From Lentilactobacillus parabuchneri DSM 5707 = NBRC 107865 (GTDB taxonomy: Bacteria; Bacillota; Bacilli; Lactobacillales; Lactobacillaceae): 64,000 nucleotides of DNA. The notes below the pieces were generated by a model. It was given only the letters and a program-made list of their open reading frames with translations. It ran no database searches and was not told where the DNA came from. Both the position numbers and the translations under genes were made by a program. The stretch spans positions 124,001 through 188,000 of the forward strand of contig NZ_AZGK01000003.1 in the NCBI RefSeq assembly GCF_001435315.1, in the 5' to 3' direction. Positions within the stretch are counted from its first letter, which is position 1. The number at the start of each line of letters is the position of its first letter. This document shows positions 1-64,000 of the stretch, piece by piece.

Positions 1-354
1 GGTGTTTCACAGACCCAGCTTCGCTATTGGGAACGCAAAGGCTATATTGAAAGCCGGCAGGGCAAGGGGCAAAACCGTAAGTTTACTTATAGTATGCTGA
101 TGAAGGTCTATCAAATGAAACTGCTGTTAGACCAAGGCTATACGCTGGCGGTTGCGGCCCAAAAAGCGGAATCAAAGAGTCGTGAACTCAAATTACTCAA
201 GCAGGTGTTATTTGACCGCTTTGAAGGAATGGCCACTATTGATGGCAGTCCGGCCGTTAACCTGGGTTATCTAGATGACAGCAAGAAAACCATTTTATAC
301 GCGATTGTTAAAAAAGATGGGACGGACTTCAAGGTTGTACCGGTGGAAAAGTAA
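1..354 (+). CDS. MerR-family transcriptional regulator (5' end outside window)
   Basis: The frame is open from base 1, so the gene begins upstream of the window. The first visible residues (GVSQTQLRYWERKGYI) are the second half of a MerR winged-helix DNA-binding domain. A helical dimerisation segment (about residues 35-75) and a short C-terminal domain follow; no cysteine is visible that would point to a metal sensor. It ends 92 bases before the cyclopropane fatty acid synthase gene on the same strand, so control of that gene is likely but inferred. The effector cannot be read from the sequence. Confidence 0.85.
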   Translation, partial: GVSQTQLRYWERKGYIESRQGKGQNRKFTYSMLMKVYQMKLLLDQGYTLAVAAQKAESKSRELKLLKQVLFDRFEGMATIDGSPAVNLGYLDDSKKTILYAIVKKDGTDFKVVPVEK

Positions 355-383
355 AGTTTTTGAGAAACTAATTAACTTTATGC

Positions 384-414
384 TTGCATTTTGTACCCCT
401 ATAAGCGTTACACT
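384..414 (+). promoter_or_regulatory. Candidate cfa promoter with MerR-like 19-bp spacing
   Basis: TTGCAT (384-389) and TACACT (409-414) are separated by 19 bp, the spacing used by MerR-activated promoters, directly after a MerR gene. No clear dyad is visible in the spacer, so the call is tentative. Confidence 0.35.
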
Positions 415-446
415 GTAATTATTAAAAATGTGTCGGAGGGAATTTC

Positions 447-1631
447 ATGTTAGAAAAAATTACTTACAAAGAATTATTGAGCCATGCGTTTGATATCCCA
501 GTTTCAGTTACATACTGGGATGGCAAGACTGAAACCTATGGGGAAGGTGAACCCAAAGCCAAGATTGAAATCAAGAAACAAATTCCGTTAAAAGAAATGA
601 CTGCCAAGCCAACTTTGGTATTGGCCGAAGCATACATGAACGGCGATATCGAAATCGATGGCAGTATTCAAGAGTTGGTTGCGTCCGCATTCCGGGCGGA
701 TCACAGTTTCTTAACCAACAATCCATTTTTGAAGCACTTACCTCGGATTTCTCACTCAGAGAAGGCCAGTGAAAGTGATATTCAAAAACATTATGACATC
801 GGAAACGACTTTTACAGACTTTGGCTCGACAAATCGATGACGTATTCATGTGCCTACTTTGAACACGATGACGATACGTTGGAACAGGCACAGTTGAACA
901 AGGACCGCCATATTTTGCATAAGCTTGATCCCCAACCAGGCAACACCTTACTTGATATTGGAAGCGGCTGGGGAACGTTGTTGTTCATGGCTGCCGAAGA
1001 CTTCGGTCTGAATGCGACCGGAATTACTTTGAGCCAGGAACAATACGATTACACCAAGCAACAAATCAAAGAACGTCACCTTGAAGGAAAAGTTGATGTG
1101 TTACTTGAAGACTACCGTGAAGTGAAAGGCCAATTTAATTATGTGACCTCTGTTGGGATGTTCGAACACGTTGGTAAGGAAAACTTGGGGCTTTACTTCA
1201 AGAAGGTTCACGATTTCTTGAAGCCTGAAGGGCGCGCTTTGATTCACGGAATCACCGGCCAACATGAAGGCGCCGGCGTTGATCCGTTCTTAAACGAATA
1301 CATTTTCCACGGTGGCTACATTCCTAACGTTGCTGAAAACATGAAGCACATTATGGATGCCGGCATGCAGATGAGCGACTTGGAACCATTGCGCCGTCAT
1401 TACCAAAAGACGCTTGAAATTTGGTACGCCAACTACATGAAGGTGATTGATCACGTTAAAGAGAAGTACGGCGTGCCATTTGCTCGAATGTGGGGGATGT
1501 ATCTCCAAGCCAGTGCCGCTTCATTTGAAGCCGGAAACATTGACGTCATGCAGTACCTGCTGACTAATTCCCCTAGTGGAACTGGTTTGCCAATGACGCG
1601 TCAGTATGTTTATCAAGCTGACGGTGAATAA
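447..1631 (+). CDS. cfa: Cyclopropane-fatty-acyl-phospholipid synthase
   Basis: SAM-dependent enzyme that adds a methylene bridge across double bonds of unsaturated acyl chains in membrane phospholipids, a response to acid, cold and stationary phase in lactobacilli. The 394-residue length fits the family. The signature DIQKHYDIGNDFYRLWLD lies at about residues 111-128 and the SAM-binding motif LLDIGSGWGTLL at about 168-179; the motif CAYF follows at about 135. The start is ATG after GGAGG. It is followed by a strong terminator, so it is monocistronic, and sits downstream of a MerR-type regulator. Confidence 0.95.
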   Translation: MLEKITYKELLSHAFDIPVSVTYWDGKTETYGEGEPKAKIEIKKQIPLKEMTAKPTLVLAEAYMNGDIEIDGSIQELVASAFRADHSFLTNNPFLKHLPRISHSEKASESDIQKHYDIGNDFYRLWLDKSMTYSCAYFEHDDDTLEQAQLNKDRHILHKLDPQPGNTLLDIGSGWGTLLFMAAEDFGLNATGITLSQEQYDYTKQQIKERHLEGKVDVLLEDYREVKGQFNYVTSVGMFEHVGKENLGLYFKKVHDFLKPEGRALIHGITGQHEGAGVDPFLNEYIFHGGYIPNVAENMKHIMDAGMQMSDLEPLRRHYQKTLEIWYANYMKVIDHVKEKYGVPFARMWGMYLQASAASFEAGNIDVMQYLLTNSPSGTGLPMTRQYVYQADGE

Positions 1632-1655
1632 GTAATAAGTAAAAATAGTATGTAG

Positions 1656-1699
1656 AAGAGGTCGGGGCAAGACTTAGTGTTTTGCTCCGACCTCTTTTG
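1656..1699. terminator. Bidirectional intrinsic terminator between cfa and yfhO
   Basis: The stem AAGAGGTCGGGGCAA pairs with TTGCTCCGACCTCTT and is followed by a short T run. It separates two convergent genes and can serve both. Confidence 0.85.
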
Positions 1700-1708
1700 C
1701 TTTGACAC

Positions 1709-4255
1709 CTATTTAAAATGCTTCACAATCATTTGGTTAAGGTACAGCAACAACCCCAGTAGGGACAAAATGCACCCGACTATCAGGCCAGGGATGTGGT
1801 AACGCATGACGACGTGATTTGTGGTGCTGGTGATCGGCACGGCGGCAAAGTCGCCTAAAACTTTGACCACCTTAACCGGCTGCCGGTTAACCGTTGCTGT
1901 CCAGCCCGAATCATAAGGAATGGACGTGTACAGCCAGTGCTGATTGGGACTTGTCCGGGTCACCGATCCACTGACTTGGTTATTTCGGTAGGTCGGCATA
2001 AATGAGTTTTTTTTGAGTTGAGAGACTACTCGTGAAAATGCCTGTGTGTTCAAGGTAATCAAATTGACCTTCTTCAACGCTGATTGACTGTGGCTGAGAA
2101 ATTGGATCGTCATTGGAACTCCTTGGCGGTATGTGCCAAGCTTGATAATGTATCGTTTGTGAAGTGGGTCGGAGATGTTTCCCAAACGCTTGCCGTCGAC
2201 CTTAATGGATGAGTAATCAAACGACGCATCAGACGTATCAAAGTAAAGTGGACCACTCAACTTTGGGAAAACCGTTAATGAATAACGAGTGCCGGAATGA
2301 GTGATTGTCCTTGAACTTTGATTAATGGTCTCTTTTAGCAAATACGAATTGGAAGACGGAGAGATCGTTTGCAAGATATTTTCCAAGTTCGTGAAAATAA
2401 ATCCGGACCTTAGTTTGAGGTTAACGAACTGATTGCTGACGGGAAAGCCCATGCCAACGTAACTTGAATTTGGTTGAATCTGACCCTTTTGGTTGAGGTT
2501 GTATTTAACACCCAACAGCAGTTTAGAAATCGTGGTATTGCCAGCAAAGTTTATCCGCCGTTGATTCTTGCTGTAAAGACCCAGCATTTTCAACGTTTCC
2601 CGCATTTGTTCGGGCAACGTTGAACTATATTCCTGGACGCCGTTGTAGTTAAAGATTTGGGCATCGTTGTAACCGTAATAGGTCTCTTTAAATGCCGGCG
2701 CAAGGGCTGTTTGCTGCTGACCAATTCGGAAAAGGCGGGTTTGCGGGTTGGTATAACCAGCCAGTTCTCGGCGCTGTTGATTATAGGTGGCCGTGTATTT
2801 AGATTGGCTGGCAAACGGCTCGGTTGCCAAGGTACTCATGAAGTTAACTCCTAGTTCTGTGACGATCAGCGCGCCGACGGTCATTCTTTTGAGGTTTGTA
2901 ATCGTACTGAATAAAATAACTGAGTAGATCATGACCAAAATGATGTTGACCAAAAGCATGTGAAGTGAATTTGGTTGAAGGGACAGATAGGCGTTTGCGT
3001 GATTCAACTTTATGTCCCCATAACCGATGATTAAAAGTAATGTGATGAGCGCAGGGATCGCTAATTTATACCGGGTCTTAATTCCGGCTGGCTGATTAAT
3101 TAATGCTTCATAGCCAATCATTATCAGCATGAAGCTCAGTAAAAATGAATAGCGAAACGGAGAACCCGATGGTTGACTCATCATGTGCCAAACCAGGTTA
3201 ATTGGGCCAATCAACATGCTAAAAAATAGAATTCCAAGCGTCACTGCTGTGCCAATCTTGTGTTCCCGGGGAATTCTTGGATGACAGAAGTAGGCAAATG
3301 CCAGAATCACGATTGCCGTCGACGCAAAGATCGCTGGGGCATGAAAGAGACGATTAGTGTATGACTGTCCACCCATTCCAAGCTGCGAGAGAAACTCGAA
3401 ACCAAATTGGGGCTTGGATACGGATACCAAATTGTTATCGGCTGACGGGACTATTTTGGCCGTCTGCAGCATGCCGAGTGCCGTGGGTAATAGGACGACC
3501 AGGCTGGTTAGGACACTACAAAGTTCCGTGAAGGCAAACGATTTGATAAATGGCCAGTTAGCTGGCAACCACTTGGTTCCTGACGGCAATTGAGATTGGG
3601 TCGAAATCATCACGTCAATCGCGTAAATAATCGTGAAGATGCCAATCATGTAGCCGATGTAATAATTGGTCATGATACATAAAGTTAGCCATAAAAATAA
3701 GGGCCACGAGCTGTGACTTGCCTTGATGCGATCAATCCCATAGCAAACCAGTGGTAAATAAATCAACCCGTCCAACCACATGATATTGATAAAGTTGGCC
3801 GTGATAAAACCGCCCAGGCTAAACGCGAGCGCAAATACAGGGTTCAGCCAATCGAGTCGATTAAAATGTTTCGCCAGAAAGAAGCTGGTTGTTGCTGCGA
3901 TGAACGCATCTTTAAGCATGAAGATAATCGTGATGGCCACCGGAAGCTGACTGGTTGGAAACAACAAGGTGATGAGGTTAAACGGACTTAAAAGATAGTA
4001 CGCGATCAGTGGCACCACATTTTCGCCAACCCCGATTGAAAACGAAAACGGGGTGAGCTGGCTGGTTGCCAATGTGTGCTTGAAAAACGATAAAAAGGGC
4101 ACATATTGTGCGCCCATATCACCGACCAACAGGCTGCGATTGCCAAATGGCACAATCCCATTCAATCCCAGAATGAGTCCCAGGACAATCAGCGCCATTG
4201 TTCCGGACAGAACCGACATCATGAGTATATTTGTGCGGGTTAATTTAAGGTTCAT
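1709..4255 (-). CDS. YfhO-family membrane protein (cell-envelope glycosylation)
   Basis: Large polytopic membrane protein of 848 residues, typical of the YfhO/DUF6541-like family. Many hydrophobic segments occur in the first ~470 residues and one at the extreme C-terminus; between them is a large extracytoplasmic region with GxYxVGMGFPVS and PYDSGWTATVNR motifs seen in YfhO proteins. In Bacillus and Listeria, YfhO relatives support glycosylation of lipoteichoic or wall teichoic acids. The start overlaps the end of the upstream PAP2 phosphatase gene by 11 bases, suggesting translational coupling and a shared role in lipid-linked envelope chemistry (inference). A terminator lies just after the stop. 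Confidence 0.85.
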   Translation of the reverse strand: MNLKLTRTNILMMSVLSGTMALIVLGLILGLNGIVPFGNRSLLVGDMGAQYVPFLSFFKHTLATSQLTPFSFSIGVGENVVPLIAYYLLSPFNLITLLFPTSQLPVAITIIFMLKDAFIAATTSFFLAKHFNRLDWLNPVFALAFSLGGFITANFINIMWLDGLIYLPLVCYGIDRIKASHSSWPLFLWLTLCIMTNYYIGYMIGIFTIIYAIDVMISTQSQLPSGTKWLPANWPFIKSFAFTELCSVLTSLVVLLPTALGMLQTAKIVPSADNNLVSVSKPQFGFEFLSQLGMGGQSYTNRLFHAPAIFASTAIVILAFAYFCHPRIPREHKIGTAVTLGILFFSMLIGPINLVWHMMSQPSGSPFRYSFLLSFMLIMIGYEALINQPAGIKTRYKLAIPALITLLLIIGYGDIKLNHANAYLSLQPNSLHMLLVNIILVMIYSVILFSTITNLKRMTVGALIVTELGVNFMSTLATEPFASQSKYTATYNQQRRELAGYTNPQTRLFRIGQQQTALAPAFKETYYGYNDAQIFNYNGVQEYSSTLPEQMRETLKMLGLYSKNQRRINFAGNTTISKLLLGVKYNLNQKGQIQPNSSYVGMGFPVSNQFVNLKLRSGFIFTNLENILQTISPSSNSYLLKETINQSSRTITHSGTRYSLTVFPKLSGPLYFDTSDASFDYSSIKVDGKRLGNISDPLHKRYIIKLGTYRQGVPMTIQFLSHSQSALKKVNLITLNTQAFSRVVSQLKKNSFMPTYRNNQVSGSVTRTSPNQHWLYTSIPYDSGWTATVNRQPVKVVKVLGDFAAVPITSTTNHVVMRYHIPGLIVGCILSLLGLLLYLNQMIVKHFK

Positions 4256-4916
4256 GATTCATGCCTCGATTCTGATGCGCCCGTTGTTTCATGTTGGCCT
4301 GTTCTCGATTAAAAAGTGCTAAGGCAGAGGCACACCATAATGTCGAAAACAACATGCCGCCCAAGACATCAAAAGGATAGTGAACTTGAAGGTATAATCG
4401 TGAGACGCATACCAATGTCAGCCATAAAAGCAGCATGGTCACTACGAAAAATCGTGTTCTAACAGAGGAGATTTTTGGACAGACAAATTTGATGATCACA
4501 AACAATAAAATGACAGATCCGACAACGTGTCCACTAGGGAAACTAAAACCACTTTCCGAAACGAGCATTGTTGTGGGACGTGGGCGTTGGATGATCAATT
4601 TCATGATGAGGCCGGCAGCGTTTCCAGTGATTGTCATCATCAGGATCAACATGGCGATATTGACTTGTTTAAGCCGCCAGAAAATCACGCCAATGATGAT
4701 TGCCGTGGGAATGGTGACGAGTGGACTTCCTGTGAACGCAACCGCTTTGAAGAAAGCCGTCCGTTCTGGGGTGATGAGCTGCTCAAAACGGTTTAATATG
4801 TCGCGATCCAAAAAGTAAGCTTGGGCATTTTGAAAGAAGACTAAAACGGCCATGCCCGCGAATAAGACCCATCCGGTTGTGAGCCAGGGATGCTTGGTTA
4901 ATGATGTGGATTCCAT
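4245..4916 (-). CDS. PAP2-family membrane phosphatase
   Basis: Integral membrane lipid phosphatase of 223 residues. The three PAP2 signature blocks are present: KLIIQRPRP (KX6RP), SFPSGHVVGS with the PSGH core, and SRLYLQVHYPFDVLGG (SRX5HX3D) containing the catalytic histidine and aspartate. Hydrophobic helices surround them. Substrates in the family include phosphatidic acid, phosphatidylglycerol phosphate and undecaprenyl pyrophosphate; the actual one cannot be told. It is the first gene of a two-gene unit with the YfhO-like gene. A second PAP2 gene lies at 37.6 kb. Confidence 0.9.
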   Translation of the reverse strand: MESTSLTKHPWLTTGWVLFAGMAVLVFFQNAQAYFLDRDILNRFEQLITPERTAFFKAVAFTGSPLVTIPTAIIIGVIFWRLKQVNIAMLILMMTITGNAAGLIMKLIIQRPRPTTMLVSESGFSFPSGHVVGSVILLFVIIKFVCPKISSVRTRFFVVTMLLLWLTLVCVSRLYLQVHYPFDVLGGMLFSTLWCASALALFNREQANMKQRAHQNRGMNHEP

Positions 4917-5094
4917 TTCTGCGCCTCCATTCTTAAAGTGTTGAAACCCTTAATGATATATGGTCAGTCTACTGTCGCAGAGTCCTTAGTAATACTGGCA
5001 TCAAAAAAGAGGTTTCTGATAAATTCTCAGAATAGTCGCCGTCGAATGACACTTATTAATACGGGGGCGGTGATAGAAGCGCCAGTCCTCAAAA

Positions 5095-5231
5095 AATCCC
5101 GCCAATCAATTGTTCCTGGTCTTGGAATGATTGATTGATGGGATTAAATTTTGGGATCAGCTGATTGTCGCTGATAGTATGAAATCAACAAAAAGAGGCT
5201 GAGTCAAAGTTAATACTTTTGGCCCAGCCCC
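5095..5231. repeat. Two-hairpin intergenic repeat, copy A
   Basis: First hairpin 5095-5145 (AATCCC..CCAATCAATTGTTCC pairing with GGAATGATTGATTGATGGGATT by shared stems), about 50 bases of spacer, then second hairpin 5195-5231 (GAGGCTGAGTCAAAG... with CTTTTGGCCCAGCCCC). A related copy in the same order lies at 9648-9842. Stem positions differ between the copies in ways that mostly keep pairing. Confidence 0.7.
5190..5231 (-). terminator. Intrinsic terminator for the two-component operon
   Basis: Read on the minus strand, GGGGCTGGGCCAAAAG pairs with the CTTTGACTCAGCCTC arm and is followed by TTTTTG. It lies 76 bases past the histidine kinase stop and is the second hairpin of repeat copy A. Confidence 0.75.
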
Positions 5232-5306
5232 TGATGCCTTCAAATTTAAGTGTGAACGTTGTTGGAAATCGGGACCAACTGATCAATTCTTAGGATGTCA
5301 TTATTG

Positions 5307-6710
5307 TTAAGCAATTTTTTTGAACACCAACTCAAAGCGGACACCGTGGGGAACCACATCGGCAACCTTAATTTGGATACCGTTCAAAGTTGCCAGTTGG
5401 GCGGCAATTGCCAAGCCGAGACCGTTTCCGGTTATCTGACTGTTATGCGCATGGTCGCCACGGTAAAATCGATCGAAAATGTGTTTCTTATCTTCGTCTG
5501 GAATGCTGGGGCCGTTATTTTCGACTGATAAAATCGTGTCGTGAGCCGTGTTGGTGATTTGAACCGTAATCGTTGAATCGTCGCCAGCGTATTTTCCGGC
5601 GTTATCAAAAAGGGTCGACAAAATTTGTAAAACGTTGGTCTGATTGGCGTTCACACTCGCTGTTTTCGCACCACGGACTTCGATGTTTTGCTCGAGAAGG
5701 ACGCGTTGCTCTTCCACGGTTTCGTTGACAATCGCCACCAAGTCAAACGTGGTCTTTTGGACGACCTCTTTATCAGCGCGGGACAGAGCCAGCAAACTGT
5801 TGACTAAAGCCTGCATTTTAGCAGACTCATCATCAATAAAATGAAGCGATGTGTCAATAATTTCAGGATGATCTTTACCTCGTCGTTTGACCAATGAAAT
5901 GTGGCCACGAATTGCGGCAATCGGCGTTCTTAATTCATGAGAGGCGTTTGAAATAAACGCTTTTTCCCGCTTGTTATTTTCAATGATTGCCGATAATAAG
6001 TCGTTAAAGCTGGTCGCCAGCTCTCGAACTTCAACTGGTGAATTTGGAACCGGCAGTAGGCTTTCGACGTTAACAACTGACTGGCTGTGGGATTGGGCTG
6101 TTCGTTGAAGCATCTGAAGTGATCGCGTCAGTCGTTTTGCGATCAAAGAAATGACAAACCAGCCCAGAATCAGCCCGACGAATAACGTTCCCAGTACAAC
6201 GAGGATAACTGAGGCCAGCGTCTTAATGATCGAGTTTAAGCTGAGCCAAATTTCAGACTTAATCTTTTTGTGTTCGCCACGCCGTTCGCCACTGCGGTAA
6301 TAAAAGAGTCCATAATGCTTGCTGTAGGTGAGGGCGGGGAAAAATGGCAGGTGCAGTGATTTTGAAATCGGAGTCGGGTTGGAACTTAAAAAAGTATGAG
6401 CACCCTTAGAATAAAAGACGTCTGATTGACGGTTTGCGCCGCTTTGGTCAGTGACGCGGACATAAGTATTTTCAGTATTGATGTTGCTGCTTTTTCGCCA
6501 CTGATTCCAATCCGGCTTGTCGTCAATGAACGAGCGGTTCAGGCTTCTTAATAACTGAATCGATTGCGATTCACTTTGATGGACTAAATGGACGCCAACA
6601 ACCGTAACCACTGCAGCACCGGTAAATAACGCAAAAAATATGAACAAGATGATAAAACTTTGGCGGATTTCCTGATAGGTGGTCCGATCCTTTTTTCTGG
6701 TCACGTTCAT
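5307..6710 (-). CDS. Sensor histidine kinase (OmpR/EnvZ class)
   Basis: Membrane sensor of 467 residues. Two transmembrane helices (about 17-42 and 161-190) flank an extracytoplasmic domain of ~120 residues; a HAMP linker follows. The HisKA phosphoacceptor block FISNASHELRTPIAAIRGH puts the phosphorylated histidine at residue 258. ATPase boxes are seen as LFDNAGKY (N box), FDRFYRGD (F box) and GNGLGLAIA (G2 box). It lies five bases after the response regulator gene, its certain partner. The layout resembles ArlS/CsrS-like kinases, but the signal is unknown. Confidence 0.93.
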   Translation of the reverse strand: MNVTRKKDRTTYQEIRQSFIILFIFFALFTGAAVVTVVGVHLVHQSESQSIQLLRSLNRSFIDDKPDWNQWRKSSNINTENTYVRVTDQSGANRQSDVFYSKGAHTFLSSNPTPISKSLHLPFFPALTYSKHYGLFYYRSGERRGEHKKIKSEIWLSLNSIIKTLASVILVVLGTLFVGLILGWFVISLIAKRLTRSLQMLQRTAQSHSQSVVNVESLLPVPNSPVEVRELATSFNDLLSAIIENNKREKAFISNASHELRTPIAAIRGHISLVKRRGKDHPEIIDTSLHFIDDESAKMQALVNSLLALSRADKEVVQKTTFDLVAIVNETVEEQRVLLEQNIEVRGAKTASVNANQTNVLQILSTLFDNAGKYAGDDSTITVQITNTAHDTILSVENNGPSIPDEDKKHIFDRFYRGDHAHNSQITGNGLGLAIAAQLATLNGIQIKVADVVPHGVRFELVFKKIA

Positions 6711-6715
6711 TTCTC

Positions 6716-7411
6716 CTACTCTTGATAATTTCCGGATAAGACGTAGCCGACGCCACGCACTGTGTGGATCAGTTGCTTCGGGTATGCACGGTCGACTTTA
6801 TTGCGGAGGTAGCGAATATAGACGTCAACGACGTTTGGTTGACCTTCAAAATCAACGCCCCAAACCGTATCCAAAAGTTCGTCTCGCGTAAGCGTTTCTC
6901 CGGCATGTTGAATTAAGGTCAACAGCAGCTCGTATTCCCGTTGGGTAAGCTGGATGAGCTGGTTGCCGCGGGAAACCTGTCTTGATTTGGTATCTAAGCT
7001 CAAATCTTCGAGCGTGTAGAGCTGATTTTGTTGAGGATGGCGATTCTCATGCCGCAGCATCACCCGAATTCGTGCTAAGAGCTCCTCAATTTCAAAGGGT
7101 TTTGTGATGTAATCATCCGCTCCGCTGTCGAGTCCGGCAACCTTATCGCCGACGTAGTCTCTGGCGGTCATCATGATAATTGGAATATCATCATTTTTAC
7201 GGATTCTGCGGAGGACCTCTAAACCATCCAATTTTGGCAGCATCCAGTCCAAAATGATTAGATCCAGGTTGCCGCGATTATTATCGTAAAGCTGCAATGC
7301 TTCTAAGCCGTCTTGAGCCAAGAGGACTTGGTAATCTTCAAACTTCAATTCTGGAATCAAGTACGAGCTGAGTGCATCTTCATCTTCAACTAATAAAATT
7401 TTGTTTGTCAA
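6716..7411 (-). CDS. OmpR/PhoB-family response regulator
   Basis: Receiver domain (residues 1-120) with acidic pocket residues E9/D10 and phosphoacceptor D55 in LIILDWMLP, conserved T/K switch positions (MMTARD, TKPF), followed by a winged-helix DNA-binding domain ending VRGVGYVL. I place the start at TTG 7411, six bases after a GAGGTG ribosome-binding site; a GTG nine bases upstream overlaps that site and is less likely. It is the first gene of the operon with the kinase at 5307-6710. ArlR-like regulators are the nearest familiar group, but no target can be read. Confidence 0.93.
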   Translation of the reverse strand: MTNKILLVEDEDALSSYLIPELKFEDYQVLLAQDGLEALQLYDNNRGNLDLIILDWMLPKLDGLEVLRRIRKNDDIPIIMMTARDYVGDKVAGLDSGADDYITKPFEIEELLARIRVMLRHENRHPQQNQLYTLEDLSLDTKSRQVSRGNQLIQLTQREYELLLTLIQHAGETLTRDELLDTVWGVDFEGQPNVVDVYIRYLRNKVDRAYPKQLIHTVRGVGYVLSGNYQE

Positions 7412-7531
7412 ACCGATCACCTCACATTTTTCAATATATCACGTAGTAGACCGTCACATTTCATCTTAACCAAGAAGCGCGTCGATGGCTAATGGAGTCA
7501 GCTGATAGATTTCTGAGAATTTGTCAGAATG

Positions 7532-7969
7532 TCATTCTTGGTGGCCGATTCGTTTCAAGTAGTCGGCAAATGGTTCCTGGTCGGTGTCCTCACCGTTTTC
7601 TTTAGCCTCATACCAGTTAATCTTGTCGTTTAAAATCTGCAGGTGATGTTGAACTTGCCTGTACTCGTCCATGAAGTCTTCTTTGGTTCTCTTCAGTAGG
7701 GCTAAACGGTCCGGAATAGTTGAATCACCCTCGGATCGCCAAGCAACGTACTTCTTGAGATCGTGGATACTCATGCCGGTGCCTTTAAGGTGCAACAAAA
7801 ATTGGACCCATTTAATGTCTGTATGGGTAAAATAGCGCCGGCCGTTTTCACTGCGGCGGGCTTTTAACAGCCCCTGATTTTCATAGTAACGAATCGTTGG
7901 TGCGGATAGACCGACGATTTTGGCGAATTCGCCAATCTCATATGTCGGTTCAGTTTGAATTGTGGCCAT
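7532..7969 (-). CDS. MerR-family regulator divergent from the cupin operon
   Basis: Protein of 145 residues. YEIGEFAKIVGLSAPTIRYY is the MerR helix-turn-helix, the wing follows (NGRRYFTHTD), then a long dimerisation helix around residues 85-125. There is no cysteine, so it is not a metal or NmlR-type thiol sensor; AdhR-like regulators of carbonyl stress are the closest group I recognise. It is transcribed away from the cupin/decarboxylase genes, and the shared 91-bp gap contains a perfect 20-bp palindrome in a 19-bp-spaced promoter, so this regulator very probably controls both directions. Confidence 0.9.
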   Translation of the reverse strand: MATIQTEPTYEIGEFAKIVGLSAPTIRYYENQGLLKARRSENGRRYFTHTDIKWVQFLLHLKGTGMSIHDLKKYVAWRSEGDSTIPDRLALLKRTKEDFMDEYRQVQHHLQILNDKINWYEAKENGEDTDQEPFADYLKRIGHQE

Positions 7970-7993
7970 CAGAATGCCTCCTTAAAAAAGTGT

Positions 7994-8024
7994 TTGACTT
8001 AAAGTTAACTTTAAGTTGTATGCT
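7994..8024 (+). promoter_or_regulatory. MerR-type promoter and operator
   Basis: The -35 TTGACT (7994-7999) and -10 TATGCT (8019-8024) are separated by 19 bp. The perfect palindrome ACTTAAAGTTAACTTTAAGT (7997-8016) fills the spacer. This is the classic geometry for activation by DNA distortion by a MerR dimer. Confidence 0.88.
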
Positions 8025-8063
8025 CATGTTTGTAAAGGATTGATTTGAATTAAGGAGGATATG

Positions 8064-8489
8064 ATGGTAAAAAACGAAAACGTCAAAAATGGGATTGTGT
8101 TCCCGCTGGGCGACAGGAATGACGCATACGCCCAATACTTTGTTGGCCAAAGCTATCTTAAAGGGTTGGTGAATGATCCGGCCGTCAACGTTGGTGTCAG
8201 CAACGTTACTTTTGAACCGGGATGCCGCAACAACTGGCACATTCACCACGATGGCTATCAGATTCTGCTGGTAACCGGTGGGGAAGGCTGGTACCAAGAA
8301 GCAGGTCAGCCAGCCCGGCATTTACTTCCGGGAGACGTTGTGGTGACGCATGACGGGATCAAACACTGGCATGGCGCCACTAAGGACAGCTGGTTCTCCC
8401 ATATTGCGATTACCGCAGGGACACCGGAATGGCTGGAACCTGTATCGGACGACGATTATGATCGATTGGAGGTTCAATCACATGACTAA
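8064..8489 (+). CDS. Cupin-domain protein
   Basis: Small single-cupin protein of 141 residues. Cupin motif 1 appears as NNWHIHHDGYQILLVTGGEG with the metal-ligand histidines, and motif 2 as LPGDVVVTHDGIKHWHGA. The pattern fits the cupin_2 group often found beside carboxymuconolactone decarboxylase genes in lactobacilli; the substrate is unknown. Two ATGs are adjacent; the second (8064) is five bases from AAGGAGG, the first only two, so 8064 is preferred. The gene overlaps the next by eight bases and is driven by the MerR-type promoter. Confidence 0.88.
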   Translation: MVKNENVKNGIVFPLGDRNDAYAQYFVGQSYLKGLVNDPAVNVGVSNVTFEPGCRNNWHIHHDGYQILLVTGGEGWYQEAGQPARHLLPGDVVVTHDGIKHWHGATKDSWFSHIAITAGTPEWLEPVSDDDYDRLEVQSHD

Positions 8490-8802
8490 AAAACAAACTG
8501 CAGGTCGGGATGCTTTGGGAGACTTTGCACCAAAGTTTGCCGAATTAAATGACGATGTGTTATTTGGTGAGGTATGGTCACGGGAGTCCAAATTATCAGC
8601 CCGTGACCGCAGTATGATCACCTGTGCCAGCTTGATGTCTCAGGGATTATTCCCACAACTGGAAGCTCACATGAAGATTGCCAGGCAAAACGGGGTTACC
8701 AAGGATGAAATGGTTGAAATCATCACTCAGCTGGCATTTTATGCCGGTTGGCCGAAAGCTTGGTCGGCATTTGGAATTGCAAAGAAAATTTTTGATAAAT
8801 AA
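8482..8802 (+). CDS. Carboxymuconolactone decarboxylase family protein
   Basis: Protein of 106 residues, the usual size of the family. The core SARDRSMITCASLMSQG and the helix LEAHMKIARQNGVTKDE match the CMD/AhpD fold. There is no CxxC pair, so it is not an AhpD-type disulfide reductase. ATG 8482 lies nine bases after GGAGG; the same frame stays open upstream inside the cupin gene, but that extension has no ribosome-binding site and is a shadow. It overlaps the cupin gene by eight bases and is translated as part of the same MerR-controlled unit. Confidence 0.88.
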   Translation: MTKKQTAGRDALGDFAPKFAELNDDVLFGEVWSRESKLSARDRSMITCASLMSQGLFPQLEAHMKIARQNGVTKDEMVEIITQLAFYAGWPKAWSAFGIAKKIFDK

Positions 8803-8826
8803 TTCGGCTGGGAAACGGTCGTGTGG

Positions 8827-8864
8827 AAAAGGGGACGAGCAGAGTGCACTCGTTCCTTTTATTT
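8827..8864 (+). terminator. Intrinsic terminator after the cupin/CMD operon
   Basis: AAAAGGGGACGAG pairs with CTCGTTCCTTTT, followed by ATTTATT. Confidence 0.8.
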
Positions 8865-8949
8865 ATAACAGTCCTAAAGAAAATTAAATCAACTTGATGA
8901 ATATAACGCCTAAAGCAAGGTGAATTGGCAATTTAGTTTAGAATCATTA

Positions 8950-8978
8950 TTGAAAACTAGTTAAATTTGTCATACACT
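8950..8978 (+). promoter_or_regulatory. ahpC promoter
   Basis: TTGAAA (8950-8955), 17-bp spacer, TACACT (8973-8978), 42 bases before the start codon. No obvious operator dyad is visible. Confidence 0.6.
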
Positions 8979-9020
8979 TAACTTGAGTATTAAATTAAAG
9001 TGATTGGGAGGACTTAGAAT

Positions 9021-9584
9021 ATGAATTTCATTGGTAAAGAAATTGATGATTTCAAGGTCAATGCGTTTCAAGACGGGGATGTAAAACAGGTAACCAAGAA
9101 GGATTTGCTCGGCCACTGGTCGATTGTCTTCTTTTACCCGGCAGATTTTTCGTTTGTATGTCCAACCGAGCTTGGGGATTTAGCCGATAATTATGAGGAT
9201 TTCAAAAAAGCGGGTGCCGAAATTTATTCAGTATCCGAAGACACCGAATTTGTTCACCAAGCTTGGCATGAACAAAGTGAAGAGGTTGGTAAAGTTCAGT
9301 ATCCAATGATTGCAGACCCTGCAGGAAAGTTGGCACGTTTCCTTGAGGTTCTTGATGAAGATGCCGGCCAAGCTTACCGTGGCGTGTTCATTATTGACCC
9401 GGAAGGTAAGGTTCGTTCATACACCATTAATGATATGGGAATTGGCCGTAATGCCAAAGAAGTCTTGCGAACCTTGCAAGCCGCTCAATTTGTCGCCGAA
9501 CATGGTGATCGGGTATGCCCAGCCAATTGGCAGCCAGGTGAAAAGACGTTACAGCCTGGTACCAAGTTAGTGGGTAAGATTTAA
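9021..9584 (+). CDS. ahpC: Alkyl hydroperoxide reductase subunit C (2-Cys peroxiredoxin)
   Basis: Peroxiredoxin of 187 residues. The peroxidatic cysteine is C47 in PADFSFVCPTEL and the resolving cysteine C166 in RVCPANWQPG. It reduces hydrogen peroxide and organic hydroperoxides in the cytoplasm. The start is ATG after GGGAGG. It has its own promoter and a terminator (9794-9842), and no ahpF follows, so reducing power must come from a flavoprotein or thioredoxin system encoded elsewhere. It belongs to a stretch of redox genes with NADH peroxidase (12.8 kb) and NADH oxidase (25 kb). Confidence 0.95.
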   Translation: MNFIGKEIDDFKVNAFQDGDVKQVTKKDLLGHWSIVFFYPADFSFVCPTELGDLADNYEDFKKAGAEIYSVSEDTEFVHQAWHEQSEEVGKVQYPMIADPAGKLARFLEVLDEDAGQAYRGVFIIDPEGKVRSYTINDMGIGRNAKEVLRTLQAAQFVAEHGDRVCPANWQPGEKTLQPGTKLVGKI

Positions 9585-9647
9585 GTTGCTTTTAAATAAC
9601 AAAACATCAATAACAATAAGATAAAAGGTGTTTTAATCTCAGAATTT

Positions 9648-9842
9648 AAGCCCAGCAATCGATTGTTCCAAGTTTGGAATGATTGATTGCTGGGCTTAAA
9701 TGGCCGAGATCAGCCGGTTGCCAAGTAGGCTAAACAGGTTTTCAGCCGGCCGTCGTCGGATGTTTTAACTGTGTAATATGCAATCACTAGAAAGAGGCCG
9801 AATCAAAAGTTAACACTTTTGACTCAGCCCCTTTATTTTTTG
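9648..9842. repeat. Two-hairpin intergenic repeat, copy B
   Basis: The first hairpin (9648-9697) has arms AAGCCCAGCAATC and GATTGCTGGGCTT joined through GTTCC/GGAAT. Then comes a longer spacer than in copy A, and a second hairpin (9794-9831) followed by a T-rich run. The order and orientation match copy A at 5095-5231. Confidence 0.7.
9794..9842 (+). terminator. Intrinsic terminator of ahpC
   Basis: GAGGCCGAATCAAAAGT pairs with ACTTTTGACTCAGCCCC (some G-U pairs), followed by TTTATTTTTTG. Confidence 0.8.
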
Positions 9843-9945
9843 TCATATATCCAGAACATATACCAAAAACCGATTTCCAAGTTATGCTACGGCAGCCATG
9901 AAGGGCCGGCACATTTTTGGCACGCGCTGTTTTGTCATTCATATG

Positions 9946-10380
9946 TTACTGGTCCAACCGACTTGTTAGAAACTGACGTAAATTGACAACGTCTTTGATA
10001 AACTTTTCTGAATCGTCTCCAAGTATATTTCGAATCTCTGTTTCATTCTGATCATAAAATGCTCGAATACGCTTTGCCAATTTACGGGCCTTGGCAGTCA
10101 ATAAAAGAATCTTGTAGCGACTATCTTGTTTAGATGGTGCTCTTACAATGAGCGACTTTTTTTCCATTAATTGAAGTAGCGCAGTTACCGAAGACTTTTG
10201 GATGTTGAATTCTTGCTCGACATCGGTCTGGTGGAGCTCTCGATTGGCTTCGTTTCGATAAATAAAGTCAATAATACTCATCTGGACCTGGGTAATGCCC
10301 ATCTTTTTTGCCTCACGATCGGAGTAACGCTGAAGATCGTTATTTAGATTTTTGAGTAAAATTCCAATTTGTTCTGTCAT
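9946..10380 (-). CDS. MarR-family transcriptional regulator
   Basis: Winged-helix repressor of 144 residues. The recognition region is EQEFNIQKSSVTALLQLMEK (about residues 60-79) with the wing around SKQDSRYKILLL. I place the start at ATG 10380 after GAGGTG; the frame runs 25 codons further upstream but those cover the operator region. It is divergent from the MFS exporter, and two related inverted repeats in the gap suggest that it represses both itself and the exporter, with a small-molecule inducer (inferred from the family). Confidence 0.9.
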   Translation of the reverse strand: MTEQIGILLKNLNNDLQRYSDREAKKMGITQVQMSIIDFIYRNEANRELHQTDVEQEFNIQKSSVTALLQLMEKKSLIVRAPSKQDSRYKILLLTAKARKLAKRIRAFYDQNETEIRNILGDDSEKFIKDVVNLRQFLTSRLDQ

Positions 10381-10401
10381 ATGCACCTCATACTTCGATT
10401 T

Positions 10402-10423
10402 AAAACTAATTAACAGTAGTTTT
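10402..10423. promoter_or_regulatory. Candidate MarR operator, marR-proximal
   Basis: Inverted repeat AAAACTA (10402-10408) and TAGTTTT (10417-10423), lying 21 bases upstream of the marR start. It shares TTCGATTTARAACTA with the exporter-proximal site. Confidence 0.65.
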
Positions 10424-10496
10424 ATTGTATCTAAATTTAATTGATTTGTAAACAACTTTACAGTTGATTTTTATGACCAAAGATGATAGATTATTA

Positions 10497-10518
10497 AATA
10501 GTTCGATTTAGAACTATT
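10497..10518. promoter_or_regulatory. Candidate MarR operator, exporter-proximal
   Basis: Perfect inverted repeat AATAGTTC, six-base spacer, GAACTATT, ending 19 bases before the exporter start codon. Repression by blocking transcription start is the simplest reading. Confidence 0.7.
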
Positions 10519-10537
10519 ATTTATATTGGAGGATTTT

Positions 10538-11926
10538 ATGACTCGTAAAATATCAACTAAACTTTATTTATCTATTGTTGCAACTGGATTAATGGCTTTT
10601 TGTGGGGTGCTTATTGAAACTGCGATGAATGTGACTTTTCCAACCCTTATGAAGCAATTTAATGTGGATACAGCAACGATTCAGTGGTTAACGACAGGAT
10701 ATCTGCTAGTGGTGTCCATTATTATTCCAATCTCCGGTATATTGAAACGTCGTTTTACTACCATGCAACTGTTCATTACCGCAAGTACCTTTTTTATTGT
10801 TGGGTTACTGATTTGTACCATTACCAACCAATTTGATGTCTTGCTTGTCGGTCGAATTATTCAAGGACTTGGAACAGGAATTGCACTTCCTTTGATGTTT
10901 AATATCATTTTAGAGCAGGCACCATTTGAAAAGATTGGTCTTTTGATGGGAATTGGAACGCTTGTTACGGCAATTGCCCCTGCGCTCGGTCCTTCATACG
11001 GTGGCTTGTTGATTGGAATTAACTGGCACTTGATTTTTGGAATTCTACTGGCTGTTATGGTGCTTGCACTGATCCTGGGGTTATTTTCAATCACTCAGGT
11101 TTCAAAACCCGAAAAGGTTCACTTGGACTTCCCATCTTGGATTGCAATTGCAATTTTCTTTGGTGGCGCTATTTTAGGATTAAACAACATTGAATCCTCA
11201 TTATCAGTGGCTGGAATTTATGGACTGGTTGGCATTATTGGCTTGATCTGGTTTATTATTCGTTCGACCCGAATTAGCCAACCGATCGTTAGGCTGAATG
11301 TTTTTAAAAACGCATCCTTTGATTTCCACATCATCAGTTTCGTTATTTTTCAAATTATGAATGTTGGTGCAGCGTTTGTACTTCCAAACTACTTACAAAT
11401 TGTTGCCCATACATCTTCGCTAACTGCTGGCCTTATGCTCCTTCCTGGTGCAGCGTTGGGCGCAGTATTAGCACCAATCAGTGGAACAATTTACGATCGT
11501 CATGGTGCTAGAAGACCAATCACGATCGCGCTGATATTCCAAGCACTTGGGGTCGTATTCTTGATGTTGGAAGCAATGTCGGGAAGTTCGATCACTCAGC
11601 TGATTGGGTATGTTTTGATGATGGTCGGTACCGGATTTGGTATGTCAACCATTATTACTAATGGATTGGCGCAGCTTCCATCGGAAAAAAGTGTTGACGG
11701 AAACGCTGTTTTCAACACACTCCAGCAATTTGCCGGTGCGATGGGAACCGCAGTTGTTTCGTTAGTTGTTGCGCTTGCTCAGACGAAGACTGATTACGTA
11801 CACACCACTGCGGTGGGCGCACAACACGCCTTTATCTTACTGGTGATTTTAGAAGTGATTAATATCATTTGTATTTATACAGGCCTTCATTTTGGTAAAT
11901 CAAGAGAAAAGAGCGCTTCAGATTAA
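10538..11926 (+). CDS. MFS multidrug exporter, DHA2 (14-TM) type
   Basis: Integral membrane proton-coupled exporter of 462 residues. The N-terminal ETAMNVTFPTLMKQFNVD with WLTTGYLL is the DHA2 family signature (motif D1 region), and GAVLAPISGTIYDRHGARRP carries a motif-A-like loop. About 12-14 hydrophobic helices fit the size. ATG 10538 is chosen because TTG 10526 overlaps the GGAGG site. It is divergent from the MarR gene, with an operator between, so export of a toxic compound induced through MarR is likely; the substrate is unknown. Confidence 0.9.
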   Translation: MTRKISTKLYLSIVATGLMAFCGVLIETAMNVTFPTLMKQFNVDTATIQWLTTGYLLVVSIIIPISGILKRRFTTMQLFITASTFFIVGLLICTITNQFDVLLVGRIIQGLGTGIALPLMFNIILEQAPFEKIGLLMGIGTLVTAIAPALGPSYGGLLIGINWHLIFGILLAVMVLALILGLFSITQVSKPEKVHLDFPSWIAIAIFFGGAILGLNNIESSLSVAGIYGLVGIIGLIWFIIRSTRISQPIVRLNVFKNASFDFHIISFVIFQIMNVGAAFVLPNYLQIVAHTSSLTAGLMLLPGAALGAVLAPISGTIYDRHGARRPITIALIFQALGVVFLMLEAMSGSSITQLIGYVLMMVGTGFGMSTIITNGLAQLPSEKSVDGNAVFNTLQQFAGAMGTAVVSLVVALAQTKTDYVHTTAVGAQHAFILLVILEVINIICIYTGLHFGKSREKSASD

Positions 11927-12011
11927 TGGTGTAAAGAGTTGTTGCTTCATAATAATTGAACGAAATTCAAAGGCTGTCTACGGCTTCCGAGTTGGCCCTG
12001 GCCGCTTATTG

Positions 12012-12043
12012 CAATAAAAAAGCCGACCCCCAAAAGGCCGGTA
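12012..12043 (-). terminator. Intrinsic terminator of the NmrA-like gene
   Basis: On the minus strand CCGGCC pairs with GGTCGG around a short loop, followed by a T-rich run. It lies 54 bases past the stop. Confidence 0.6.
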
Positions 12044-12096
12044 TCATCTCTTAAATATAAAATACGTGGGTCATCCTCGTTCATGATTGGGAACTT

Positions 12097-12738
12097 CTAA
12101 TAAAACGATGGTTTATCCCAGTTGGTATTCGGTTCGTTGACGCCCAAACTCTTACGGGCAAACTTGCGTGACTGGTCGTTTAAGATGTCGATAATCAATT
12201 GAGCAACGGCCTGGCGGCTTACTTGGGTACCCCCAAATGGTTCGCCGCTTTCGGTAAGTTCGTAGTTGGTATTGCCATCTTTGTTATAAAGCCAGGCTAA
12301 CCGAAGCAGCGTATAGGTCAAATCGGAATTCTCGACGGCTTTCGCAGTGACTTTCCGCTTGGTGATTGAACTTTCAATCATACTGGTATTCCACTGGCCA
12401 AAGGCACCCTTAACCTCGTCTTCAATGCCTAAGACGGTTGCGCCAATTAATTGACGGACGTGGTTGGCATCCATTGCGGCGATGATATTTTTCACTGACG
12501 TGATATCACGCATTTCGTTGAGGTAAACCGCATCGACGCCATCCATTGCGGCGTTTAACGTGGCCGCATCATTGAAGTCACCATCAATCAAGGTTTCACG
12601 ACTGGGATCGCTCACTTTGATCCGGCTTTGGGCGTTCCGTGCGTACAATTTCAAATTAAAATCAGTTTGTTTTAAAAGCTGGGGGATCAAGAAACTTGAG
12701 ATCTGTCCGGCAGCTCCGAGAATTAATACAGTTTTCAA
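12097..12738 (-). CDS. NmrA-like NAD(P)-binding oxidoreductase
   Basis: Protein of 213 residues with an N-terminal Rossmann motif VLILGAAGQISSFL (residues 4-17), typical of atypical short-chain dehydrogenases (SDR_a5/NmrA-like). The usual YxxxK pair is not evident, so it may sense or bind NAD(P) rather than catalyse. The start is TTG after a strong AGGGAGG. That ribosome-binding site lies in one arm of a 21-bp inverted repeat whose other arm is just past the NADH peroxidase gene. It is downstream of that gene on the same strand, 100 bases apart. Confidence 0.82.
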   Translation of the reverse strand: MKTVLILGAAGQISSFLIPQLLKQTDFNLKLYARNAQSRIKVSDPSRETLIDGDFNDAATLNAAMDGVDAVYLNEMRDITSVKNIIAAMDANHVRQLIGATVLGIEDEVKGAFGQWNTSMIESSITKRKVTAKAVENSDLTYTLLRLAWLYNKDGNTNYELTESGEPFGGTQVSRQAVAQLIIDILNDQSRKFARKSLGVNEPNTNWDKPSFY

Positions 12739-12740
12739 AT

Positions 12741-12832
12741 AAATTCCTCCCTAAAATGATTTTGGGTCCGCCTTTACTATACCGCAAATCTGCGTTTGAG
12801 TATCGGTGAGCAATCGTTTTAGGGAGGAATTT
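12741..12832 (-). repeat. SD/anti-SD inverted repeat upstream of the NmrA-like gene
   Basis: Arms at 12741-12761 and 12812-12832 match over 21 bp with one mismatch; the core is AAATTCCTCCCTAAAA against TTTTAGGGAGGAATTT. In an mRNA read from the NADH peroxidase gene, the 5' arm would pair with the ribosome-binding site of the NmrA-like gene. Confidence 0.75.
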
Positions 12833-12838
12833 AATTTA

Positions 12839-14197
12839 TTATTGATCTAAGTCTTGAAGTGCTTGTTGAGCTGCGACGTTCATGATGTTCCAAGGACGGT
12901 CAAATCCTGGTTGGAAGAAGAAGTCGGCGTATGCCAAATCATCGAGGGTCATTTTGCCTTGAATGGCGAGACTGATGGCATTGATGTTGGCAGTGACGTC
13001 TCGTTTCGACATAATCTGAGCACCTAAGATGAGGTGACTGTCTGGATCAAATGTCAACTTGAAGAAAACGGTCTGATTACCAGCTTCGTCGGGAACAAAT
13101 GGGGGTTGGGTGGTGTCCGTGACAAAGACGGATTGACTCTTCACGCCATTTGCGTCCGAAGTGCCTTCCTTGATACCGGTTGAAGCAAAGTGGTAATCAA
13201 AGACTGACAGGGCAGATGAACCGGAGACGGCTGGCATTTTCATGTCATGGCCAAGAACGTTCTTGGCAGCGATTCGTCCCTGACGACGGGCGTTGGTAGC
13301 CAAAGCAATTTGTAATTCTTTGCCAGTCGGCGCATAGGGCACCTTGGTGCTGTCACCAACGGCATAAATATCGGGTTGGCTGGTTTCCAAATGGTCGTTG
13401 ACCTTGACTAATCCCTTGTTATTCAGCTCAAGGGTATCTTTCAACCAGCCGGTGTTAGCTTTAATGCCGGCGGTTTCAATCACTAAATCACTTGGGTATT
13501 CGGCTTGATCAGTCTTAACAGCACTAACTTTGCCGTCTTGGCCGATAAATTCTTTAACCGATTGCCCCGTTGCCAAGTAGATATTGTGATCTTTCAGAGT
13601 ATCTGACAATATATCCGTGAATTCCTGGTCCAAATAAAGTGCCAGTGGGCGAGGAAGCAAGTCGATCAAAGTGACGTGTTTGCCAGCTTTGGAAAAGACT
13701 TCTGCTGCTTCGATGCCAATGTAGCCGGCACCAATGACGGTCACGTTTTGAACATCTGGATCGACGGTCTTTTCTTTAAGTTTGATGGCCCAGTCACGAC
13801 CACGCATCGCATAGACGTTGGCCAAGTCGCCGCCTGGTACTGGGATGCTGGCTGGCACTGCACCGGCCGACAAAACCAATTTATCGTATGGTTCTTTTCG
13901 AGTCGTATCATCATCAAGATTATGCACGGTTACGGTGTGGGCATCCGGGTCAATTGACGTGACTTCTTGGTGCACGAAGACGTTAACGCCCTTGGCACGC
14001 ATCCCCTTTGCCGTTGCATAGCGAACGGAGTTAACATCTTTGACGACGCCTTCCAAGTAAAGCTGCATGCCGCAGGAGAGAAACGAAATGAAGTCACCTT
14101 TCTCATACCACTGAATCTCAGTATCCGGTTTTTCAGCCAATATTCCTCTAACAGTTTCAAATCCACCGTGAGATGAACCAACAACAATCACTTTCAT
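12839..14197 (-). CDS. npr: NADH peroxidase
   Basis: FAD-dependent pyridine nucleotide-disulfide oxidoreductase, 452 residues, reducing hydrogen peroxide to water with NADH. The N-terminal FAD motif VIVVGSSHGG includes His10, and the redox-active Cys42 lies in SFLSCGMQLYLEG, the form found in Enterococcus Npr rather than in NADH oxidase. The NADH-binding motif VIGAGYIGIEAAE and second FAD motif IYAVGDST follow, and the C-terminal dimer domain ends with FFFQPGFDRPWN. ATG 14197 lies eight bases after AGGCGG; the TTG just before is less likely. It is probably cytoplasmic oxidative defence alongside ahpC. Confidence 0.93.
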   Translation of the reverse strand: MKVIVVGSSHGGFETVRGILAEKPDTEIQWYEKGDFISFLSCGMQLYLEGVVKDVNSVRYATAKGMRAKGVNVFVHQEVTSIDPDAHTVTVHNLDDDTTRKEPYDKLVLSAGAVPASIPVPGGDLANVYAMRGRDWAIKLKEKTVDPDVQNVTVIGAGYIGIEAAEVFSKAGKHVTLIDLLPRPLALYLDQEFTDILSDTLKDHNIYLATGQSVKEFIGQDGKVSAVKTDQAEYPSDLVIETAGIKANTGWLKDTLELNNKGLVKVNDHLETSQPDIYAVGDSTKVPYAPTGKELQIALATNARRQGRIAAKNVLGHDMKMPAVSGSSALSVFDYHFASTGIKEGTSDANGVKSQSVFVTDTTQPPFVPDEAGNQTVFFKLTFDPDSHLILGAQIMSKRDVTANINAISLAIQGKMTLDDLAYADFFFQPGFDRPWNIMNVAAQQALQDLDQ

Positions 14198-14227
14198 CAA
14201 CGATTCCGCCTTTCTATTTACGTGATT

Positions 14228-14260
14228 AACAAGTCATTTACTTGTTACATATAGCGTAAC
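14228..14260 (-). promoter_or_regulatory. Inverted repeats upstream of npr
   Basis: AACAAGT (14228-14234) and ACTTGTT (14240-14246) form a perfect dyad with a five-base spacer; GTTAC (14244-14248) and GTAAC (14256-14260) form an overlapping second one. Similar CTTGT/ACAAG dyads lie before the NADH oxidase gene. Confidence 0.5.
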
Positions 14261-14463
14261 ATATTTTGATACCGAGTTGTTGAAATAGATTGGAATGATT
14301 ATAAATAAAAAACGAGGCACTTTAATTTTGATTTTTAAAAAAGTTATTAATTGACCTGCAAAACTGCAATTTGGTAACCTTCATGTTGTTCGAGTAGGGA
14401 GATGCATCTTAACACCTTATTTAGAATAATTATATTAAAAGCGTTATCTGACGGTCTTCGGTT

Positions 14464-14496
14464 TACAAAAAAACGCCTCGAAATCGAGACGCTTAA
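14464..14496 (-). terminator. Intrinsic terminator of the ThrE/M20 operon
   Basis: On the minus strand GCGTCTCG pairs with CGAGGCG around TTT, followed by seven T, directly after the M20 stop. Confidence 0.85.
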
Positions 14497-14501
14497 CTTT
14501 A

Positions 14502-15686
14502 TTAATCGCTTAAATAGTTGATGGTTGCTGTTCCGGCAGCTTTGGCGGCAATCAACAGGCATTTTTCATTCATCATAAAATCTGGACTGTGGTGGGGATG
14601 ATTGGCACCATCGTCGGTCATACAACCGACATAAAAGAAGATACTGGGCCTTTCTTGGGCGAAGTAGGCAAAGTCTTCGGAAGGATCCTGAGGGCCAAAG
14701 TCGGTAATTTGGGTGACTTCAGGAATCTTTGCGGCTTCCAAAGTTTGGATGACTTGCTTGCTGAACTGAGTATCGTTGTATAAGACTGGGTAATTGTCAT
14801 CATAGTCGATGGTACTGTGAACGCCAAACATTACTTCGATACCGTGGGCAATTTGCTCGACTTGCTGGCGGATCTTTTGCCGGGTTGCTTCTTTCATGAC
14901 CCGGACGTCACCCTTTAACGTGACCGATTCTTTGATCGCGTTAAACGAGCCAACACCATCGAATGACCCAATCGTAACGGAACCGGTATCAAACGGGTCC
15001 AGTCGGCGAGAAACGACCGTTTGTAGGGAAGTGACAAAGTAGCTCCCTGCCACAATGGCGTCATTTGAGAGGTGCGGCATTGACGCGTGACCGCCTTTTC
15101 CGGTAAAGGTGATGGTGAAGTCAGAGCGGCCGGTTTGGCTTTCCCCGTAATGGTAGCCGATTGCCCCAGTTGGCATTGAAGACATCACGTGAATGCCGAT
15201 CACGTTATCGACGCCATCCAGCGCGCCATCTTTGATCATTGATTTGGCTCCACCGGGAGAGACTTCCTCAGCCGGCTGGTGGATGATTCGAATTGAGCCT
15301 TTTAAGTGATCTTTAAGAGCGATCAGGTTCTTGGCCAAAACCATCATGTAAGCAGTGTGACCATCATGGCCGCATGCGTGCATGACACCTGGATTCTGGG
15401 ATTTGAAAGGTAAATCATTGTCTTCTTGAATTGCCAGGGCGTCAAAGTCGGCGCGCAAGGCGAGCTTTGGTCCAGGATTTTCGCTATCGATATCGACCAA
15501 GAGTCCATAACCGTCGCCACAGTTTCGGACGGTGCAATCAAGTCCCTGATAAAAATCTTTGATATAGGCTGCAGTTTGTTTTTCCTTAAACGATAATTCC
15601 GGGTGTTCATGAAGATGGCGGCGAATCTTGATCATTTCGTCTTCATCCGCTTCTAACCGCTGCATCAATTCTTTTTCAACATCCAA
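14502..15686 (-). CDS. M20-family amidohydrolase (N-acyl-amino acid / hippurate hydrolase type)
   Basis: Cytoplasmic metallohydrolase of 394 residues. Metal-ligand blocks are MHACGHDGHTAYMM (about residue 100), the catalytic acid region HQPAEEVSPGG (about 135) and GIHVMSSMPTG; the C-terminal FYVGC and HSPDF blocks complete the family pattern. These enzymes release amino acids from N-acetyl, benzoyl or similar conjugates. The start is TTG, eight bases after AGGAGG. It is the third gene of a unit with two ThrE-type membrane proteins, 16 bases downstream, so a released amino acid may be what the transporter handles (inference). Confidence 0.9.
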   Translation of the reverse strand: MDVEKELMQRLEADEDEMIKIRRHLHEHPELSFKEKQTAAYIKDFYQGLDCTVRNCGDGYGLLVDIDSENPGPKLALRADFDALAIQEDNDLPFKSQNPGVMHACGHDGHTAYMMVLAKNLIALKDHLKGSIRIIHQPAEEVSPGGAKSMIKDGALDGVDNVIGIHVMSSMPTGAIGYHYGESQTGRSDFTITFTGKGGHASMPHLSNDAIVAGSYFVTSLQTVVSRRLDPFDTGSVTIGSFDGVGSFNAIKESVTLKGDVRVMKEATRQKIRQQVEQIAHGIEVMFGVHSTIDYDDNYPVLYNDTQFSKQVIQTLEAAKIPEVTQITDFGPQDPSEDFAYFAQERPSIFFYVGCMTDDGANHPHHSPDFMMNEKCLLIAAKAAGTATINYLSD

Positions 15687-15702
15687 ATGAATAACCTCCT
15701 AA

Positions 15703-16170
15703 TTATTTGTTTGCTGGCTGTTTACGTCGACTTACTACCTTAAGCAATAAGGGCTTAATTCGATTAAAAATGACTTCAGCGACGACAAAACCGACTGCCA
15801 AAGCAATGGCGATCGTTAACGCGTTAAACATGTATTGGCCGGTCCGCCATTCGTTTCCAAGGGTAAAACTTCTCATGCCCAGGTATAAAATCCCGCCGGG
15901 AACTAATGAGACCAGGCTGGGGACGTAGATGATATTAACGGGTACCCGAAAGATCACCGCCGAAATATTACCCAGAATCCCAATAACGATCGCCGCCGTA
16001 AAGTTCGATAGAATTAAGCCGTGATCAACTTGAAGGACCAGGTAATAAGCGACCCAGGCAAGCGATCCGGTAATTCCTGCGGGCAACAGTGATCGCCGCG
16101 GAACGTTGGTGACCAGACCAAAGCCCACGGTTGAAAGAAAACTGACGATTAATTCAACTAAGACTTTCAT
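15703..16170 (-). CDS. Threonine/serine exporter, small subunit (DUF3815/ThrE_2)
   Basis: Membrane protein of 155 residues with about five hydrophobic helices. VPSLVSLVPGGILYLGMRS with the PGG turn is typical of the C-terminal half of ThrE. In many Firmicutes ThrE is split; this gene overlaps its partner by four bases (ATGA), so the two are translated together. Export of threonine and serine is proven for Corynebacterium ThrE only; here the substrate is inferred. A second copy of the pair lies at 33.0-34.2 kb. Confidence 0.87.
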   Translation of the reverse strand: MKVLVELIVSFLSTVGFGLVTNVPRRSLLPAGITGSLAWVAYYLVLQVDHGLILSNFTAAIVIGILGNISAVIFRVPVNIIYVPSLVSLVPGGILYLGMRSFTLGNEWRTGQYMFNALTIAIALAVGFVVAEVIFNRIKPLLLKVVSRRKQPANK

Positions 16171-16946
16171 AGGCCACCTCCGAGATGAAATAAAATTGAA
16201 GAAACGGCAGCGCCAATGACGACTCCCGCGCCAATTGAGCCGGCAATAATCAACGCATCAACCGCCCGGACCACTCCGGAGATGGTGTTGCGGTCGATAA
16301 TTTCTCGAAACGAGTTGGTAATGGCGACACCTGGAACCAAGGGCATCAGGGCACTGACGATGATGTTGCCGGCACTGGTAGCAATTCCCATTGACTGCAG
16401 AAGGGTTGCCAACAAACCAACGGTAAAACCACCAAGTCCGGCAGCAACGTAAGGCGTTTTAATCCGTGGGCTGGAAAGTGCGGCTGCCAAGTAGCCGAAG
16501 ATGCCAACAAAAAAGGCCAGTCCCAAGTCTGCCCAAGTTGCCTTGAACAAAAGCATTGGCGCGACTGAAACCAAGGCGGCGCCAAATACTTTTTCCGGCC
16601 AAGTGAAATCGATGACCTTTTTATCGATCTGATTGATGGTCTTTTTGAGCTCGGCAAAGTCAATTTTGCCTTCAACGAACCGGCGGGACATGGTGTTAAT
16701 TTCGTCGACTTTTTCCAAATTAAAGTCTCCAAGCCGCACCTTGACCAAGTGGGTTTTGGTTTGATTGTTGACGCCGACAAATAGGGCGGTGATTGTGGCG
16801 TGGCAGGTAATATCGTAGTGGGCGGCGCGGCCGATGTATTCGACGGTGCCTTCGACGCGTGAAGTTTCCGCACCGCTGGTCAAAAGGATTTTGCCGACTT
16901 GCCCACAGACCGTGATTAAATCATCTTCGGAAATTGATTCGTTCAT
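16167..16946 (-). CDS. Threonine/serine exporter, large subunit (DUF1212/ThrE)
   Basis: Protein of 259 residues. The N-terminal soluble part has LLTSGAETSRVEGTVEYIGR, the conserved E-[TS]-SRVE block of ThrE, and the C-terminal part carries about five membrane helices with LMPLVPGVAITNSFREII. The start is ATG after GAGGTGA. It is the first gene of the operon ThrE-large, ThrE-small, M20 amidohydrolase; a TATAAT-like -10 is visible on the minus strand near 17,980-equivalent distance from nothing else and is placed about 35 bases upstream of the start. Confidence 0.88.
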   Translation of the reverse strand: MNESISEDDLITVCGQVGKILLTSGAETSRVEGTVEYIGRAAHYDITCHATITALFVGVNNQTKTHLVKVRLGDFNLEKVDEINTMSRRFVEGKIDFAELKKTINQIDKKVIDFTWPEKVFGAALVSVAPMLLFKATWADLGLAFFVGIFGYLAAALSSPRIKTPYVAAGLGGFTVGLLATLLQSMGIATSAGNIIVSALMPLVPGVAITNSFREIIDRNTISGVVRAVDALIIAGSIGAGVVIGAAVSSILFHLGGGL

Positions 16947-17137
16947 ACTTTCACCTCGAAATTTCTCTTTATGATTGATTATAGGCTAATTTGGAAATAA
17001 AGATGACAATTAATTTGGTTGTATCAGAGATCCACTGATAAGTAAAAAGCCACACAGTGATATGTTTACTCGTCAATTGTTGCCATACTTGTGTCGCTTA
17101 GGATACGGAAAAAATGCGCGTTCAATTGAAAATTGGA

Positions 17138-17166
17138 TTGACAAAGTAATAAAACGATGATAAAGT
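17138..17166 (+). promoter_or_regulatory. Promoter of the metA-metY leader
   Basis: TTGACA (17138-17143), 17-bp spacer, TAAAGT (17161-17166). Transcription would start near 17173, giving a leader of about 575 bases before metA. Confidence 0.8.
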
Positions 17167-17172
17167 TACAGA

Positions 17173-17727
17173 CAATTATTAAAGATAAATTAGACGTTGA
17201 AGAGAAGAGTAGCGTTAACGTGAATCTAAAGAGAACTTCGTTTGGTGAGAGAAGTGATTTACGAAGATGTGAAGATGAGCTCTGAGTCAGGTATCCGGTC
17301 AAAAGGCTAGGATGCCCGGGGGCAACCGATATATTGCGAAGTATAGGAGAGTGCGAGCTGGGGCGTCCAGCAACCGGAGCCTAAGCGGACTTTCGGGGAA
17401 ATCGAGTCTGATTTCACCGGAAGTTGGCTTAGGTGCAGGTTGCTGCCCCAGCGAGCACGTTTCTGCAAGGTAAAAGTGTTAATTGTTCACTGTTATTTTG
17501 CCGAAACGTGCTCCGACGGGCCTGACGCTAACTTCTAAGCAATGATTAATTCAAATCCAAAATCAGGATTTCAATCAATCATTACTTAGAAATCGCGTCA
17601 CCCAGCCCTCGTCGCACTCTTCCGTACTTTCCAAGATTGTCCCTGCGAAGAGGCAATAAATCAGGGTGGCACCGCGAAGCTTTCGTCCCGTAGTTTTTAA
17701 ACTACGTGGACGGAAGCTTTTTTTATT
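17173..17727 (+). promoter_or_regulatory. T-box leader of metA-metY (methionine type, interrupted by a hairpin element)
   Basis: Stem I is visible at about 17190-17290: an AGTAG motif, the helix CGTGAATC/GATTTACG, and an apical part with AGAGA and GGTGAGAG. ATG at 17267-17269 sits where the specifier codon should be and fits tRNA-Met and the downstream genes. The T-box sequence AGGGTGGCACCGCG is at about 17663-17676, and the terminator pairs GAAGCTTTCGTCC with GGACGGAAGCTT before a T run (to 17725). About 275 bases of hairpin-rich sequence separate the two parts. Uncharged tRNA would stabilise the antiterminator and switch the operon on. Confidence 0.9.
17346..17622. mobile_element. Candidate MITE-like hairpin element inside the metA T-box leader
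   Basis: Ends GGAGAGTGCGA (17346-17356) and TCGCACTCTTCC (17612-17623) are inverted repeats. Inside are three consecutive long hairpins: 17357-17452 (GCTGGGGC/GCCCCAGC plus inner AGCAACC/GGTTGCT and GCCTAAGC/GCTTAGG), 17453-17513 (GAGCACGTTTC/GAAACGTGCTC) and 17514-17614. No open frame is present. The alternative is a native extension of the leader. Confidence 0.5.
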
Positions 17728-17748
17728 TAATTTAAGGAGATGATTTGG

Positions 17749-18624
17749 ATGACAGCAAATGCAGTGAATGGCTTTTTGAACGCAGATGAAAAGTGGGTCA
17801 ACCACGAATTAACGAATCCTTTATCGATCTTGGTGTTGAATCTGATGCCAACGCGACGAAATACCGAAGCACAATTTCTACATCGGTTCAGTGAGATCAG
17901 CTCGGACGCGGAATTAACCTTCATGTATCCGCAGTCACACCAATTCAAAGGCACCTCCAGGGCTGCCATTGAACGCGATTATGTTTGCCTTGACCAAATC
18001 AGGGATGCCCACTTTGACGGCCTGATTGTCACTGGCGCTCCGGTAGAAACCCTGCCGTTTGCACAAGTCGATTACTGGGATGAACTCCAGCAGATTCTTG
18101 AGTGGGCCAAAACCCACGTGACTCAATGCCTATATGAATGTTGGGCTGCCCAAGCCTGTTTATTTCACGACTTTGGGATTCGAAAGCACCTTTTAACCAG
18201 TAAATTGTTTGGGGTTTATCCGGCTGATCGAATTGCGGCCGACTCTCCAATTGCCAAAGGCTTTGGGGCCGGGGGATTGCTGAAAATGCCACAGTCCCGC
18301 CACACGTCGATTGTCCTCGATGAAGATCATCTGCCTGAAGGGTTGACGGTTGATGCTTCTGCCGAAGCCACCGGACCGATCATTTTATCGGAAAGTGGCC
18401 TTCACAGCACTTACATTACCGGCCATCCGGAATACGCTGAAGGCACGCTGGCCCGTGAATACTACCGCGATCTTTATGAGCAGATGCCGATCAGACTTCC
18501 AAAGAACTATTTCATTGATCAGGATTCGGGAACAGTTGATTACTCGTGGAAAAACAGCAGCATCCAAATTTATGATAATTGGTCAAAAATCATTTCAAAT
18601 AAGAAAGTAGGCTTATCAATATGA
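17749..18624 (+). CDS. metA: Homoserine O-acyltransferase (MetA type, probably acetyl-CoA dependent)
   Basis: First step of methionine synthesis from homoserine, 291 residues. The nucleophile is C131 in [16 protein letters not shown] and the catalytic histidine-glutamate block is [18 protein letters not shown]100 in VTGAPVE corresponds to the position (Glu111 in longer homologues) that favours acetyl-CoA over succinyl-CoA. This agrees with the neighbouring O-acetylhomoserine sulfhydrylase. ATG 17749 is nine bases after AAGGAG; an ATG at 17740 touches that site and is unlikely. It is controlled by the T-box leader upstream and overlaps metY by four bases. Confidence 0.93.
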
Positions 18625-19943
18625 CAGAAGAAAATAATAACTTACATTTTGAAACTCTCCAAGTCCATGCAGGACAAACCGTTGACGAAACAGGTTCTCG
18701 GGCAGTGCCGATTTATCAAACCACTTCATATGTGTTTGATAGTCCCGAGCAAGCAGCCGGACGTTTCGGACTAACTGACCCCGGTAACATTTACACGCGT
18801 TTAACCAATCCAACCACTGATGTCGTTGACAAGCGGGTGGCAGCTTTGGAGAACGGAACAGCGGGCGTCACCCTGGCAACCGGGTCGGCAGCGATTACCG
18901 CAGCTATTTTAAACGTTGCCGGAGAAGGTGACGAAATCGTCTCAGCCAGCACGTTATATGGTGGAACCTTTAATTTATTTAACGTGACCCTCCCTAAATT
19001 GGGCATCAAAACGCATTTCGTTGATCCAGATGACCCTGAAAACTTTGAAAAGCCAATCAATGATCGCACCAAGGCGCTGTATATTGAAAGCATTGGCAAC
19101 CCTGGCATTAACCTGATTGATTTTGAAGCAGTGGCAGCCATCGCCCATAAACACGGGATCATTTTGATTGTCGATAACACTTTTGGCACGCCTTATCTGG
19201 TTCGGCCATTAGACCACGGTGCGGATGTTGTCGTTCATTCTGCAACTAAATTCATCGGCGGTCACGGAACGACCATGGGTGGGGTGATTGTCGAAAATGG
19301 GCAATTTGATTGGAAAGCAAGCGGCCGCTATCCAGGCTTTACTGAACCAAATGCCCAATACAATGGCTTGGTCTTCGCCGATCTTGGCGATGCAGCGTTT
19401 ACGACCAAGGTCCGCGCCGAATCATTGCGTGACTTGGGGGCCACCATTAGTCCGTTTAACTCGTTTTTACTGCTTCAAGGATTGGAGTCGTTGTCACTGC
19501 GGGTTGAACGCCATGTAGAAAACACAAAGAAAATCGTGGCGTTCCTGCACAATCATCCAAAAGTTGCTTGGATCAATTATCCGGGTCTTGAAGACAGCCC
19601 CTATCATCAACTGGCCGAGAAGTATTTCCCTAAGGGCGTTGGGTCGATTTTCACCCTTGGATTAAAGGGCGGCGAGAAGGCTGGTAAACAATTGATTCAA
19701 AATCTAAAGTTATTCTCGTTGTTGGCAAACGTTGCCGATGCCAAATCGCTGATTATTCATCCGGCATCAACGACCCATGCCCAACTAAATGAGGAAGAAC
19801 TTCGTGAAGCTGGCATTACACCGGATTTGATCCGGGTATCGGTCGGTGTCGAAAATGCTGACGACCTAATCGCCGACTTGAACCAGGCACTTGATAAGAT
19901 TCCGGATGAAGTCGTCGAAACTGCTGGTGTTCCAAAGCCTTAA
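18621..19943 (+). CDS. metY: O-acetylhomoserine aminocarboxypropyltransferase (sulfhydrylase)
   Basis: PLP enzyme of 440 residues that makes homocysteine (or methionine with methanethiol) from O-acetylhomoserine. Family blocks are [19 protein letters not shown], the PLP lysine in [17 protein letters not shown], and the C-terminal [13 protein letters not shown]. The length is that of the Cys/Met metabolism O-acetylhomoserine branch. The ATGA overlap with metA shows translational coupling, so both follow the methionine T-box. A terminator follows. Confidence 0.95.
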
Positions 19944-19970
19944 ACCTAATTTGAATGGTCTTAATAAAGG

Positions 19971-20005
19971 AGAGCTAACCGCCAAAATGCAGTTAGTTCT
20001 TTTTT
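19971..20005 (+). terminator. Intrinsic terminator of metA-metY
   Basis: AGAGCTAAC pairs with GTTAGTTCT (one G-U) and is followed by TTTTT. Confidence 0.7.
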
Positions 20006-20124
20006 ATTATCAAAAATATAATTTTATGCATCCAAAAACCAGCTGTATAAAATTACGCCACGGGGTTCTATATTCATCAAAAGTGGCTGTATAGTGTATA
20101 AAAACATAATATAAAATAAAAAAG

Positions 20125-20210
20125 TGAATAATTCTAAAAAGTATTGCATTTTTTCACATGGTGTTGTAAGATATTTTCAATTCATTAATATTCGTTTAAT
20201 TGAATATTCA
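20125..20210 (+). promoter_or_regulatory. Candidate ArgR (ARG box) sites at the arg promoter
   Basis: TGAATAATTCTA near 20126-20137 lies just upstream of the -35, and the palindrome TGAATATTCA at 20201-20210 lies downstream of the start point, with the related TTAATATTCG between. They fit the TGAAT-(A/T)-ATTCA core of ArgR boxes. Confidence 0.45.
20144..20172 (+). promoter_or_regulatory. argCJBD promoter
   Basis: TTGCAT (20144-20149), 17-bp spacer, TAAGAT (20167-20172). Confidence 0.65.
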
Positions 20211-20234
20211 GAAAATAATTGTGAGGCGATTTGT

Positions 20235-21263
20235 TTGCAAGTGGGGTTAGTTGGAATTACGGGGTACGCGGGGATGGTTCTTTATCAGCTCTTACGTCAA
20301 CACTCGGAAGTTAGCGGAATCAATCTATATGATCATAAATTAACGCGCAATCAGCCGTTAAATGAAGTAGTGCCATCGTTCTTCACAGATCAGACGCCGG
20401 TGCAGCCATACTCAGACCAAGCGGTGATGGCGGATAACCAGATGGTATTTTTTGCCACTTCTGCAGGGGTAACGTCCAAGTTGAGTCAACCGTATCTGGA
20501 TGCCAAATTTCCGGTGATCGACCTTTCGGGGGATTTGCGGCTTAACGACGTGGATGAGTATCAACGCTGGTACCACAAGGATTCTGCCCCAGCTTCCGAT
20601 CTTCAGCAGGCGCATTATGGGTTGGCAGACTTTGAATCGGCCGAAGATAAAACCTACGTGGCCAATCCAGGTTGTTATGCGACTGCTACCTTATTGGGGC
20701 TGGCGCCGTTGGTTCAACAGGACCTCATTGATTTGGACAGCATTATTGTTGATGCCAAATCAGGAACGTCCGGAGCCGGTAAACACCCGGCAGCCTCAAC
20801 TCACTTCACCCAAGCCAACGACAACTTGCAAATTTACAAGCCAAATCAACATCAGCACATCCCAGAAATTGTGATGACGTTAAAAAGTTGGAATAAGCAG
20901 GTCAAGGCGATCCAATTTATGACCACCCTAATTCCGATTACCAGAGGGATTATGAGTACGATATACGTCAAGGTTAAACCGGGAATTGATGGGGCAATGA
21001 TTGACCAAGTCTACCAAGACACATATGGGCATAAACCATTTGTGAACTACACCGGAACTCAGCTGCCCGACATTAAGCAAGTCGTCGGCACCAATAATTG
21101 CAACATCGGCGTAGTTTACAATCCGGTGACTCAAACGGTGATGGTAGACAGTGTGATTGATAATTTATTAAAAGGCGCTGCCGGACAGGCGGTTCAAAAC
21201 TTTAATCAGATGTTTAAGTTTGAAGAAACAAGTGAATTGGAACTGACACCGTTCCTACCATAA
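20235..21263 (+). CDS. argC: N-acetyl-gamma-glutamyl-phosphate reductase
   Basis: Third step of arginine synthesis, NADPH-dependent reduction of N-acetylglutamyl phosphate; 342 residues. VGLVGITGYAGMVL is the nucleotide-binding motif at the N-terminus and ANPGCYATATLLGL holds the catalytic cysteine. I choose TTG 20235, six bases after GAGGCG, because the protein then begins directly at the Rossmann motif; the frame is open 37 codons further upstream but those cover the promoter. It is the first gene of argC-argJ-argB-argD. Confidence 0.92.
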   Translation: MQVGLVGITGYAGMVLYQLLRQHSEVSGINLYDHKLTRNQPLNEVVPSFFTDQTPVQPYSDQAVMADNQMVFFATSAGVTSKLSQPYLDAKFPVIDLSGDLRLNDVDEYQRWYHKDSAPASDLQQAHYGLADFESAEDKTYVANPGCYATATLLGLAPLVQQDLIDLDSIIVDAKSGTSGAGKHPAASTHFTQANDNLQIYKPNQHQHIPEIVMTLKSWNKQVKAIQFMTTLIPITRGIMSTIYVKVKPGIDGAMIDQVYQDTYGHKPFVNYTGTQLPDIKQVVGTNNCNIGVVYNPVTQTVMVDSVIDNLLKGAAGQAVQNFNQMFKFEETSELELTPFLP

Positions 21264-21277
21264 AAGGAGAGATTGAG

Positions 21278-22486
21278 ATGCAGGTAGATAGTGAAGATGA
21301 AATTGAAGTCAGTCCGTTTGATTGGCCAAAGGGGTTTTACAGTGATTCGACTCACGCGGGACTCAAGCCGGATGGCGATGATATGGGTTGGATTTATTCA
21401 GAAGTGCCGGCTGAAGCGGCTGGGGTTTATACAACCAACCAATTTCAAGCGGCTCCAACCACCCTTACCAAACAAACGATTAACCTCAATTATCAACTCC
21501 AAGCCGTCGTGATGAACAGTGGCAATGCCAATTCATGTAACGGCGAACAGGGGATTTCCGATGCCGAAATGATGCAACAAATGGTTGCTGATCGATTGCA
21601 GATTCAAGCCAACTTGGTGGGAATCGCTTCAACCGGTGTGATTGGCGAACCACTGCCAATGGCTAAAATTAAGGCGGGAATTTCCGAACTGAAATTAACC
21701 AAGAATGTCGGCCTTACCAAGGCAATTTTGACCACGGATACGCATCCAAAGACGATGACGGTAAAGTGCGTGATTAACGATCAGCCGGTCACAATTACCG
21801 GATTTTGTAAGGGGTCTGGGATGATTCATCCGAATATGGCGACCATGCTTGGATTTGTGACCACGGATGCCGTCATTTCCGGCTCGCAGCTTCAGCAATT
21901 ACTCAGTCATACCGTTGATGAAACCTTTAATCAGATTACGGTGGATGGCGACACGTCAACCAATGACATGGTCGTGGTGATGGCAAATGGGCAGGCACAC
22001 AACCAGCCTTTAACCGACACCAACCCAGATTATTCGACCTTTGCAGTCGCCTTTGAAACAGTATTGGCCCACTTGGCTAAAGAAATTGCCGGTGACGGTG
22101 AAGGGGCTTCTAAGTTAGTTGAGGTTAACGTCAAAGGCGCACTTAATCATTTGGAGGGTCAACAAGTTGCCAAAGCCATTGTCGGCTCCAATCTGGTTAA
22201 AGCGATGATCTTTGGTGAAGATGGTAACTGGGGCAGAATCATGCAGGCAATCGGTCAAACCGACGCCCACGTTGACATTGACGGCGTCAGCGTCTCGATT
22301 AACGGCATCCAGCTGGTTAAAAACAGCATGGGGACCGGAATTGATGACGCCGAAGTTTCAGCAACCTTAAAAAACAAAGTGGTCACGATCGACGTTGACC
22401 TGAATGCCGGCTCTGCAGCCGGAACGGCCTGGGGCTGTGATCTGACTTATAAGTACGTGCAAATCAACGCATCATATCGAAGCTAG
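21278..22486 (+). CDS. argJ: Bifunctional glutamate N-acetyltransferase / amino-acid acetyltransferase
   Basis: Recycles the acetyl group from N-acetylornithine to glutamate in the cyclic arginine pathway; bifunctional forms also use acetyl-CoA. The precursor cleaves itself at the ATML site: KGSGMIHPNMATML places the cut between A188 and T189, and T189 becomes the nucleophile. The 402-residue length is normal. It lies 14 bases after argC with its own AAGGAGAG site, in the same operon. Confidence 0.95.
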   Translation: MQVDSEDEIEVSPFDWPKGFYSDSTHAGLKPDGDDMGWIYSEVPAEAAGVYTTNQFQAAPTTLTKQTINLNYQLQAVVMNSGNANSCNGEQGISDAEMMQQMVADRLQIQANLVGIASTGVIGEPLPMAKIKAGISELKLTKNVGLTKAILTTDTHPKTMTVKCVINDQPVTITGFCKGSGMIHPNMATMLGFVTTDAVISGSQLQQLLSHTVDETFNQITVDGDTSTNDMVVVMANGQAHNQPLTDTNPDYSTFAVAFETVLAHLAKEIAGDGEGASKLVEVNVKGALNHLEGQQVAKAIVGSNLVKAMIFGEDGNWGRIMQAIGQTDAHVDIDGVSVSINGIQLVKNSMGTGIDDAEVSATLKNKVVTIDVDLNAGSAAGTAWGCDLTYKYVQINASYRS

Positions 22487-22498
22487 GAGGTGAAGGAC

Positions 22499-23248
22499 AT
22501 GAGTCAAATTATTGTGATTAAAATTGGCGGCAACGCGACGAATCATCTATCGGAAGAATTTTATCAACAGCTGCACAAATGGCGTGAAGCTGGCAAACAG
22601 ATCCTGATAGTCCATGGCGGCGGCCCACAAATTTCTGCTTGGAGCGAAAAGTTGGACTTAGCGGTTCAAAAAATTGACGGCATCCGGGTGACGGACCAAC
22701 AAACACTTCAGGTGACCCAAGCCGTCCTGTTGGGATTGGTTCAACCAGCCCTGTGTCAGCACTTGATGGCTCATGGCCTGCCAGTTGTCGGCATGAATGC
22801 GATGGGTCAGCCGGTTGCTTATGGTGAGTATTTAGACCAAGCCGTTTATGGTGAGGTAGGAAAAGTAACCGCCATTAACCAGGATTACATTCAAAACCAG
22901 TTGCAAAACGGCATTGGCGTCTGTGCGCCGATAGCAATTTCAAAATCGGGCCAAACGCTAAACGTTAACGGTGATGTCGCTGCAGCAGCGATTGCGCGGC
23001 TGTTAGAAGCTGAAAAGTTGTATCTGGTAACCGACGTCCCAGGTGTGATGGTTAATCGGCACGTCTTAAATAAGCTGACACCGCAAGAGGCGGATCAGTT
23101 GCTCGAGACGCAAGTCATTAAAGCTGGAATGAAGCCAAAAATCAAAGCCGCATTTGACGCGCTCAAACACGGTGTTAAAGAAGTCGAAATCACGAATGAA
23201 TTGCAACATTCCGGAACTAATTTATCAGTTGAACAATTCGCAATTTAA
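22499..23248 (+). CDS. argB: Acetylglutamate kinase
   Basis: Phosphorylates N-acetylglutamate, usually the feedback-controlled step. VIKIGGNAT and VHGGGPQISAW are the nucleotide and substrate glycine-rich loops, and NVNGDVAAAAIARLL and LVTDVPGVM are family blocks. The 249 residues match the short form that lacks the N-terminal arginine-binding helix. ATG 22499 is eight bases after AGGAGG; the GTG at 22490 overlaps that site. Confidence 0.94.
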   Translation: MSQIIVIKIGGNATNHLSEEFYQQLHKWREAGKQILIVHGGGPQISAWSEKLDLAVQKIDGIRVTDQQTLQVTQAVLLGLVQPALCQHLMAHGLPVVGMNAMGQPVAYGEYLDQAVYGEVGKVTAINQDYIQNQLQNGIGVCAPIAISKSGQTLNVNGDVAAAAIARLLEAEKLYLVTDVPGVMVNRHVLNKLTPQEADQLLETQVIKAGMKPKIKAAFDALKHGVKEVEITNELQHSGTNLSVEQFAI

Positions 23249-23262
23249 AGGAGATTGATATA

Positions 23263-24417
23263 ATGAAGCATATTTTTCCAACTTATGCCCAGTACCCGAT
23301 GGAAATTGTGTCGGGACACGACTGGCATTTAGTTGATAGTGATCAGAAAACATATTTGGATTTTACCAGTGGAATTGGTGTGTGCAGCTTTGGCTACAGC
23401 AATGATTGGATTGAACAAAGTGTCTTAAATCAACTGGGGAAAATTTGGCATACCTCGAATTTGTATCCCAGCCAGCTGCAGGATGACGTGGCAAAGCAAC
23501 TGTGTCCGGAAGGGATGCTGGCCTTTTTCTGCAACTCAGGGACCGAAGCAAATGAAGCGGCGTTTAAATTAGCCCGAAAAGCCAGTGGTAAGGGCCACAT
23601 CTTAGCGTTTAACAATGGCTTTCACGGTCGTACATATGGCTCGATGTCGCTGACCGGCAATCCGGATATTCAAGCCGGCTTTCAACCATTGGTGCCAGAC
23701 GTCAGCTTTGCGGACTATAACGATTTCAAAGCCTTAGACGGGATTACAGATGACTTGGCAGCCGTGATTCTTGAAGTAATCCAGGGAGAAGGTGGGGTTG
23801 TTTCCGGTGATCCCAAGTGGCTGCAGGCAATCAATCAAAAGTGCCACGAAAAAGGGGTTCTCTTGATTATCGATGAGGTACAGACTGGAATCGGCCGAAC
23901 GGGAATGAAGTTTGCCTACCAAAACTTTGATTTGGACCCTGATATCATTACCTGTGCCAAAGCTTTGGGAAATGGGCTGCCAATCGGGGCAATGCTTGGT
24001 AAAAAAGCGTTGGCAGCCGCTTTTGGACCTGGGACTCACGGAACGACCTTTGGCGGCAATAAGATTGCGTTATCGTCCGCCAAGGCAGTTCTTGAACAGC
24101 TGACCCCAGAATTCCTGGATCAGGTGCAACAGAAGTCTAAAGCGGTGTTTGAAGTCATCGAGAAAAAGATTGCACCACTTTCAGTCGTCGACGGCATCAG
24201 TGGCATGGGCCTGATGATCGGGATTCATTTGAACCCGGCAATTCAGGTGGAGAATGTCATTGCCGAGCTGCAGAGCCAGGGACTACTGACCTTGTCCGCC
24301 AAACACAATACGCTGCGCCTATTGCCACCACTGGTAATGAGCAAGGCTGATTTGCTGGCAGGAATTGACAAAATTTACGAGGTGCTGGCGATGGTTTCAT
24401 CGACAGTTGAATCATAG
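23263..24417 (+). CDS. argD: Acetylornithine aminotransferase
   Basis: Class III PLP aminotransferase of 384 residues, converting N-acetylglutamate semialdehyde to N-acetylornithine. Blocks seen: FCNSGTEANEAAFKLARK, LLIIDEVQTGIGRTG, and the PLP lysine in ITCAKALGNGLPIGAM. It is the last gene of the cluster; no argF, argG or argH follows, so ornithine must be processed by enzymes encoded elsewhere. Confidence 0.94.
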   Translation: MKHIFPTYAQYPMEIVSGHDWHLVDSDQKTYLDFTSGIGVCSFGYSNDWIEQSVLNQLGKIWHTSNLYPSQLQDDVAKQLCPEGMLAFFCNSGTEANEAAFKLARKASGKGHILAFNNGFHGRTYGSMSLTGNPDIQAGFQPLVPDVSFADYNDFKALDGITDDLAAVILEVIQGEGGVVSGDPKWLQAINQKCHEKGVLLIIDEVQTGIGRTGMKFAYQNFDLDPDIITCAKALGNGLPIGAMLGKKALAAAFGPGTHGTTFGGNKIALSSAKAVLEQLTPEFLDQVQQKSKAVFEVIEKKIAPLSVVDGISGMGLMIGIHLNPAIQVENVIAELQSQGLLTLSAKHNTLRLLPPLVMSKADLLAGIDKIYEVLAMVSSTVES

Positions 24418-24427
24418 CGAAAAAGAA

Positions 24428-24471
24428 AAGGGGCTGTTGGCAAAACATTAGTTTTGCCAAACAGCCCCTAA
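24428..24471. terminator. Terminator between argD and the YbjQ-family gene
   Basis: GGGGCTGTTGGCAAAAC pairs with TTTTGCCAAACAGCCCC. The T-rich tail is on the minus strand, but the stem is strong enough to act both ways. Confidence 0.8.
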
Positions 24472-24484
24472 GTGGATACTAAGC

Positions 24485-24811
24485 TTATTTAAATTTAACG
24501 GCCGTGCCATAAGCGGCAACTGACTGCATGTCAGCACCAATTGAGCCGGAATCAAACCGCATCATGACAACGGCGTCGGCGCCCATTTTGATGGCGTTAT
24601 CTCTTAGCCGATCAACGGAAACGTTACGGGCTTCATCCAACATCTTGGTGTAGTCCTTGATTTCGCCACCAACGATGTTCTTCAGTCCGGCACCGATGTT
24701 TCGAACGACGTTTTTGGATTGAGTGGTTAATCCGAAGACTTCGCTAATCACTTCATAGTCCTTTCCAGGGATGTGTTCCGTCGTTGTGATGATAAAATGA
24801 TCTTCAGCCAT
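24485..24811 (-). CDS. YbjQ/UPF0145-family protein
   Basis: Small protein of 108 residues. [20 protein letters not shown], the central block [22 protein letters not shown] and the C-terminal [11 protein letters not shown] are typical of YbjQ/UPF0145. The fold is known, the function is not. ATG 24811 is eight bases after GGAGG; a further five codons upstream overlap that site. It is monocistronic. Confidence 0.85.
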
Positions 24812-25030
24812 AATCAGTTCCTCCAATTTTTATTAATGAACTCGTAATCATTATAGCTTAAATGATTTTCCATGCAAATTCAATTAATGTTGGTAAAAGA
24901 AAACCCGCCAAACCGAAGTTCGACGGGATGCATTTGTGTGACGCTAAATGTGGTTTAGAAAAGATCGTCATCACCATGCAATAAATATTATAACGTGCTT
25001 TGAGATGATTTGAAAGCAAAAATGTAACCG

Positions 25031-26389
25031 CTATTTTGAAACAGTTTCTGAAACTTTGGCTTCTTTTTCCTGAGCTGCTTGAGCCAAGATGTTCAAGTAG
25101 TTGAATGGTCGGTCAAATTGTGGCTGGAATAACATATCAACCATAGCCAAATCGTCAATTGTGTTGCGATTTTGGATACATACAGAAAGCGTGTTAGCTG
25201 ATTGCGAAACGTCGTAGGTACTCAACAGTGAACCACCAAGAATTCTTCTTGAGTCTGGATCATAAACCAATGACATCAAGACAGGTTCAGTTGATGGCAT
25301 GAACTCTGGACGGTAGTTGTCTTTAACAATGACTTCGTGCGCGTTAACACCCTGCTCTTTGGCAGCGGCCATGGTTAATCCAGTGGAAACGATGGTCTTA
25401 TCATACAGCTTCAAACCTGATGACGATTGCGTTCCCATGTACTTAACAGTTGGCTTGTCGATGTTCTTACCCACCAGGATTCCTTGACGAACCGCGTTGG
25501 TTGCCAGTGGAATGTAAGCTAAGCTTGAAGTTGGGTTGTAATGAACCGCAACACTGTCACCGGCACCATAGATGTCTGGATCAGAAGTTTGCATGTATTC
25601 ATTGGTAATTAAAGCACCATTTTCAGTCATGGCTAATTTGCCCTTGAATAACGCAGTGTTAGGACGGAAACCAACACACATCACAACCAAATCGGTTTCA
25701 AATGAACCCTTGGTGGTCGTCACAGTCACAGTGTCATCACCGGAAATTTCAGTTACCTGTTGGTCTAAACCAAGGGTAACGCCATGGTCGGTGAAGTCTT
25801 TTTCAACGACATCAGTAAACTGTTTGTCGAAATATTTGCTCATGATGCGGTCGGCACCATCAAGCAAAGTAACGTCGTGACCCTTTGTGTTGTATGCTTC
25901 TGCCAACTCGGCACCGATGTAGCCTGCACCAACGATGGTAATGCGTTTCTTAGATGGGGCAGTTTCAAATAATTTCTGGGCGTGATTCCAGTTCTTGCAA
26001 AGGTTGACGTTCTTGTTGTCGATTCCTTTGATTGGTGGGATAACTGGCCATGAGCCGGTTGTGACAACTAATTTGTCGTAAGTGTCTTCAAAGCTGTTGT
26101 TGTTTTCAAGATCAACGACTTCAATGGTTTTAGCTGAAGGGTCAACGTTTTTAACTTCGTGGTTCATCTTAACGTTGGCACCTAGTTTTTTAAGTTCGTC
26201 TGGGCTAGAATAGAACAAGCCTTGCGGATCCTTTACATGTCCCCCGAGATATAAGGCGATTCCGCATGAGAGAAATGAAATGTTGTCGTTCTTCTCATAA
26301 ACAGTTACCTCAGCATCTGGATGTTCTCCTAAAATCGTTTTAATAGCGAAGGTGCCTGCATGGGTACAACCAATCACTGCAATTTTCAT
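25031..26389 (-). CDS. nox: NADH oxidase (water-forming)
   Basis: FAD flavoprotein of 452 residues reducing oxygen with NADH and regenerating NAD+. VIGCTHAGTFA carries the FAD motif with His10, the redox cysteine C42 lies in SFLSCGIALYLGG (the oxidase form), and VGAGYIGAELAEAY is the NADH site; IYGAGDSVAVHYNPT is the second FAD motif. It is a paralogue of the NADH peroxidase at 12.8 kb, with the same domain order. It is monocistronic with its own promoter and dyads. It helps heterofermentative lactobacilli to reoxidise NADH in air. Confidence 0.93.
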   Translation of the reverse strand: MKIAVIGCTHAGTFAIKTILGEHPDAEVTVYEKNDNISFLSCGIALYLGGHVKDPQGLFYSSPDELKKLGANVKMNHEVKNVDPSAKTIEVVDLENNNSFEDTYDKLVVTTGSWPVIPPIKGIDNKNVNLCKNWNHAQKLFETAPSKKRITIVGAGYIGAELAEAYNTKGHDVTLLDGADRIMSKYFDKQFTDVVEKDFTDHGVTLGLDQQVTEISGDDTVTVTTTKGSFETDLVVMCVGFRPNTALFKGKLAMTENGALITNEYMQTSDPDIYGAGDSVAVHYNPTSSLAYIPLATNAVRQGILVGKNIDKPTVKYMGTQSSSGLKLYDKTIVSTGLTMAAAKEQGVNAHEVIVKDNYRPEFMPSTEPVLMSLVYDPDSRRILGGSLLSTYDVSQSANTLSVCIQNRNTIDDLAMVDMLFQPQFDRPFNYLNILAQAAQEKEAKVSETVSK

Positions 26390-26421
26390 ATTAACTTCTC
26401 CTTTTGAATAATAAAAGATTC

Positions 26422-26470
26422 ACAAGCGATGCTTGTACTTACATATTACAAGTTATGCAAACGATGTCAA
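26422..26470 (-). promoter_or_regulatory. nox promoter with overlapping inverted repeats
   Basis: On the minus strand TTGACA (26465-26470) and TAATAT (26443-26448) have a 16-bp spacer. The dyad TACAAG/CTTGTA (26447-26452 and 26432-26437) overlaps the -10, and ACAAGC-GAT-GCTTGT (26422-26436) covers the start point. Confidence 0.65.
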
Positions 26471-26598
26471 CCCCTTGACAATGCGGTTTATCGGTTTTGA
26501 AATGTGAATCACATACCGGAAGTGCTGCTCCTTCGGCGTTTACACAGTGCACAAAACAGTTGTACGCAATACAAAAATATTTTTTTCTGGAGGCCATT

Positions 26599-27477
26599 TT
26601 GAAATTTTCTTGGATAACTAAAAGAGACGACCCAAAGACGTTAAAAAAGTTTTTAAATGCTCAAGGCATTAGTCACAGGATGTACCGGCGACTCAAGACG
26701 AATGGCGGCGAGTTTTTGGTTAACAATCGAGAAGTTGACGGCACAGTTTCACTCCACGACGGCGATCGAATAGAAGTGATCATGCCGGATGAAGTTAGCG
26801 ACCCAAACGTGGCGGTCAGTGACGGGCCAATCGTTGTGGTTTTTGAAGATGCCAATTGGCTGGTCGTCGACAAACAAGCTGGGTTGACCGTTGTCCCCGG
26901 ACCGGCTAATCGTGAAGATACACTGGTTAACCGAATTAAGGGGCACTTAATCACGGAAAGGGCGACAGATTTAGTGCCCCACATTATCACCCGCTTGGAT
27001 CGGTTTACCAGCGGCTTGGTATTAGTTGCCAAGCACCAGTTGGCTAATAGTTTGGCAAATGAATTATTGGCCGCTAAGACCTTGCATAAACGCTACCAGG
27101 CAGTTGTGTCAGGAACGGGGCTTAAAGCCCATGGCATGATTGACAAACCGATTGCTAAAGATCCGGAAGGGTTCGGTCAACTGATTGACGACCAGGGGAA
27201 ATCAGCTCAAACGGAGTACTGGGTTCGCGGTGAGTTCGTTGATCGAACCTTGGTAGATGTTGTGCTGCATACTGGCCGCACCCACCAGATTCGGGTGCAC
27301 TTTGCGTCCATCGGTCACCCTTTGTTGGGGGATGCACTGTACCACGGTCCGATGGATGAGGGCATTTCCAGGCAGGCACTGCATGCCACGGAACTGCAGT
27401 TTGTCGATCCGTTTTCCACAAAAGAATTTAAGTTTGAATCCCAGCTGCCTGCCGACATATTACAGGTAGTACATTAG
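26599..27477 (+). CDS. RluA/RluD-family pseudouridine synthase
   Basis: RNA-modifying enzyme of 292 residues that converts specific uridines to pseudouridine. An S4-like N-terminal segment (about residues 12-60) precedes the catalytic domain, where HIITRLDRFTSGLVLVAK holds the catalytic aspartate and GRTHQIRVHFASIGHPLLGD is the C-terminal signature. I place the start at TTG 26599, five bases after GGAGG, because the open frame upstream has no family sequence. The target rRNA position cannot be read. Confidence 0.9.
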   Translation: MKFSWITKRDDPKTLKKFLNAQGISHRMYRRLKTNGGEFLVNNREVDGTVSLHDGDRIEVIMPDEVSDPNVAVSDGPIVVVFEDANWLVVDKQAGLTVVPGPANREDTLVNRIKGHLITERATDLVPHIITRLDRFTSGLVLVAKHQLANSLANELLAAKTLHKRYQAVVSGTGLKAHGMIDKPIAKDPEGFGQLIDDQGKSAQTEYWVRGEFVDRTLVDVVLHTGRTHQIRVHFASIGHPLLGDALYHGPMDEGISRQALHATELQFVDPFSTKEFKFESQLPADILQVVH

Positions 27478-27578
27478 AAGGATACTCATATTGTTCATTA
27501 CTGAACATTGATGGAATAACGAATAGAAAACTTATAATCATTATAAATTAGAATTTGATGAAAACGGTGTCAATTTCG

Positions 27579-27606
27579 TTGCCTTTTTGCCAGCTTCTGT
27601 TATGAT
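27579..27606 (+). promoter_or_regulatory. Promoter of the 58-residue gene
   Basis: TTGCCT (27579-27584), 16-bp spacer, TATGAT (27601-27606), 30 bases before the start codon. Confidence 0.6.
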
Positions 27607-27636
27607 GTACCTATCAACTGAAGGAGGAGACTAGAT

Positions 27637-27813
27637 ATGTCTACCAATGGTGAATCGGATCAGACGGTTCAAAAAATTATTGCTGAAATAGAAACTAATT
27701 TATCTGTATTATCATGGATGAAGGCCGCAGAGGATAACAAGGAAGCTCAAGAACATATTCGCGCATTAAAGGCTGCTTTGTCGAAAGCAAAATCAGATTT
27801 AATTAAGGCATAA
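27637..27813 (+). CDS. Small hypothetical protein (58 residues)
   Basis: Starts ATG nine bases after AAGGAGG and ends TAA. The product is rich in Ala, Lys, Glu and Ser with periodic hydrophobic residues (VQKIIAEIETNLSVLSWMKA, then HIRALKAALSKAKSDLIKA), so it is probably two amphipathic helices; no signal peptide or membrane segment. It has its own promoter and an intrinsic terminator at 27866-27911, which makes it a real monocistronic gene. I do not recognise a family. Confidence 0.75.
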   Translation: MSTNGESDQTVQKIIAEIETNLSVLSWMKAAEDNKEAQEHIRALKAALSKAKSDLIKA

Positions 27814-27865
27814 TGTTCCACGCTTTGGTTAGGCACTAGTTTTAGACGACTAATAAATGATTTGA

Positions 27866-27911
27866 AAATACCGTCTTACTGATATAATGATCAGGAAGAC
27901 GGTATTTTTTT
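27866..27911 (+). terminator. Intrinsic terminator
   Basis: AAATACCGTCTT pairs with AAGACGGTATTT, followed by TTTT. Confidence 0.88.
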
Positions 27912-27980
27912 GTGAAAACGAATTTTTTTGATACATGAAAGTGACATTAAGCTCAAAATGATGGAGAAAGGACCGATAAC

Positions 27981-28775
27981 ATGCCAGAATTAAAAACAGC
28001 GATTTGCTTCATTGACCACCGCGAGCACATGCAGATTGATGGTCGATTTTTAAAAGACTTGGAACCTGCGACGCGAAACCTGATTAAAGGGGATTATCCA
28101 AAAGCCAAAGTAACGGATTTCATTTGTGATCACGACCTGCTGAAGTACCAGCTGATGAGAGTTGACGGAATGGTGAATTCCGATGTTAAACAAACCAAAA
28201 AAATCAATCGCCGGCTAACCAAGGCGATGCAAAGTGATGATTATGATATTGTCGACGTTAACGACAACTTAGCCAAGAGTTTGACGTTTGGGCAAAAAGT
28301 CTCTGACGCCGTTGCCCGTTTTGGCGGGAGTTGGGGATTCATCTTTGCCTTCACCTTCGTGCTGGTGTCGTGGATGTGTATCAATGCACTGCACTTGTTT
28401 GGCCTGCACTTTGATCCGTATCCATTTATTTTGCTGAACCTGGCTCTGAGCTGTATTGCGGCGATTCAGGCCCCAATTATCATGATGAGCCAAAACCGGG
28501 CTGCCGACCGTGATCGGATGAGTTCTGAAAACGATTATCACGTGAATCAAAAATCCGAGCACGAATTGAGAATCCTCCATGCAAAGCTCGATAATTTGAC
28601 GCAAAATCAGCTGCCACATTCATTAGAGATTCAGAAGCTGGAAATCGAAATCCTTGGCCAAATCCGCACCGAGCTTGATATGCTGCAGCGAAATCAAATG
28701 GGTAACCCGAAGAATGACCTGAATGAAAACGCCTCGCAAGAAAATGAAAACGAGTCTGAAAATAAAACGGATTAA
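27981..28775 (+). CDS. DUF1003-family membrane protein
   Basis: Protein of 264 residues. The central DUF1003 domain begins KVSDAVARFGGSWGFIFAF and has two transmembrane helices (about residues 110-160) separated by a short loop (HLFGLHFDPYPF), followed by APIIMMSQNRAADRDR, the family signature, and a helical tail. The C-terminus is very acidic and Asn-rich. Function unknown; some DUF1003 proteins occur near stress or metal genes. ATG follows a weak AAAGGA. It is monocistronic. Confidence 0.85.
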   Translation: MPELKTAICFIDHREHMQIDGRFLKDLEPATRNLIKGDYPKAKVTDFICDHDLLKYQLMRVDGMVNSDVKQTKKINRRLTKAMQSDDYDIVDVNDNLAKSLTFGQKVSDAVARFGGSWGFIFAFTFVLVSWMCINALHLFGLHFDPYPFILLNLALSCIAAIQAPIIMMSQNRAADRDRMSSENDYHVNQKSEHELRILHAKLDNLTQNQLPHSLEIQKLEIEILGQIRTELDMLQRNQMGNPKNDLNENASQENENESENKTD

Positions 28776-28859
28776 ATCCCCTGATTTTGACAATTAATGA
28801 AAACTTCAGTAATATGTTAGATAACACATACTGAATGTTCATTTATTAGGAGGATTTTT

Positions 28860-29450
28860 TTGATAACCGTTAGAGAAGCACAACAGGATGACGCTGGTCA
28901 GATAGCGCCGTTAATTGATATTATTTTTGATGAAATGGAACTCGATGAATTAGAAGACGTTCCCGAACCTGGATTAGCCAAGGTCATCACGAGGGCTTAC
29001 CAGACAGATACTTATCTGTCGAGTAAGGCATCCACCGTGGTGGCCGAGGCCAATGGCCAAGTTGTTGGGGTCGTCTTTGGATATCCCAGCGAAAATGAGG
29101 ACGATATTAATAACGTCCTGATCAATTTATCAAAAAAGAGTGCTGATTTTAAAGCCCCATACATTCCCGATTCCGAGACCAATTCCGATGAGTGGTACTT
29201 GGATTCAATTGCCGTCGATCCTGACTGGCAGGGCCATGGGATTGGCAGCAAGCTGCTTGCTGCTGTTCCCAGAATGGCTTTAAATGATGGGAAGTCTGTG
29301 ATCGGTTTGAATGTGGATTTTGAAAATCCGGAAGCAAAGAAATTATATGAACGAAAAGGATTCAAAACTGTTGGCACCCAGATGATTGGGGACCATTTGT
29401 ATGAGCATATGCAAAAGGCGGTTAAGCAACCAAGTCTGTTATATGTATAA
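28860..29450 (+). CDS. GNAT-family N-acetyltransferase
   Basis: Protein of 196 residues. The acetyl-CoA loop is seen as DPDWQGHGIGSKLLAAVPRM (R/Q-x-x-G-x-G/A) at about residue 120-137, preceded by the strand YLDSIAV and followed by the usual NVDFENPEAKKLYERKGFK. The start is TTG after AGGAGG. The substrate is unknown. A terminator follows, so it is monocistronic. Confidence 0.88.
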   Translation: MITVREAQQDDAGQIAPLIDIIFDEMELDELEDVPEPGLAKVITRAYQTDTYLSSKASTVVAEANGQVVGVVFGYPSENEDDINNVLINLSKKSADFKAPYIPDSETNSDEWYLDSIAVDPDWQGHGIGSKLLAAVPRMALNDGKSVIGLNVDFENPEAKKLYERKGFKTVGTQMIGDHLYEHMQKAVKQPSLLYV

Positions 29451-29457
29451 CTTTAGA

Positions 29458-29492
29458 AAGTGGCTGGAATTTTTCATTCCAGCTTCTTTTTT
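29458..29492 (+). terminator. Intrinsic terminator
   Basis: GCTGGAAT pairs with ATTCCAGC around four bases, followed by TTCTTTTTT. Confidence 0.88.
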
Positions 29493-29588
29493 GCTTTCCG
29501 GCTATTCGACTTGCACAAATCAATAAGGACAAGTAAGATTGTTTTTGCATGATTTTCTCGAAATTAATTCTACAAAAAGGGGATTCAT

Positions 29589-29984
29589 ATGGAAGACAAT
29601 ATTAAGCTCGGCAATCCAGTTTTTGACAAAATGATGTTTGTCCTGGACAAGCCGGTTAACGAACAGAACCACCGCGACTATCGGTTCGATAATGAAGAAT
29701 TGGTGGAGATCAGCGATGGCATTTGGGCAATGCCCGCGTACATGAAGGATGACGATGATTTCAGCATGTTCTTCATTATTACTGAGATTGATGACGGCCA
29801 CACAGTGTTGGCATTCTCTACCGGCGAAAAGAAAGGCGAACAATTTTCTTTAAGCAATCCAATCATTACTGGAGAAGCCCTTAATATGCTGGTGAAGCAC
29901 GATAAAGACCGAGCGGCGTCAATTCTGCACTTCTTAGATCAAATCTCGAAAGCCGATGAAGGCAACTGGCGGATGGTCGAATAA
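29589..29984 (+). CDS. Hypothetical protein, SseB-like in appearance
   Basis: Soluble acidic protein of 131 residues. Motifs such as GIWAMPAYMKDDDDFSMFFI, HTVLAFSTGEK and the repeated LxNPxI pattern resemble SseB/enhanced-serine-sensitivity-type domains, but the match is by eye and weak. There is a clear AAGGGG ribosome-binding site and a TAA stop. The next small gene follows 77 bases later on the same strand. Confidence 0.7.
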   Translation: MEDNIKLGNPVFDKMMFVLDKPVNEQNHRDYRFDNEELVEISDGIWAMPAYMKDDDDFSMFFIITEIDDGHTVLAFSTGEKKGEQFSLSNPIITGEALNMLVKHDKDRAASILHFLDQISKADEGNWRMVE

Positions 29985-30061
29985 AGTTTTCCTTGCGTTT
30001 TATAGCAGGGCTGTTAAACTAACATTTGGTTTGAAATTAAACGAATTTGGGAGTTACTGTT

Positions 30062-30283
30062 ATGAAACTTACATTGAATGAAACGGCTGCAAAATTTGAT
30101 GTTGCGCCAGCCGTGATTGACGATTATATCAAAAACGGTTTGGTCCCAAGCAGAGCCCAGACAGCTGATGACATTGCCTTTGATGAAACGGATATGTACT
30201 GGGTTGAAATGGCTCATTGCTTTATTGAGAACGGTTCGTCGGTCGAAGATGTTAAAGAGCTGATTAAACGTTGCAAGATATAG
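30062..30283 (+). CDS. Small MerR-like helix-turn-helix protein
   Basis: Protein of 73 residues: LNETAAKFDVAPAVIDDYIKNGL is a MerR-type helix-turn-helix with the wing (DDIAFDETDMYWVEMAHCF) and a short last helix. There is no dimerisation or effector domain, so it could be a DNA-binding accessory protein or antagonist. ATG 30062 follows GGGAG at a good distance. Its neighbours give no function. Confidence 0.7.
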   Translation: MKLTLNETAAKFDVAPAVIDDYIKNGLVPSRAQTADDIAFDETDMYWVEMAHCFIENGSSVEDVKELIKRCKI

Positions 30284-30399
30284 GATAAAGTTATTGTTAA
30301 ACCCCGAATGGAATGATATTCTAATCACAAGGGGTATTGGCGCTCTTGAGTCATTAATTAGATGATCGTTTGTATACTGTTAGATTGCACAAGTAATGT

Positions 30400-30557
30400 G
30401 ACAAAAGAGTTCCATCGTGCGAATAAAAGCACTTTGAGTATTCGGTTATAAACCGGATCAGTATTCGAGTATGAACGAAGTGATATTTGATTAAAACCAT
30501 TAGAGTCGCCGATTCCCCTTAGAAAGGGCCAGTGCAATTGCGCTGGTCTTTTTCTTT
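30400..30557 (+). ncRNA. Candidate small RNA ending in an intrinsic terminator
   Basis: A possible promoter (TTGTAT 30370-30375, 18 bp, TAATGT 30394-30399) precedes hairpins GTGC/GCAC (30417-30432), CGGTT/AACCG (30443-30455) and CCC/GGG (about 30514-30528), then the terminator CCAGTGC/GCGCTGG with TCTTTTTC (30529-30557). Not matched to a known family. Confidence 0.35.
30529..30557 (+). terminator. Intrinsic terminator in the azoreductase upstream region
   Basis: CCAGTGC pairs with GCGCTGG around AATT, followed by TCTTTTTCTTTT. Confidence 0.85.
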
Positions 30558-30577
30558 TGACAATTGATGTGAAAGCG

Positions 30578-30606
30578 TTGTCAAGAGCTGCAGATCATGC
30601 TATATT
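30578..30606 (+). promoter_or_regulatory. Azoreductase promoter
   Basis: TTGTCA (30578-30583), 17-bp spacer, TATATT (30601-30606). A TTGACA just upstream forms an inverted repeat with TTGTCAA, a possible operator. Confidence 0.65.
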
Positions 30607-30657
30607 GTGGGAAATGACCGAATAACGAAGCAGATAACAAGCAAAGAAGGGGTTAGT

Positions 30658-31275
30658 ATGGCAAAAGTGTTAATCGTGATTGCACGGCCAGAAAGTGAAA
30701 AATCACGGACGTTAAAGGTACTTAAAGTGTTTCTTGATGCGTATGTCAAGAATCATCCTCACGATACGTTGGAATACCTGGACTTGTACAAATCGAATTT
30801 TCCGGAACTAGATGCCGACATTCTTTCTGCCTGGGATCAATTGGGCGAAGGAACCCCGTTTAGCGACTTAAGTTCTTCACAACAGCTAAAAGTTGAAGAA
30901 TTCAACGCCTCGACAGAGCAGTTTCTGGCAGCCGATAAGCTGGTCATTGCCAATCCGATGTGGAATTTGATGATTCCGACCAAGCTCAAGGCCTGGATTG
31001 ATACAATTGTGGTTGCCGGAAAAACGTTCAGGTACACCGAAACAGCGCCAATTGCACTGACGAGCGGCAAGAAGGCAATTCATATTCAAGCAGCTGGCGG
31101 CAAATACAATAATCAGGATTTTGGCACCCAGTACGTGAAGACCATGTTGAATTTCATTGGTGTCGAGTCAGTCGAAAAAATTTCGATTGAAGGCATGGAC
31201 CACGCACCAGAACAGGCTGAAGAAATCGTCAGCAATGCCGAAGACGACGCCAGGAGAGCTGCAAAGACATTTTAA
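30658..31275 (+). CDS. azoR: FMN-dependent NADH-azoreductase / flavodoxin-fold quinone reductase
   Basis: Flavodoxin-fold protein of 205 residues. VLIVIARPESEKSRTLKVL is the N-terminal FMN phosphate loop, NPMWNLMIPTKLKAWIDTIV the conserved isoalloxazine-contact block, and IHIQAAGGKYNN the third loop. Family members reduce quinones or azo compounds with NADH. I start at ATG 30658, after GAAGGGG; the frame open 17 codons upstream covers the -10 region. It is monocistronic. Confidence 0.9.
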   Translation: MAKVLIVIARPESEKSRTLKVLKVFLDAYVKNHPHDTLEYLDLYKSNFPELDADILSAWDQLGEGTPFSDLSSSQQLKVEEFNASTEQFLAADKLVIANPMWNLMIPTKLKAWIDTIVVAGKTFRYTETAPIALTSGKKAIHIQAAGGKYNNQDFGTQYVKTMLNFIGVESVEKISIEGMDHAPEQAEEIVSNAEDDARRAAKTF

Positions 31276-31293
31276 CGTGAATCATTTCAACAG

Positions 31294-31321
31294 AAGCGTG
31301 CGAGTTTTTCACACGCTTTTT
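31294..31321 (+). terminator. Intrinsic terminator of azoR
   Basis: AAGCGTG pairs with CACGCTT, then TTTTCT. Confidence 0.8.
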
Positions 31322-31341
31322 CTGTTCTATTTTTCTGGCAA

Positions 31342-31360
31342 CCTAAACATTTTGTTTAGG
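31342..31360 (+). promoter_or_regulatory. DtxR/SloR-type operator of the CDF operon
   Basis: Perfect palindrome CCTAAACA-TTT-TGTTTAGG just upstream of the CDF gene promoter region. The TTTAGG/CCTAAA half-site is characteristic of DtxR/SloR boxes. A SloR-like repressor is encoded two genes down. Confidence 0.7.
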
Positions 31361-31418
31361 GCTATGGAAATTTTCATCAACTAATGCAATAATAATACTA
31401 GATTGGAGTGATTAATTG

Positions 31419-32330
31419 ATGGCAGAACAAAATCATGATCACGAAGAATTGGCCGGCTCCAAGTTCTTTTGGGTGACCGTGCTAAACGTTGTTATTACGA
31501 TTGCAGAATTTGTCGGCGGGGCGTTATCAGGGAGTCTTTCATTAATTTCAGATGCGTTTCATAATGCCGGCGATTCTGTTTCGATTGTTTTCAGTTATGC
31601 TGCAAGCCGTATCAGTCGGCGAAAGCAAAATGCGCGGAACACCTTTGGCTACAAACGAGCTGAAATTATTGCGGCATTCCTGAACTCAATCGCACTTGCC
31701 CTTATTTGTGTCTTTTTGATTGTTGAAGCGGCTAAACGAATTACTGACCCGCAACCCATCAATGGAAATTTGATGTTAACGATTGCGGTCATTGGTTTGG
31801 CTGCCAATTTATTGTCAGCGTTCTTACTCAATTCAGGTTCTAAAAGCAGCTTGAACATGAAGGCCACTTATTTACATATTCTGAGTGATGCCTTATCATC
31901 AATTGCAATTATTTTCGGTGGAATTTTAATTGATTTGTATAATTGGACACTGGCTGATCCGATTGTCACTGTCCTTGTGGCGGTTTACATTTTCTACGAA
32001 TCAATTCCAATTATTCGCCAAACATTCCGGATTTTGATGCAGGGAGCCCCCAACTTGGACTATGATCAAATCAAGCGTGACCTGCTGCAAATCGACGGCG
32101 TATTCTCTGTTCATCACGTTCATGCCTGGATGATCGATGAAAATAATTTAATTTTTTCAGCCCACGTTAATATGCACGATATGAAACTGAGTGACGCCCA
32201 ACCGATTTATTCTGAAATCAGTAAGGTACTCAAAGAAAAGTACCACATGTGTCACGTTACTATTCAAGCTGAAACGACTCGTGGCGAAAACGAAGACATT
32301 ATTTATGATCGCGGAAATGACATTCCATAA
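31419..32330 (+). CDS. Cation diffusion facilitator (metal efflux, CzcD/MntE-like)
   Basis: Membrane antiporter of 303 residues with six transmembrane helices. The metal-site motifs are in helix 2 (LISDAFHNAGDS) and helix 5 (YLHILSDALSS), both HxxxD-type, and the C-terminal cytoplasmic domain (about 210-290) has histidines (SVHHVHAWMI). It is an efflux pump for zinc, cobalt or manganese; the SloR-like repressor next to it favours manganese but the helix residues do not prove it. ATG 31419, with GGAG upstream. Confidence 0.9.
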   Translation: MAEQNHDHEELAGSKFFWVTVLNVVITIAEFVGGALSGSLSLISDAFHNAGDSVSIVFSYAASRISRRKQNARNTFGYKRAEIIAAFLNSIALALICVFLIVEAAKRITDPQPINGNLMLTIAVIGLAANLLSAFLLNSGSKSSLNMKATYLHILSDALSSIAIIFGGILIDLYNWTLADPIVTVLVAVYIFYESIPIIRQTFRILMQGAPNLDYDQIKRDLLQIDGVFSVHHVHAWMIDENNLIFSAHVNMHDMKLSDAQPIYSEISKVLKEKYHMCHVTIQAETTRGENEDIIYDRGNDIP

Positions 32331-32352
32331 AATATAGGAGATTTTGAGCTTA

Positions 32353-33000
32353 ATGACCCCAATGAAAGAGGACTATTTAAAAATTATATTTGAACTTGGC
32401 GGCGCCGATAAGTTAATCAGCAATAAGCAAATTGCAATTAGCTTAAACATTGCGGCTGGTTCGGTGACTGAAATGGTTAATAAGATGGTCGATGAGAAGC
32501 TGGTGACCCATGAACCTTATTCCGGTGTTCAACTAACTGCTAAGGGTAAGCGCTACGCTGAAGAATTAGTTCGAAAGCACAGAATTTGGGAAACCTTTCT
32601 TGTTAACACGCTTCACTATGATATTTCCGATGTTCACGATGAAGCTGAACTCTTGGAACACGTGACCTCAGACAAGATGATTGATCATTTGGATGACTTT
32701 TTAGGCAATCCCAAACGCTGTCCGCACGGTGGTGTGATTCCAGATCGCAATGGCAATTACCATCCCGATCATGATAAAATTCTCACGGAAGCCAAAGACG
32801 GTGAAGAGGTCATCGTCAACCGCTTTATAGACAATCACGATCTGCTTACCTTATTGGGAGACATTAAGCTTGATATCGGCGACAAACTAAAGATCGTCTC
32901 CCACGATCCGTTTGAAGGGTCGGTCACGGTCAAAAATTTGACCGATAAGAAGAACTTGGTAATTGGTTATAAAACGGCCCACTACGTTTTTGTGAGGTGA
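32353..33000 (+). CDS. DtxR/MntR-family repressor, SloR/ScaR-like (manganese-responsive)
   Basis: Metalloregulator of 215 residues. The N-terminus MTPMKEDYLKII is that of streptococcal SloR/ScaR, with metal ligand D7; RKHRIWETF and the ExxEH block (AELLEHVTS) give the remaining ligands of the primary site. NPKRCPHGGVIP follows, and a C-terminal SH3-like domain (about 150-215) is present. I choose ATG 32353; TTG 32344 is an alternative closer to AGGAG. It lies 22 bases after the CDF gene and five bases before the ThrE-type pair. Confidence 0.9.
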   Translation: MTPMKEDYLKIIFELGGADKLISNKQIAISLNIAAGSVTEMVNKMVDEKLVTHEPYSGVQLTAKGKRYAEELVRKHRIWETFLVNTLHYDISDVHDEAELLEHVTSDKMIDHLDDFLGNPKRCPHGGVIPDRNGNYHPDHDKILTEAKDGEEVIVNRFIDNHDLLTLLGDIKLDIGDKLKIVSHDPFEGSVTVKNLTDKKNLVIGYKTAHYVFVR

Positions 33001-33004
33001 TCGC

Positions 33005-33775
33005 ATGGCAGATACAGCTACCAGGCAGGAGAATTACGACCACTTGGTACTAAACACCTGCGTTTTAGCAGGAAGAATCATGATTGAATCCGGTTCTGAA
33101 ATGTCGCGGGTAAACGACACGATTATGCGGATTGCCAAAAATGCCGGGTTGAAGGATGCGCAGGTCTACGCGACTTTAACCGGAATTATCATGTCCGGTG
33201 GCGTTAAGGAAGTCGGTGCCGAAGTCGGGTCGATCGATAAACGGGCTTTTGATATGGAAAAAGTGGCTAAGGTCAATGAATTATCACGGGCCTATGCCGC
33301 CAAAAAAATTGATATCTACGAATTCCGTGACGACCTTGTCCACATTGATGACTTGGTGGCCACGTTCCCGTTATGGCTTCAAACGCTGGGGGCCGGATTG
33401 GTCAGCGGAACGCTGGTCGTTGTGTTTCAAAACAACCTGCCTGATTTTTGGATTACGTTTATCGTCGGCATGTTCGGCTGGGCAGTTTATTATTTTTTGA
33501 ATATCTACATTCAGATACGCTTTTTGAGCGAGTTCCTGGCGGCGGTCGTAGTTGGTGCCCTAGCGTTGCTGTCGATTAAGTGGGGCCTGGGCGTTCACGC
33601 GGATGATATTATCATTGGTGGAATTATGCCGCTGGTTCCGGGAATTCCACTGACCAATGCCGTTCGGGATGCCTTATCGGGCAACTTGATCAGTGGGCCG
33701 GCCAGAGGAATTGAAGCGTTGATCAGTGCTTGTGCGTTGGGATTTGGCGTTGCAATTGCGCTACACTTCTTTTGA
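33005..33775 (+). CDS. Threonine/serine exporter, large subunit (DUF1212/ThrE), second copy
   Basis: Protein of 256 residues, a paralogue of 16167-16946: it carries MIESGSEMSRVNDTIMRIAK (ThrE block) and the membrane part with IMPLVPGIPLTNAVRDALSG. The GAGGTGA site lies over the stop of the repressor gene, and the start is five bases after it. The position in a metal-responsive operon is odd for an amino acid exporter. Another function, possibly linked to metal stress, is possible. Confidence 0.87.
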   Translation: MADTATRQENYDHLVLNTCVLAGRIMIESGSEMSRVNDTIMRIAKNAGLKDAQVYATLTGIIMSGGVKEVGAEVGSIDKRAFDMEKVAKVNELSRAYAAKKIDIYEFRDDLVHIDDLVATFPLWLQTLGAGLVSGTLVVVFQNNLPDFWITFIVGMFGWAVYYFLNIYIQIRFLSEFLAAVVVGALALLSIKWGLGVHADDIIIGGIMPLVPGIPLTNAVRDALSGNLISGPARGIEALISACALGFGVAIALHFF

Positions 33776-33784
33776 GGGATTCAA

Positions 33785-34240
33785 ATGAATTTATTTATCA
33801 TTAAATGTATTTGTGTATATTTTTCTGGAATTGGCTTTGGCCTGATCGTCAATTTGCCGCACCGGGCACTAAATGTCGCGGGTATCACCGCCACGTTGAG
33901 TTGGCTGGTCTACTACGCGATTATCAATACGTGGGGCGGATTAGGCGCCGCCAACTTTTTCGGTGGCCTAACGATTGGGTTGGTGTCCGTCATCATCGCC
34001 CATCTCAAGAAGATGCCCAGCATTTTATTTGACGTGCCGGGATTAGTGCCATTGGTTCCTGGCGGCCAGGCTTATAACACCATCAAGAACTTTGCCATGG
34101 GAAATTACCAAGTAGCGTTCAACTACCTTTCCGAAGTGGTCTGGATTGCCGGCTCAATTGCGTTGGGATTCATTGTGGCAGAGCTGATCAACAAAATTCG
34201 AATTAAACTTAAATATGCAACACGGTTGAGGAATCGATAG
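33785..34240 (+). CDS. Threonine/serine exporter, small subunit (DUF3815/ThrE_2), second copy
   Basis: Membrane protein of 151 residues, about five helices; VPGLVPLVPGGQAYNTIKNF matches the conserved region. It pairs with the gene nine bases upstream, and differs from the first copy (15703-16170) by not overlapping its partner. It is the last gene of the CDF/SloR unit; a weak hairpin with a T run lies near 34221-34252. Confidence 0.86.
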   Translation: MNLFIIKCICVYFSGIGFGLIVNLPHRALNVAGITATLSWLVYYAIINTWGGLGAANFFGGLTIGLVSVIIAHLKKMPSILFDVPGLVPLVPGGQAYNTIKNFAMGNYQVAFNYLSEVVWIAGSIALGFIVAELINKIRIKLKYATRLRNR

Positions 34241-34275
34241 GATTCCTTTTTTTATGGCCAATTTTGACATACTGA

Positions 34276-34337
34276 TTGACAAATTTTTGACGAGGTGTAA
34301 TATTTGTCTTGGATAATATTATACGACATATAATATT
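34276..34337 (+). promoter_or_regulatory. Promoter and PadR-type operator of the padR/DUF1700/DUF4097 operon
   Basis: TTGACA (34276-34281), 16-bp spacer, TAATAT (34298-34303). The inverted repeat AATATTAT (34315-34322), seven-base spacer, ATAATATT (34330-34337) covers the start point, fitting autorepression by PadR. Confidence 0.65.
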
Positions 34338-34351
34338 GTGGAGGTGACAAT

Positions 34352-34669
34352 ATGGCGATTCAAATAAGTACAGAATTACTGGATGGCTGCGTGCTGGGAA
34401 TTTTAAACCAGCAGGACTACTACGGCTATGCGCTCACCCAGAAGGTTCAAGAATCAGTTTCAGTTTCAGAATCGACGATGTATCCGGTGCTTCGGCGATT
34501 GAAGAAAAATGATTTATTGACAACCTACGATGAGCCTTACCAGGGACGAAACCGGAGATATTACAAGATTACACCCGAGGGACAACGCCAATTTGGCATC
34601 ATTCAACGCGAGTGGGAAGAATTCAAAAAAGGAATTGACAAGATGATAGGAGATGGTCAGGATGAATGA
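34352..34669 (+). CDS. PadR-family transcriptional regulator
   Basis: Protein of 105 residues with a PadR winged helix: GILNQQDYYGYALTQKVQE and STMYPVLRRLKKNDLL, followed by the wing RRYYKITPEGQRQF. It ends with a short dimerisation helix, the class seen beside DUF1700 and DUF4097 genes in Firmicutes. It overlaps the next gene by eight bases. The palindrome upstream is the likely own-operator; the inducing signal is probably envelope stress (inference). Confidence 0.9.
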   Translation: MAIQISTELLDGCVLGILNQQDYYGYALTQKVQESVSVSESTMYPVLRRLKKNDLLTTYDEPYQGRNRRYYKITPEGQRQFGIIQREWEEFKKGIDKMIGDGQDE

Positions 34670-35294
34670 TTACATTGCGGAATTTCGGGCGTTGTTGGGC
34701 CAACTGAGTGAGGATGAACGAGCTGAAGCCGTTGACTTTTATCAGGAGTATCTCCAAGACGGTGGCTTTGAAACATACGATGACTGTGTCCGCGAACTTG
34801 GAACGCCGCATCAATTGGCTCGAAAAGTGTTGGCAGATTACTCGATTCGAACGATGGAAGCGCCCAGCGGCAATCAGACAAGAGGCAGCAAGCCAAAGAA
34901 TGATGTCAAAACAATCTGGCTGATTATTTTGGCAATTGTGTCGACTCCGGTCACAATTCCGTTGGCACTTGGGTTGGCGGGATTATTTGTCGCAGCGATT
35001 GCAGTTGTTGGGTCCCTAATTGTGGCTGTCATAGCAGTATTTGTGGCCATCATTACTTTAGGTGTTGTTGGACTTGTCGTCGGTCTTGGAACCATATTTA
35101 CATCGTTTTGGAGCGGAATCTTCTACTTGGGGATCGCCTTAATTGTTGCAGGACTCCTTGTTATGCTGTTCCCTGCGTTCAAGTGGCTGATTAACGAATT
35201 GATTCGCGGCATTACGCTATTTTCAAAATGGATTTATAACAAAATCGTGCCGAAAAATCGGGCAGAACAAAACAGAAAGGGTGATCAACAATGA
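34662..35294 (+). CDS. DUF1700-family membrane protein
   Basis: Protein of 210 residues. The N-terminal soluble part has the family features LGQLSEDERAEAVDFYQEYL and ELGTPHQLARKVLADY, and four hydrophobic segments follow (about residues 85-185). ATG 34662 is nine bases after AGGAG; the ATG at 34653 touches that site. It is coupled to the regulator upstream and the DUF4097 gene downstream. Function unknown. Confidence 0.87.
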   Translation: MNDYIAEFRALLGQLSEDERAEAVDFYQEYLQDGGFETYDDCVRELGTPHQLARKVLADYSIRTMEAPSGNQTRGSKPKNDVKTIWLIILAIVSTPVTIPLALGLAGLFVAAIAVVGSLIVAVIAVFVAIITLGVVGLVVGLGTIFTSFWSGIFYLGIALIVAGLLVMLFPAFKWLINELIRGITLFSKWIYNKIVPKNRAEQNRKGDQQ

Positions 35295-36178
35295 AAAAAA
35301 CAGTTGTAATTGGATTAGTTGTGACACTTTTAGGCGTTGTCCTGTTTTCGATCGGCCTTGGGCACGGTGGCGCTAAAACCGTTTATTGGGATCACGGCTT
35401 TACGACAGAGTCGTATGCGCACGTGGATTCTCACCAGACAAGCTCCCAATACGATGGGATTAAAAACTTTGACCTTTCAACAGACAGTCCGGTTCAAATT
35501 AAAAAGGGCGATGTTTCAAAGGTCGAAGTGACATACCCCAGTGCGACTAAGATTACGAAATCGGGAGATACGCTGCATTTCGTTCTGAAATTACCACAAC
35601 GCCGCCATTCAGTGATTGTGTTTGGCAGCGATTTTCAGCGGCCTTCAAAAAGTGTTGGAAAAACGGTCATCACGGTCCCTCAGGATACCGAAATTGGAAC
35701 GATTACCAGTAACGTATCGGATTCTATTTCTGTCCATAATCTGACAATCAAAACAATTACGTCCAGTGGGGTTGGCGATATTACTCTGGACCACGTTGTT
35801 ACAAAAGGGAACTTAAATCTTGATAATACAGGTGACACGACGCTTTCACATAGTCGATTTCCAAATGCCAAGTTAGACGTTGGGGCCGGAGATGTGACAT
35901 TAACGTCGAATACGTTCAAGACCATGAACGTTAAAACCGGCGCGGGTGATATTGATTTCAACCAGCAAAACGTTGCTGAGAGCTTTACCGCTAAGAGTTA
36001 TGTTGGCGACATTGACGGCAAGATTGCCAGAAATAAAAAGACCCAAGTTTCCGTCAGCGCTGATGTTGGTGATGTTTCGGTCTTTGGCAGTTCACATAAG
36101 AAGCAGATTCTTAGTTCAGTTAAACATCCGGTGATCTATAAATTTACCAGTGACGTCGGTGATGTCGACATTCACTAA
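35291..36178 (+). CDS. DUF4097-family beta-strand repeat protein
   Basis: Protein of 295 residues with an N-terminal membrane anchor (about residues 5-25) and an extracellular right-handed beta-helix-like domain: repeats of the type SGVGDITLDHV, NTGDTTLSHS, GAGDVTLTSN, GAGDIDFNQ and VGDVDIH occur about every 18-20 residues. It overlaps the DUF1700 gene by four bases (ATGA), so the three are one unit. Related proteins belong to envelope-stress operons. Confidence 0.88.
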   Translation: MKKTVVIGLVVTLLGVVLFSIGLGHGGAKTVYWDHGFTTESYAHVDSHQTSSQYDGIKNFDLSTDSPVQIKKGDVSKVEVTYPSATKITKSGDTLHFVLKLPQRRHSVIVFGSDFQRPSKSVGKTVITVPQDTEIGTITSNVSDSISVHNLTIKTITSSGVGDITLDHVVTKGNLNLDNTGDTTLSHSRFPNAKLDVGAGDVTLTSNTFKTMNVKTGAGDIDFNQQNVAESFTAKSYVGDIDGKIARNKKTQVSVSADVGDVSVFGSSHKKQILSSVKHPVIYKFTSDVGDVDIH

Positions 36179-36187
36179 TACAAATAA

Positions 36188-36226
36188 CAAAAGCGTCCCA
36201 AGATTAAAAATCTTGAGGCGCTTTCT
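36188..36226. terminator. Bidirectional terminator
   Basis: AAAGCGTCCCAAGATT pairs with AATCTTGAGGCGCTTT; T-rich on both sides, between convergent operons. Confidence 0.8.
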
Positions 36227-36241
36227 CGTATAAAGGTATTT

Positions 36242-36625
36242 TTATCGCATAATGCCTAAAACAAAACTAATCCCTAAAATAACCAACACAATTGTCGTGA
36301 TGACAACGTATAAATGATCGCCTTCACGGTAAAATGAGTAAATCGAGACGGCAACTCGCAGGACTGGCGTTAAGATCAGGCAGAAGATCCCCAGCATCAT
36401 GATTGCGTATGGCTTTAACTGGGCAATACCAGCCCAGATGTTGGTGAAATCAGTTGGAAAGGCGTTGTGAGGATAACCACCGTTTCCTTTGACGATGAGC
36501 AGCACCAAGCCGATGATCATGATCGTTGCCGAGACGATGACGCCCAAGCGAAGAATTTTGCCAATCACCAATTCGACGTCGGCCATTTCTTCTTTGATTT
36601 CTTGCTCATTGGAATTTTTAGCCAT
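36242..36625 (-). CDS. DUF1634-family membrane protein
   Basis: Protein of 127 residues with three hydrophobic helices (about 25-50, 70-90 and 102-125). GKILRLGVIVSATIMIIGL and YAIMMLGIFCLILTPVLRV are typical of DUF1634. It begins one base after the TauE/SafE stop. The pair is common in lactobacilli, so it may be an accessory subunit of that transporter (inference). Confidence 0.85.
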   Translation of the reverse strand: MAKNSNEQEIKEEMADVELVIGKILRLGVIVSATIMIIGLVLLIVKGNGGYPHNAFPTDFTNIWAGIAQLKPYAIMMLGIFCLILTPVLRVAVSIYSFYREGDHLYVVITTIVLVILGISFVLGIMR

Positions 36626-36626
36626 C

Positions 36627-37463
36627 TTATCTCAGCCCCTTCATGAACATTTCAATTCCGATATAAAATAAAATTGGCACGAAAATCATTCGAATTGATC
36701 GCGCGGACATATCACGCACAATTCGGGAACCACCACGGGCACCCACTAGAATGCCCAGTGCCAGGGGAACGGCAATCATTGGTTTGATTGAGCCGTTAAA
36801 GAAGTAAACCGTCGCACTGGCCGCTGCGGTAACCCCCATCATCAGGTTACTTGTAGAAGTTGACGGCTTCAATGGCATTTTCATGACCGTATCCATGGCG
36901 ATCACCTTGAACGCGCCTGACCCAATTCCCAGAAGGCCACTGGCAATGCCGGCACCGTACATCACGGCAAGACCGCCGGGAATGTGTTCCACCTGATAAT
37001 CGATCTGTTTACCTTCAACATTGTCGAAATAAGTGCTGTCCAGACGAAATTTGGCCGACAGGTTATCTGGATGAGCACGGTGTAGTACCTCTTGGTGGCT
37101 GATCAACTTGCGGATCATGTTATAACCTGAGAACAACAGGAGTAATCCAAAAAGTATGTATAGGTATTTTGGATCGATGACACCGGTCAGTAGGGCACCG
37201 CTCAGGGCCCCCAACGTGGTCGCAATTTCCAGAAACATGGCAACCCGTAAGTTCAGCACCTTGTCGCGCAGATACGCAATCGTGGCACCAGAACTGGTGG
37301 CAATCACGGCCACAATACTGGCCCCAATTGCATATTTGATGTCAACGCCCATTAACAACGTCAATATTGGTGTGAGAATGATGCCACCACCAAGTCCAAG
37401 GATTGCACCGGCAAATCCAGCAAACACCCCGATGGCAATCATGATTAATGCGTAATTTATCAA
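36627..37463 (-). CDS. TauE/SafE-family anion permease
   Basis: Membrane protein of 278 residues with about eight helices. The N-terminal GVFAGFAGAILGLGGGIILTPIL and the internal repeat ASGLLGIGSGAFKVIAM are the two halves of the TauE (DUF81) repeat. The transported anion is perhaps a sulfonate, sulfite or related compound. I place the start at TTG 37463, ten bases after GGGGAGG; the ten upstream codons cover that site. It is followed by the DUF1634 gene. Confidence 0.88.
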   Translation of the reverse strand: MINYALIMIAIGVFAGFAGAILGLGGGIILTPILTLLMGVDIKYAIGASIVAVIATSSGATIAYLRDKVLNLRVAMFLEIATTLGALSGALLTGVIDPKYLYILFGLLLLFSGYNMIRKLISHQEVLHRAHPDNLSAKFRLDSTYFDNVEGKQIDYQVEHIPGGLAVMYGAGIASGLLGIGSGAFKVIAMDTVMKMPLKPSTSTSNLMMGVTAAASATVYFFNGSIKPMIAVPLALGILVGARGGSRIVRDMSARSIRMIFVPILFYIGIEMFMKGLR

Positions 37464-37616
37464 GTCTTTTCCTCCCCTTCGAATATCTAACAACTCAAAA
37501 GATTATACACTTTCTGTAAATAATTAAAAGATGACAAAGAATTTTCAGAAATAAAATCGAATTTCTGATTTGTGATATACTCGAATTTGATTAATACATA
37601 CGAGAGGATTGTTAAA

Positions 37617-38309
37617 ATGATGTATGGAAACGAAGACTACATGCTGATGCAGCGGGATCCAAACCGGCTGGTCAAGCTGATTGTTGCAGTATGTTTTACG
37701 GTACTGCTGGCAGTCTCTGTGGGATTTAACTTTGATTATCTGCAATTTTTAGATTCAATTTTTACCACTGCCGTTCAGGGATCAGCGCCGACACAAGGCC
37801 TGGAACACTTCTACGGAATGGTCACGTTTTTAGCGAGCCCCAAGATGGATATCTTCTGGGTGTTTATCGCAGCGTTTTTCTTATGGGGGTTCAAATATAA
37901 AGTGCCGGCACTGTGGGCTTTATTTACAATTGGCGGCGGTGATGTGATCGGTGCAATTGTTAAGCAACTGGTCCGACGTCACCGGCCACCGCTTCACTTG
38001 GGTGTTGATAATGGCTATAGTTTTCCAAGCGGTCATGTTCTTGGATTTTTCTTAGTAGCCGGCATTTTGTGGGTTATTGTCATCCCATTGATTCAACACG
38101 CGTCCATTCGGTTCATCGTTAAAGCATTGCTGGTTGTCGTGCTCATTTGTGTCATGCTTTCGAGAATTTACTTGAATGCCCATTATCCCACCGATACGGT
38201 TGGGGCATGTCTGGTTGGCTACTCATGGTTGTTGATTTCAGAAATGCTGTACGCCAGTTACGCGCCACAAGTCGCAAGATACCGGTTCGTGGTCAATACA
38301 AAGATATAA
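37617..38309 (+). CDS. PAP2-family membrane phosphatase, second copy
   Basis: Membrane phosphatase of 230 residues, related to the gene at 4.2 kb but not a close copy. Motifs: KQLVRRHRPPLHL, YSFPSGHVLGFF and SRIYLNAHYPTDTVGA with the catalytic histidines. Undecaprenyl pyrophosphate or phosphatidylglycerol phosphate could be the substrate. ATG 37617 is nine bases after GAGAGG. It is monocistronic. Confidence 0.88.
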   Translation: MMYGNEDYMLMQRDPNRLVKLIVAVCFTVLLAVSVGFNFDYLQFLDSIFTTAVQGSAPTQGLEHFYGMVTFLASPKMDIFWVFIAAFFLWGFKYKVPALWALFTIGGGDVIGAIVKQLVRRHRPPLHLGVDNGYSFPSGHVLGFFLVAGILWVIVIPLIQHASIRFIVKALLVVVLICVMLSRIYLNAHYPTDTVGACLVGYSWLLISEMLYASYAPQVARYRFVVNTKI

Positions 38310-38450
38310 ATGTCAATGTGGGGCAAAAAGCGGTTAGCTTCCAGAGTTTAGGAGAATGTTGATGATATCCCGCGTTTGGATATTTGAGTCGTTCTTGTAC
38401 ACGCTGGGGCCAAAATCCTTTCGTCCCATTTTTACTGAGGAGGAAGGACG

Positions 38451-38960
38451 ATGCAGTTGCCGATTGCAACCGAACGGACAATGATCACCACAGTCAGTCC
38501 AGCTGATTTGGCTGCTTATGAAGCATTGATTACCATTCCAGAAGTCGCTGACGGAGCCGGATTTAATTTGTTGAGCAACCAGGCAATGCTGTCTGAGGTT
38601 GCCAAAGGCCAGCTGAAGCATCCTGGGACTTTTGGCGTTCGAATGGACGGTCGACTGATTGGGTCCATTTTATTGTTTGATAAGGTGAGCCGAAGCGGGC
38701 TTCCCGATTCGAAAAACTTGGAAGTCAGTTATTTTCTTCACCCGGATTTTTGGCGGAAAGGCATCATGACCGAGGCACTGACTCAGTTAATGACCGCGCT
38801 TCAAGCTGACGGTAAAATCAGGTCGATTAGTGCAGAGGTGTTTGTCGATAACGTGGGTTCAATTGCCCTTCTGGAAAGGGTTGGCTTCAGCCGCGTCGCC
38901 AAAATAGTGGACCCGATTGTGGGTAAGCCGAAGTTGATTTACCACTTGTCTTTTGACTAG
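38451..38960 (+). CDS. GNAT-family acetyltransferase (RimJ/RimL-like)
   Basis: Protein of 169 residues. The acetyl-CoA site region is seen as FLHPDFWRKGIMTEALTQLM, and VFVDNVGSIALLERVGFSRV is the signature of RimJ/RimL-type acetyltransferases. The start is ATG after GAGGAAGG. Substrate unknown. The 141 bases before it hold nothing I can name with confidence. Confidence 0.88.
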   Translation: MQLPIATERTMITTVSPADLAAYEALITIPEVADGAGFNLLSNQAMLSEVAKGQLKHPGTFGVRMDGRLIGSILLFDKVSRSGLPDSKNLEVSYFLHPDFWRKGIMTEALTQLMTALQADGKIRSISAEVFVDNVGSIALLERVGFSRVAKIVDPIVGKPKLIYHLSFD

Positions 38961-39034
38961 TCAAAAGGGGCTGTGGTTTGTCAATTTGGGTCAATTGAGT
39001 TACAATTTTTATTGTCTGAAAGTTTAAAACTAAA

Positions 39035-39220
39035 TTAATCGATATATTCGAGTAGAGGCGCATTCATTATAAGTATATTTCAGGAACTTGAAGGAAGTTA
39101 TGACTGAAGTAAAAAGGGATGAGTGCCGAAACAATCAATCGCCTTCCGGTTGGTTGTTGGGCCCTAACTTAAGAGGTTAGGGACTGTCGTGGCAGATACC
39201 GCGGGGAGCTATCAAGATGT
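39035..39220 (+). promoter_or_regulatory. Lysine riboswitch (L box)
   Basis: Conserved core elements appear in order: AGAGGCGC with AAGTA (about 39054-39075), AAGGGATGAGTGCCGAA (about 39114-39130), TTGGGCCC then GGACTGTCGTGGCAG (39177-39195) and GGGGAGCTATC (39203-39213), which closes with GATA of the 5' side. Lysine binding should favour the terminator at 39234 and shut off the permease. Confidence 0.88.
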
Positions 39221-39233
39221 TGAGAAACGTAAC

Positions 39234-39267
39234 GGTCTCTTTCAATATTTTGAAAGGGATTTTTTTG
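39234..39267 (+). terminator. Expression-platform terminator of the lysine riboswitch
   Basis: TCTCTTTCAA pairs with TTGAAAGGGA, followed by TTTTTT, about 45 bases before the permease start. Confidence 0.85.
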
Positions 39268-39313
39268 TAGATTTAGTGAATGGATTTAACTATAAGTAAT
39301 GGGAGACGAAGAA

Positions 39314-40798
39314 ATGAACGAAAACGAGAGCGAAGAATCAAACGGGCAGGTTAAGAGAGGTTTGAAGGCTCGCCATGTTTCAATGATTGCCCTTGGAGGT
39401 TGTATCGGAACCGGATTATTTGTTGCCAGTGGATCAGCGATTAGCCAGGCGGGGCCAGGAGGCGCTCTGACAGCCTATATTCTGATGGGCCTCATGGTGT
39501 ACTTCCTGATGACCAGCTTAGGCGAAATGGCCACGAATATGCCAATTTCAGGGTCATTTGCGGCCTACTCATCCAAATATGTTGATCCGGCCCTGGGATT
39601 TGCCATGGGTTGGAACTATTGGTTTAACTGGGCAATTACCGTTGCGGTGGACATTAGTACCGCCGCATTGGTGATGAAATTCTGGCTGCCAAACGTTCCG
39701 GCGTGGATCTGGAGCGCGATTGCATTAGTGGTTATTTTCCTAATTAATGCCATGTCGGTCAGCACGTTTGGTGAAACGGAGTTCTGGATGTCGGCGATTA
39801 AAGTCGTCACAATCATCATTTTCCTGATTGTGGGGGCGTTGACCATCTTTGGCATTATGGGCGGACATTTTGTTGGAATGCGGAATTTCTCAATCAAACA
39901 AGCGCCGTTTGTGGGGGGATTTCCGGCGATTCTAAGTGTGTTCGTGGTTGCCGGGTTCTCATTTCAAGGAACGGAGCTGGTGGGAATTACCGCTGGTGAA
40001 TCCCAAGATCCCGAGCACAGTGTCCCAAAGGCGATTAACGAAGTCTTTTGGCGGATTATCTTGTTCTATATTCTAACGATCTTTGTGATTGCAGCCATTA
40101 TTCCTTATACCAGCCACTCACTGTTGGGCTCCAGTGCGACGGATATTGCGATTAGTCCGTTCACGTTGGTCTTCCAGCGAGCAGGTCTGGCTGCAGCGGC
40201 CAGTGTGATGAACGCAGTTATTTTGACATCGGTTATTTCATCGGCCAACTCTGGAATGTATGCCTCGACTCGAATGATGTATTCCTTATCCAACAGTGGA
40301 TATGCGCCTAAAAAGCTGGGTGAAACCGCCGCAAATGGGATTCCGTATTATTCACTACTGGTGACGACATTTGTTTCACTGTTGACGTTTATTTCCAGTA
40401 TTGCCGGTCCTAAAATTTACATGTGGTTGGTGGCGGCCTCTGGTTTGACTGGCTTTATCGCCTGGTTTGGAATTGCAATTTCACATTTCCGCTTTAGACG
40501 GGCATTTGTCAAACAAGGCCACAGTATCAGCGAACTCAAGTACCATGCCAAGCTGTTCCCATTTGGCCCGGTTTTATGCTTAATCTTGTGTATCTTGGTG
40601 ATCGTCGGTCAAAATCCCCAAGCTTTCATGAACTTTGATTGGAAGCAGATTTTGGTGACCTACATGAGTGTGCCACTGGTTCTGGTTTTATACTTTTGGT
40701 ACAAAATTAAGCACCACACGAAAATCATTCCTTTAGATGAGGTAGACGTTTCCCCATCGCATAAAGATCAAAATCTTTCCGAACTTAACGAGAAGTAA
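39314..40798 (+). CDS. lysP: Lysine-specific amino acid permease (APC family)
   Basis: Membrane transporter of 494 residues with 12 helices. The N-terminal LKARHVSMIALGGCIGTGLF and MTSLGEMATNMPISGSFAAY match the AAT/LysP branch of the APC superfamily. Substrate is assigned by the lysine riboswitch in its leader, not by the protein alone. ATG 39314 lies eight bases after GGGAG; the ATG at 39299 precedes that site. A terminator follows at 40812. Confidence 0.9.
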   Translation: MNENESEESNGQVKRGLKARHVSMIALGGCIGTGLFVASGSAISQAGPGGALTAYILMGLMVYFLMTSLGEMATNMPISGSFAAYSSKYVDPALGFAMGWNYWFNWAITVAVDISTAALVMKFWLPNVPAWIWSAIALVVIFLINAMSVSTFGETEFWMSAIKVVTIIIFLIVGALTIFGIMGGHFVGMRNFSIKQAPFVGGFPAILSVFVVAGFSFQGTELVGITAGESQDPEHSVPKAINEVFWRIILFYILTIFVIAAIIPYTSHSLLGSSATDIAISPFTLVFQRAGLAAAASVMNAVILTSVISSANSGMYASTRMMYSLSNSGYAPKKLGETAANGIPYYSLLVTTFVSLLTFISSIAGPKIYMWLVAASGLTGFIAWFGIAISHFRFRRAFVKQGHSISELKYHAKLFPFGPVLCLILCILVIVGQNPQAFMNFDWKQILVTYMSVPLVLVLYFWYKIKHHTKIIPLDEVDVSPSHKDQNLSELNEK

Positions 40799-40811
40799 TA
40801 TATCAACACCA

Positions 40812-40846
40812 AATTGGTCTATCAAACTAGATAGGCCAATTTTTTA
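40812..40846 (+). terminator. Intrinsic terminator of lysP
   Basis: AATTGGTCTATC pairs with GATAGGCCAATT, followed by TTTTT. Confidence 0.85.
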
Positions 40847-40936
40847 TTATTTTATCGGTATTTTGCTTGATATTTCGCCTTGATATTTGGTACACTCTTA
40901 CCAATTGGTATATTTAAAATATGAGGTGGACTAAAT

Positions 40937-41977
40937 ATGAAAAAATTAATTTCCAAAGGTAAATTTGAACGAATGAATAAAGTTTCCAATGATCAGCATA
41001 TGATCGATGCTTTGGCGTTAGATCAACGTGGATCACTTGTTAAGTCGATGAAAACGGCATCCGAAAAATACGGTAAGCTTTTCAGTATGACGATGGTTTA
41101 CGATTTTAAGGAAATTGTTTCAGAGATCTTAAGCCCATTGAGTTCAGCGGTTCTGTTGGACGATCAAATGGGGTTTAAAGGAATTCAGGCAAAGGCCAAA
41201 GATACCGGTCTGATCATGTCATATGAAAAGACCGGCTACGATGCCGACACTCCCGGCAGATTACCCAGTTTAATTCCGGACCAGTCCGCCCAGATTATGG
41301 TCGAAAAGGGCGCCGATGCCCTTAAAGTGTTGGTTTACTACAATCCCAATGACCCTGATGAGGTTAATGACGTTAAAAAAGCCTTTGCACAACGTTATGG
41401 GACCGAGGGTGTGGCAGCCGAAACGCCAACTTTCTTTGAAATTGTGACCTATGATGACCGTTATGACAGCAAGTCACTGGAGTTTGCCAAGATTAAGCCT
41501 GAGCTGGTTTTGAAATCGATGAAGGAATTTACGCAGGATAAGTACCACATTGATGTTTTGAAAATGGAAATTCCATTCAACCCAACTTTTGTTGAGGGAT
41601 GGGGTGACGGTGACGAGTTTGCTTATACAGAAGCCCAAGCCAAAGCCTATCTCAAGCAATTAAGCGATGAAGCAACCCGGCCATTTATTTTCTTGAGTGC
41701 CGGTGTCCCAACCCCTGTTTTCCAGCGTGAGCTTAAGCTGGCTGGAGAAGCTGGCGCCAAATTTAACGGTGTCTTGAGTGGCCGGGCAACTTGGCTCGAA
41801 GGTGTCGACATTTATATTCGTGACGGTAAGGACGGGTTAACAGATTGGCTCAAACGCAAGGGGACCCGAAACGTGACTGAATTGACACAAATTTTGTCTG
41901 AGAACGCCACTCCTTGGTACGAGGCATACGGCGGTTTGGATAACATTGAAGTCGTTGACATATCGAATTTACAATAA
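40937..41977 (+). CDS. lacD: Tagatose 1,6-diphosphate aldolase
   Basis: Class I aldolase of the LacD family, 346 residues (about 20 more than typical). Motifs: MIDALALDQRGSLVKSMK, LLDDQMG, the likely Schiff-base lysine in HIDVLKMEIPFNPTFVEG, and LSAGVPTPVF. It cleaves tagatose 1,6-bisphosphate to glyceraldehyde 3-phosphate and dihydroxyacetone phosphate. No other lac or gat gene is next to it, so it may act on another ketose bisphosphate or be a stray copy. The promoter TTGATA-18-TACACT and the palindrome ACCAATTGGT (about 40899-40908) lie upstream. Confidence 0.88.
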   Translation: MKKLISKGKFERMNKVSNDQHMIDALALDQRGSLVKSMKTASEKYGKLFSMTMVYDFKEIVSEILSPLSSAVLLDDQMGFKGIQAKAKDTGLIMSYEKTGYDADTPGRLPSLIPDQSAQIMVEKGADALKVLVYYNPNDPDEVNDVKKAFAQRYGTEGVAAETPTFFEIVTYDDRYDSKSLEFAKIKPELVLKSMKEFTQDKYHIDVLKMEIPFNPTFVEGWGDGDEFAYTEAQAKAYLKQLSDEATRPFIFLSAGVPTPVFQRELKLAGEAGAKFNGVLSGRATWLEGVDIYIRDGKDGLTDWLKRKGTRNVTELTQILSENATPWYEAYGGLDNIEVVDISNLQ

Positions 41978-42084
41978 TTTACACAATATGTTGCACCACC
42001 TCCGCCTAACTAGTACAATATGTAGCGTTGATAAAAATATTGTGCGAAGTATTCACTGCACGCTGAAACGTTAGGGGAATTAAC

Positions 42085-42723
42085 ATGCTTGTATTAGCTG
42101 GAACAATTGGTGCCGGAAAGACGTCTTTGACTCGAATGTTGTCAGAACATCTCGGAACACCCGCATATTACGAATCTGTTGAACACAATCAAATTCTGCC
42201 GCTGTTTTATAAGGATCCTAAAAAGTACGCTTTCTTATTACAGATTGACTTTTTGAACCGGCGGATGGCTGATATCAAAAAAGCTTGGCAAAATAGTGAG
42301 AGTGTTTTGGATCGTTCAATTTTTGAGGATTCATTGCTCTTCCATTTGAATGCCGATTTGGGTCGGGCAACCGAAACGGAAGTCAGCATCTACGACTCAC
42401 TGCTTCAAAATATGATGCAGGAAATGCCGCACATGGACCACAGCAAGAATCCCGACTTATTAATCCACATCAATATTTCGTTTGAAACGATGTTGAAGCG
42501 GATTGAAAAGCGCGGTCGGTCGTTTGAACAAATTGATAATGACCCGGATCTCTACCAATACTATAAAGATTTGAACACCCGCTACCAGCAGTGGTATCAA
42601 GATTACGACAAATCGCCTAAGATTCAAATTGATGGCGATCAGTACGACTTTGTCGAAAATGATGCGGATAAACACAAGGTCATCGACATGATCGATGCCA
42701 AAGTTGAGCAGTTGGCGATTTAG
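42085..42723 (+). CDS. Deoxynucleoside kinase (dAK/dGK type)
   Basis: Protein of 212 residues. LAGTIGAGKTSLTRML is the Walker A loop, VLDRSIFEDSLLF the conserved DRS block and RIEKRGRSFEQ the lid. It phosphorylates deoxyadenosine or deoxyguanosine (possibly deoxycytidine) for salvage. Lactobacilli often need deoxynucleosides, and these genes often occur in their core region. It starts ATG after AGGGG, and the serS T-box begins 60 bases downstream. Confidence 0.88.
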   Translation: MLVLAGTIGAGKTSLTRMLSEHLGTPAYYESVEHNQILPLFYKDPKKYAFLLQIDFLNRRMADIKKAWQNSESVLDRSIFEDSLLFHLNADLGRATETEVSIYDSLLQNMMQEMPHMDHSKNPDLLIHINISFETMLKRIEKRGRSFEQIDNDPDLYQYYKDLNTRYQQWYQDYDKSPKIQIDGDQYDFVENDADKHKVIDMIDAKVEQLAI

Positions 42724-42780
42724 TTTTTGACGTGACCTTGTGATTTATGGCTTGATTGGTTATAATCGAACTCAGATAAA

Positions 42781-42979
42781 ACGTTTTGTGCCTATTAAGT
42801 AGATTTCAGAGAGACAGTGGTTGGTGGGAACTGTCATCGAATATTCCAGCACAAGAAAACGGGCAGGTAATGCTGCACGGTGTATGCCGTTATCATACTT
42901 TGAGAGCTTGACGACAGTCGAGAACTTGGGTGGTACCGCGAAAAGGATCCTTCGTCCCAGTGACGAGGGGTCCTTTTGT
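42781..42979 (+). promoter_or_regulatory. T-box leader of serS (serine type)
   Basis: Stem I elements AAGTAGA (42797-42803), AGAGA and GGTGGGAA with the arms GACAGT/ACTGTC; the lower stem pairs TTTTGTGC with GCACAAGAAAA. TCC at 42845-42847 is the likely serine specifier. The T-box GGGTGGTACCGCG is at 42928-42940, and the terminator AAAAGGATCC/GGGTCCTTTT ends at 42979. The leader is compact, about 200 bases. Confidence 0.9.
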
Positions 42980-43000
42980 ATATTCTAAGGAGGAATTGAA

Positions 43001-44284
43001 ATGTTAGATATTAAGAAGATTCGTAAAGATCCGGATTTTACCAAAGAAAAGTTGGCGACCCGTGGCGTCAAACCGGAAACAATTGATGAGTTACTGAGCT
43101 TTGATGCCAAGCGCCGGGACTTAATTGTTGAATCAGAGTCACTGAAGGCACAGCGAAATGATGTTTCGGATCAAATTTCTCAAAAAAAGCGTAATAAGGA
43201 AGACGCATCTGAAGCGATTAATCAAATGAAGCAGGTTGGCCAAAAGATAAAAACTCTCGATGACCAACTGCGAAAAATCGAAGACGATGAAAACAACTTA
43301 GCCGCTCACTTACCAAATATTCCACACGATGGGGTTCCAGTTTCGCTGACTGAAGAAGGATCGGTTGAGCTTCGAAAGGTTGGCCAGATTCCGTCATTTG
43401 ATTTCAAACCCAAACATCATTGGGAGATCGGTGAAGAGTTAGGAATTCTTGACTTTGAACGGGCTGCGAAAGTATCCGGAAGCCGATTTGTTTACTACAT
43501 CGGCGATGGCGCATTACTGGAACGAGCGGTTTATAATTTTTATCTCGATCAAAATACCGCTGCCGGTTATACCGAAGTGATCCCACCATATATGGTGAAC
43601 GACGACTCGATGTTTGGCACCGGTCAATTTCCTAAGTTCCTCGAGACCAAGGCTGGCTACGAAATTCAAGACAGTGATCTAACCCTGATTCCAACGGCTG
43701 AAGTTCCGCTGGTTAATTACTATCGAAACGAAGTCATCCCAACTGAAAAGCTGCCGGTTTCAGTGACTGCGTTATCACCAGCATTCCGCTCAGAAGCCGG
43801 AAGTGCTGGCCGCGACACCAAAGGGTTAATTCGTCTGCATCAATTTAACAAGGTTGAAATGGTTAAATTTACCAAGCCGGAAGATTCGTGGAAGGCATTG
43901 GAAGAAATTACCCACCAAGCTGAAGTTAATTTGCAAAAATTGGGATTAGCCTACCACGTCATCACGCTAACGACCAGTGACATGAGCTTTACGGCAGCAA
44001 TGACACATGATTTGGAAGTCTGGTTCCCAGCTCAAGACAAGTACCGAGAAATCTCAAGTTGTTCCAACTGTACTGATTTCCAAGCACGGCGCGCTCACAT
44101 CCAATATCGTGATGAAGATGGTAAGCTTCATTTTGTGCACACTTTGAACGGCTCTGGTTTAGCTGTCGGCCGAACGGTTGCCGCTATTTTGGAGAACTAC
44201 CAAAATCCAGATGGGACAGTGACAATCCCAGAAGTCTTACGACCATACATGCATGGTATGACAAAAATCGAAAAACAAAAATAA
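43001..44284 (+). CDS. serS: Seryl-tRNA synthetase
   Basis: Class II aminoacyl-tRNA synthetase, 427 residues. The N-terminal antiparallel coiled coil (about 30-105) contacts the long variable arm of tRNA-Ser. Motif 2 is [20 protein letters not shown] and motif 3 is [16 protein letters not shown]. It charges tRNA-Ser and tRNA-Sec type substrates. It is controlled by the T-box upstream, and a structured region and a strong terminator follow. Confidence 0.96.
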
Positions 44285-44313
44285 TTGGGTCATGATTTGC
44301 GTATTTATTAAAT

Positions 44314-44430
44314 GTAACCCAGACATCCTTCACGTGTCTGAGTTACGGTTGGTTAATTTGACTTCCCCGGTCAAGTTGACTGGCATCATTTCCCTGATCA
44401 TCTTGATGTGTCGTTGACCCGTGACACATC
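44314..44430 (+). other. Three hairpins between serS and its terminator
   Basis: The hairpins are GTAAC-CAGACA/TGTCTG-GTTAC (44314-44346), TTGAC/GTCAA (about 44357-44375) and GATGTGTC/GACACATC (44405-44430). They are close together and followed by the terminator. This may be an unusual 3' UTR, or a small RNA. Confidence 0.4.
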
Positions 44431-44435
44431 GAGGA

Positions 44436-44475
44436 AAAGAGCGAAAGGCGATTTTGGCCTTTCGCTCTTTTTTTA
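44436..44475 (+). terminator. Intrinsic terminator of serS
   Basis: AAAGAGCGAAAGGC pairs with GCCTTTCGCTCTTT, followed by TTTT. Confidence 0.9.
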
Positions 44476-44700
44476 CATTGAAATGTGGACAAAATCGAAA
44501 AATTAACAAGAAATTGAAAATTGGACTAGCATTGTTTTGCTGGATAGGATATAATATTTTTTGTCGGAAAAAGACGTTGTTAATCAACTGTTACTGATTT
44601 ACAATTTTTAAAAATTCAGCTTGACTTGAATTCATTGGTATTGTAAAATTTAATAGTTGTGTTGATGATGTTGCTACCAATTAATACCATCAAGATACAT

Positions 44701-44773
44701 GGAGGATTAGCTCAGCTGGGAGAGCATCTGCCTTACAAGCAGGAGGTCACAGGTTCGATCCCTGTATCCTCCA
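44701..44773 (+). tRNA. tRNA-Val (TAC)
   Basis: Cloverleaf of 73 bases; acceptor GGAGGAT/ATCCTCC, anticodon TAC in the loop CTTACAA, T-loop TTCGATC. First of eight closely spaced tRNA genes. Confidence 0.97.
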
Positions 44774-44776
44774 TAT

Positions 44777-44849
44777 GAGCCGTTAGCTCAGTTGGTAGAG
44801 CATCTGACTTTTAATCAGAGGGTCGGCAGTTCGAGACTGCCACGGCTCA
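44777..44849 (+). tRNA. tRNA-Lys (TTT)
   Basis: Acceptor GAGCCGT/ACGGCTC, anticodon TTT in CTTTTAA, T-loop TTCGAGA. Only three bases from tRNA-Val. Confidence 0.97.
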
Positions 44850-44870
44850 TTGCCAGTTTTTTCAAACAAT

Positions 44871-44952
44871 GCGGGCGTGGCGGAACTGGCAGACGCGCTA
44901 GATTTAGGTTCTAGTGTCTTATGACGTGGGGGTTCGAATCCCTTCGCCCGCA
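44871..44952 (+). tRNA. tRNA-Leu (TAG)
   Basis: Class II tRNA of 82 bases with a long variable arm; acceptor GCGGGCG/CGCCCGC, anticodon TAG in TTTAGGT. Confidence 0.96.
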
Positions 44953-44985
44953 TAGGTACTAGATGCCTATCAACTATATTGTTTT

Positions 44986-45059
44986 GCCGACTTAGCTCAG
45001 TTGGTTAGAGCGCTTCACTAGTAATGAAGAGGTCGGGCGTTCGAATCGTCTAGTCGGCA
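44986..45059 (+). tRNA. tRNA-Thr (AGT)
   Basis: Acceptor GCCGACT/AGTCGGC, anticodon AGT in CTAGTAA; A34 would be read as such or modified. Confidence 0.95.
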
Positions 45060-45063
45060 TTTT

Positions 45064-45135
45064 GCGGAAGTAGTTCAGTGGTAGAACATCACCTTGCCAT
45101 GGTGGGGGTCGCGGGTTCGAATCCCGTCTTCCGCT
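45064..45135 (+). tRNA. tRNA-Gly (GCC)
   Basis: Acceptor GCGGAAG/CTTCCGC, anticodon GCC in TTGCCAT, discriminator T. Confidence 0.96.
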
Positions 45136-45180
45136 TCAATCAGGATTTTGATTGAGGCTCACTAATTAAATACTTATTAT

Positions 45181-45254
45181 GCACCCATAGCGCAATTGGA
45201 TAGAGTGTCTGACTACGAATCAGAAGGTTGTAGGTTCGACTCCTACTGGGTGCA
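45181..45254 (+). tRNA. tRNA-Arg (ACG)
   Basis: Acceptor GCACCCA/TGGGTGC, anticodon ACG in CTACGAA (A34 is normally inosine). Confidence 0.96.
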
Positions 45255-45280
45255 TTTTTTATTGCCATCAACTATTTTTT

Positions 45281-45354
45281 CGGGAAGTAGCTCAGCTTGG
45301 TAGAGCACCTGGTTTGGGACCAGGGGGTCGCAGGTTCGAATCCTGTCTTCCCGA
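45281..45354 (+). tRNA. tRNA-Pro (TGG)
   Basis: Acceptor CGGGAAG/CTTCCCG, anticodon TGG in TTTGGGA, T-loop TTCGAAT. Confidence 0.96.
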
Positions 45355-45414
45355 CTTTTTTCAACATAGATTTTGTGATATATTGATATTGTTAATTCAA
45401 TAGTACTTAATCAT

Positions 45415-45488
45415 CGGGAAGTAGCTCAGCTTGGTAGAGCACTACGTTCGGGACGTAGGGGTCGCAAGTTCAAATCTTGTTTTCCCGA
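45415..45488 (+). tRNA. tRNA-Pro (CGG)
   Basis: Acceptor CGGGAAG/TTTCCCG with a terminal G-U, anticodon CGG in TTCGGGA, T-loop TTCAAAT. Close relative of the tRNA-Pro just upstream, with 60 bases between; likely a duplication followed by anticodon change. Confidence 0.93.
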
Positions 45489-45532
45489 TTTTTTTGTGGC
45501 TTGATACATATAAGAATGAATAGCTAGCATTG

Positions 45533-45569
45533 CAAAGGGCGGGACCTGTCATGGGTCTTGGCCTTTTTG
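45533..45569 (+). terminator. Terminator of the tRNA operon
   Basis: AAGGGCGGGACC pairs with GGGTCTTGGCCTTT (G-U pairs), followed by TTTTG. Confidence 0.65.
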
Positions 45570-45687
45570 TTTTGTCTCGTGATCGGCGACCGCAAATGGG
45601 GTGTAGCGTCCAGTCATTATGCGGTTTGCTGCGCACTATTGGTTGATGTAAATGTCATTTTAGGTTCTTTTATCACCTAGTGGAAAC

Positions 45688-45818
45688 GTGCGAAGCAAAC
45701 CAGCTTTCTCCGCTTAGTCCAATAACAGCCGTTAACGCAAAATCGCGTTAACGGCTGTTATGACACTAATGCTCCGACGGCCATGAAATGCCTAGTAGCT
45801 AACCAGTTTGCTTCGCAC
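45688..45818. mobile_element. Candidate MITE-like palindromic element before ctsR
   Basis: Perfect 13-bp terminal inverted repeats GTGCGAAGCAAAC (45688-45700) and GTTTGCTTCGCAC (45806-45818). Inside is a 15-bp-stem hairpin AACAGCCGTTAACGC/GCGTTAACGGCTGTT (45724-45759). No open frame. A degenerate end copy GTTTGCTGCGCAC lies at 45624-45636. Confidence 0.55.
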
Positions 45819-45833
45819 TCTGAAACACTTTCC

Positions 45834-45881
45834 TTGCACTTTATTCCCACATTCGTATAATAATAGTCAATATTAGTCAAA
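45834..45881 (+). promoter_or_regulatory. ctsR-clpC promoter and CtsR operator
   Basis: TTGCAC (45834-45839), 16-bp spacer, TATAAT (45856-45861). The direct heptad repeat AGTCAAT-ATT-AGTCAAA (45865-45881) overlaps the start point and fits the CtsR consensus with one mismatch. Confidence 0.9.
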
Positions 45882-45896
45882 GAATTGGGTGATTAA

Positions 45897-46364
45897 ATGG
45901 CGGACGAAAATATTTCTGATTTAATTGAACACTATCTTAAAGAAATACTTGCTGACAACGAACAAGTTAAAATTCGTCGTTCCGAAATCGCTGGCTTATT
46001 TGACGTTGTACCGTCCCAAATTAACTATGTTATCAATACTCGTTTTACGATCCAAAATGGTTATATCGTGGAAAGTAAACGTGGCGGTGGCGGCTACATT
46101 AGAATAGAGAAAGTTCATTTATTAGATGACATCGATGTGTTGAATTCTCTGATTGCCGCAATTGGTAATAAATTATCGAAGCGGGATAGTGAAACCATCG
46201 TCCAAACGTTATATAATAATGAATTAATTAATCGTCGCGAGGTGAGTATCATATTAGCAGCGATTGACAAGGATGCAATTGATTTAAACAACAGCGATCT
46301 AACGGATATTTTACGCGCCAACATTATGGTATCCATTTTGAATCGACTGCGATATGAACGATAG
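45897..46364 (+). CDS. ctsR: Transcriptional repressor CtsR
   Basis: Heat-shock repressor of 155 residues that binds tandem heptads and is released when the protein unfolds by heat or is degraded. MADENISDLIEHYLKEIL starts the protein and the helix-turn-helix DVVPSQINYVINTRF and the Gly-rich wing SKRGGGGYIRI follow at about residues 35-80. The operator lies directly upstream, showing autorepression. clpC follows 15 bases later; mcsA and mcsB are absent, as in other lactobacilli. Confidence 0.95.
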   Translation: MADENISDLIEHYLKEILADNEQVKIRRSEIAGLFDVVPSQINYVINTRFTIQNGYIVESKRGGGGYIRIEKVHLLDDIDVLNSLIAAIGNKLSKRDSETIVQTLYNNELINRREVSIILAAIDKDAIDLNNSDLTDILRANIMVSILNRLRYER

Positions 46365-46379
46365 AAAGCGAGGGTATCT

Positions 46380-48875
46380 ATGAATAATTTATTTACGCCA
46401 AGTGCTAAGAACGTTTTGACCATTGCTCAGGAACAAGCCAAGAAATTTAAACATCAGGCAATTGGAACTGAACACCTGTTGTTAGGATTGTTGATCGAAA
46501 CAAATGGAATTGCTTATAAAGCCCTTCAACAGTTCTCAGTGACTGCAGAAGATGTAACTGAAGAAGTAGAGCGCTTTGCCGGCTACGGTAACCTCAAGGA
46601 TCTTAGTAGCAACGATTATCTGCCATACTCTCCTAAAGCCAAAGAAGTTTTAGCTCAAGCTGGCGAATTTGCCAAGAAAAATGGTGTCCCAAAAGTTGGT
46701 ACAGAGCATATTTTGCTTTCATTACTGACTGACGAGACGATTTTGTCATCCCGAATTTTAATTAATTTGGGACTGGACCTTTCACAAATTAGAAAAGTAA
46801 CTTTACGAAAAATGGGTATTAGCGGCGGCTCCATGGCCTCAAACATGGCTTCCAAACAGCGTGGCCGTCAACAAAAGCCTGCCGACTCAAAGACACCAAC
46901 CATCGATTCACTGGCCCGTGACCTCACGGAAATGGCCCGACAAGATCGGCTCGACCCAACAGTTGGCCGAGACCTTGAAGTAAAGCGGGTTGTCCAAATT
47001 TTGGCCCGCCGGACTAAGAATAATCCGGTCTTAATCGGTGAACCCGGGGTTGGTAAAACGGCGATCGCTGAAGGATTGGCAGAACGAATTGTCAACGGCG
47101 ACGTTCCTGGTGATATGGCCAAAAAGCGTTTAATGATGCTTGATATGGGCTCATTGGTTGCCGGAACCAAATACCGTGGTGAATTTGAAGACCGCTTAAA
47201 AAAAGTGATTGATGAAATTTATCAAGATGGCAATATCATTCTCTTCATTGATGAACTGCATACTTTGATTGGCGCCGGTGGTGCTGAAGGCGCGATTGAT
47301 GCTTCCAACATTTTGAAGCCTGCCTTGGCCCGTGGCGAACTGCAATTAATCGGGGCAACCACACTCGACGAATACCAAAAGTACATTGAATCTGATGCCG
47401 CCTTGGAACGTCGATTTGCCAAGGTTATGGTTGATGAACCAACGACTGATGAAACCGTTGAGATTCTTAAGGGACTGCGTCCAAAGTACGAGCAACACCA
47501 TCACGTTGAAATTACTGATGAAGCAATTGACGCGGCTGTGAACCTGTCCAACCGATACATTAGTGACAGATTTTTACCCGACAAAGCCATTGATTTAATG
47601 GATGAAGCAGCGGCCAAAGTCCGAATTGATCACTTACAAAATTCCGATGTCGCTGATGACCATAAAAAGTTGTCTGATTTATTGTCACAGTTAAATGAAG
47701 CACTGGTTGCCCAAGATTACGAAAAAGCAGCCACACTTCGAAAACAAACCAATAAACTTCAAGATGAATTAGCCAGTGACGACGATGCTGACGATGATAC
47801 CAATGAAGAAGCTCATTATCCAGTCAAGGAAACAGCTCAAGACATTGCCGAAATTGTCGGCGAGTGGACGGGAATTCCGGTGACGCGTTTAAGCAGTACC
47901 GAAGCTGATCGTTTGGTCAACTTGGAAGAAGTTCTTCACAAACGAGTCGTTGGCCAAGAAGAGGCAATTTCTGCCGTATCGCGTTCAATTCGACGAGCTC
48001 GAAGCGGCTTGAAAGATCCGAACCGACCAATTGGTTCGTTTATGTTCCTCGGCCCAACTGGTGTTGGTAAGACTGAACTTGCCAAGGCCGTTGCCGAAGC
48101 AGTCTTTGGCTCAGAAGAAGACATCATTCGAGTGGACATGAGTGAATTTATGGAGAAGTACTCGACTAGTCGATTGATTGGTTCAGCACCTGGATACGTC
48201 GGTTACGATGAAGGTGGCCAGTTAACTGAAAAGGTTCGTCAAAAGCCATACTCGGTTGTCTTATTTGATGAGGTTGAAAAGGCCCATCCAGACGTCTTTA
48301 ACCTGTTGCTTCAAGTTCTTGATGATGGTTACTTAACGGATGCCAAGGGTCGAAAGATTGACTTCCGAAACACCGTTATTATCATGACTTCCAACTTGGG
48401 GGCAACGACGCTTCGAGACAAGAAGACAGTCGGCTTTGGTCAAGAAGATGCCAAGGAAGGCTACGCTGCCATGAAGGACACGATCCAAGCTGCCCTTAAA
48501 CAACGATTCCGTCCTGAATTCTTGAACCGAATTGATGAAGTGGTTGTCTTCCACTCATTGACGAAGGCAGAACTTGATCAAATTGTTTACCTGATGGCTA
48601 AGCCGGTTATCAAGCGAATTCATGACCAAGGAATCGACATTAAGATTACCAAGACTGCCATTGGAATTATTTCCAAACGCGGATTTGATCCCGAATACGG
48701 TGCTCGTCCAATTCGTCGGGCAATTCAAACTGAATTGGAAGATAATTTAAGCGCCAAGTTATTATCCAAAGAAATTGTGCCTGGTGATTCAGTCACAGTT
48801 GGTGGACGAAACAATCAAATTACGATTTCAGTTAAAAAACCTGAAACCAAAACACTGGTTAAAGATAAAAAATAA
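46380..48875 (+). CDS. clpC: ATP-dependent Clp protease ATP-binding subunit ClpC
   Basis: Hsp100 unfoldase of 831 residues working with ClpP. The N-terminal double repeat domain (about 1-150) is followed by the first AAA+ module with Walker A at 220-228 (GEPGVGKTA), a middle domain containing a coiled segment, and the second AAA+ module with GPTGVGKTE near residue 560 and the sensor-region blocks. The C-terminal D2 end has [11 protein letters not shown]. It lies in one unit with ctsR under the CtsR box. Confidence 0.95.
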
Positions 48876-48905
48876 TTGCGATTCGGCACGCACTAGTCAA
48901 AAGGG

Positions 48906-48934
48906 TTGACTTTAAGTTAATAAATTGTTATTCT
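48906..48934 (+). promoter_or_regulatory. Candidate rpoB promoter
   Basis: TTGACT (48906-48911), 17-bp spacer, TATTCT (48929-48934). It would give a leader of about 185 bases that contains a terminator. Confidence 0.6.
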
Positions 48935-48978
48935 TTTAACTGTATTTGTTGTGAATCGAAATGGTCAACGCGATCTAT

Positions 48979-49060
48979 TGTCCGGGTTGGCCTGCATAAA
49001 AAACCAAAAGCAAGATGATCTTGTTTTTGGATTTTTTTTGCCCTGAACCCGGATAAATGT
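48979..49060 (+). promoter_or_regulatory. Structured rpoB leader with internal terminator
   Basis: TCCGGGTT (48981-48988) pairs with AACCCGGA (49046-49053) and encloses a terminator-type hairpin CCAAAAGCAAGAT/ATCTTGTTTTTGG (49004-49030) with a T run to 49039. The position matches the Lacto-rpoB RNA motif of Lactobacillales; I cannot verify the consensus here. Confidence 0.55.
49004..49039 (+). terminator. Terminator in the clpC-rpoB gap
   Basis: Strong 13-bp stem with a T run. It may end clpC transcripts, attenuate rpoB transcripts, or both. Confidence 0.8.
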
Positions 49061-49126
49061 GCTAAAAAGTGCATTTGTAATCAAACTGTAACATTTCGAT
49101 TCCGGAATTTTGGAGAGGTGAAAAAC

Positions 49127-52100
49127 TTGGCAGGACATTTAGTTAAATATGGAAAACACCGTACCCGACGAAGTTATGCACGAATTAAAGAAGTGCTTGA
49201 TTTACCGAACCTGATTGAAATCCAGACTAATTCTTACAACTGGTTTTTACATGAGGGACTTAAAGAAACCTTCGACGGCATTATGCCAATCGACGATTTC
49301 CAGGGCAAGCTTTCTTTAGAGTTTGTTGATTATCAATTGTTAACACCAAAGTACACTGTCGACGAGGCACGTGAACACGAGGCGAATTATTCGGCGCCAC
49401 TTCACATTAAGCTGAAATTAACCAATCACGAGACTGGCGAAATCAAGACTCAAGATGTATTCTTTGGCGATTTTCCATTAATGACTGATCAAGGGACATT
49501 CATTATTAATGGTGCTGAACGGGTTATTGTTTCACAATTGGTTCGTTCACCCGGCGTTTATTACCACGCAGACAAAGATAAGAATGGCCGTGATTCATTC
49601 GGTACAACTGTGATTCCTAACAGAGGTGCCTGGCTTGAATTTGAAACCGACGCAAAAAATATTGCGTATGTTCGAATTGATCGAACTAGAAAAATTCCTT
49701 TAACCGAATTGATTCGTGCCCTCGGATTTGGCAGTGATTCTGAAATCATTGACATCTTGGGCGACAACGACAGTTTGGGTCTGACCTTGGAAAAGGATGT
49801 TCATAAGGATACCGATGATTCTCGTGTTGAAGAGTCATTAAAAGATATTTATGAGCGACTACGTCCAGGTGAGCCTAAGACTGCTGATTCATCAAGAAGC
49901 TTGTTAACTGCACGCTTCTTTGATCCAAAGCGTTATGACATGGCACCAGTTGGCCGTTATAAGACCAATAAAAAGCTAAGTTTGAAGAACCGTTTATTAG
50001 GGTTGACGTTAGCTGAGACTTTAGCTGACCCTGATACGGGTGAAGTCATTGCACAAAAGGGCACGGTTGTGTCTAAAGATGTGATGAAAGATCTCGCACC
50101 TTACCTTGATAACGATGATTTTAAAGCTTATACCTTTAACCCATCAGATGAAGCTGTTGTGACGAAGCCAATGACCGTTCAAATCGTGAAGGTTCAATCC
50201 GTTAACGATCCTGATCGGGTTGTTCCTATTATCGGAAACGACAATATTCCATTGAGCTTCAAACACATTACACCTGCTGACGTGATTGCTTCGATGAACT
50301 ACTTCTTTAACCTTCAAGAAGGCATTGGTTCAATCGACGATATCGATCACTTGGGTAACCGTCGAATTCGTTCAGTTGGTGAATTGCTGCAGAACCAATT
50401 CCGAATTGGTTTATCACGGATGGAACGAGTTGTTCGTGAAAGAATGTCAATTCAGGATACTTCTACAGTGACACCTCAACAATTGATTAACATTCGACCA
50501 GTTGTTGCATCAATCAAAGAGTTCTTTGGTTCATCACAGCTGTCACAGTTCATGGATCAGACCAACCCGCTTGGTGAATTAACGCATAAGCGTCGTTTGT
50601 CTGCCCTTGGACCTGGTGGTTTAACCCGTGACCGTGCCGGATATGAAGTCCGAGATGTTCACTACACCCACTATGGCCGGATGTGTCCAATTGAAACACC
50701 TGAAGGTCCTAACATTGGATTGATTAACAGTTTGTCCAGTTATGCGCGGGTTAACAAGTATGGTTTCATCGAAACACCATACCGTCGTGTTGATTGGACA
50801 ACCCACAAGGTTACCGATCGGATCGACTATTTGACTGCTGACGAAGAAGATAACTTTGTTATTGCGCAGGCTAACTCACCATTGAACGATGATGGTTCGT
50901 TTGTTAATAAGATCGTTATGGCGCGTCATCAATCAAACAACATCGAAATTAGTATCGACAAAGTTGACTACATGGACGTTTCTCCTAAGCAAGTAGTTGC
51001 TGTTGCCACTGCATGTATTCCTTTCTTGGAAAACGATGACTCCAACCGTGCCCTGATGGGTGCCAACATGCAGCGTCAGGCGGTTCCTTTGATTGATCCT
51101 CATGCACCACTTGTTGGTACTGGTATCGAATACAAGGCTGCCCATGATTCCGGTGTTGCACTCATTTGTAAGAACCCGGGAACTGTTGAATACGTCGATG
51201 CACGTGAAATCCGCATTCGTCGTGAAGACAAGACCCTTGATAAATATAAATTAATGAAGTTCCGTCGTTCAAATGGCGGTAAAAACTACAACCAACGCCC
51301 TATCGTTAAGGTTGGCGATCACGTTGATGCCGACGAAATCTTAGCTGATGGTCCATCAATGGAAGGCGGAGAATTGGCACTTGGTCAAAACCCCGTTGTT
51401 GCATTTATGACTTGGCAAGGTTACAACTTCGAAGATGCCATCGCAATTAGCGAACGGTTGGTTAAAGACGACGTCTACACTTCAATTCATATTGAAGAGT
51501 ACGAATCAGAAACCCGTGATACCAAATTAGGACCTGAGGAAATGACTCGGGAAATTCCTAATGTTGGTGAAGATGCTTTGAAGAACCTTGATGAAGACGG
51601 GACCGTACGGATTGGTGCCGAAGTTCATGATGGCGACATTTTAGTTGGTAAAGTAACGCCTAAGGGTGTCACTGAATTATCAGCTGAGGAACGTTTGCTG
51701 CATGCTATCTTTGGTGAAAAATCACGTGAAGTCCGTGATACATCATTGAGAGTTCCTCATGGTGGTGGCGGTATTGTCCAAGATGTTAAGGTCTTCACTC
51801 GTGAAAACGGTGATGAACTTTCACCTGGTGTTAACAAGATGGTTCGTGTTTACATCGCCCAGAAGCGTAAGATTCAAGTTGGTGATAAGATGTCAGGCCG
51901 TCATGGTAACAAGGGTACCGTTTCCGTTGTGATTCCAGAAGAAGACATGCCATTCTTACCTGATGGCACACCAGTGGACATTATGTTGAGTCCCATGGGT
52001 GTTCCATCTCGTATGAACATCGGACAAGTTCTGGAACTTCATTTGGGAATGGCTGCTCGTAAGCTGGGAATCCACGTTGCAACTCCTGTTTTCGATGGTG

Positions 52101-52735
52101 CCCGAGATTCAGATATTTGGGATGCTGTTAAAGAAGCCGGAATGCCTTCAGATGGTAAATACATCCTGTATGATGGCCGTACCGGTGAACCATTTGACAA
52201 GAAGATTGCCGTTGGTGTCATGCATTACCTCAAGCTTGCCCACATGGTTGATGATAAAATTCATGCACGTTCAATTGGACCTTACTCATTGGTTACACAA
52301 CAACCACTTGGTGGTAAAGCACAGTTTGGTGGCCAGCGTTTTGGTGAAATGGAAGTTTGGGCACTTGAAGCATATGGTGCTGCTTACACACTTCAAGAAA
52401 TTTTGACTTACAAATCCGATGACGTTGTTGGTCGTGTCAAGACTTACGAAGCCATTGTGAAGGGTGAGCCAATTCCAAAGCCGGGTGTTCCTGAATCATT
52501 CCGTGTGCTTGTTAAAGAATTGCAATCATTAGGCCTTGATATGAAAGTTCTTGACTCCAGTCATAAAGAAATCGAATTGCGAGATCTTGATGATGACGAT
52601 GACGTGGTTAACGTTGATGCATTAAGCAAGTTAGCCGACAAGAAGAAGGAACAAGAAGACCAAGCCAACAAACAGGCAGACGAGAAGGTTGAAGCACCAT
52701 CCAAATCAACCAACGCTAACAATAGTAATGACTAG
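49127..52735 (+). CDS. rpoB: DNA-directed RNA polymerase subunit beta
   Basis: Beta subunit of 1202 residues. [20 protein letters not shown] is the usual Lactobacillaceae N-terminus. The rifampicin region [20 protein letters not shown] and [11 protein letters not shown] looks wild type, and the active-site loops [14 protein letters not shown] and [10 protein letters not shown] are present. The start is TTG 49127, eight bases after GGAGAGG; the GTG inside that site is not used. The C-terminal tail is acidic and Lys/Asn-rich. rpoC follows 17 bases later. Confidence 0.96.
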
Positions 52736-52752
52736 AATGGGAGGTCAAACTA

Positions 52753-55700
52753 GTGGTCGATGTTAATAAATTCGAAAGTATGCAGATTGGACTAGCCTCT
52801 CCTGATAAGATTCGTAGCTGGTCATATGGTGAAGTTAAAAAGCCTGAAACCATTAACTACCGAACTTTAAAACCAGAAAAAGATGGTTTGTTTGATGAGC
52901 GAATTTTTGGTCCTACCAAGGACTGGGAATGTGCCTGTGGAAAATACAAGCGGATCCGTTACAAGGGAATCGTTTGTGACCGCTGCGGTGTTGAAGTGAC
53001 GCGTTCAAAGGTTCGTCGTGAACGAATGGGCCATATTGAATTAGCAGCGCCAGTTACCCACATCTGGTATTTCAAGGGAATCCCAAGCCGAATGGGTCTT
53101 GTATTGGATATGAGCCCCCGTGCGCTTGAAGAAATCATTTACTTCGCTTCATACGTTGTCACCGAACCAGGTAATACACCTATGGAAAAGAAGCAGTTGC
53201 TTTCAGAACGTGAATACCGTGAAAAGAAGCAGGAATATGGTCCTCGTTTCTCCGCACAAATTGGTGCTGAAGCAATTAAGACCTTGTTGGATGATGTTGA
53301 TGTCAACAAGGAAGTCATTGAATTAAAGGACGAATTAAAGAACGCAACGGGTCAAAAACGGACCCGTGCCGTTCGTCGTTTGGATATCTTGGAAGCATTT
53401 GTTCAGTCCGGAAATGAACTTTCATGGATGGTAATGGATGCAATTCCAGTTATTCCACCTGACTTACGTCCAATGGTTCAACTTGAAGGTGGCCGTTTTG
53501 CCACTTCCGATTTGAACGATTTGTACCGTCGAGTAATCAACCGTAACAATCGTTTGAAGCGGTTACTCGATTTGAACGCGCCTGGCATTATTGTTCAAAA
53601 CGAAAAGCGGATGCTTCAAGAAGCCGTTGATGCCTTGATCGATAATGGCCGTCGTGGCCGTCCGGTTGCAGGTCCTGGTAACCGTCCACTGAAATCACTT
53701 TCTCACATGCTTAAAGGTAAGCAGGGACGATTCCGTCAGAACTTGCTTGGTAAGCGTGTCGATTATTCAGGTCGTTCAGTTATTGATGTTGGGCCTCATC
53801 TTCGGATGAACCAAATGGGATTGCCAGTTCCAATGGCCATGGAATTATTCAAGCCATTTATCATGAAAGAATTGGTTGGTCGCAATTTGGCTTCCAACAT
53901 TAAGAACGCCAAGCGTAAAATTGAACGTCAAGACGACGATGTCTTCAGCGTTTTGGAAGATGTTATTAAGGAACACCCAGTTCTGTTGAACCGGGCTCCT
54001 ACACTTCACCGTTTGGGAATCCAGGCCTTCGAACCTGTTTTGGTTAGTGGTAAGTCCATGCGTCTTCATCCGTTGGTTTGTGAAGCTTACAACGCCGATT
54101 TTGATGGGGACCAAATGGCCATTCACGTTCCTTTATCTGACGAAGCACAAGCTGAGTCACGTTTGCTGATGTTGGCTGCTGGCCATATCCTTGCACCTAA
54201 GGATGGAAAACCAGTTGTAACACCATCTCAGGATATGGTTATTGGTAACTATTACCTGACCATGGAAGAAGCAGGCCGTGAAGGTGAAGGCATGATCTTT
54301 AATTCACCTGAAGAAGCCCAATTAGCTTATAAGAATGGAATCGTTCATTGGCATACGCGAGTTGGAATTAAGGCATCTGCTTATCCTAAGAAGACGTTTA
54401 CTAAGGAACAGTTGGATAAAATTTTGGTAACTTCTGTTGGTAAGATTATCTTCAACACGATTTTGCCAGAGGACTTCCCATATATTAACGAACCAACTGA
54501 AACTAATTTGAACAATTTTGTTGACGACAAGTACTTCCTTGAAGCTGGTGAAGATATCCATGAGCATCTTAAAAATGCTGCGTTGGTTCCACCATTCAAG
54601 AAGGGGTATTTAAGTGACATCATTGCCGAAGTTTACAAGCGCTATAAGGTAACTGAAACCTCATTCTTCCTTGACCGGATGAAAGATCTTGGATACAACG
54701 AATCAACTAAGTCCGGCTTAACTGTTGGGATTACTGATATCACCCAATTGCCTGAAAAGCAGGAACTTATTGACGATGCCCATAAGAAAGTGGACATGGT
54801 GACAAAACAGTTCCGTCGTGGTTTGATTACCGATCATGAACGTTATGAACGTGTTATTGGTATCTGGAATGACGCCAAGGATGAAATTCAGAAGCGTTTG
54901 ATGGCTGAACAAGATCCACAAAACCCTATCTACATGATGAGTGACTCCGGTGCCCGTGGTAACATTTCAAACTTTACTCAGCTTGCCGGTATGCGTGGAT
55001 TGATGGCGGCTCCTAACGGTGAAATCATGGAATTGCCAATCACTTCAAACTTCCGTGAAGGTTTGACTGTGTTGGAAATGTTTATTTCAACCCATGGCGC
55101 CCGTAAAGGTATGACTGATACTGCCCTTAAGACTGCCAACTCAGGATACTTGACTCGTCGTTTGGTTGATGTTGCTCAAGACGTCATTGTCCGTGAAAAA
55201 GACTGTGGAACCGATCGTGGCCTTACAATCAGTGCAATCACTGAAGGTAATGAAATGATTGAACCACTCTACGACCGAATCGTTGGTCGTTATGCGCATA
55301 AGACGGTTAAGAATCCGAAGACTGGTGACGTCATTGTCGCTGCCAATACAATGATTACTGAAGGCCAAGCTCAACAAATCGATGATCTTGGAATTAAGGA
55401 AGTAACCATTCGTTCAGCATTTACTTGCAACACGATTCATGGTGTCTGCGAAAAATGTTATGGTCGTAACTTAGCTACCGGAGACGAAGTTGAAGTTGGA
55501 GAAGCTGTTGGTACTGTTGCCGCTCAATCAATCGGTGAACCCGGTACCCAGTTGACCATGCGTAACTTCCATACTGGTGGTGTTGCTGGTAACGCCGATA
55601 TTACCCAAGGACTTCCTCGTGTTCAAGAAATTTTTGAAGCACGTAATCCAAAAGGTAAAGCTGAGATCAGTGAAGTTACTGGGACAATTGAATCAATCGA

Positions 55701-56415
55701 AGAAAACCCTGCTGAAAGAACCAAGGAAATCACTGTTAAAGGTGAATCTGATACTCGGACTTACACGGTTCCAATTACCGCTCAAATGAAAGTTGCTGAA
55801 GGCGACTTCATCCACCGTGGTTCTGCATTGAACCAAGGTTCTGTTGACCCTAAGGAATTGTTAAAAGTTCGTGACGTTCTTTCAACTGAAAACTATCTCT
55901 TGCATGAAGTTCAAAAAGTTTACCGTATGCAAGGTGTTGAAGTGTCTGATAAGCATGTGGAAATCATGATTCGTCAAATGCTTCGTAAGGTCCGCATCAT
56001 GGATCCTGGCGACACTGATGTTTTACCTGGTACTTTAATGGACATCAATGACTTCAAGAATAGTAACGCAGATACAGTTGTAACTGGTGGAATCCCAGCG
56101 ACAGCTCGACCTGTCTTGCTTGGAATTACCAAAGCTGCCCTTGAGACCAATAGTTTCTTGTCAGCCGCATCATTCCAAGAAACAACTCGTGTGCTTACTG
56201 ATGCTGCTATTCGTGGTAAAAATGACCCACTTGTTGGTTTGAAGGAAAATGTTATCATTGGTAAATTAATTCCTGCTGGTACTGGAATGCCAGATTACCG
56301 TGGAATTAAGCCTGAAGAAATTGGTAGCTCATCAACTGATGGTGTTTACTCAATTAGCGAGCTTGAAGAGAAAATGAAAGCTGAAGATGCTAGTAAGAGC
56401 AAAACAACGAAGTAA
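52753..56415 (+). CDS. rpoC: DNA-directed RNA polymerase subunit beta'
   Basis: Beta' subunit of 1220 residues. The N-terminal zinc site [13 protein letters not shown]...VCDRCG, the catalytic [10 protein letters not shown] with three magnesium-binding aspartates, the bridge helix and the second zinc site (DCGTDRG and [15 protein letters not shown]) are all seen. The start is GTG, eight bases after GGGAGG. It ends before a strong terminator. Confidence 0.96.
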
Positions 56416-56436
56416 TCGAACTTAACCAAATTAATC

Positions 56437-56476
56437 AAAAAAGGATTTCACCAATTGCGGTGAAATCCTTTTTTTG
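56437..56476. terminator. Terminator between rpoC and the prepilin peptidase gene
   Basis: AAAAAGGATTTCACC pairs with GGTGAAATCCTTTTT; serves the convergent genes on both sides. Confidence 0.9.
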
Positions 56477-56479
56477 ATG

Positions 56480-57169
56480 TCATGAAATAAGTGGCAGTAA
56501 GACTGACTGAAATTGAAATGTGACAAAGTATCCAACTGAAATGAATGGGACAAATGGAATCTTTGAGTCCTTGGGCCATGGGGCAACAATCAAATAAACG
56601 AGTGCGGCAATGCAGGCAATAAACGTTGTCCATAATAAAAATAGGACACTTGAAATTAACCACAAGCAAAAGTAAATATCCAAATCGCCAGCACCGACCC
56701 AGTGCTTTTTCTGATTAATCAGTTGAACAACAAGGTAGATTACAAAAGCAGGACCAATTTGTGTGAGGGGATGGGCAATTAGCAACAAACAAATACAAAA
56801 TAATCCAAGGATTCCCCAAGTCGGAACCTGCTTTTGGACCAAGTCGAATGAACTTAGAAACGCCATCATGATCAATGACAACATGAACGGGAAATTTGTG
56901 TGTTGGATGTTGAGTGAAGCCAATGCGATTCCAAGCATCAACTCGTTGAAGAAAAACGTTGCTGATAAAGATGACTTGCAGTACCGACACTTTCCTATTA
57001 AAATAATGTAGCTGAGCACAGGAATGAGATCATAAGCAGCTAATTGCATCTGACAAGTGTCACAATGCGATCGTGGCCGGACAATCGACTCGCCCCGAGC
57101 GTCTCTTAACGCAACTAAATTAAAAAAGGACGCCAGGCTTGCACCCAGCAAAAATTGTATGATTATCAT
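56480..57169 (-). CDS. comC: Type IV prepilin peptidase (ComC-like)
   Basis: Membrane protein of 229 residues with about eight helices, processing competence pseudopilins. Two CxxC zinc pairs lie in SHCDTCQMQ and GKCRYCKSS. The catalytic aspartates are in SSFDLVQKQVP and GAGDLDIYFCL; the second usually reads GxGDxK, here the lysine is aspartate. It sits reversed between rpoC and rpsL, as in other Lactobacillaceae. Whether the com operon it serves is intact cannot be told. Confidence 0.9.
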   Translation of the reverse strand: MIIIQFLLGASLASFFNLVALRDARGESIVRPRSHCDTCQMQLAAYDLIPVLSYIILIGKCRYCKSSLSATFFFNELMLGIALASLNIQHTNFPFMLSLIMMAFLSSFDLVQKQVPTWGILGLFCICLLLIAHPLTQIGPAFVIYLVVQLINQKKHWVGAGDLDIYFCLWLISSVLFLLWTTFIACIAALVYLIVAPWPKDSKIPFVPFISVGYFVTFQFQSVLLPLIS

Positions 57170-57228
57170 ATTTTTTACCTCTATATGTTAGGTACGTATT
57201 TTGGCGAAAAATTATTTATCCCGATTCA

Positions 57229-57257
57229 TTGACACAAACGGTTAGTCATGATAAATT
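57229..57257 (+). promoter_or_regulatory. str operon promoter
   Basis: TTGACA (57229-57234), 17-bp spacer, TAAATT (57252-57257). Leader about 150 bases. Confidence 0.75.
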
Positions 57258-57328
57258 AGACAAGGTGCTTTTTGTGACAGATTCCTGAAATATTCAGACA
57301 TGCTGACTGTATATGACAAAAAGTGTTG

Positions 57329-57375
57329 GGCGGTACACATTTCTTTTTACATAAAAAAGAACCGCCTGGATGTGT
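57329..57375 (+). promoter_or_regulatory. Pseudoknot-capable structure in the rpsL leader
   Basis: GGCGGT (57329-57334) pairs with ACCGCC (57361-57366); within it TCTTTTT/AAAAAGA can form an inner stem; ACACAT (57335-57340) can pair with ATGTGT (57370-57375). Feedback control by a ribosomal protein is a possible role. Confidence 0.5.
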
Positions 57376-57412
57376 GGACTTACATTGAAAATTTGAAAGG
57401 AGAACTTTTTAG

Positions 57413-57826
57413 ATGCCTACAATTAACCAATTGGTCCGTAAAGGACGTCATTCTAGAACTTCAAAATCAAAGTCACCAGCTTTAAACTATGCTTACAATA
57501 GTTTCAAGAAGAAGCAAGTTACTGTTCCAGCCCCTCAAAAACGAGGTGTTGCAACCCGTGTTGGTACTATGACACCAAAGAAGCCTAACTCAGCTTTACG
57601 TAAATATGCCCGTGTCCGTTTGTCTAACTTAATTGAAGTTACGGCTTACATTCCAGGTATTGGTCATAACTTACAAGAGCATAGTGTTGTTTTGATCCGT
57701 GGTGGCCGTGTTAAGGATTTACCTGGTGTTCGTTATCACGTTATTCGTGGTGCTCTTGATACTGCCGGTGTTCAAGACCGTCGTCAAGGACGTTCAAAAT
57801 ACGGTACAAAGAAGCCTAAAGAATAA
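57413..57826 (+). CDS. rpsL: 30S ribosomal protein S12
   Basis: Decoding-centre protein of 137 residues. [19 protein letters not shown] and [13 protein letters not shown] carry the lysines (wild type) linked to streptomycin sensitivity. The start is ATG after AAAGGAG. First gene of the str operon rpsL-rpsG-fusA. Confidence 0.97.
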
Positions 57827-57882
57827 TCTTACTAATGCAATCTAAATATTTAGTTTTATAGAATCATGAGGAGGATAACGAA

Positions 57883-58353
57883 ATGCCTAGAAAAGGAAAT
57901 GTTCAAAAGCGGGAAGTACTTCCTGATCCAATTTATAACTCAAAATTGGTAACCCGTTTAATCAACCGTTTGATGTTAGACGGTAAACGTGGAACTGCAT
58001 CACAAATTTTATATGGTGCCTTTGACATCATTAAGAAAGAAACCAACAACGAACCAGTTGACGTATTCGAAGAAGCAATGAAGAACGTTATGCCGGTCCT
58101 TGAAGTTAAGGCTCGTCGTGTTGGTGGTTCTAACTACCAAGTTCCAATCGAAGTTCGACCAGATCGTCGGACCACATTGGGCTTACGTTGGATCGTTAAC
58201 TACGCTCGTTCACGTGGTGAGCATACGATGACTGAACGTCTTGCACGTGAAATCATGGATGCCGCTAATAATACGGGTGCTTCAGTTAAGAAGCGTGAAG
58301 ACACACATAGAATGGCTGAAGCCAACCGTGCATTTGCACATTATCGTTGGTAA
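57883..58353 (+). CDS. rpsG: 30S ribosomal protein S7
   Basis: Protein of 156 residues; [20 protein letters not shown] and [16 protein letters not shown] are S7 signatures. It nucleates assembly of the 30S head. The start is ATG after GAGGAGG. Confidence 0.97.
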
Positions 58354-58385
58354 TATCAACTTTATTCTCAACAGCTCAAACTAAT

Positions 58386-58409
58386 AAGTGGCTGATTTAG
58401 CCACTTTTT
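58386..58409 (+). terminator. Attenuator-like hairpin between rpsG and fusA
   Basis: AAGTGGCT pairs with AGCCACTT, followed by TTTG. Located inside the str operon, it would lower fusA relative to rpsL-rpsG. Confidence 0.6.
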
Positions 58410-58433
58410 GTACGAATCGGAAGGAGTTACACA

Positions 58434-60536
58434 ATGGCTAACAAACGAGAATTTCCACTAGAAAAAACTCGTAATATCGGGATTATGGCCCATATCGATG
58501 CTGGTAAGACCACGACTACTGAACGTATCTTGTACTATACCGGTAAAATTCATAAAATTGGTGAAACCCATGATGGTGCTTCACAAATGGACTGGATGGC
58601 CCAAGAACAGGAACGTGGGATTACGATCACTTCTGCCGCTACAACGGCACAATGGAAAGACCACCGTATCAATATCATTGATACCCCAGGACACGTGGAT
58701 TTCACTGTTGAAGTTGAACGTTCACTTCGTGTTTTGGATGGTGCGATCGCCGTTTTAGATGGTCAAGCTGGTGTAGAGCCACAGACAGAAACTGTTTGGC
58801 GTCAGGCATCCGACTATGACGTTCCCCGTATTGTTTTTGTTAACAAGATGGATAAGCTTGGTGCAGACTTTGACTTTTCAGTTAAGTCAATTGCAGATCG
58901 TTTGAATGCAAAGCCTCTTGCTATCCAAATGCCAATTGGTGCCGAAGATGCTTTCGAAGGGGTTATTGACCTTATTGAAATGAAAGCTGATCTTTATGAT
59001 GAAGATAAGCTTGGTACTGAATGGGATACAGTTGACGTTCCAGATGACTATAAAGAAGAAGCCACTAAGCGCCGTGCCCAATTGATCGAAGACCTTGCAG
59101 ATGTTGATGACGATATCATGAACAAATACCTGGAAGGTGAAGAGATCCCAGTTCCTGAAATTAAGGCTGCTATTCGTAAAGCAACTTTGAACTTGGAATT
59201 GTTCCCAGTGCTGGCTGGTTCAGCTTTCAAGAACAAGGGTGTTCAAATGTTGATGGATGCAGTTATTGACTACTTGCCATCACCACTTGATGTTAAGCCT
59301 TATAAAGCAACTGACCCTGAAACCGGTGAAAACATCGAATTGAAGGCTAATGATGACGCAAGTTTTGCCGCCTTGGCATTCAAGATTGCAACCGATCCTT
59401 TCGTTGGTCGTTTGACTTATATTCGTGTTTACTCAGGTACCCTTGAATCAGGTTCTTACATTTTGAACGCAACTAAAGATAAGCGTGAGCGTGTTGGACG
59501 TTTGCTTCAAATGCATTCAAATCACCGTCAAGAAATTCCAGAAGTATTCTCTGGTGATATTGCGGCAGCTATCGGTTTGAAGAACACCACAACCGGTGAT
59601 TCATTGACTGATGTTGATCACCCACTTCACTTGGAATCAATGGAATTCCCTGACCCAGTTATTCAGGTTGCCGTTGAGCCTAAGACCAAAGCTGACCAAG
59701 ACAAGATGAACGTTGCGCTTCAAAAGTTATCTGAAGAAGATCCAACCTTTAAAGCAACGACTAACCCTGAAACCGGTGAAACATTAATCGCCGGAATGGG
59801 CGAGTTGCATTTGGATATCATCATTGACCGTATGAAACGTGAATTTAACGTTGAAGCCACTGTTGGTGCCCCACAAGTTTCATATCGTGAAGCATTCACT
59901 AAAACAACCAAGGCTCAAGGTAAGTTCATTCGTCAGTCTGGTGGTAAAGGTCAATATGGTGATGTTTGGATTGAATTTACGCCAAACGAAGAAGGAAAAG
60001 GATTTGAATTCGAAGATGCCATCGTTGGTGGTGTTGTTCCTCGTGAATACATCCCAGCCGTTGAACAAGGTTTGAAAGAATCATTGGCAAACGGCGTCCT
60101 TGCCGGATATCCATTGATTGACTTGAAAGCCAAGTTATATGATGGTAGTTATCATGAAGTCGATTCTAGTGAAGCTGCATTTAAGGTAGCTGCATCAATC
60201 GCGCTTCGTAATGCTGCTAAGACCGCTGCACCTGTTATCTTGGAACCAATCATGAAAGTTGATATTAATGTCCCTGAAGAATACATGGGTGACATTATGG
60301 GCCAAGTAACTGCTAGACGTGGACGTGTTGATGGAATGGAAAGCCGAAGCGGTGCTGAAGTTATTCATTCATTCGTCCCATTAGCTGAAATGTTTGGTTA
60401 TGCAACAACGCTTCGTTCTGCATCACAAGGTCGTGGTACATTTACAATGACCTTTGATCACTACGAGCCAGTTCCAAAGAGTATTCAAGCTGAAATTATC
60501 AAGAAGAATGGTGGAAATCAACCAGCCGAAGATTAA
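58434..60536 (+). CDS. fusA: Elongation factor G
   Basis: Translational GTPase of 700 residues that moves tRNA and mRNA through the ribosome. The P-loop is [14 protein letters not shown], switch I includes the [11 protein letters not shown] block, and DTPGHVDF and NKMDKLGAD complete the GTP site. Domains II-V follow with full length. The start is ATG after AAGGAG. It is followed by a strong terminator. Confidence 0.97.
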
Positions 60537-60544
60537 TTCAGTTA

Positions 60545-60578
60545 AGAGATCGGAATTTTAATTCCGGTCTCTTTTTTT
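60545..60578 (+). terminator. Intrinsic terminator of the str operon
   Basis: AGAGATCGGAATT pairs with AATTCCGGTCTCT, followed by TTTTTT. Confidence 0.9.
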
Positions 60579-60722
60579 ATAAATTTGTTTGTTGAATCAA
60601 CAAAATGCGTTTATAATAAATAGATTGAAGTCAGTTACGCTCATTTAGTCATTAAATAAAATTGTTTGAACAGGTTGTTTCGTAACAGAAATATTACAAA
60701 TTGAATTTATTGCTGTTTACAC

Positions 60723-60751
60723 TTGTTTTGTGCGGCTTTTTTTAGTACACT
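60723..60751 (+). promoter_or_regulatory. S10 operon promoter
   Basis: TTGTTT (60723-60728), 17-bp spacer, TACACT (60746-60751). Confidence 0.6.
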
Positions 60752-60809
60752 ATTTGAGTACTTGTTTTTAGGGATAAGTTTGCCCTAAACGAGTTTGTAT
60801 TAGCTTTGA

Positions 60810-60870
60810 TGTGAAAGGTTGCGACACACCCGGATGCTTTGCCATGGGTTTGGCGGTAATTTTCACGGAG
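60810..60870 (+). promoter_or_regulatory. Structured S10 operon leader
   Basis: GTGAAA near 60811 pairs with TTTTCAC near 60861; an inner ACCC/GGGT stem lies between. It may serve autoregulation by L4 as in other Firmicutes; this is inferred. Confidence 0.4.
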
Positions 60871-60908
60871 TTAGTCCTATTTTCAAAATAGACGAAGGAG
60901 GGAACACA

Positions 60909-61217
60909 ATGGCAAAACAAAAAATTCGAATTCGGTTGAAGGCATACGAGCATCGTATCTTAGACCAATCCGCAGACAAGATTGTTGCAACTGCGCAAAG
61001 AACTGGAGCTACTATTTCAGGTCCAATTCCATTGCCAACTGATCGTACAATCTACACGGTTTTAGCTTCACCACATAAGTTTAAGGATTCTCGTGAGCAA
61101 TTTGAAATCTTAACTCACAAGCGATTAATCGATATTTTAAATCCAACACCAAAGACTGTCGACTCATTAATGAAGCTCGACCTGCCAAGCGGTGTGGACA
61201 TTGAAATCAAACTATAG
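60909..61217 (+). CDS. rpsJ: 30S ribosomal protein S10
   Basis: Protein of 102 residues: [20 protein letters not shown] and [19 protein letters not shown] are S10 signatures. ATG 60909 follows GAAGGAGG; the frame open upstream covers the leader and is not coding. First gene of the S10 operon. Confidence 0.97.
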
Positions 61218-61244
61218 TAAATACAATATATCGGAGGTGTACTC

Positions 61245-61880
61245 ATGACCAGAAAAGGAATCTTAGGAAAGAAAGTTGGAATGACGCAAGTCTTCACTGA
61301 CAACGGTGAATTAGTACCAGTTACTGTTGTAGAAGTGACGCCTAATGTCATTATGCAAATCAAGACCGTTGAAAATGATGGTTACGATTCAGTTCAATTA
61401 GGTTATGCAGACAAGCGTACTGTGCTTACTAACAAGCCAGAACAAGGTCATGCAAAGAAAGCAAACACGACTCCTAAGCGCTTCATTAAAGAAATCAAAG
61501 ATGTTGAGCTGGGAGATTATAAAGTATCTGATGAAGTTAAGGCGGATATCTTTAAACCAGGAGACATCGTTGATGTAACTGGAACCACAAAAGGTCATGG
61601 ATACCAAGGTAACATTCATAAAGACGGCCAATCACGTGGACCAGAAACTCATGGTTCTCGTTATCACCGTCGTCCGGGTTCTCTTGGTGTAATTATTAAC
61701 CGAGTTGTTCCTGGTATGAAATTGCCTGGAAGAATGGGTAACAAGACTGTTACTATTCAAAATTTAGAGATCGTTAATGCTGATACAGACAACAACGTTC
61801 TTTTAATCAAGGGTAATGTCCCTGGTGCAAATAAATCATTTATTACAATTAGAAGTGCCGTTCACGGCTCAAAAAAGTAG
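61245..61880 (+). CDS. rplC: 50S ribosomal protein L3
   Basis: Protein of 211 residues. [20 protein letters not shown] and the central extension [17 protein letters not shown], which reaches the peptidyl transferase centre, are typical. Start ATG after GGAGGTG. Confidence 0.97.
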
Positions 61881-61897
61881 AAGGGAGGCAACCATAG

Positions 61898-62521
61898 ATG
61901 ACTGACGTAGCATTATACAAACAAGACGGAAGTAAGAATGGTACTGTTACATTGAATGACGGTATCTTCGGTATCGAGCCTAACAACAACGTTGTGTTCG
62001 ATGCAATTATTATGCAACGTGCTTCTTTACGTCAAGGAACACATTCTGTTAAGAACCGTTCAGCAGTTCGTGGCGGTGGAAAGAAGCCTTGGCGTCAAAA
62101 GGGTACTGGTAGAGCACGACAAGGCTCTATTCGTTCACCACAATGGCGAGGCGGTGGAATTGTCTTCGGACCAACTCCACGTTCATACTCATACCGTTTG
62201 CCTAAGAAGGTTTCACGTTTGGCATTGAAGTCAGTGTTATCAGAAAAGGTTTCCGATGACAAATTAGTCGTTGTTGATACTTTAAAGTTTGATGCACCTA
62301 AGACTAAAGAATTTGCCGAATTGTTAAACAAATTAGACGTTTCAACTAAGACATTAGTAGTTTTGGAAGACGACAACGAAAAAGCTGTTTTATCAGCTCG
62401 TAATTTGGAAAATGTCAAAGTAGTACCTGCTAAGGGTATTAACACTTTGGACGTTGCTGATCATGACAAAGTTGTCATTACGAAAGCTGCTCTTTCTCAA
62501 GTAGAGGAGGTGCTCGCATAA
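61898..62521 (+). CDS. rplD: 50S ribosomal protein L4
   Basis: Protein of 207 residues. The exit-tunnel loop [19 protein letters not shown] and [16 protein letters not shown] are present. In many bacteria L4 represses its own operon. It overlaps rplW by one base. Confidence 0.97.
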
Positions 62522-62808
62522 TGGAATCACGTGATATTATTTTACGCCCAGTTATTACTGAAGAAACAACCAGTAAGATGGACGATAAGACCTACACATT
62601 CGATGTTGATTTACGAGCAACTAAGACCCAAGTTAAAAAGGCTATCGAAGACATCTTTGATGTTAAGGTTGTCCGAGTAAACATTATGAATGTTCGCGGT
62701 AAATTAAAGCGTCAGGGTCGATATGCCGGTTACACTAAAAAGCGTCGTAAGGCAATCGTTACTTTGACTGAAGATTCAAAAGAAATCGAATTATTCAACG
62801 AAGAATAA
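62521..62808 (+). CDS. rplW: 50S ribosomal protein L23
   Basis: Protein of 95 residues at the tunnel exit, a docking site for trigger factor and [21 protein letters not shown] and [20 protein letters not shown] are characteristic. Confidence 0.97.
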
Positions 62809-62840
62809 TTTCTTAATCTCTAAATTAGGAGGAAAACGTT

Positions 62841-63680
62841 TTGGCCATTAAAACATATAAGCCAACCAGCAATGGTAGACGTAATATGACAAGTTTAGAC
62901 TACAGCTCAATCACAAAAAGTAAGCCTGAAAAGTCTTTGCTTGAATCAAAGAGCAAAACAGCCGGCCGTAATAACTATGGTCATATGACTGTTCGTCACC
63001 GTGGTGGTGGTAACAAAAACCAATACCGTATCATTGATTTTAAGCGAATCAAGGATGGCGTTCCAGCAACTGTTAAAGCCATTGAATACGATCCTAACCG
63101 GACTGCAAACATTGCTTTAATCGTTTATACCGATGGAATCAAATCATACATTATTGCACCAAAAGGATTAAAAGTTGGAGATAAGGTTGAATCCGGTGTT
63201 GAAGCAGATATCAAACCAGGTAACACACTTCCACTTTCAAATATTCCAGTTGGTACAATTATTCACAACATCGAATTGAAGCCTGGTAAGGGTGGACAGC
63301 TTGTTCGTTCAGCCGGTGCTTCAGCTCAATTGCTTGGTCGTGATGGCAAGTATTCACTTGTTCGTCTTGCATCAGGTGAAGTTCGTTTAATTCTCAGCAC
63401 AAACCGAGCAACAATTGGCTCAGTAAGTAATGAAGAACACGAATTAGTAAATGTTGGTAAGGCTGGTCGTACACGTTACAAGGGCCAACGTCCTCACGTT
63501 CGTGGATCAGTAATGAACCCTAACGATCACCCTCATGGTGGTGGTGAAGGTAAAGCGCCAGTTGGACTTCCATCACCATTATCACCATGGGGTAAGAAGA
63601 CAGTTGGTAAGAAGACTCGTTCTAAGAAAGCACGTTCGAACAAATTTATCGTTCGTCGTCGTAAAGGATCGAAGATGTAA
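62841..63680 (+). CDS. rplB: 50S ribosomal protein L2
   Basis: Protein of 279 residues. [20 protein letters not shown], the ribosomal RNA-binding core and [20 protein letters not shown] with the conserved histidine region are L2. The start is TTG after AGGAGG. Confidence 0.97.
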
Positions 63681-63731
63681 TAGAACGCACTTATTAATTA
63701 CAATTAATTTGTGTGCAGAGGAGGTTGCAAA

Positions 63732-64000
63732 ATGAGTCGTAGTTTGAAAAAGGGACCATTCGCCGATGAGTATTTACTCAAAAAAGTAGACGCTCAAAAA
63801 GACCAAGAAAAGAAGTCAGTTATCAAGACTTGGTCACGACGCTCAACGATTTTCCCAAGTTTTATTGGATATACATTTGCTGTTTATGATGGACGTAAGC
63901 ACGTCCCAGTTTATGTTCAAGAAGACATGGTAGGTCACAAGCTTGGTGAATTCGTTCCAACTCGTACATTCCATGGTCATGGAACCGACGATAAGAAGAC
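63732..64000 (+). CDS. rpsS: 30S ribosomal protein S19 (3' end cut by window edge)
   Basis: [20 protein letters not shown] and [16 protein letters not shown]-like sequence (visible as [20 protein letters not shown]) identify S19. About 89 codons are present; only the last few residues and the stop lie beyond the window. Start ATG after GAGGAGG. Confidence 0.96.

Follow-up and report, generated by a model that had tools for sequence, protein, structure and literature searches.

The window analysed here, a stretch of 64,000 nucleotides from Lentilactobacillus parabuchneri, includes an intact metA gene preceded by a T-box leader, the parts of which are listed in Table 1. By Rfam covariance-model search, the leader was identified as RF00230 at positions 17188-17693 (506 nt), with a match of 62 bits (E 4e-13) spanning model positions 1-219; this score is below the Rfam cut-off of 93 bits, as are those of most T-boxes of the host genome. 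A preliminary description of the locus had listed an upstream promoter and a methionine T-box with an ATG specifier, and both were recovered, the former as a promoter-like sequence. The AUG specifier is retained across the metA leaders compared and fits the downstream gene, and complementarity equivalent to the Stem IIA/B pseudoknot is present in the leaders of relatives. The leader has all the core parts of the tRNA-Met class of RF00230, including the antiterminator/terminator switch as judged from sequence and fold, but differs from this class in carrying a 273-nt insert of mobile repeats before Stem III. The T-box bulge (within 17663-17676) reads UGGC in metA leaders of the buchneri group, while UGGU is expected from the discriminator A of elongator tRNA-Met (taken from the relative G001).

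Table 1. Positions in the window of the metA leader, its insert and the downstream gene.
Feature	Position	Strand	Basis or remark
Promoter-like TTGACA-17-TAAAGT with extended -10 TG	17138-17166	+	Aligned TTGACA/GATAAAGT also in relatives
Stem I with AGAGA / GGUUGGUGAGAG distal motifs	17194-17287	+	Rfam RF00230 alignment
AUG (Met) specifier in GAA-G-AUG-A	17275-17277	+	Deduced from Rfam consensus GAA-n-NNN-A
Stem II	17290-17316	+	Fold and Rfam alignment
Stem IIA/B pseudoknot: CGG/CCG plus GCAA (17322-17325) / TTGC (17334-17337)	17317-17337	+	Rfam alignment
Variable hairpin, 5' arm; AAGTA (17339-17343) pairs with TACTT (17625-17629)	17338-17347	+	Folds of each species' counterpart
Repeat unit A, right end AGAGTGCG to left cap GAGCACGTTTCTGCAAGGTAAAAGTG	17348-17478	+ (gene-sense strand)	nhmmer/blastn family
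9-nt spacer TTAATTGTT between units A and B	17479-17487	.	Deduced by exclusion
Repeat unit B, left cap CACTGTTATTTTGCCGAAACGTGCTC first on + strand, right end GTCGCACTCT	17488-17620	- (gene-sense strand)	cmsearch R1
Variable hairpin, 3' arm	17621-17631	+	Folds of each species' counterpart
Stem III, directly 5' of antiterminator	17636-17657	+	Rfam alignment and fold
T-box motif/antiterminator AGGGTGGCACCGCG...CGTCCC	17663-17689	+	Rfam alignment
Intrinsic terminator, competitor of antiterminator	17677-17726	+	Sequence and MFE fold
metA, homoserine O-acyltransferase family, intact; 82% identity to L. otakiensis	17740-18624	+	

Against the 506 nt of this leader, the other 167 T-boxes listed from four Lentilactobacillus genomes are 305 nt or shorter; the 305-nt T-box is that of L. 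sunkii metA, and the next in length is 283 nt. The leader had previously been put at more than 550 bases; the T-box match falls short of this figure, but its unusual length stands.

The insert, by which the leader is nearly doubled in length, covers 17348-17620 (273 nt); this corrects the bounds of 17346-17622 given before for the element. It contains no ORF, in agreement with the proposed non-autonomous nature, and no terminator-like site was found in it; an Rfam search of the insert gave chance matches to microRNA hairpins only. The three long consecutive hairpins noted earlier were confirmed, with a predicted folding energy of -150.6 kcal/mol; shuffled sequences gave -76.6 (sd 4.6), which corresponds to z -16.3 for the insert. 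The insertion, previously located between Stem I and the antiterminator, is indeed between them, and its site can be refined further: Stem III is separated from the Stem IIA/B pseudoknot by a small hairpin, the length of which varies, and the insert is in the apical loop of this hairpin. Stem III was ruled out as the site since the Rfam alignment puts it downstream of the insert. The small hairpin folds in every relative, ranging from 26 to 110 nt, and its native loop differs from species to species; its base is paired through AAGTA/TACTT in the window, through GGGTA/TACCT in L. kefiri and through GAGTA/TACTT in L. sunkii, and the differences include a two-sided change. The lower stem is kept despite the insert, the outer ends of which stack on the hairpin. 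In known T-boxes, the Stem III region varies in stem and loop with conserved flanking purines, Stem III insertions are frequent in translational T-boxes, and unexplained lineage-specific insertions occur in every T-box domain (PMC7583486).

Composition of the insert

A blastn search with the insert gave 54 matches in the host genome, corresponding to about 50 copies, located outside T-boxes. Among 24 genomes of the genus, the sequence was matched in 11, with 27-44 matches each in six genomes of the buchneri group. The roughly 50 occurrences in the host genome mark the sequence as an insertion and not a native part of the leader, and the real insertion of 273 nt is well supported.

Each copy found elsewhere corresponds to one part of the insert, positions 3-132 or positions 140-276. 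When both types of copies were turned to a common direction, HMM alignments gave the same ends for both, CACTGTTACCTAGNNGAAACGTGCTC on one side and GTCGCACTCT on the other. These common ends indicate that the insert is composed of unit A (reversed), 9 nt and unit B. Accordingly, the insert is a pair of units from a family of modular hairpin repeats, placed head to head around 9 nt, possibly the original loop of the hairpin. Unit B was detected by the covariance model R1 with 127.6 bits (E 1e-29); unit B contributed to the building alignment of R1, and the blastn matches are independent of this model. The ends of the insert are inverted, as the preliminary description had noticed, but are the common right ends of units A and B in opposite orientation and not terminal inverted repeats (TIRs); its single TIR-bounded element is replaced by two head-to-head BOX-like units.

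Transposition of the insert as one TIR-bounded MITE, in a single piece of 273 nt, is unlikely. The inverted outer ends AGAGTGCGA/TCGCACTCT and the closed fold are in line with such an element, but the mutual orientation of A and B in metA was seen at no other locus in the host genome, the units elsewhere standing singly or in same-direction tandem arrays. The single units have unlike ends, whereas a MITE is recognized by terminal inverted repeats, and no target duplication is visible in the flanks GTATAGG / TCCGTAC at metA. As for the two-unit insert, adjacent opposed insertions were not seen as separate steps.

Structure, distribution and placement of the repeat family

In 2.4 Mb read from the nearly complete genome of the relative G001, a total of 67 units were identified in 53 arrays, 12 of which consist of two or three tandem units with a CACTCT junction common to the neighbours. 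Common ends, a hairpin body and covarying pairs were all observed for this family. Among 45 B units, two-sided changes were found in 29 of 38 pairs, and the share of cells that pair is 94.9%, compared with 77% when shuffled and 32-43% when slid; 15 A units gave two-sided changes in 21 of 40 pairs. Among mismatches, as read on the strand used, C-A prevails (53 C-A to 15 G-T for B, and 32 to 3 for A), equivalent to G-U on the opposite strand, the cells not being independent of each other. This excess suggests that the gene-sense strand, beginning with AGAGUGCG, is the transcribed one, through either selection or transcription-linked mutation. The covariation could alternatively stem from a correction of palindromes that resembles gene conversion.

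Under strict filters, the covariance model of unit B gave matches in 24 genomes out of 121 sampled for Lactobacillaceae and in 14 of 40 genera, a patchy distribution, and none in the genomes of other families (148 genomes sampled in the order). Very strong matches to unit B (133 bits) were obtained for G119:C29:4698-4816 and G139:C9:9952-10070, which belong to two other genera and have two copies each, reflecting either horizontal transfer or contamination. No earlier description of such repeats in lactobacilli was found in the open literature library searched.

Among 62 right ends in G001, 33 were located at a stop codon, against 3.5% for random positions, when a stop that ends at least 60 open codons was counted within -14 to +1 of the right end. 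The stops in G001 are mostly T|AG, of which AG is supplied by the first bases of the unit. In orthologues without the unit (for instance at loci L037, L041 and L052), the stop is at the same codon, and hence the proteins are not shortened there. Pairs of empty and filled sites gave breakpoints at the stop codon, and clear duplication was not seen. For three other genera of Lactobacillaceae, 8 of 30 right ends were at a stop codon, and several further right ends in these genera follow T-tracts of terminator-like hairpins. At individual loci of G001 (L167-L286) and of the host genome G000 (L021-L058), the right ends adjoin the stops of neighbouring genes, often forming TAG, and others lie just past terminator T-tracts.

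By its features, the closest known kind of repeat would be the pneumococcal BOX element (boxA-boxB(n)-boxC; PMC3049150). Both consist of short non-coding repeats of modular build, with hairpins that fold by themselves and a variable number of tandem modules, and both are often located at the 3' ends of genes, to which they contribute the stop codon (36 genes in pneumococcus); tandem modular units, hairpins and stop codon supply were all observed in the Lactobacillaceae family. BOX is also associated with T-boxes: in the pneumococcal trp leader, BOX is located between two T boxes and all are co-transcribed, with the operon still off in rich medium (PMC3049150). In contrast, the metA insert interrupts one T-box aptamer, and conserved ends specific to the Lactobacillaceae family are CACTGTTACCTAGNNGAAACGTGC ... 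GTCGCACTCT.

MITEs and REP/BIME elements resemble the family as non-autonomous, intergenic hairpin repeats of high copy number, but the family lacks true TIRs. Among the six repeat-rich genomes, the Y1 (RAYT/IS200) transposase gene is present in G015 and absent from the other five, G000 (host), G001, G008, G013 and G022; RAYT/IS200 was rejected as the mobiliser on this ground.

The precise placement at stop codons and the strong covariation raise the question of how the site is chosen and whether the family serves as an RNA element of 3' ends. One possible, still tentative answer is that these repeats make up an undescribed structured RNA family of Lactobacillaceae that is targeted to the stop codon or just past the terminator and forms part of the gene-sense transcript, the metA copy being a rare off-target landing and the L. 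sunkii copy either independent or shared.

Leaders of relatives and the predicted effect on the switch

The units are absent from the metA leaders of 12 of the 13 other Lentilactobacillus species (L. otakiensis, L. kefiri, L. parakefiri, L. diolivorans, L. parafarraginis, L. raoultii, L. kisonensis and five further congeners), in which a short or unrelated hairpin is present instead. In agreement with the preliminary description, the element is thus an insertion, being absent from orthologous leaders and repeated elsewhere in the genome. The long hairpin of L. raoultii (L065:2730-2850; 110 nt) was rejected as another repeat, since it is unrelated and of single copy in its genome.

The exception is L. 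sunkii, of which the hairpin of 96 nt carries a related insert of about 70 nt at the same point, beginning with AGAGTGCGACG. This end and the cap GTGGA-ACGTGCT fit the repeat family, and the region (L062:2800-2890) contains one right end and one cap with the position and orientation of unit A; as a high-identity repeat the insert was rejected, being of single copy. In a four-gene tree, the window species is located at the base of the buchneri group (support 0.92), apart from L. sunkii, the placement of which is weakly supported. With the two species apart, the common insertion point implies either an old insertion with subsequent losses or two events at the same position.

The adoption of the insert as a regulatory part, such as a pause, a processing site or a timing device, would fit its preserved base-pairing and the short unit-like insert of L. 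sunkii at the same point and in the same orientation, although L. sunkii and the host are not sisters in the four-gene tree. This adoption is quite unlikely, since the insert is not conserved between species and the covariation belongs to the whole family, giving no sign of use at metA.

In predicted folds, 75 of the 76 leader pairs with a probability above 0.5 in the leader without the insert remain in its presence. The insert adds two leader pairs, by which it is stacked on the host hairpin, and an expected 0.04 pairs join it to the leader, supporting the earlier proposal that it folds by itself. With the predicted pairing so little affected, it is plausible that the metA leader still switches, although energy folding is blind to co-transcriptional kinetics. 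The predicted structure of -150 kcal/mol could lead to pausing or RNase cleavage.

A leader already dead, in which the insertion is tolerated since regulation had been lost, is highly unlikely. Its T-box score is the lowest among the metA leaders scanned (62 against 76-84 bits), and UGGC in the bulge mismatches A73, the discriminator of tRNA-Met in G001; but such a loss of score is expected from the insert alone, UGGC is common to close relatives without the insert, and every T-box motif and the terminator are kept.

The reading of the insert as an ancestral domain that works as a native part of the metA T-box is very improbable and is contradicted by relatives and copy number: the hairpin site is present in every relative, with long versions in L. 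raoultii and L. sunkii, but the units are missing from nearly all of these leaders, the sequence is repeated throughout the genome outside T-boxes, and no other interrupted T-box was found among 168 in four genomes except that of L. sunkii metA. The same hairpins in all metA leaders and their absence elsewhere in the genome, by which the preliminary description would have recognized such a domain, were not observed in the leader comparison and the genome search.

We consider it likely that opposed mobile units reside in a hairpin of the metA T-box with the leader parts intact and the switch probably working. Two units of the mobile hairpin repeat, which in its usual setting is a BOX-like element starting most often exactly at the stop codon of a gene, most likely inserted with opposed orientations into the apical loop of this hairpin. 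Self-complementarity of the units, together with pairing between their outer ends and stacking of these ends on the host hairpin, would turn the insert into a closed extension with a four-way junction. Stem I, Stem II, the pseudoknot, Stem III and the antiterminator are predicted to retain their pairing, and the charging of tRNA-Met probably still decides between termination and read-through into metA.

With insert-free relatives at hand, this leader is a clear example of a mobile repeat within a single T-box aptamer with no predicted loss of parts. It allows direct tests of how much RNA is tolerated by a T-box before Stem III and of whether long self-folding inserts alter co-transcriptional switching.

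Elsewhere in the window, an ordinary lysine riboswitch (39045-39219; 117.6 bits) and a weak Rfam match to the S10-Clostridia ribosomal protein leader (60798-60904; 36.6 bits, with the cut-off at 35.1) were detected.

Follow-up and report, generated by a model that had tools for sequence, protein, structure and literature searches.

Does a ThrE-type exporter pair that shares an operon with a metal sensor and a cation exporter take part in metal balance? The question arises from a locus in the window, the 64,000-nucleotide stretch of DNA analyzed here, where genes for a CDF exporter, a DtxR-family regulator, and the large and small subunits of a ThrE pair follow one another (Table 1). A sequence-only reading had described them as a probable manganese-responsive operon behind a regulator-binding palindrome, with a ThrE pair that may serve metal homeostasis. 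Its four co-directional genes and intergenic gaps of 22, 4, and 9 bases agree with the coordinates. The source genome is placed in Lentilactobacillus by its relatives, and the closest of these in the tree is L. parakefiri. When the region between the DtxR start region and ThrE was searched for promoters, no consensus promoter was found in 32400-33010. These data support a single operon in the source genome, from which all four genes would be co-transcribed.

Table 1. Features of the CDF-DtxR-ThrE locus (positions in the window).
Feature	Position	Strand	Basis or remark
Candidate SRE-like operator, TTTCTGGCAACCTAAACA, at the CDF promoter; a conserved element, weak here, with a 3-base spacer	31332..31349	+	Position conserved; CCTAA near-invariant in 12 Lentilactobacillus loci
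Perfect palindrome CCTAAACATTTTGTTTAGG	31342..31360		Conservation covers the left arm (half-site) and not the outer right arm
Probable promoter TGGAAA-17-AATAAT, TG before -10	31365..31393	+	-35/-10 kept in relatives
CDF cation exporter gene, Zn-type	31416..32330 (alternative ATG 31419)	+	Pfam Cation_efflux; H49xxxD53, H154xxxD158
SloR/ScaR-like DtxR-family metalloregulator gene	32353..33000	+	Pfam Fe_dep_repress + Fe_dep_repr_C + FeoA
ThrE large subunit gene, YjjP-like	33005..33775	+	Pfam ThrE, PF06738
ThrE small subunit gene, YjjB-like	33785..34240	+	Pfam ThrE_2, PF12821
Terminator-like hairpin, operon end	34228..34248	+	Sequence

The locus was compared across the best 80 of 162 relatives; ThrE large is up to 97% identical within the genus. 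Gene order, which the earlier reading had named as a check, was kept, but an unrelated PAP2 phosphatase gene was kept likewise, in 70 of these 80 loci. On the strength of this equal conservation, synteny was rejected as proof of function. Downstream of the operon, genes for a PadR regulator, HAAS, and a DUF4097 "toastrack" protein lie at 34352-36178 (+) with a promoter-like site ahead, and this set is also found behind ThrE in several Lentilactobacillus. Elsewhere the window contains a lysine riboswitch aptamer (Rfam RF00168, 117.6 bits) at 39045-39219 (+), eight tRNA matches at 44701-45488, and an S10-Clostridia leader match barely above threshold at 60798.

The regulator has the SloR/ScaR-type domain set of HTH, metal-binding/dimer, and FeoA domains (Pfam) and is the sole PF02742 (DtxR-family) gene found in the genome. 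Its nearest solved proteins are SloR (157.9 bits) and ScaR (143.9 bits); the MntR equivalogs of NCBIfam scored below cut-off (122.8 of 350 and 65.7 of 138). Metal ligands, at positions and under names that we take to be those of ScaR and SloR, were compared in the best 80 of 162 relatives: D10, H79, E83, E102, E105, H106, and C126 were present in 80/80, while E100 was D in 6 and H128 was N in 1. A SloR/ScaR-like protein is thereby supported, and its metal-dependent binding to SRE sites is predicted by comparison.

For operator discovery, mntH was chosen as an independent target of a SloR/ScaR-type regulator. Directly ahead of the -35 element of the long-type mntH of Lentilactobacillus stands AGTTAGGNNNNCCTAATT, found as a simple pattern in 17 of 22 loci, that of the source genome included; loci L150 and L162 carry variants recognized by eye. 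The 15 distinct mntH sites, with no CDF-region sequence among them, gave a matrix that was run at the 5% level over the 200 bp ahead of other genes. CDF and ThrE starts were extrapolated from tblastn matches to residue 1, and rows with fewer than 100 bases upstream were excluded. CDF upstream regions were matched in 31/67 relatives from 8/10 groups, most matches stemming from related species, or in 31/68 when the window is counted as a miss (score 1.0, p = 0.24). These matches lay at similar distances from the start. Five other conserved genes served as controls and gave 9/263 matches (2/70, 3/60, 0/46, 3/45, and 1/42), and column-shuffled matrices matched a mean of 3.1 and a maximum of 8 of the 67 CDF regions. 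Upstream of the DtxR gene itself, 7/81 loci matched, four of them divergent CDF/DtxR loci sharing one site; upstream of ThrE large, just 2/73 did. The mntH-derived operator thus likely precedes the CDF gene too, as a candidate binding site of the regulator. The best matrix match within the window lies at 43437-43454 (score 11.3).

The palindrome sits exactly where it had been reported, with 0.02 occurrences expected at up to three mismatches for this sequence. Its nearest other matches in the whole genome have three mismatches, at 12 places versus 30 for a reversed control pattern. Perfect 8-3-8 inverted repeats number five in the window versus 1.4 ± 1.1 in 30 shuffles, and as an anonymous palindrome the sequence is not exceptional. 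When 12 Lentilactobacillus loci were anchored on CCTAA, agreement with the window was at least 90% at each of these five bases and 70-90% in the inner TGTT. In the right arm, agreement over the outer TAGG was only 20, 60, 20, and 0% (digits rounded down), and a nearly whole palindrome was retained only in L. parakefiri (L045), with one mismatch. The half-sites of the mntH operator (TTAGG....CCTAA) face the opposite way from the palindrome arms. Comparison with relatives, in which only the left CCTAA and inner TGTT are conserved, led to rejection of the perfect palindrome as the regulator-binding element. A similar trap has been described in Streptococcus mutans, where a palindrome picked out by eye close to the -10 of mntH showed no binding (PMC12096823). 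That the palindrome marks where two SREs meet in tandem at a 22-bp spacing, the arrangement of S. mutans sloABC, is at most a tentative idea: in mntH promoters the spacing between matrix matches had a peak at +22 (z 2.6, level with that at +38; n = 17), and in CDF promoters it showed no such peak (0.8; n = 13). Paired sites in the mntH promoters of two genomes (G071 and G086) lay 104 and 90 bp apart.

No DtxR gene was found in 5/24 genomes of the genus. Since G002, G010, G021, and G023, two of them single-contig assemblies, form one clade in the tree, regulator loss in Lentilactobacillus is counted as one event. In this clade ThrE large, ThrE small, and PadR come immediately after the CDF gene. 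Its CDF promoter kept the -35/-10 elements, clearly in three of the four genomes (G021 differs), and lost the CCTAA element, and the operator is absent from the mntH loci inspected in it (L140, L144, L152, and L160). The operator is thus missing at both genes in a clade that lost the regulator. A Fisher test compared these four mntH loci with 18 DtxR-bearing ones; its value, like the binomial ones, ignores relatedness. Among 15 mntH loci on which the matrix had not been trained (the same four and 11 from other genera), it matched 5/7 DtxR-bearing and 0/8 DtxR-less loci at the 5% level. The draft genome G014, whose locus L168 was excluded from the Fisher test, has the mntH operator, yet neither DtxR nor a close ThrE ortholog was found in it; it is an exception or an assembly gap.

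Which metal the CDF protein exports can be judged from its signature motifs. DxxxD in TMD V marks Mn-CDFs and HxxxD marks Zn- and Fe/Zn-CDFs (Montanini et al.; PMC1868760). The CDF has HxxxD in both TM2 and TM5 in 66/66 relatives, with TM5 reading HILSD instead of DxxxD, so that both the TM2 His and the TM5 HxxxD expected of a Zn-CDF under that rule are present. ZitB was the best specific NCBIfam model (222.6 of 408) and ZnT8 the best PDB match; equivalog cut-offs were reached neither for ZitB nor for MntE. The protein is a probable zinc exporter, and HxxxD leaves some room for Mn. The second CDF of the genome carries, in our reading, the DxxxD-type sequence DLKSD at the position of TM5, and any Mn-type CDF of the cell would therefore more likely be that one. 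The manganese-responsive operon of the sequence-only reading keeps its single operon, its SloR/ScaR-type regulator, and a probably metal-responsive CDF promoter, but a Mn exporter in it is not supported. A better name would therefore be a Mn sensor with mntH and a probable zinc exporter under its control. SczA is a regulator of zinc efflux. In a study of regulons of lactic acid bacteria, it falls in a group without a Lactobacillaceae entry, as the flattened table reads (PMC3616900). In Enterococcus faecalis, mntH2, efaCBA, and ef0575-78 are raised by excess Zn and lowered by Mn (PMC3203883), which makes it reasonable for a Mn sensor to govern a zinc exporter.

The exporter pair scored above the Pfam cut-offs (PF06738, 246 bits; PF12821, 124.3 bits) as a split ThrE/ThrE_2 pair and below that of the NCBIfam ThrE Thr/Ser exporter equivalog (37.3 and 32.3 of 550). 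It aligned with Escherichia coli YjjP at E 6e-12. YjjPB is described as a succinate transporter in a secondary source (PMC7236211) and annotated in K-12 as a "putative succinate exporter." An AlphaFold2 model of ThrE large (pLDDT 81.6) matched no PDB structure significantly (best E 1.1), its sequence found no solved relative (best E 0.9), and PHROGs gave no match. A literature search found no paper on DUF1212 with DUF3815 and none tying a ThrE pair to a metal regulon; "threonine" and "cation efflux" are absent from the main text of PMC3616900. Another split pair, 32% identical to that of the operon, lies in the window at 15703-16946 (-), adjoined by an M20-type amidohydrolase-like ORF (14502-15686; named by eye), and a third, fused ThrE is on contig C12.

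The junction between DtxR and ThrE varies across the family. The gap is at most 30 bp in 10/72 loci, the window not counted: 8/16 Lentilactobacillus (both groups), one Secundilactobacillus, and one UBA5807; in the source clade it measures 4-5 bases. Gaps above 30 bp contain a terminator in 49/62 cases versus 1.9% of shuffled gaps, and TATAAT stands ahead of ThrE in 40/72 loci (25/27 in Levilactobacillus). These counts therefore limit co-transcription with the metal genes to part of the family. A separate ThrE promoter behind a terminator is the rule in other genera, as seen in Levilactobacillus and Secundilactobacillus, but none was seen in the source clade. DtxR and ThrE are not adjacent in most loci of Lactiplantibacillus, Limosilactobacillus, and Liquorilactobacillus, where other genes intervene (by eye, a small cold-shock-like ORF). 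Insertions of ~300 bp with repeated motifs keep the two genes apart in L. rapi, L. kisonensis, and L. dabitei (L046, L047, and L048). The L. farraginis locus (L062) has CDF, DtxR, and ThrE large each in two tblastn pieces, which fits frameshifts or sequencing errors. ThrE forms part of the CDF operon chiefly in Lentilactobacillus, and it has remained with CDF where the regulator is lost. With the operator so rare before ThrE and its own promoter behind a terminator in most genera, the proposed service in metal homeostasis is not favored, and the pair is most plausibly a passenger on the transcript.

We lean slightly toward a Mn-sensing SloR-type regulon of mntH and the Zn-type CDF, with ThrE carried along. 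A single SloR/ScaR-type regulator, probably Mn-loaded, would bind AGTTAGGNNNNCCTAATT-type sites at mntH and, less strongly, at the CDF gene heading its own operon. Uptake of Mn would thereby be linked to the efflux of a rival metal, most probably zinc. At low Mn or a high Zn:Mn ratio, the regulator would be unloaded and mntH and CDF expressed. In this clade ThrE would be carried on the CDF transcript, its substrate probably an amino or organic acid rather than a metal. Against this explanation, the CDF site of the window is weak, the palindrome takes its place both there and in L. parakefiri, and the CDF site is centered near -60 from the inferred start, a position also used by activators. In Bacillus subtilis, MntR activates the CDF exporters MneP and MneS through low-affinity sites upstream of -35 (PMC11275975). 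An activator at high metal with a Mn-exporting CDF is a possibility we hold to be doubtful: the CDF sites here are indeed weaker than the mntH sites and upstream of -35, but the protein has HxxxD in TM2 and TM5, the DxxxD is in the other CDF by our reading, and the genes remain intact after regulator loss.

The remaining alternatives concern ThrE. The pair could export a metal-binding metabolite within the metal response, as the sequence-only reading had it; the related E. coli YjjPB is described as transporting succinate (PMC7236211), and dicarboxylates can bind metals. The shared operon, the 4-base gap, the lack of a detected internal promoter, and ThrE directly behind CDF in the four DtxR-less genomes, which could mean a real functional link, fit this idea. 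We consider it improbable, as 71/73 ThrE upstream regions have no operator, terminators and TATAAT elements separate the genes in the proportions given above, PAP2 is equally syntenic, and among the matches listed no ThrE was seen near DtxR outside the family (by eye; split contigs were not judgeable). Recruitment of a ThrE/YjjPB-type exporter into a Zn/Mn operon in Lentilactobacillus, exporting a metal-binding or pathway-relieving organic or amino acid, would account for ThrE staying directly behind CDF after regulator loss and is likewise a long shot. Shared ancestral synteny with a ThrE promoter undetected here too would agree with the general synteny and the separate promoters of Levilactobacillus and Secundilactobacillus; the 4-5 base gaps of this clade and the absence of a promoter-like site in 32400-33010 make it equally unlikely.

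The preferred regulon corrects a plausible yet unsupported role of ThrE, and it gives the only DtxR-type sensor of the genome a predicted operator and a small set of targets, mntH and a Zn-type exporter, as a directly testable circuit. Manganese handling is central in lactobacilli, whose Mn scavenging inhibits mold and yeast in dairy (PMC7082583). The exporter pair shares Pfam ThrE/ThrE_2 with E. coli YjjPB and Corynebacterium glutamicum ThrE and the two-subunit split with YjjP/YjjB, but it is only 24% identical to YjjP and reaches 37 of 550 with the NCBIfam ThrE model. The CDF resembles ZitB/CzcD/ZnT-type zinc exporters in its CDF and ZT_dimer domains and TM2/TM5 HxxxD and differs in scoring below the ZitB equivalog cut-off. 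B. subtilis MntR with MneP/MneS likewise links a DtxR-family regulator to mntH and a CDF exporter; here, in contrast, the regulator has a FeoA domain and the CDF is of the HxxxD type. The SloR/ScaR regulon shares with this system its nearest solved proteins, conserved metal ligands, and an 18-bp operator layout before mntH, and S. mutans SloR binds 18-bp 6-6-6 sites such as SRE2, TAATAGGTACACCTTTTT (PMC12096823). The core there is AATTAA......TTAATT, whereas here the predicted core is TTAGG....CCTAA, and here a CDF exporter stands in the regulator's own operon.
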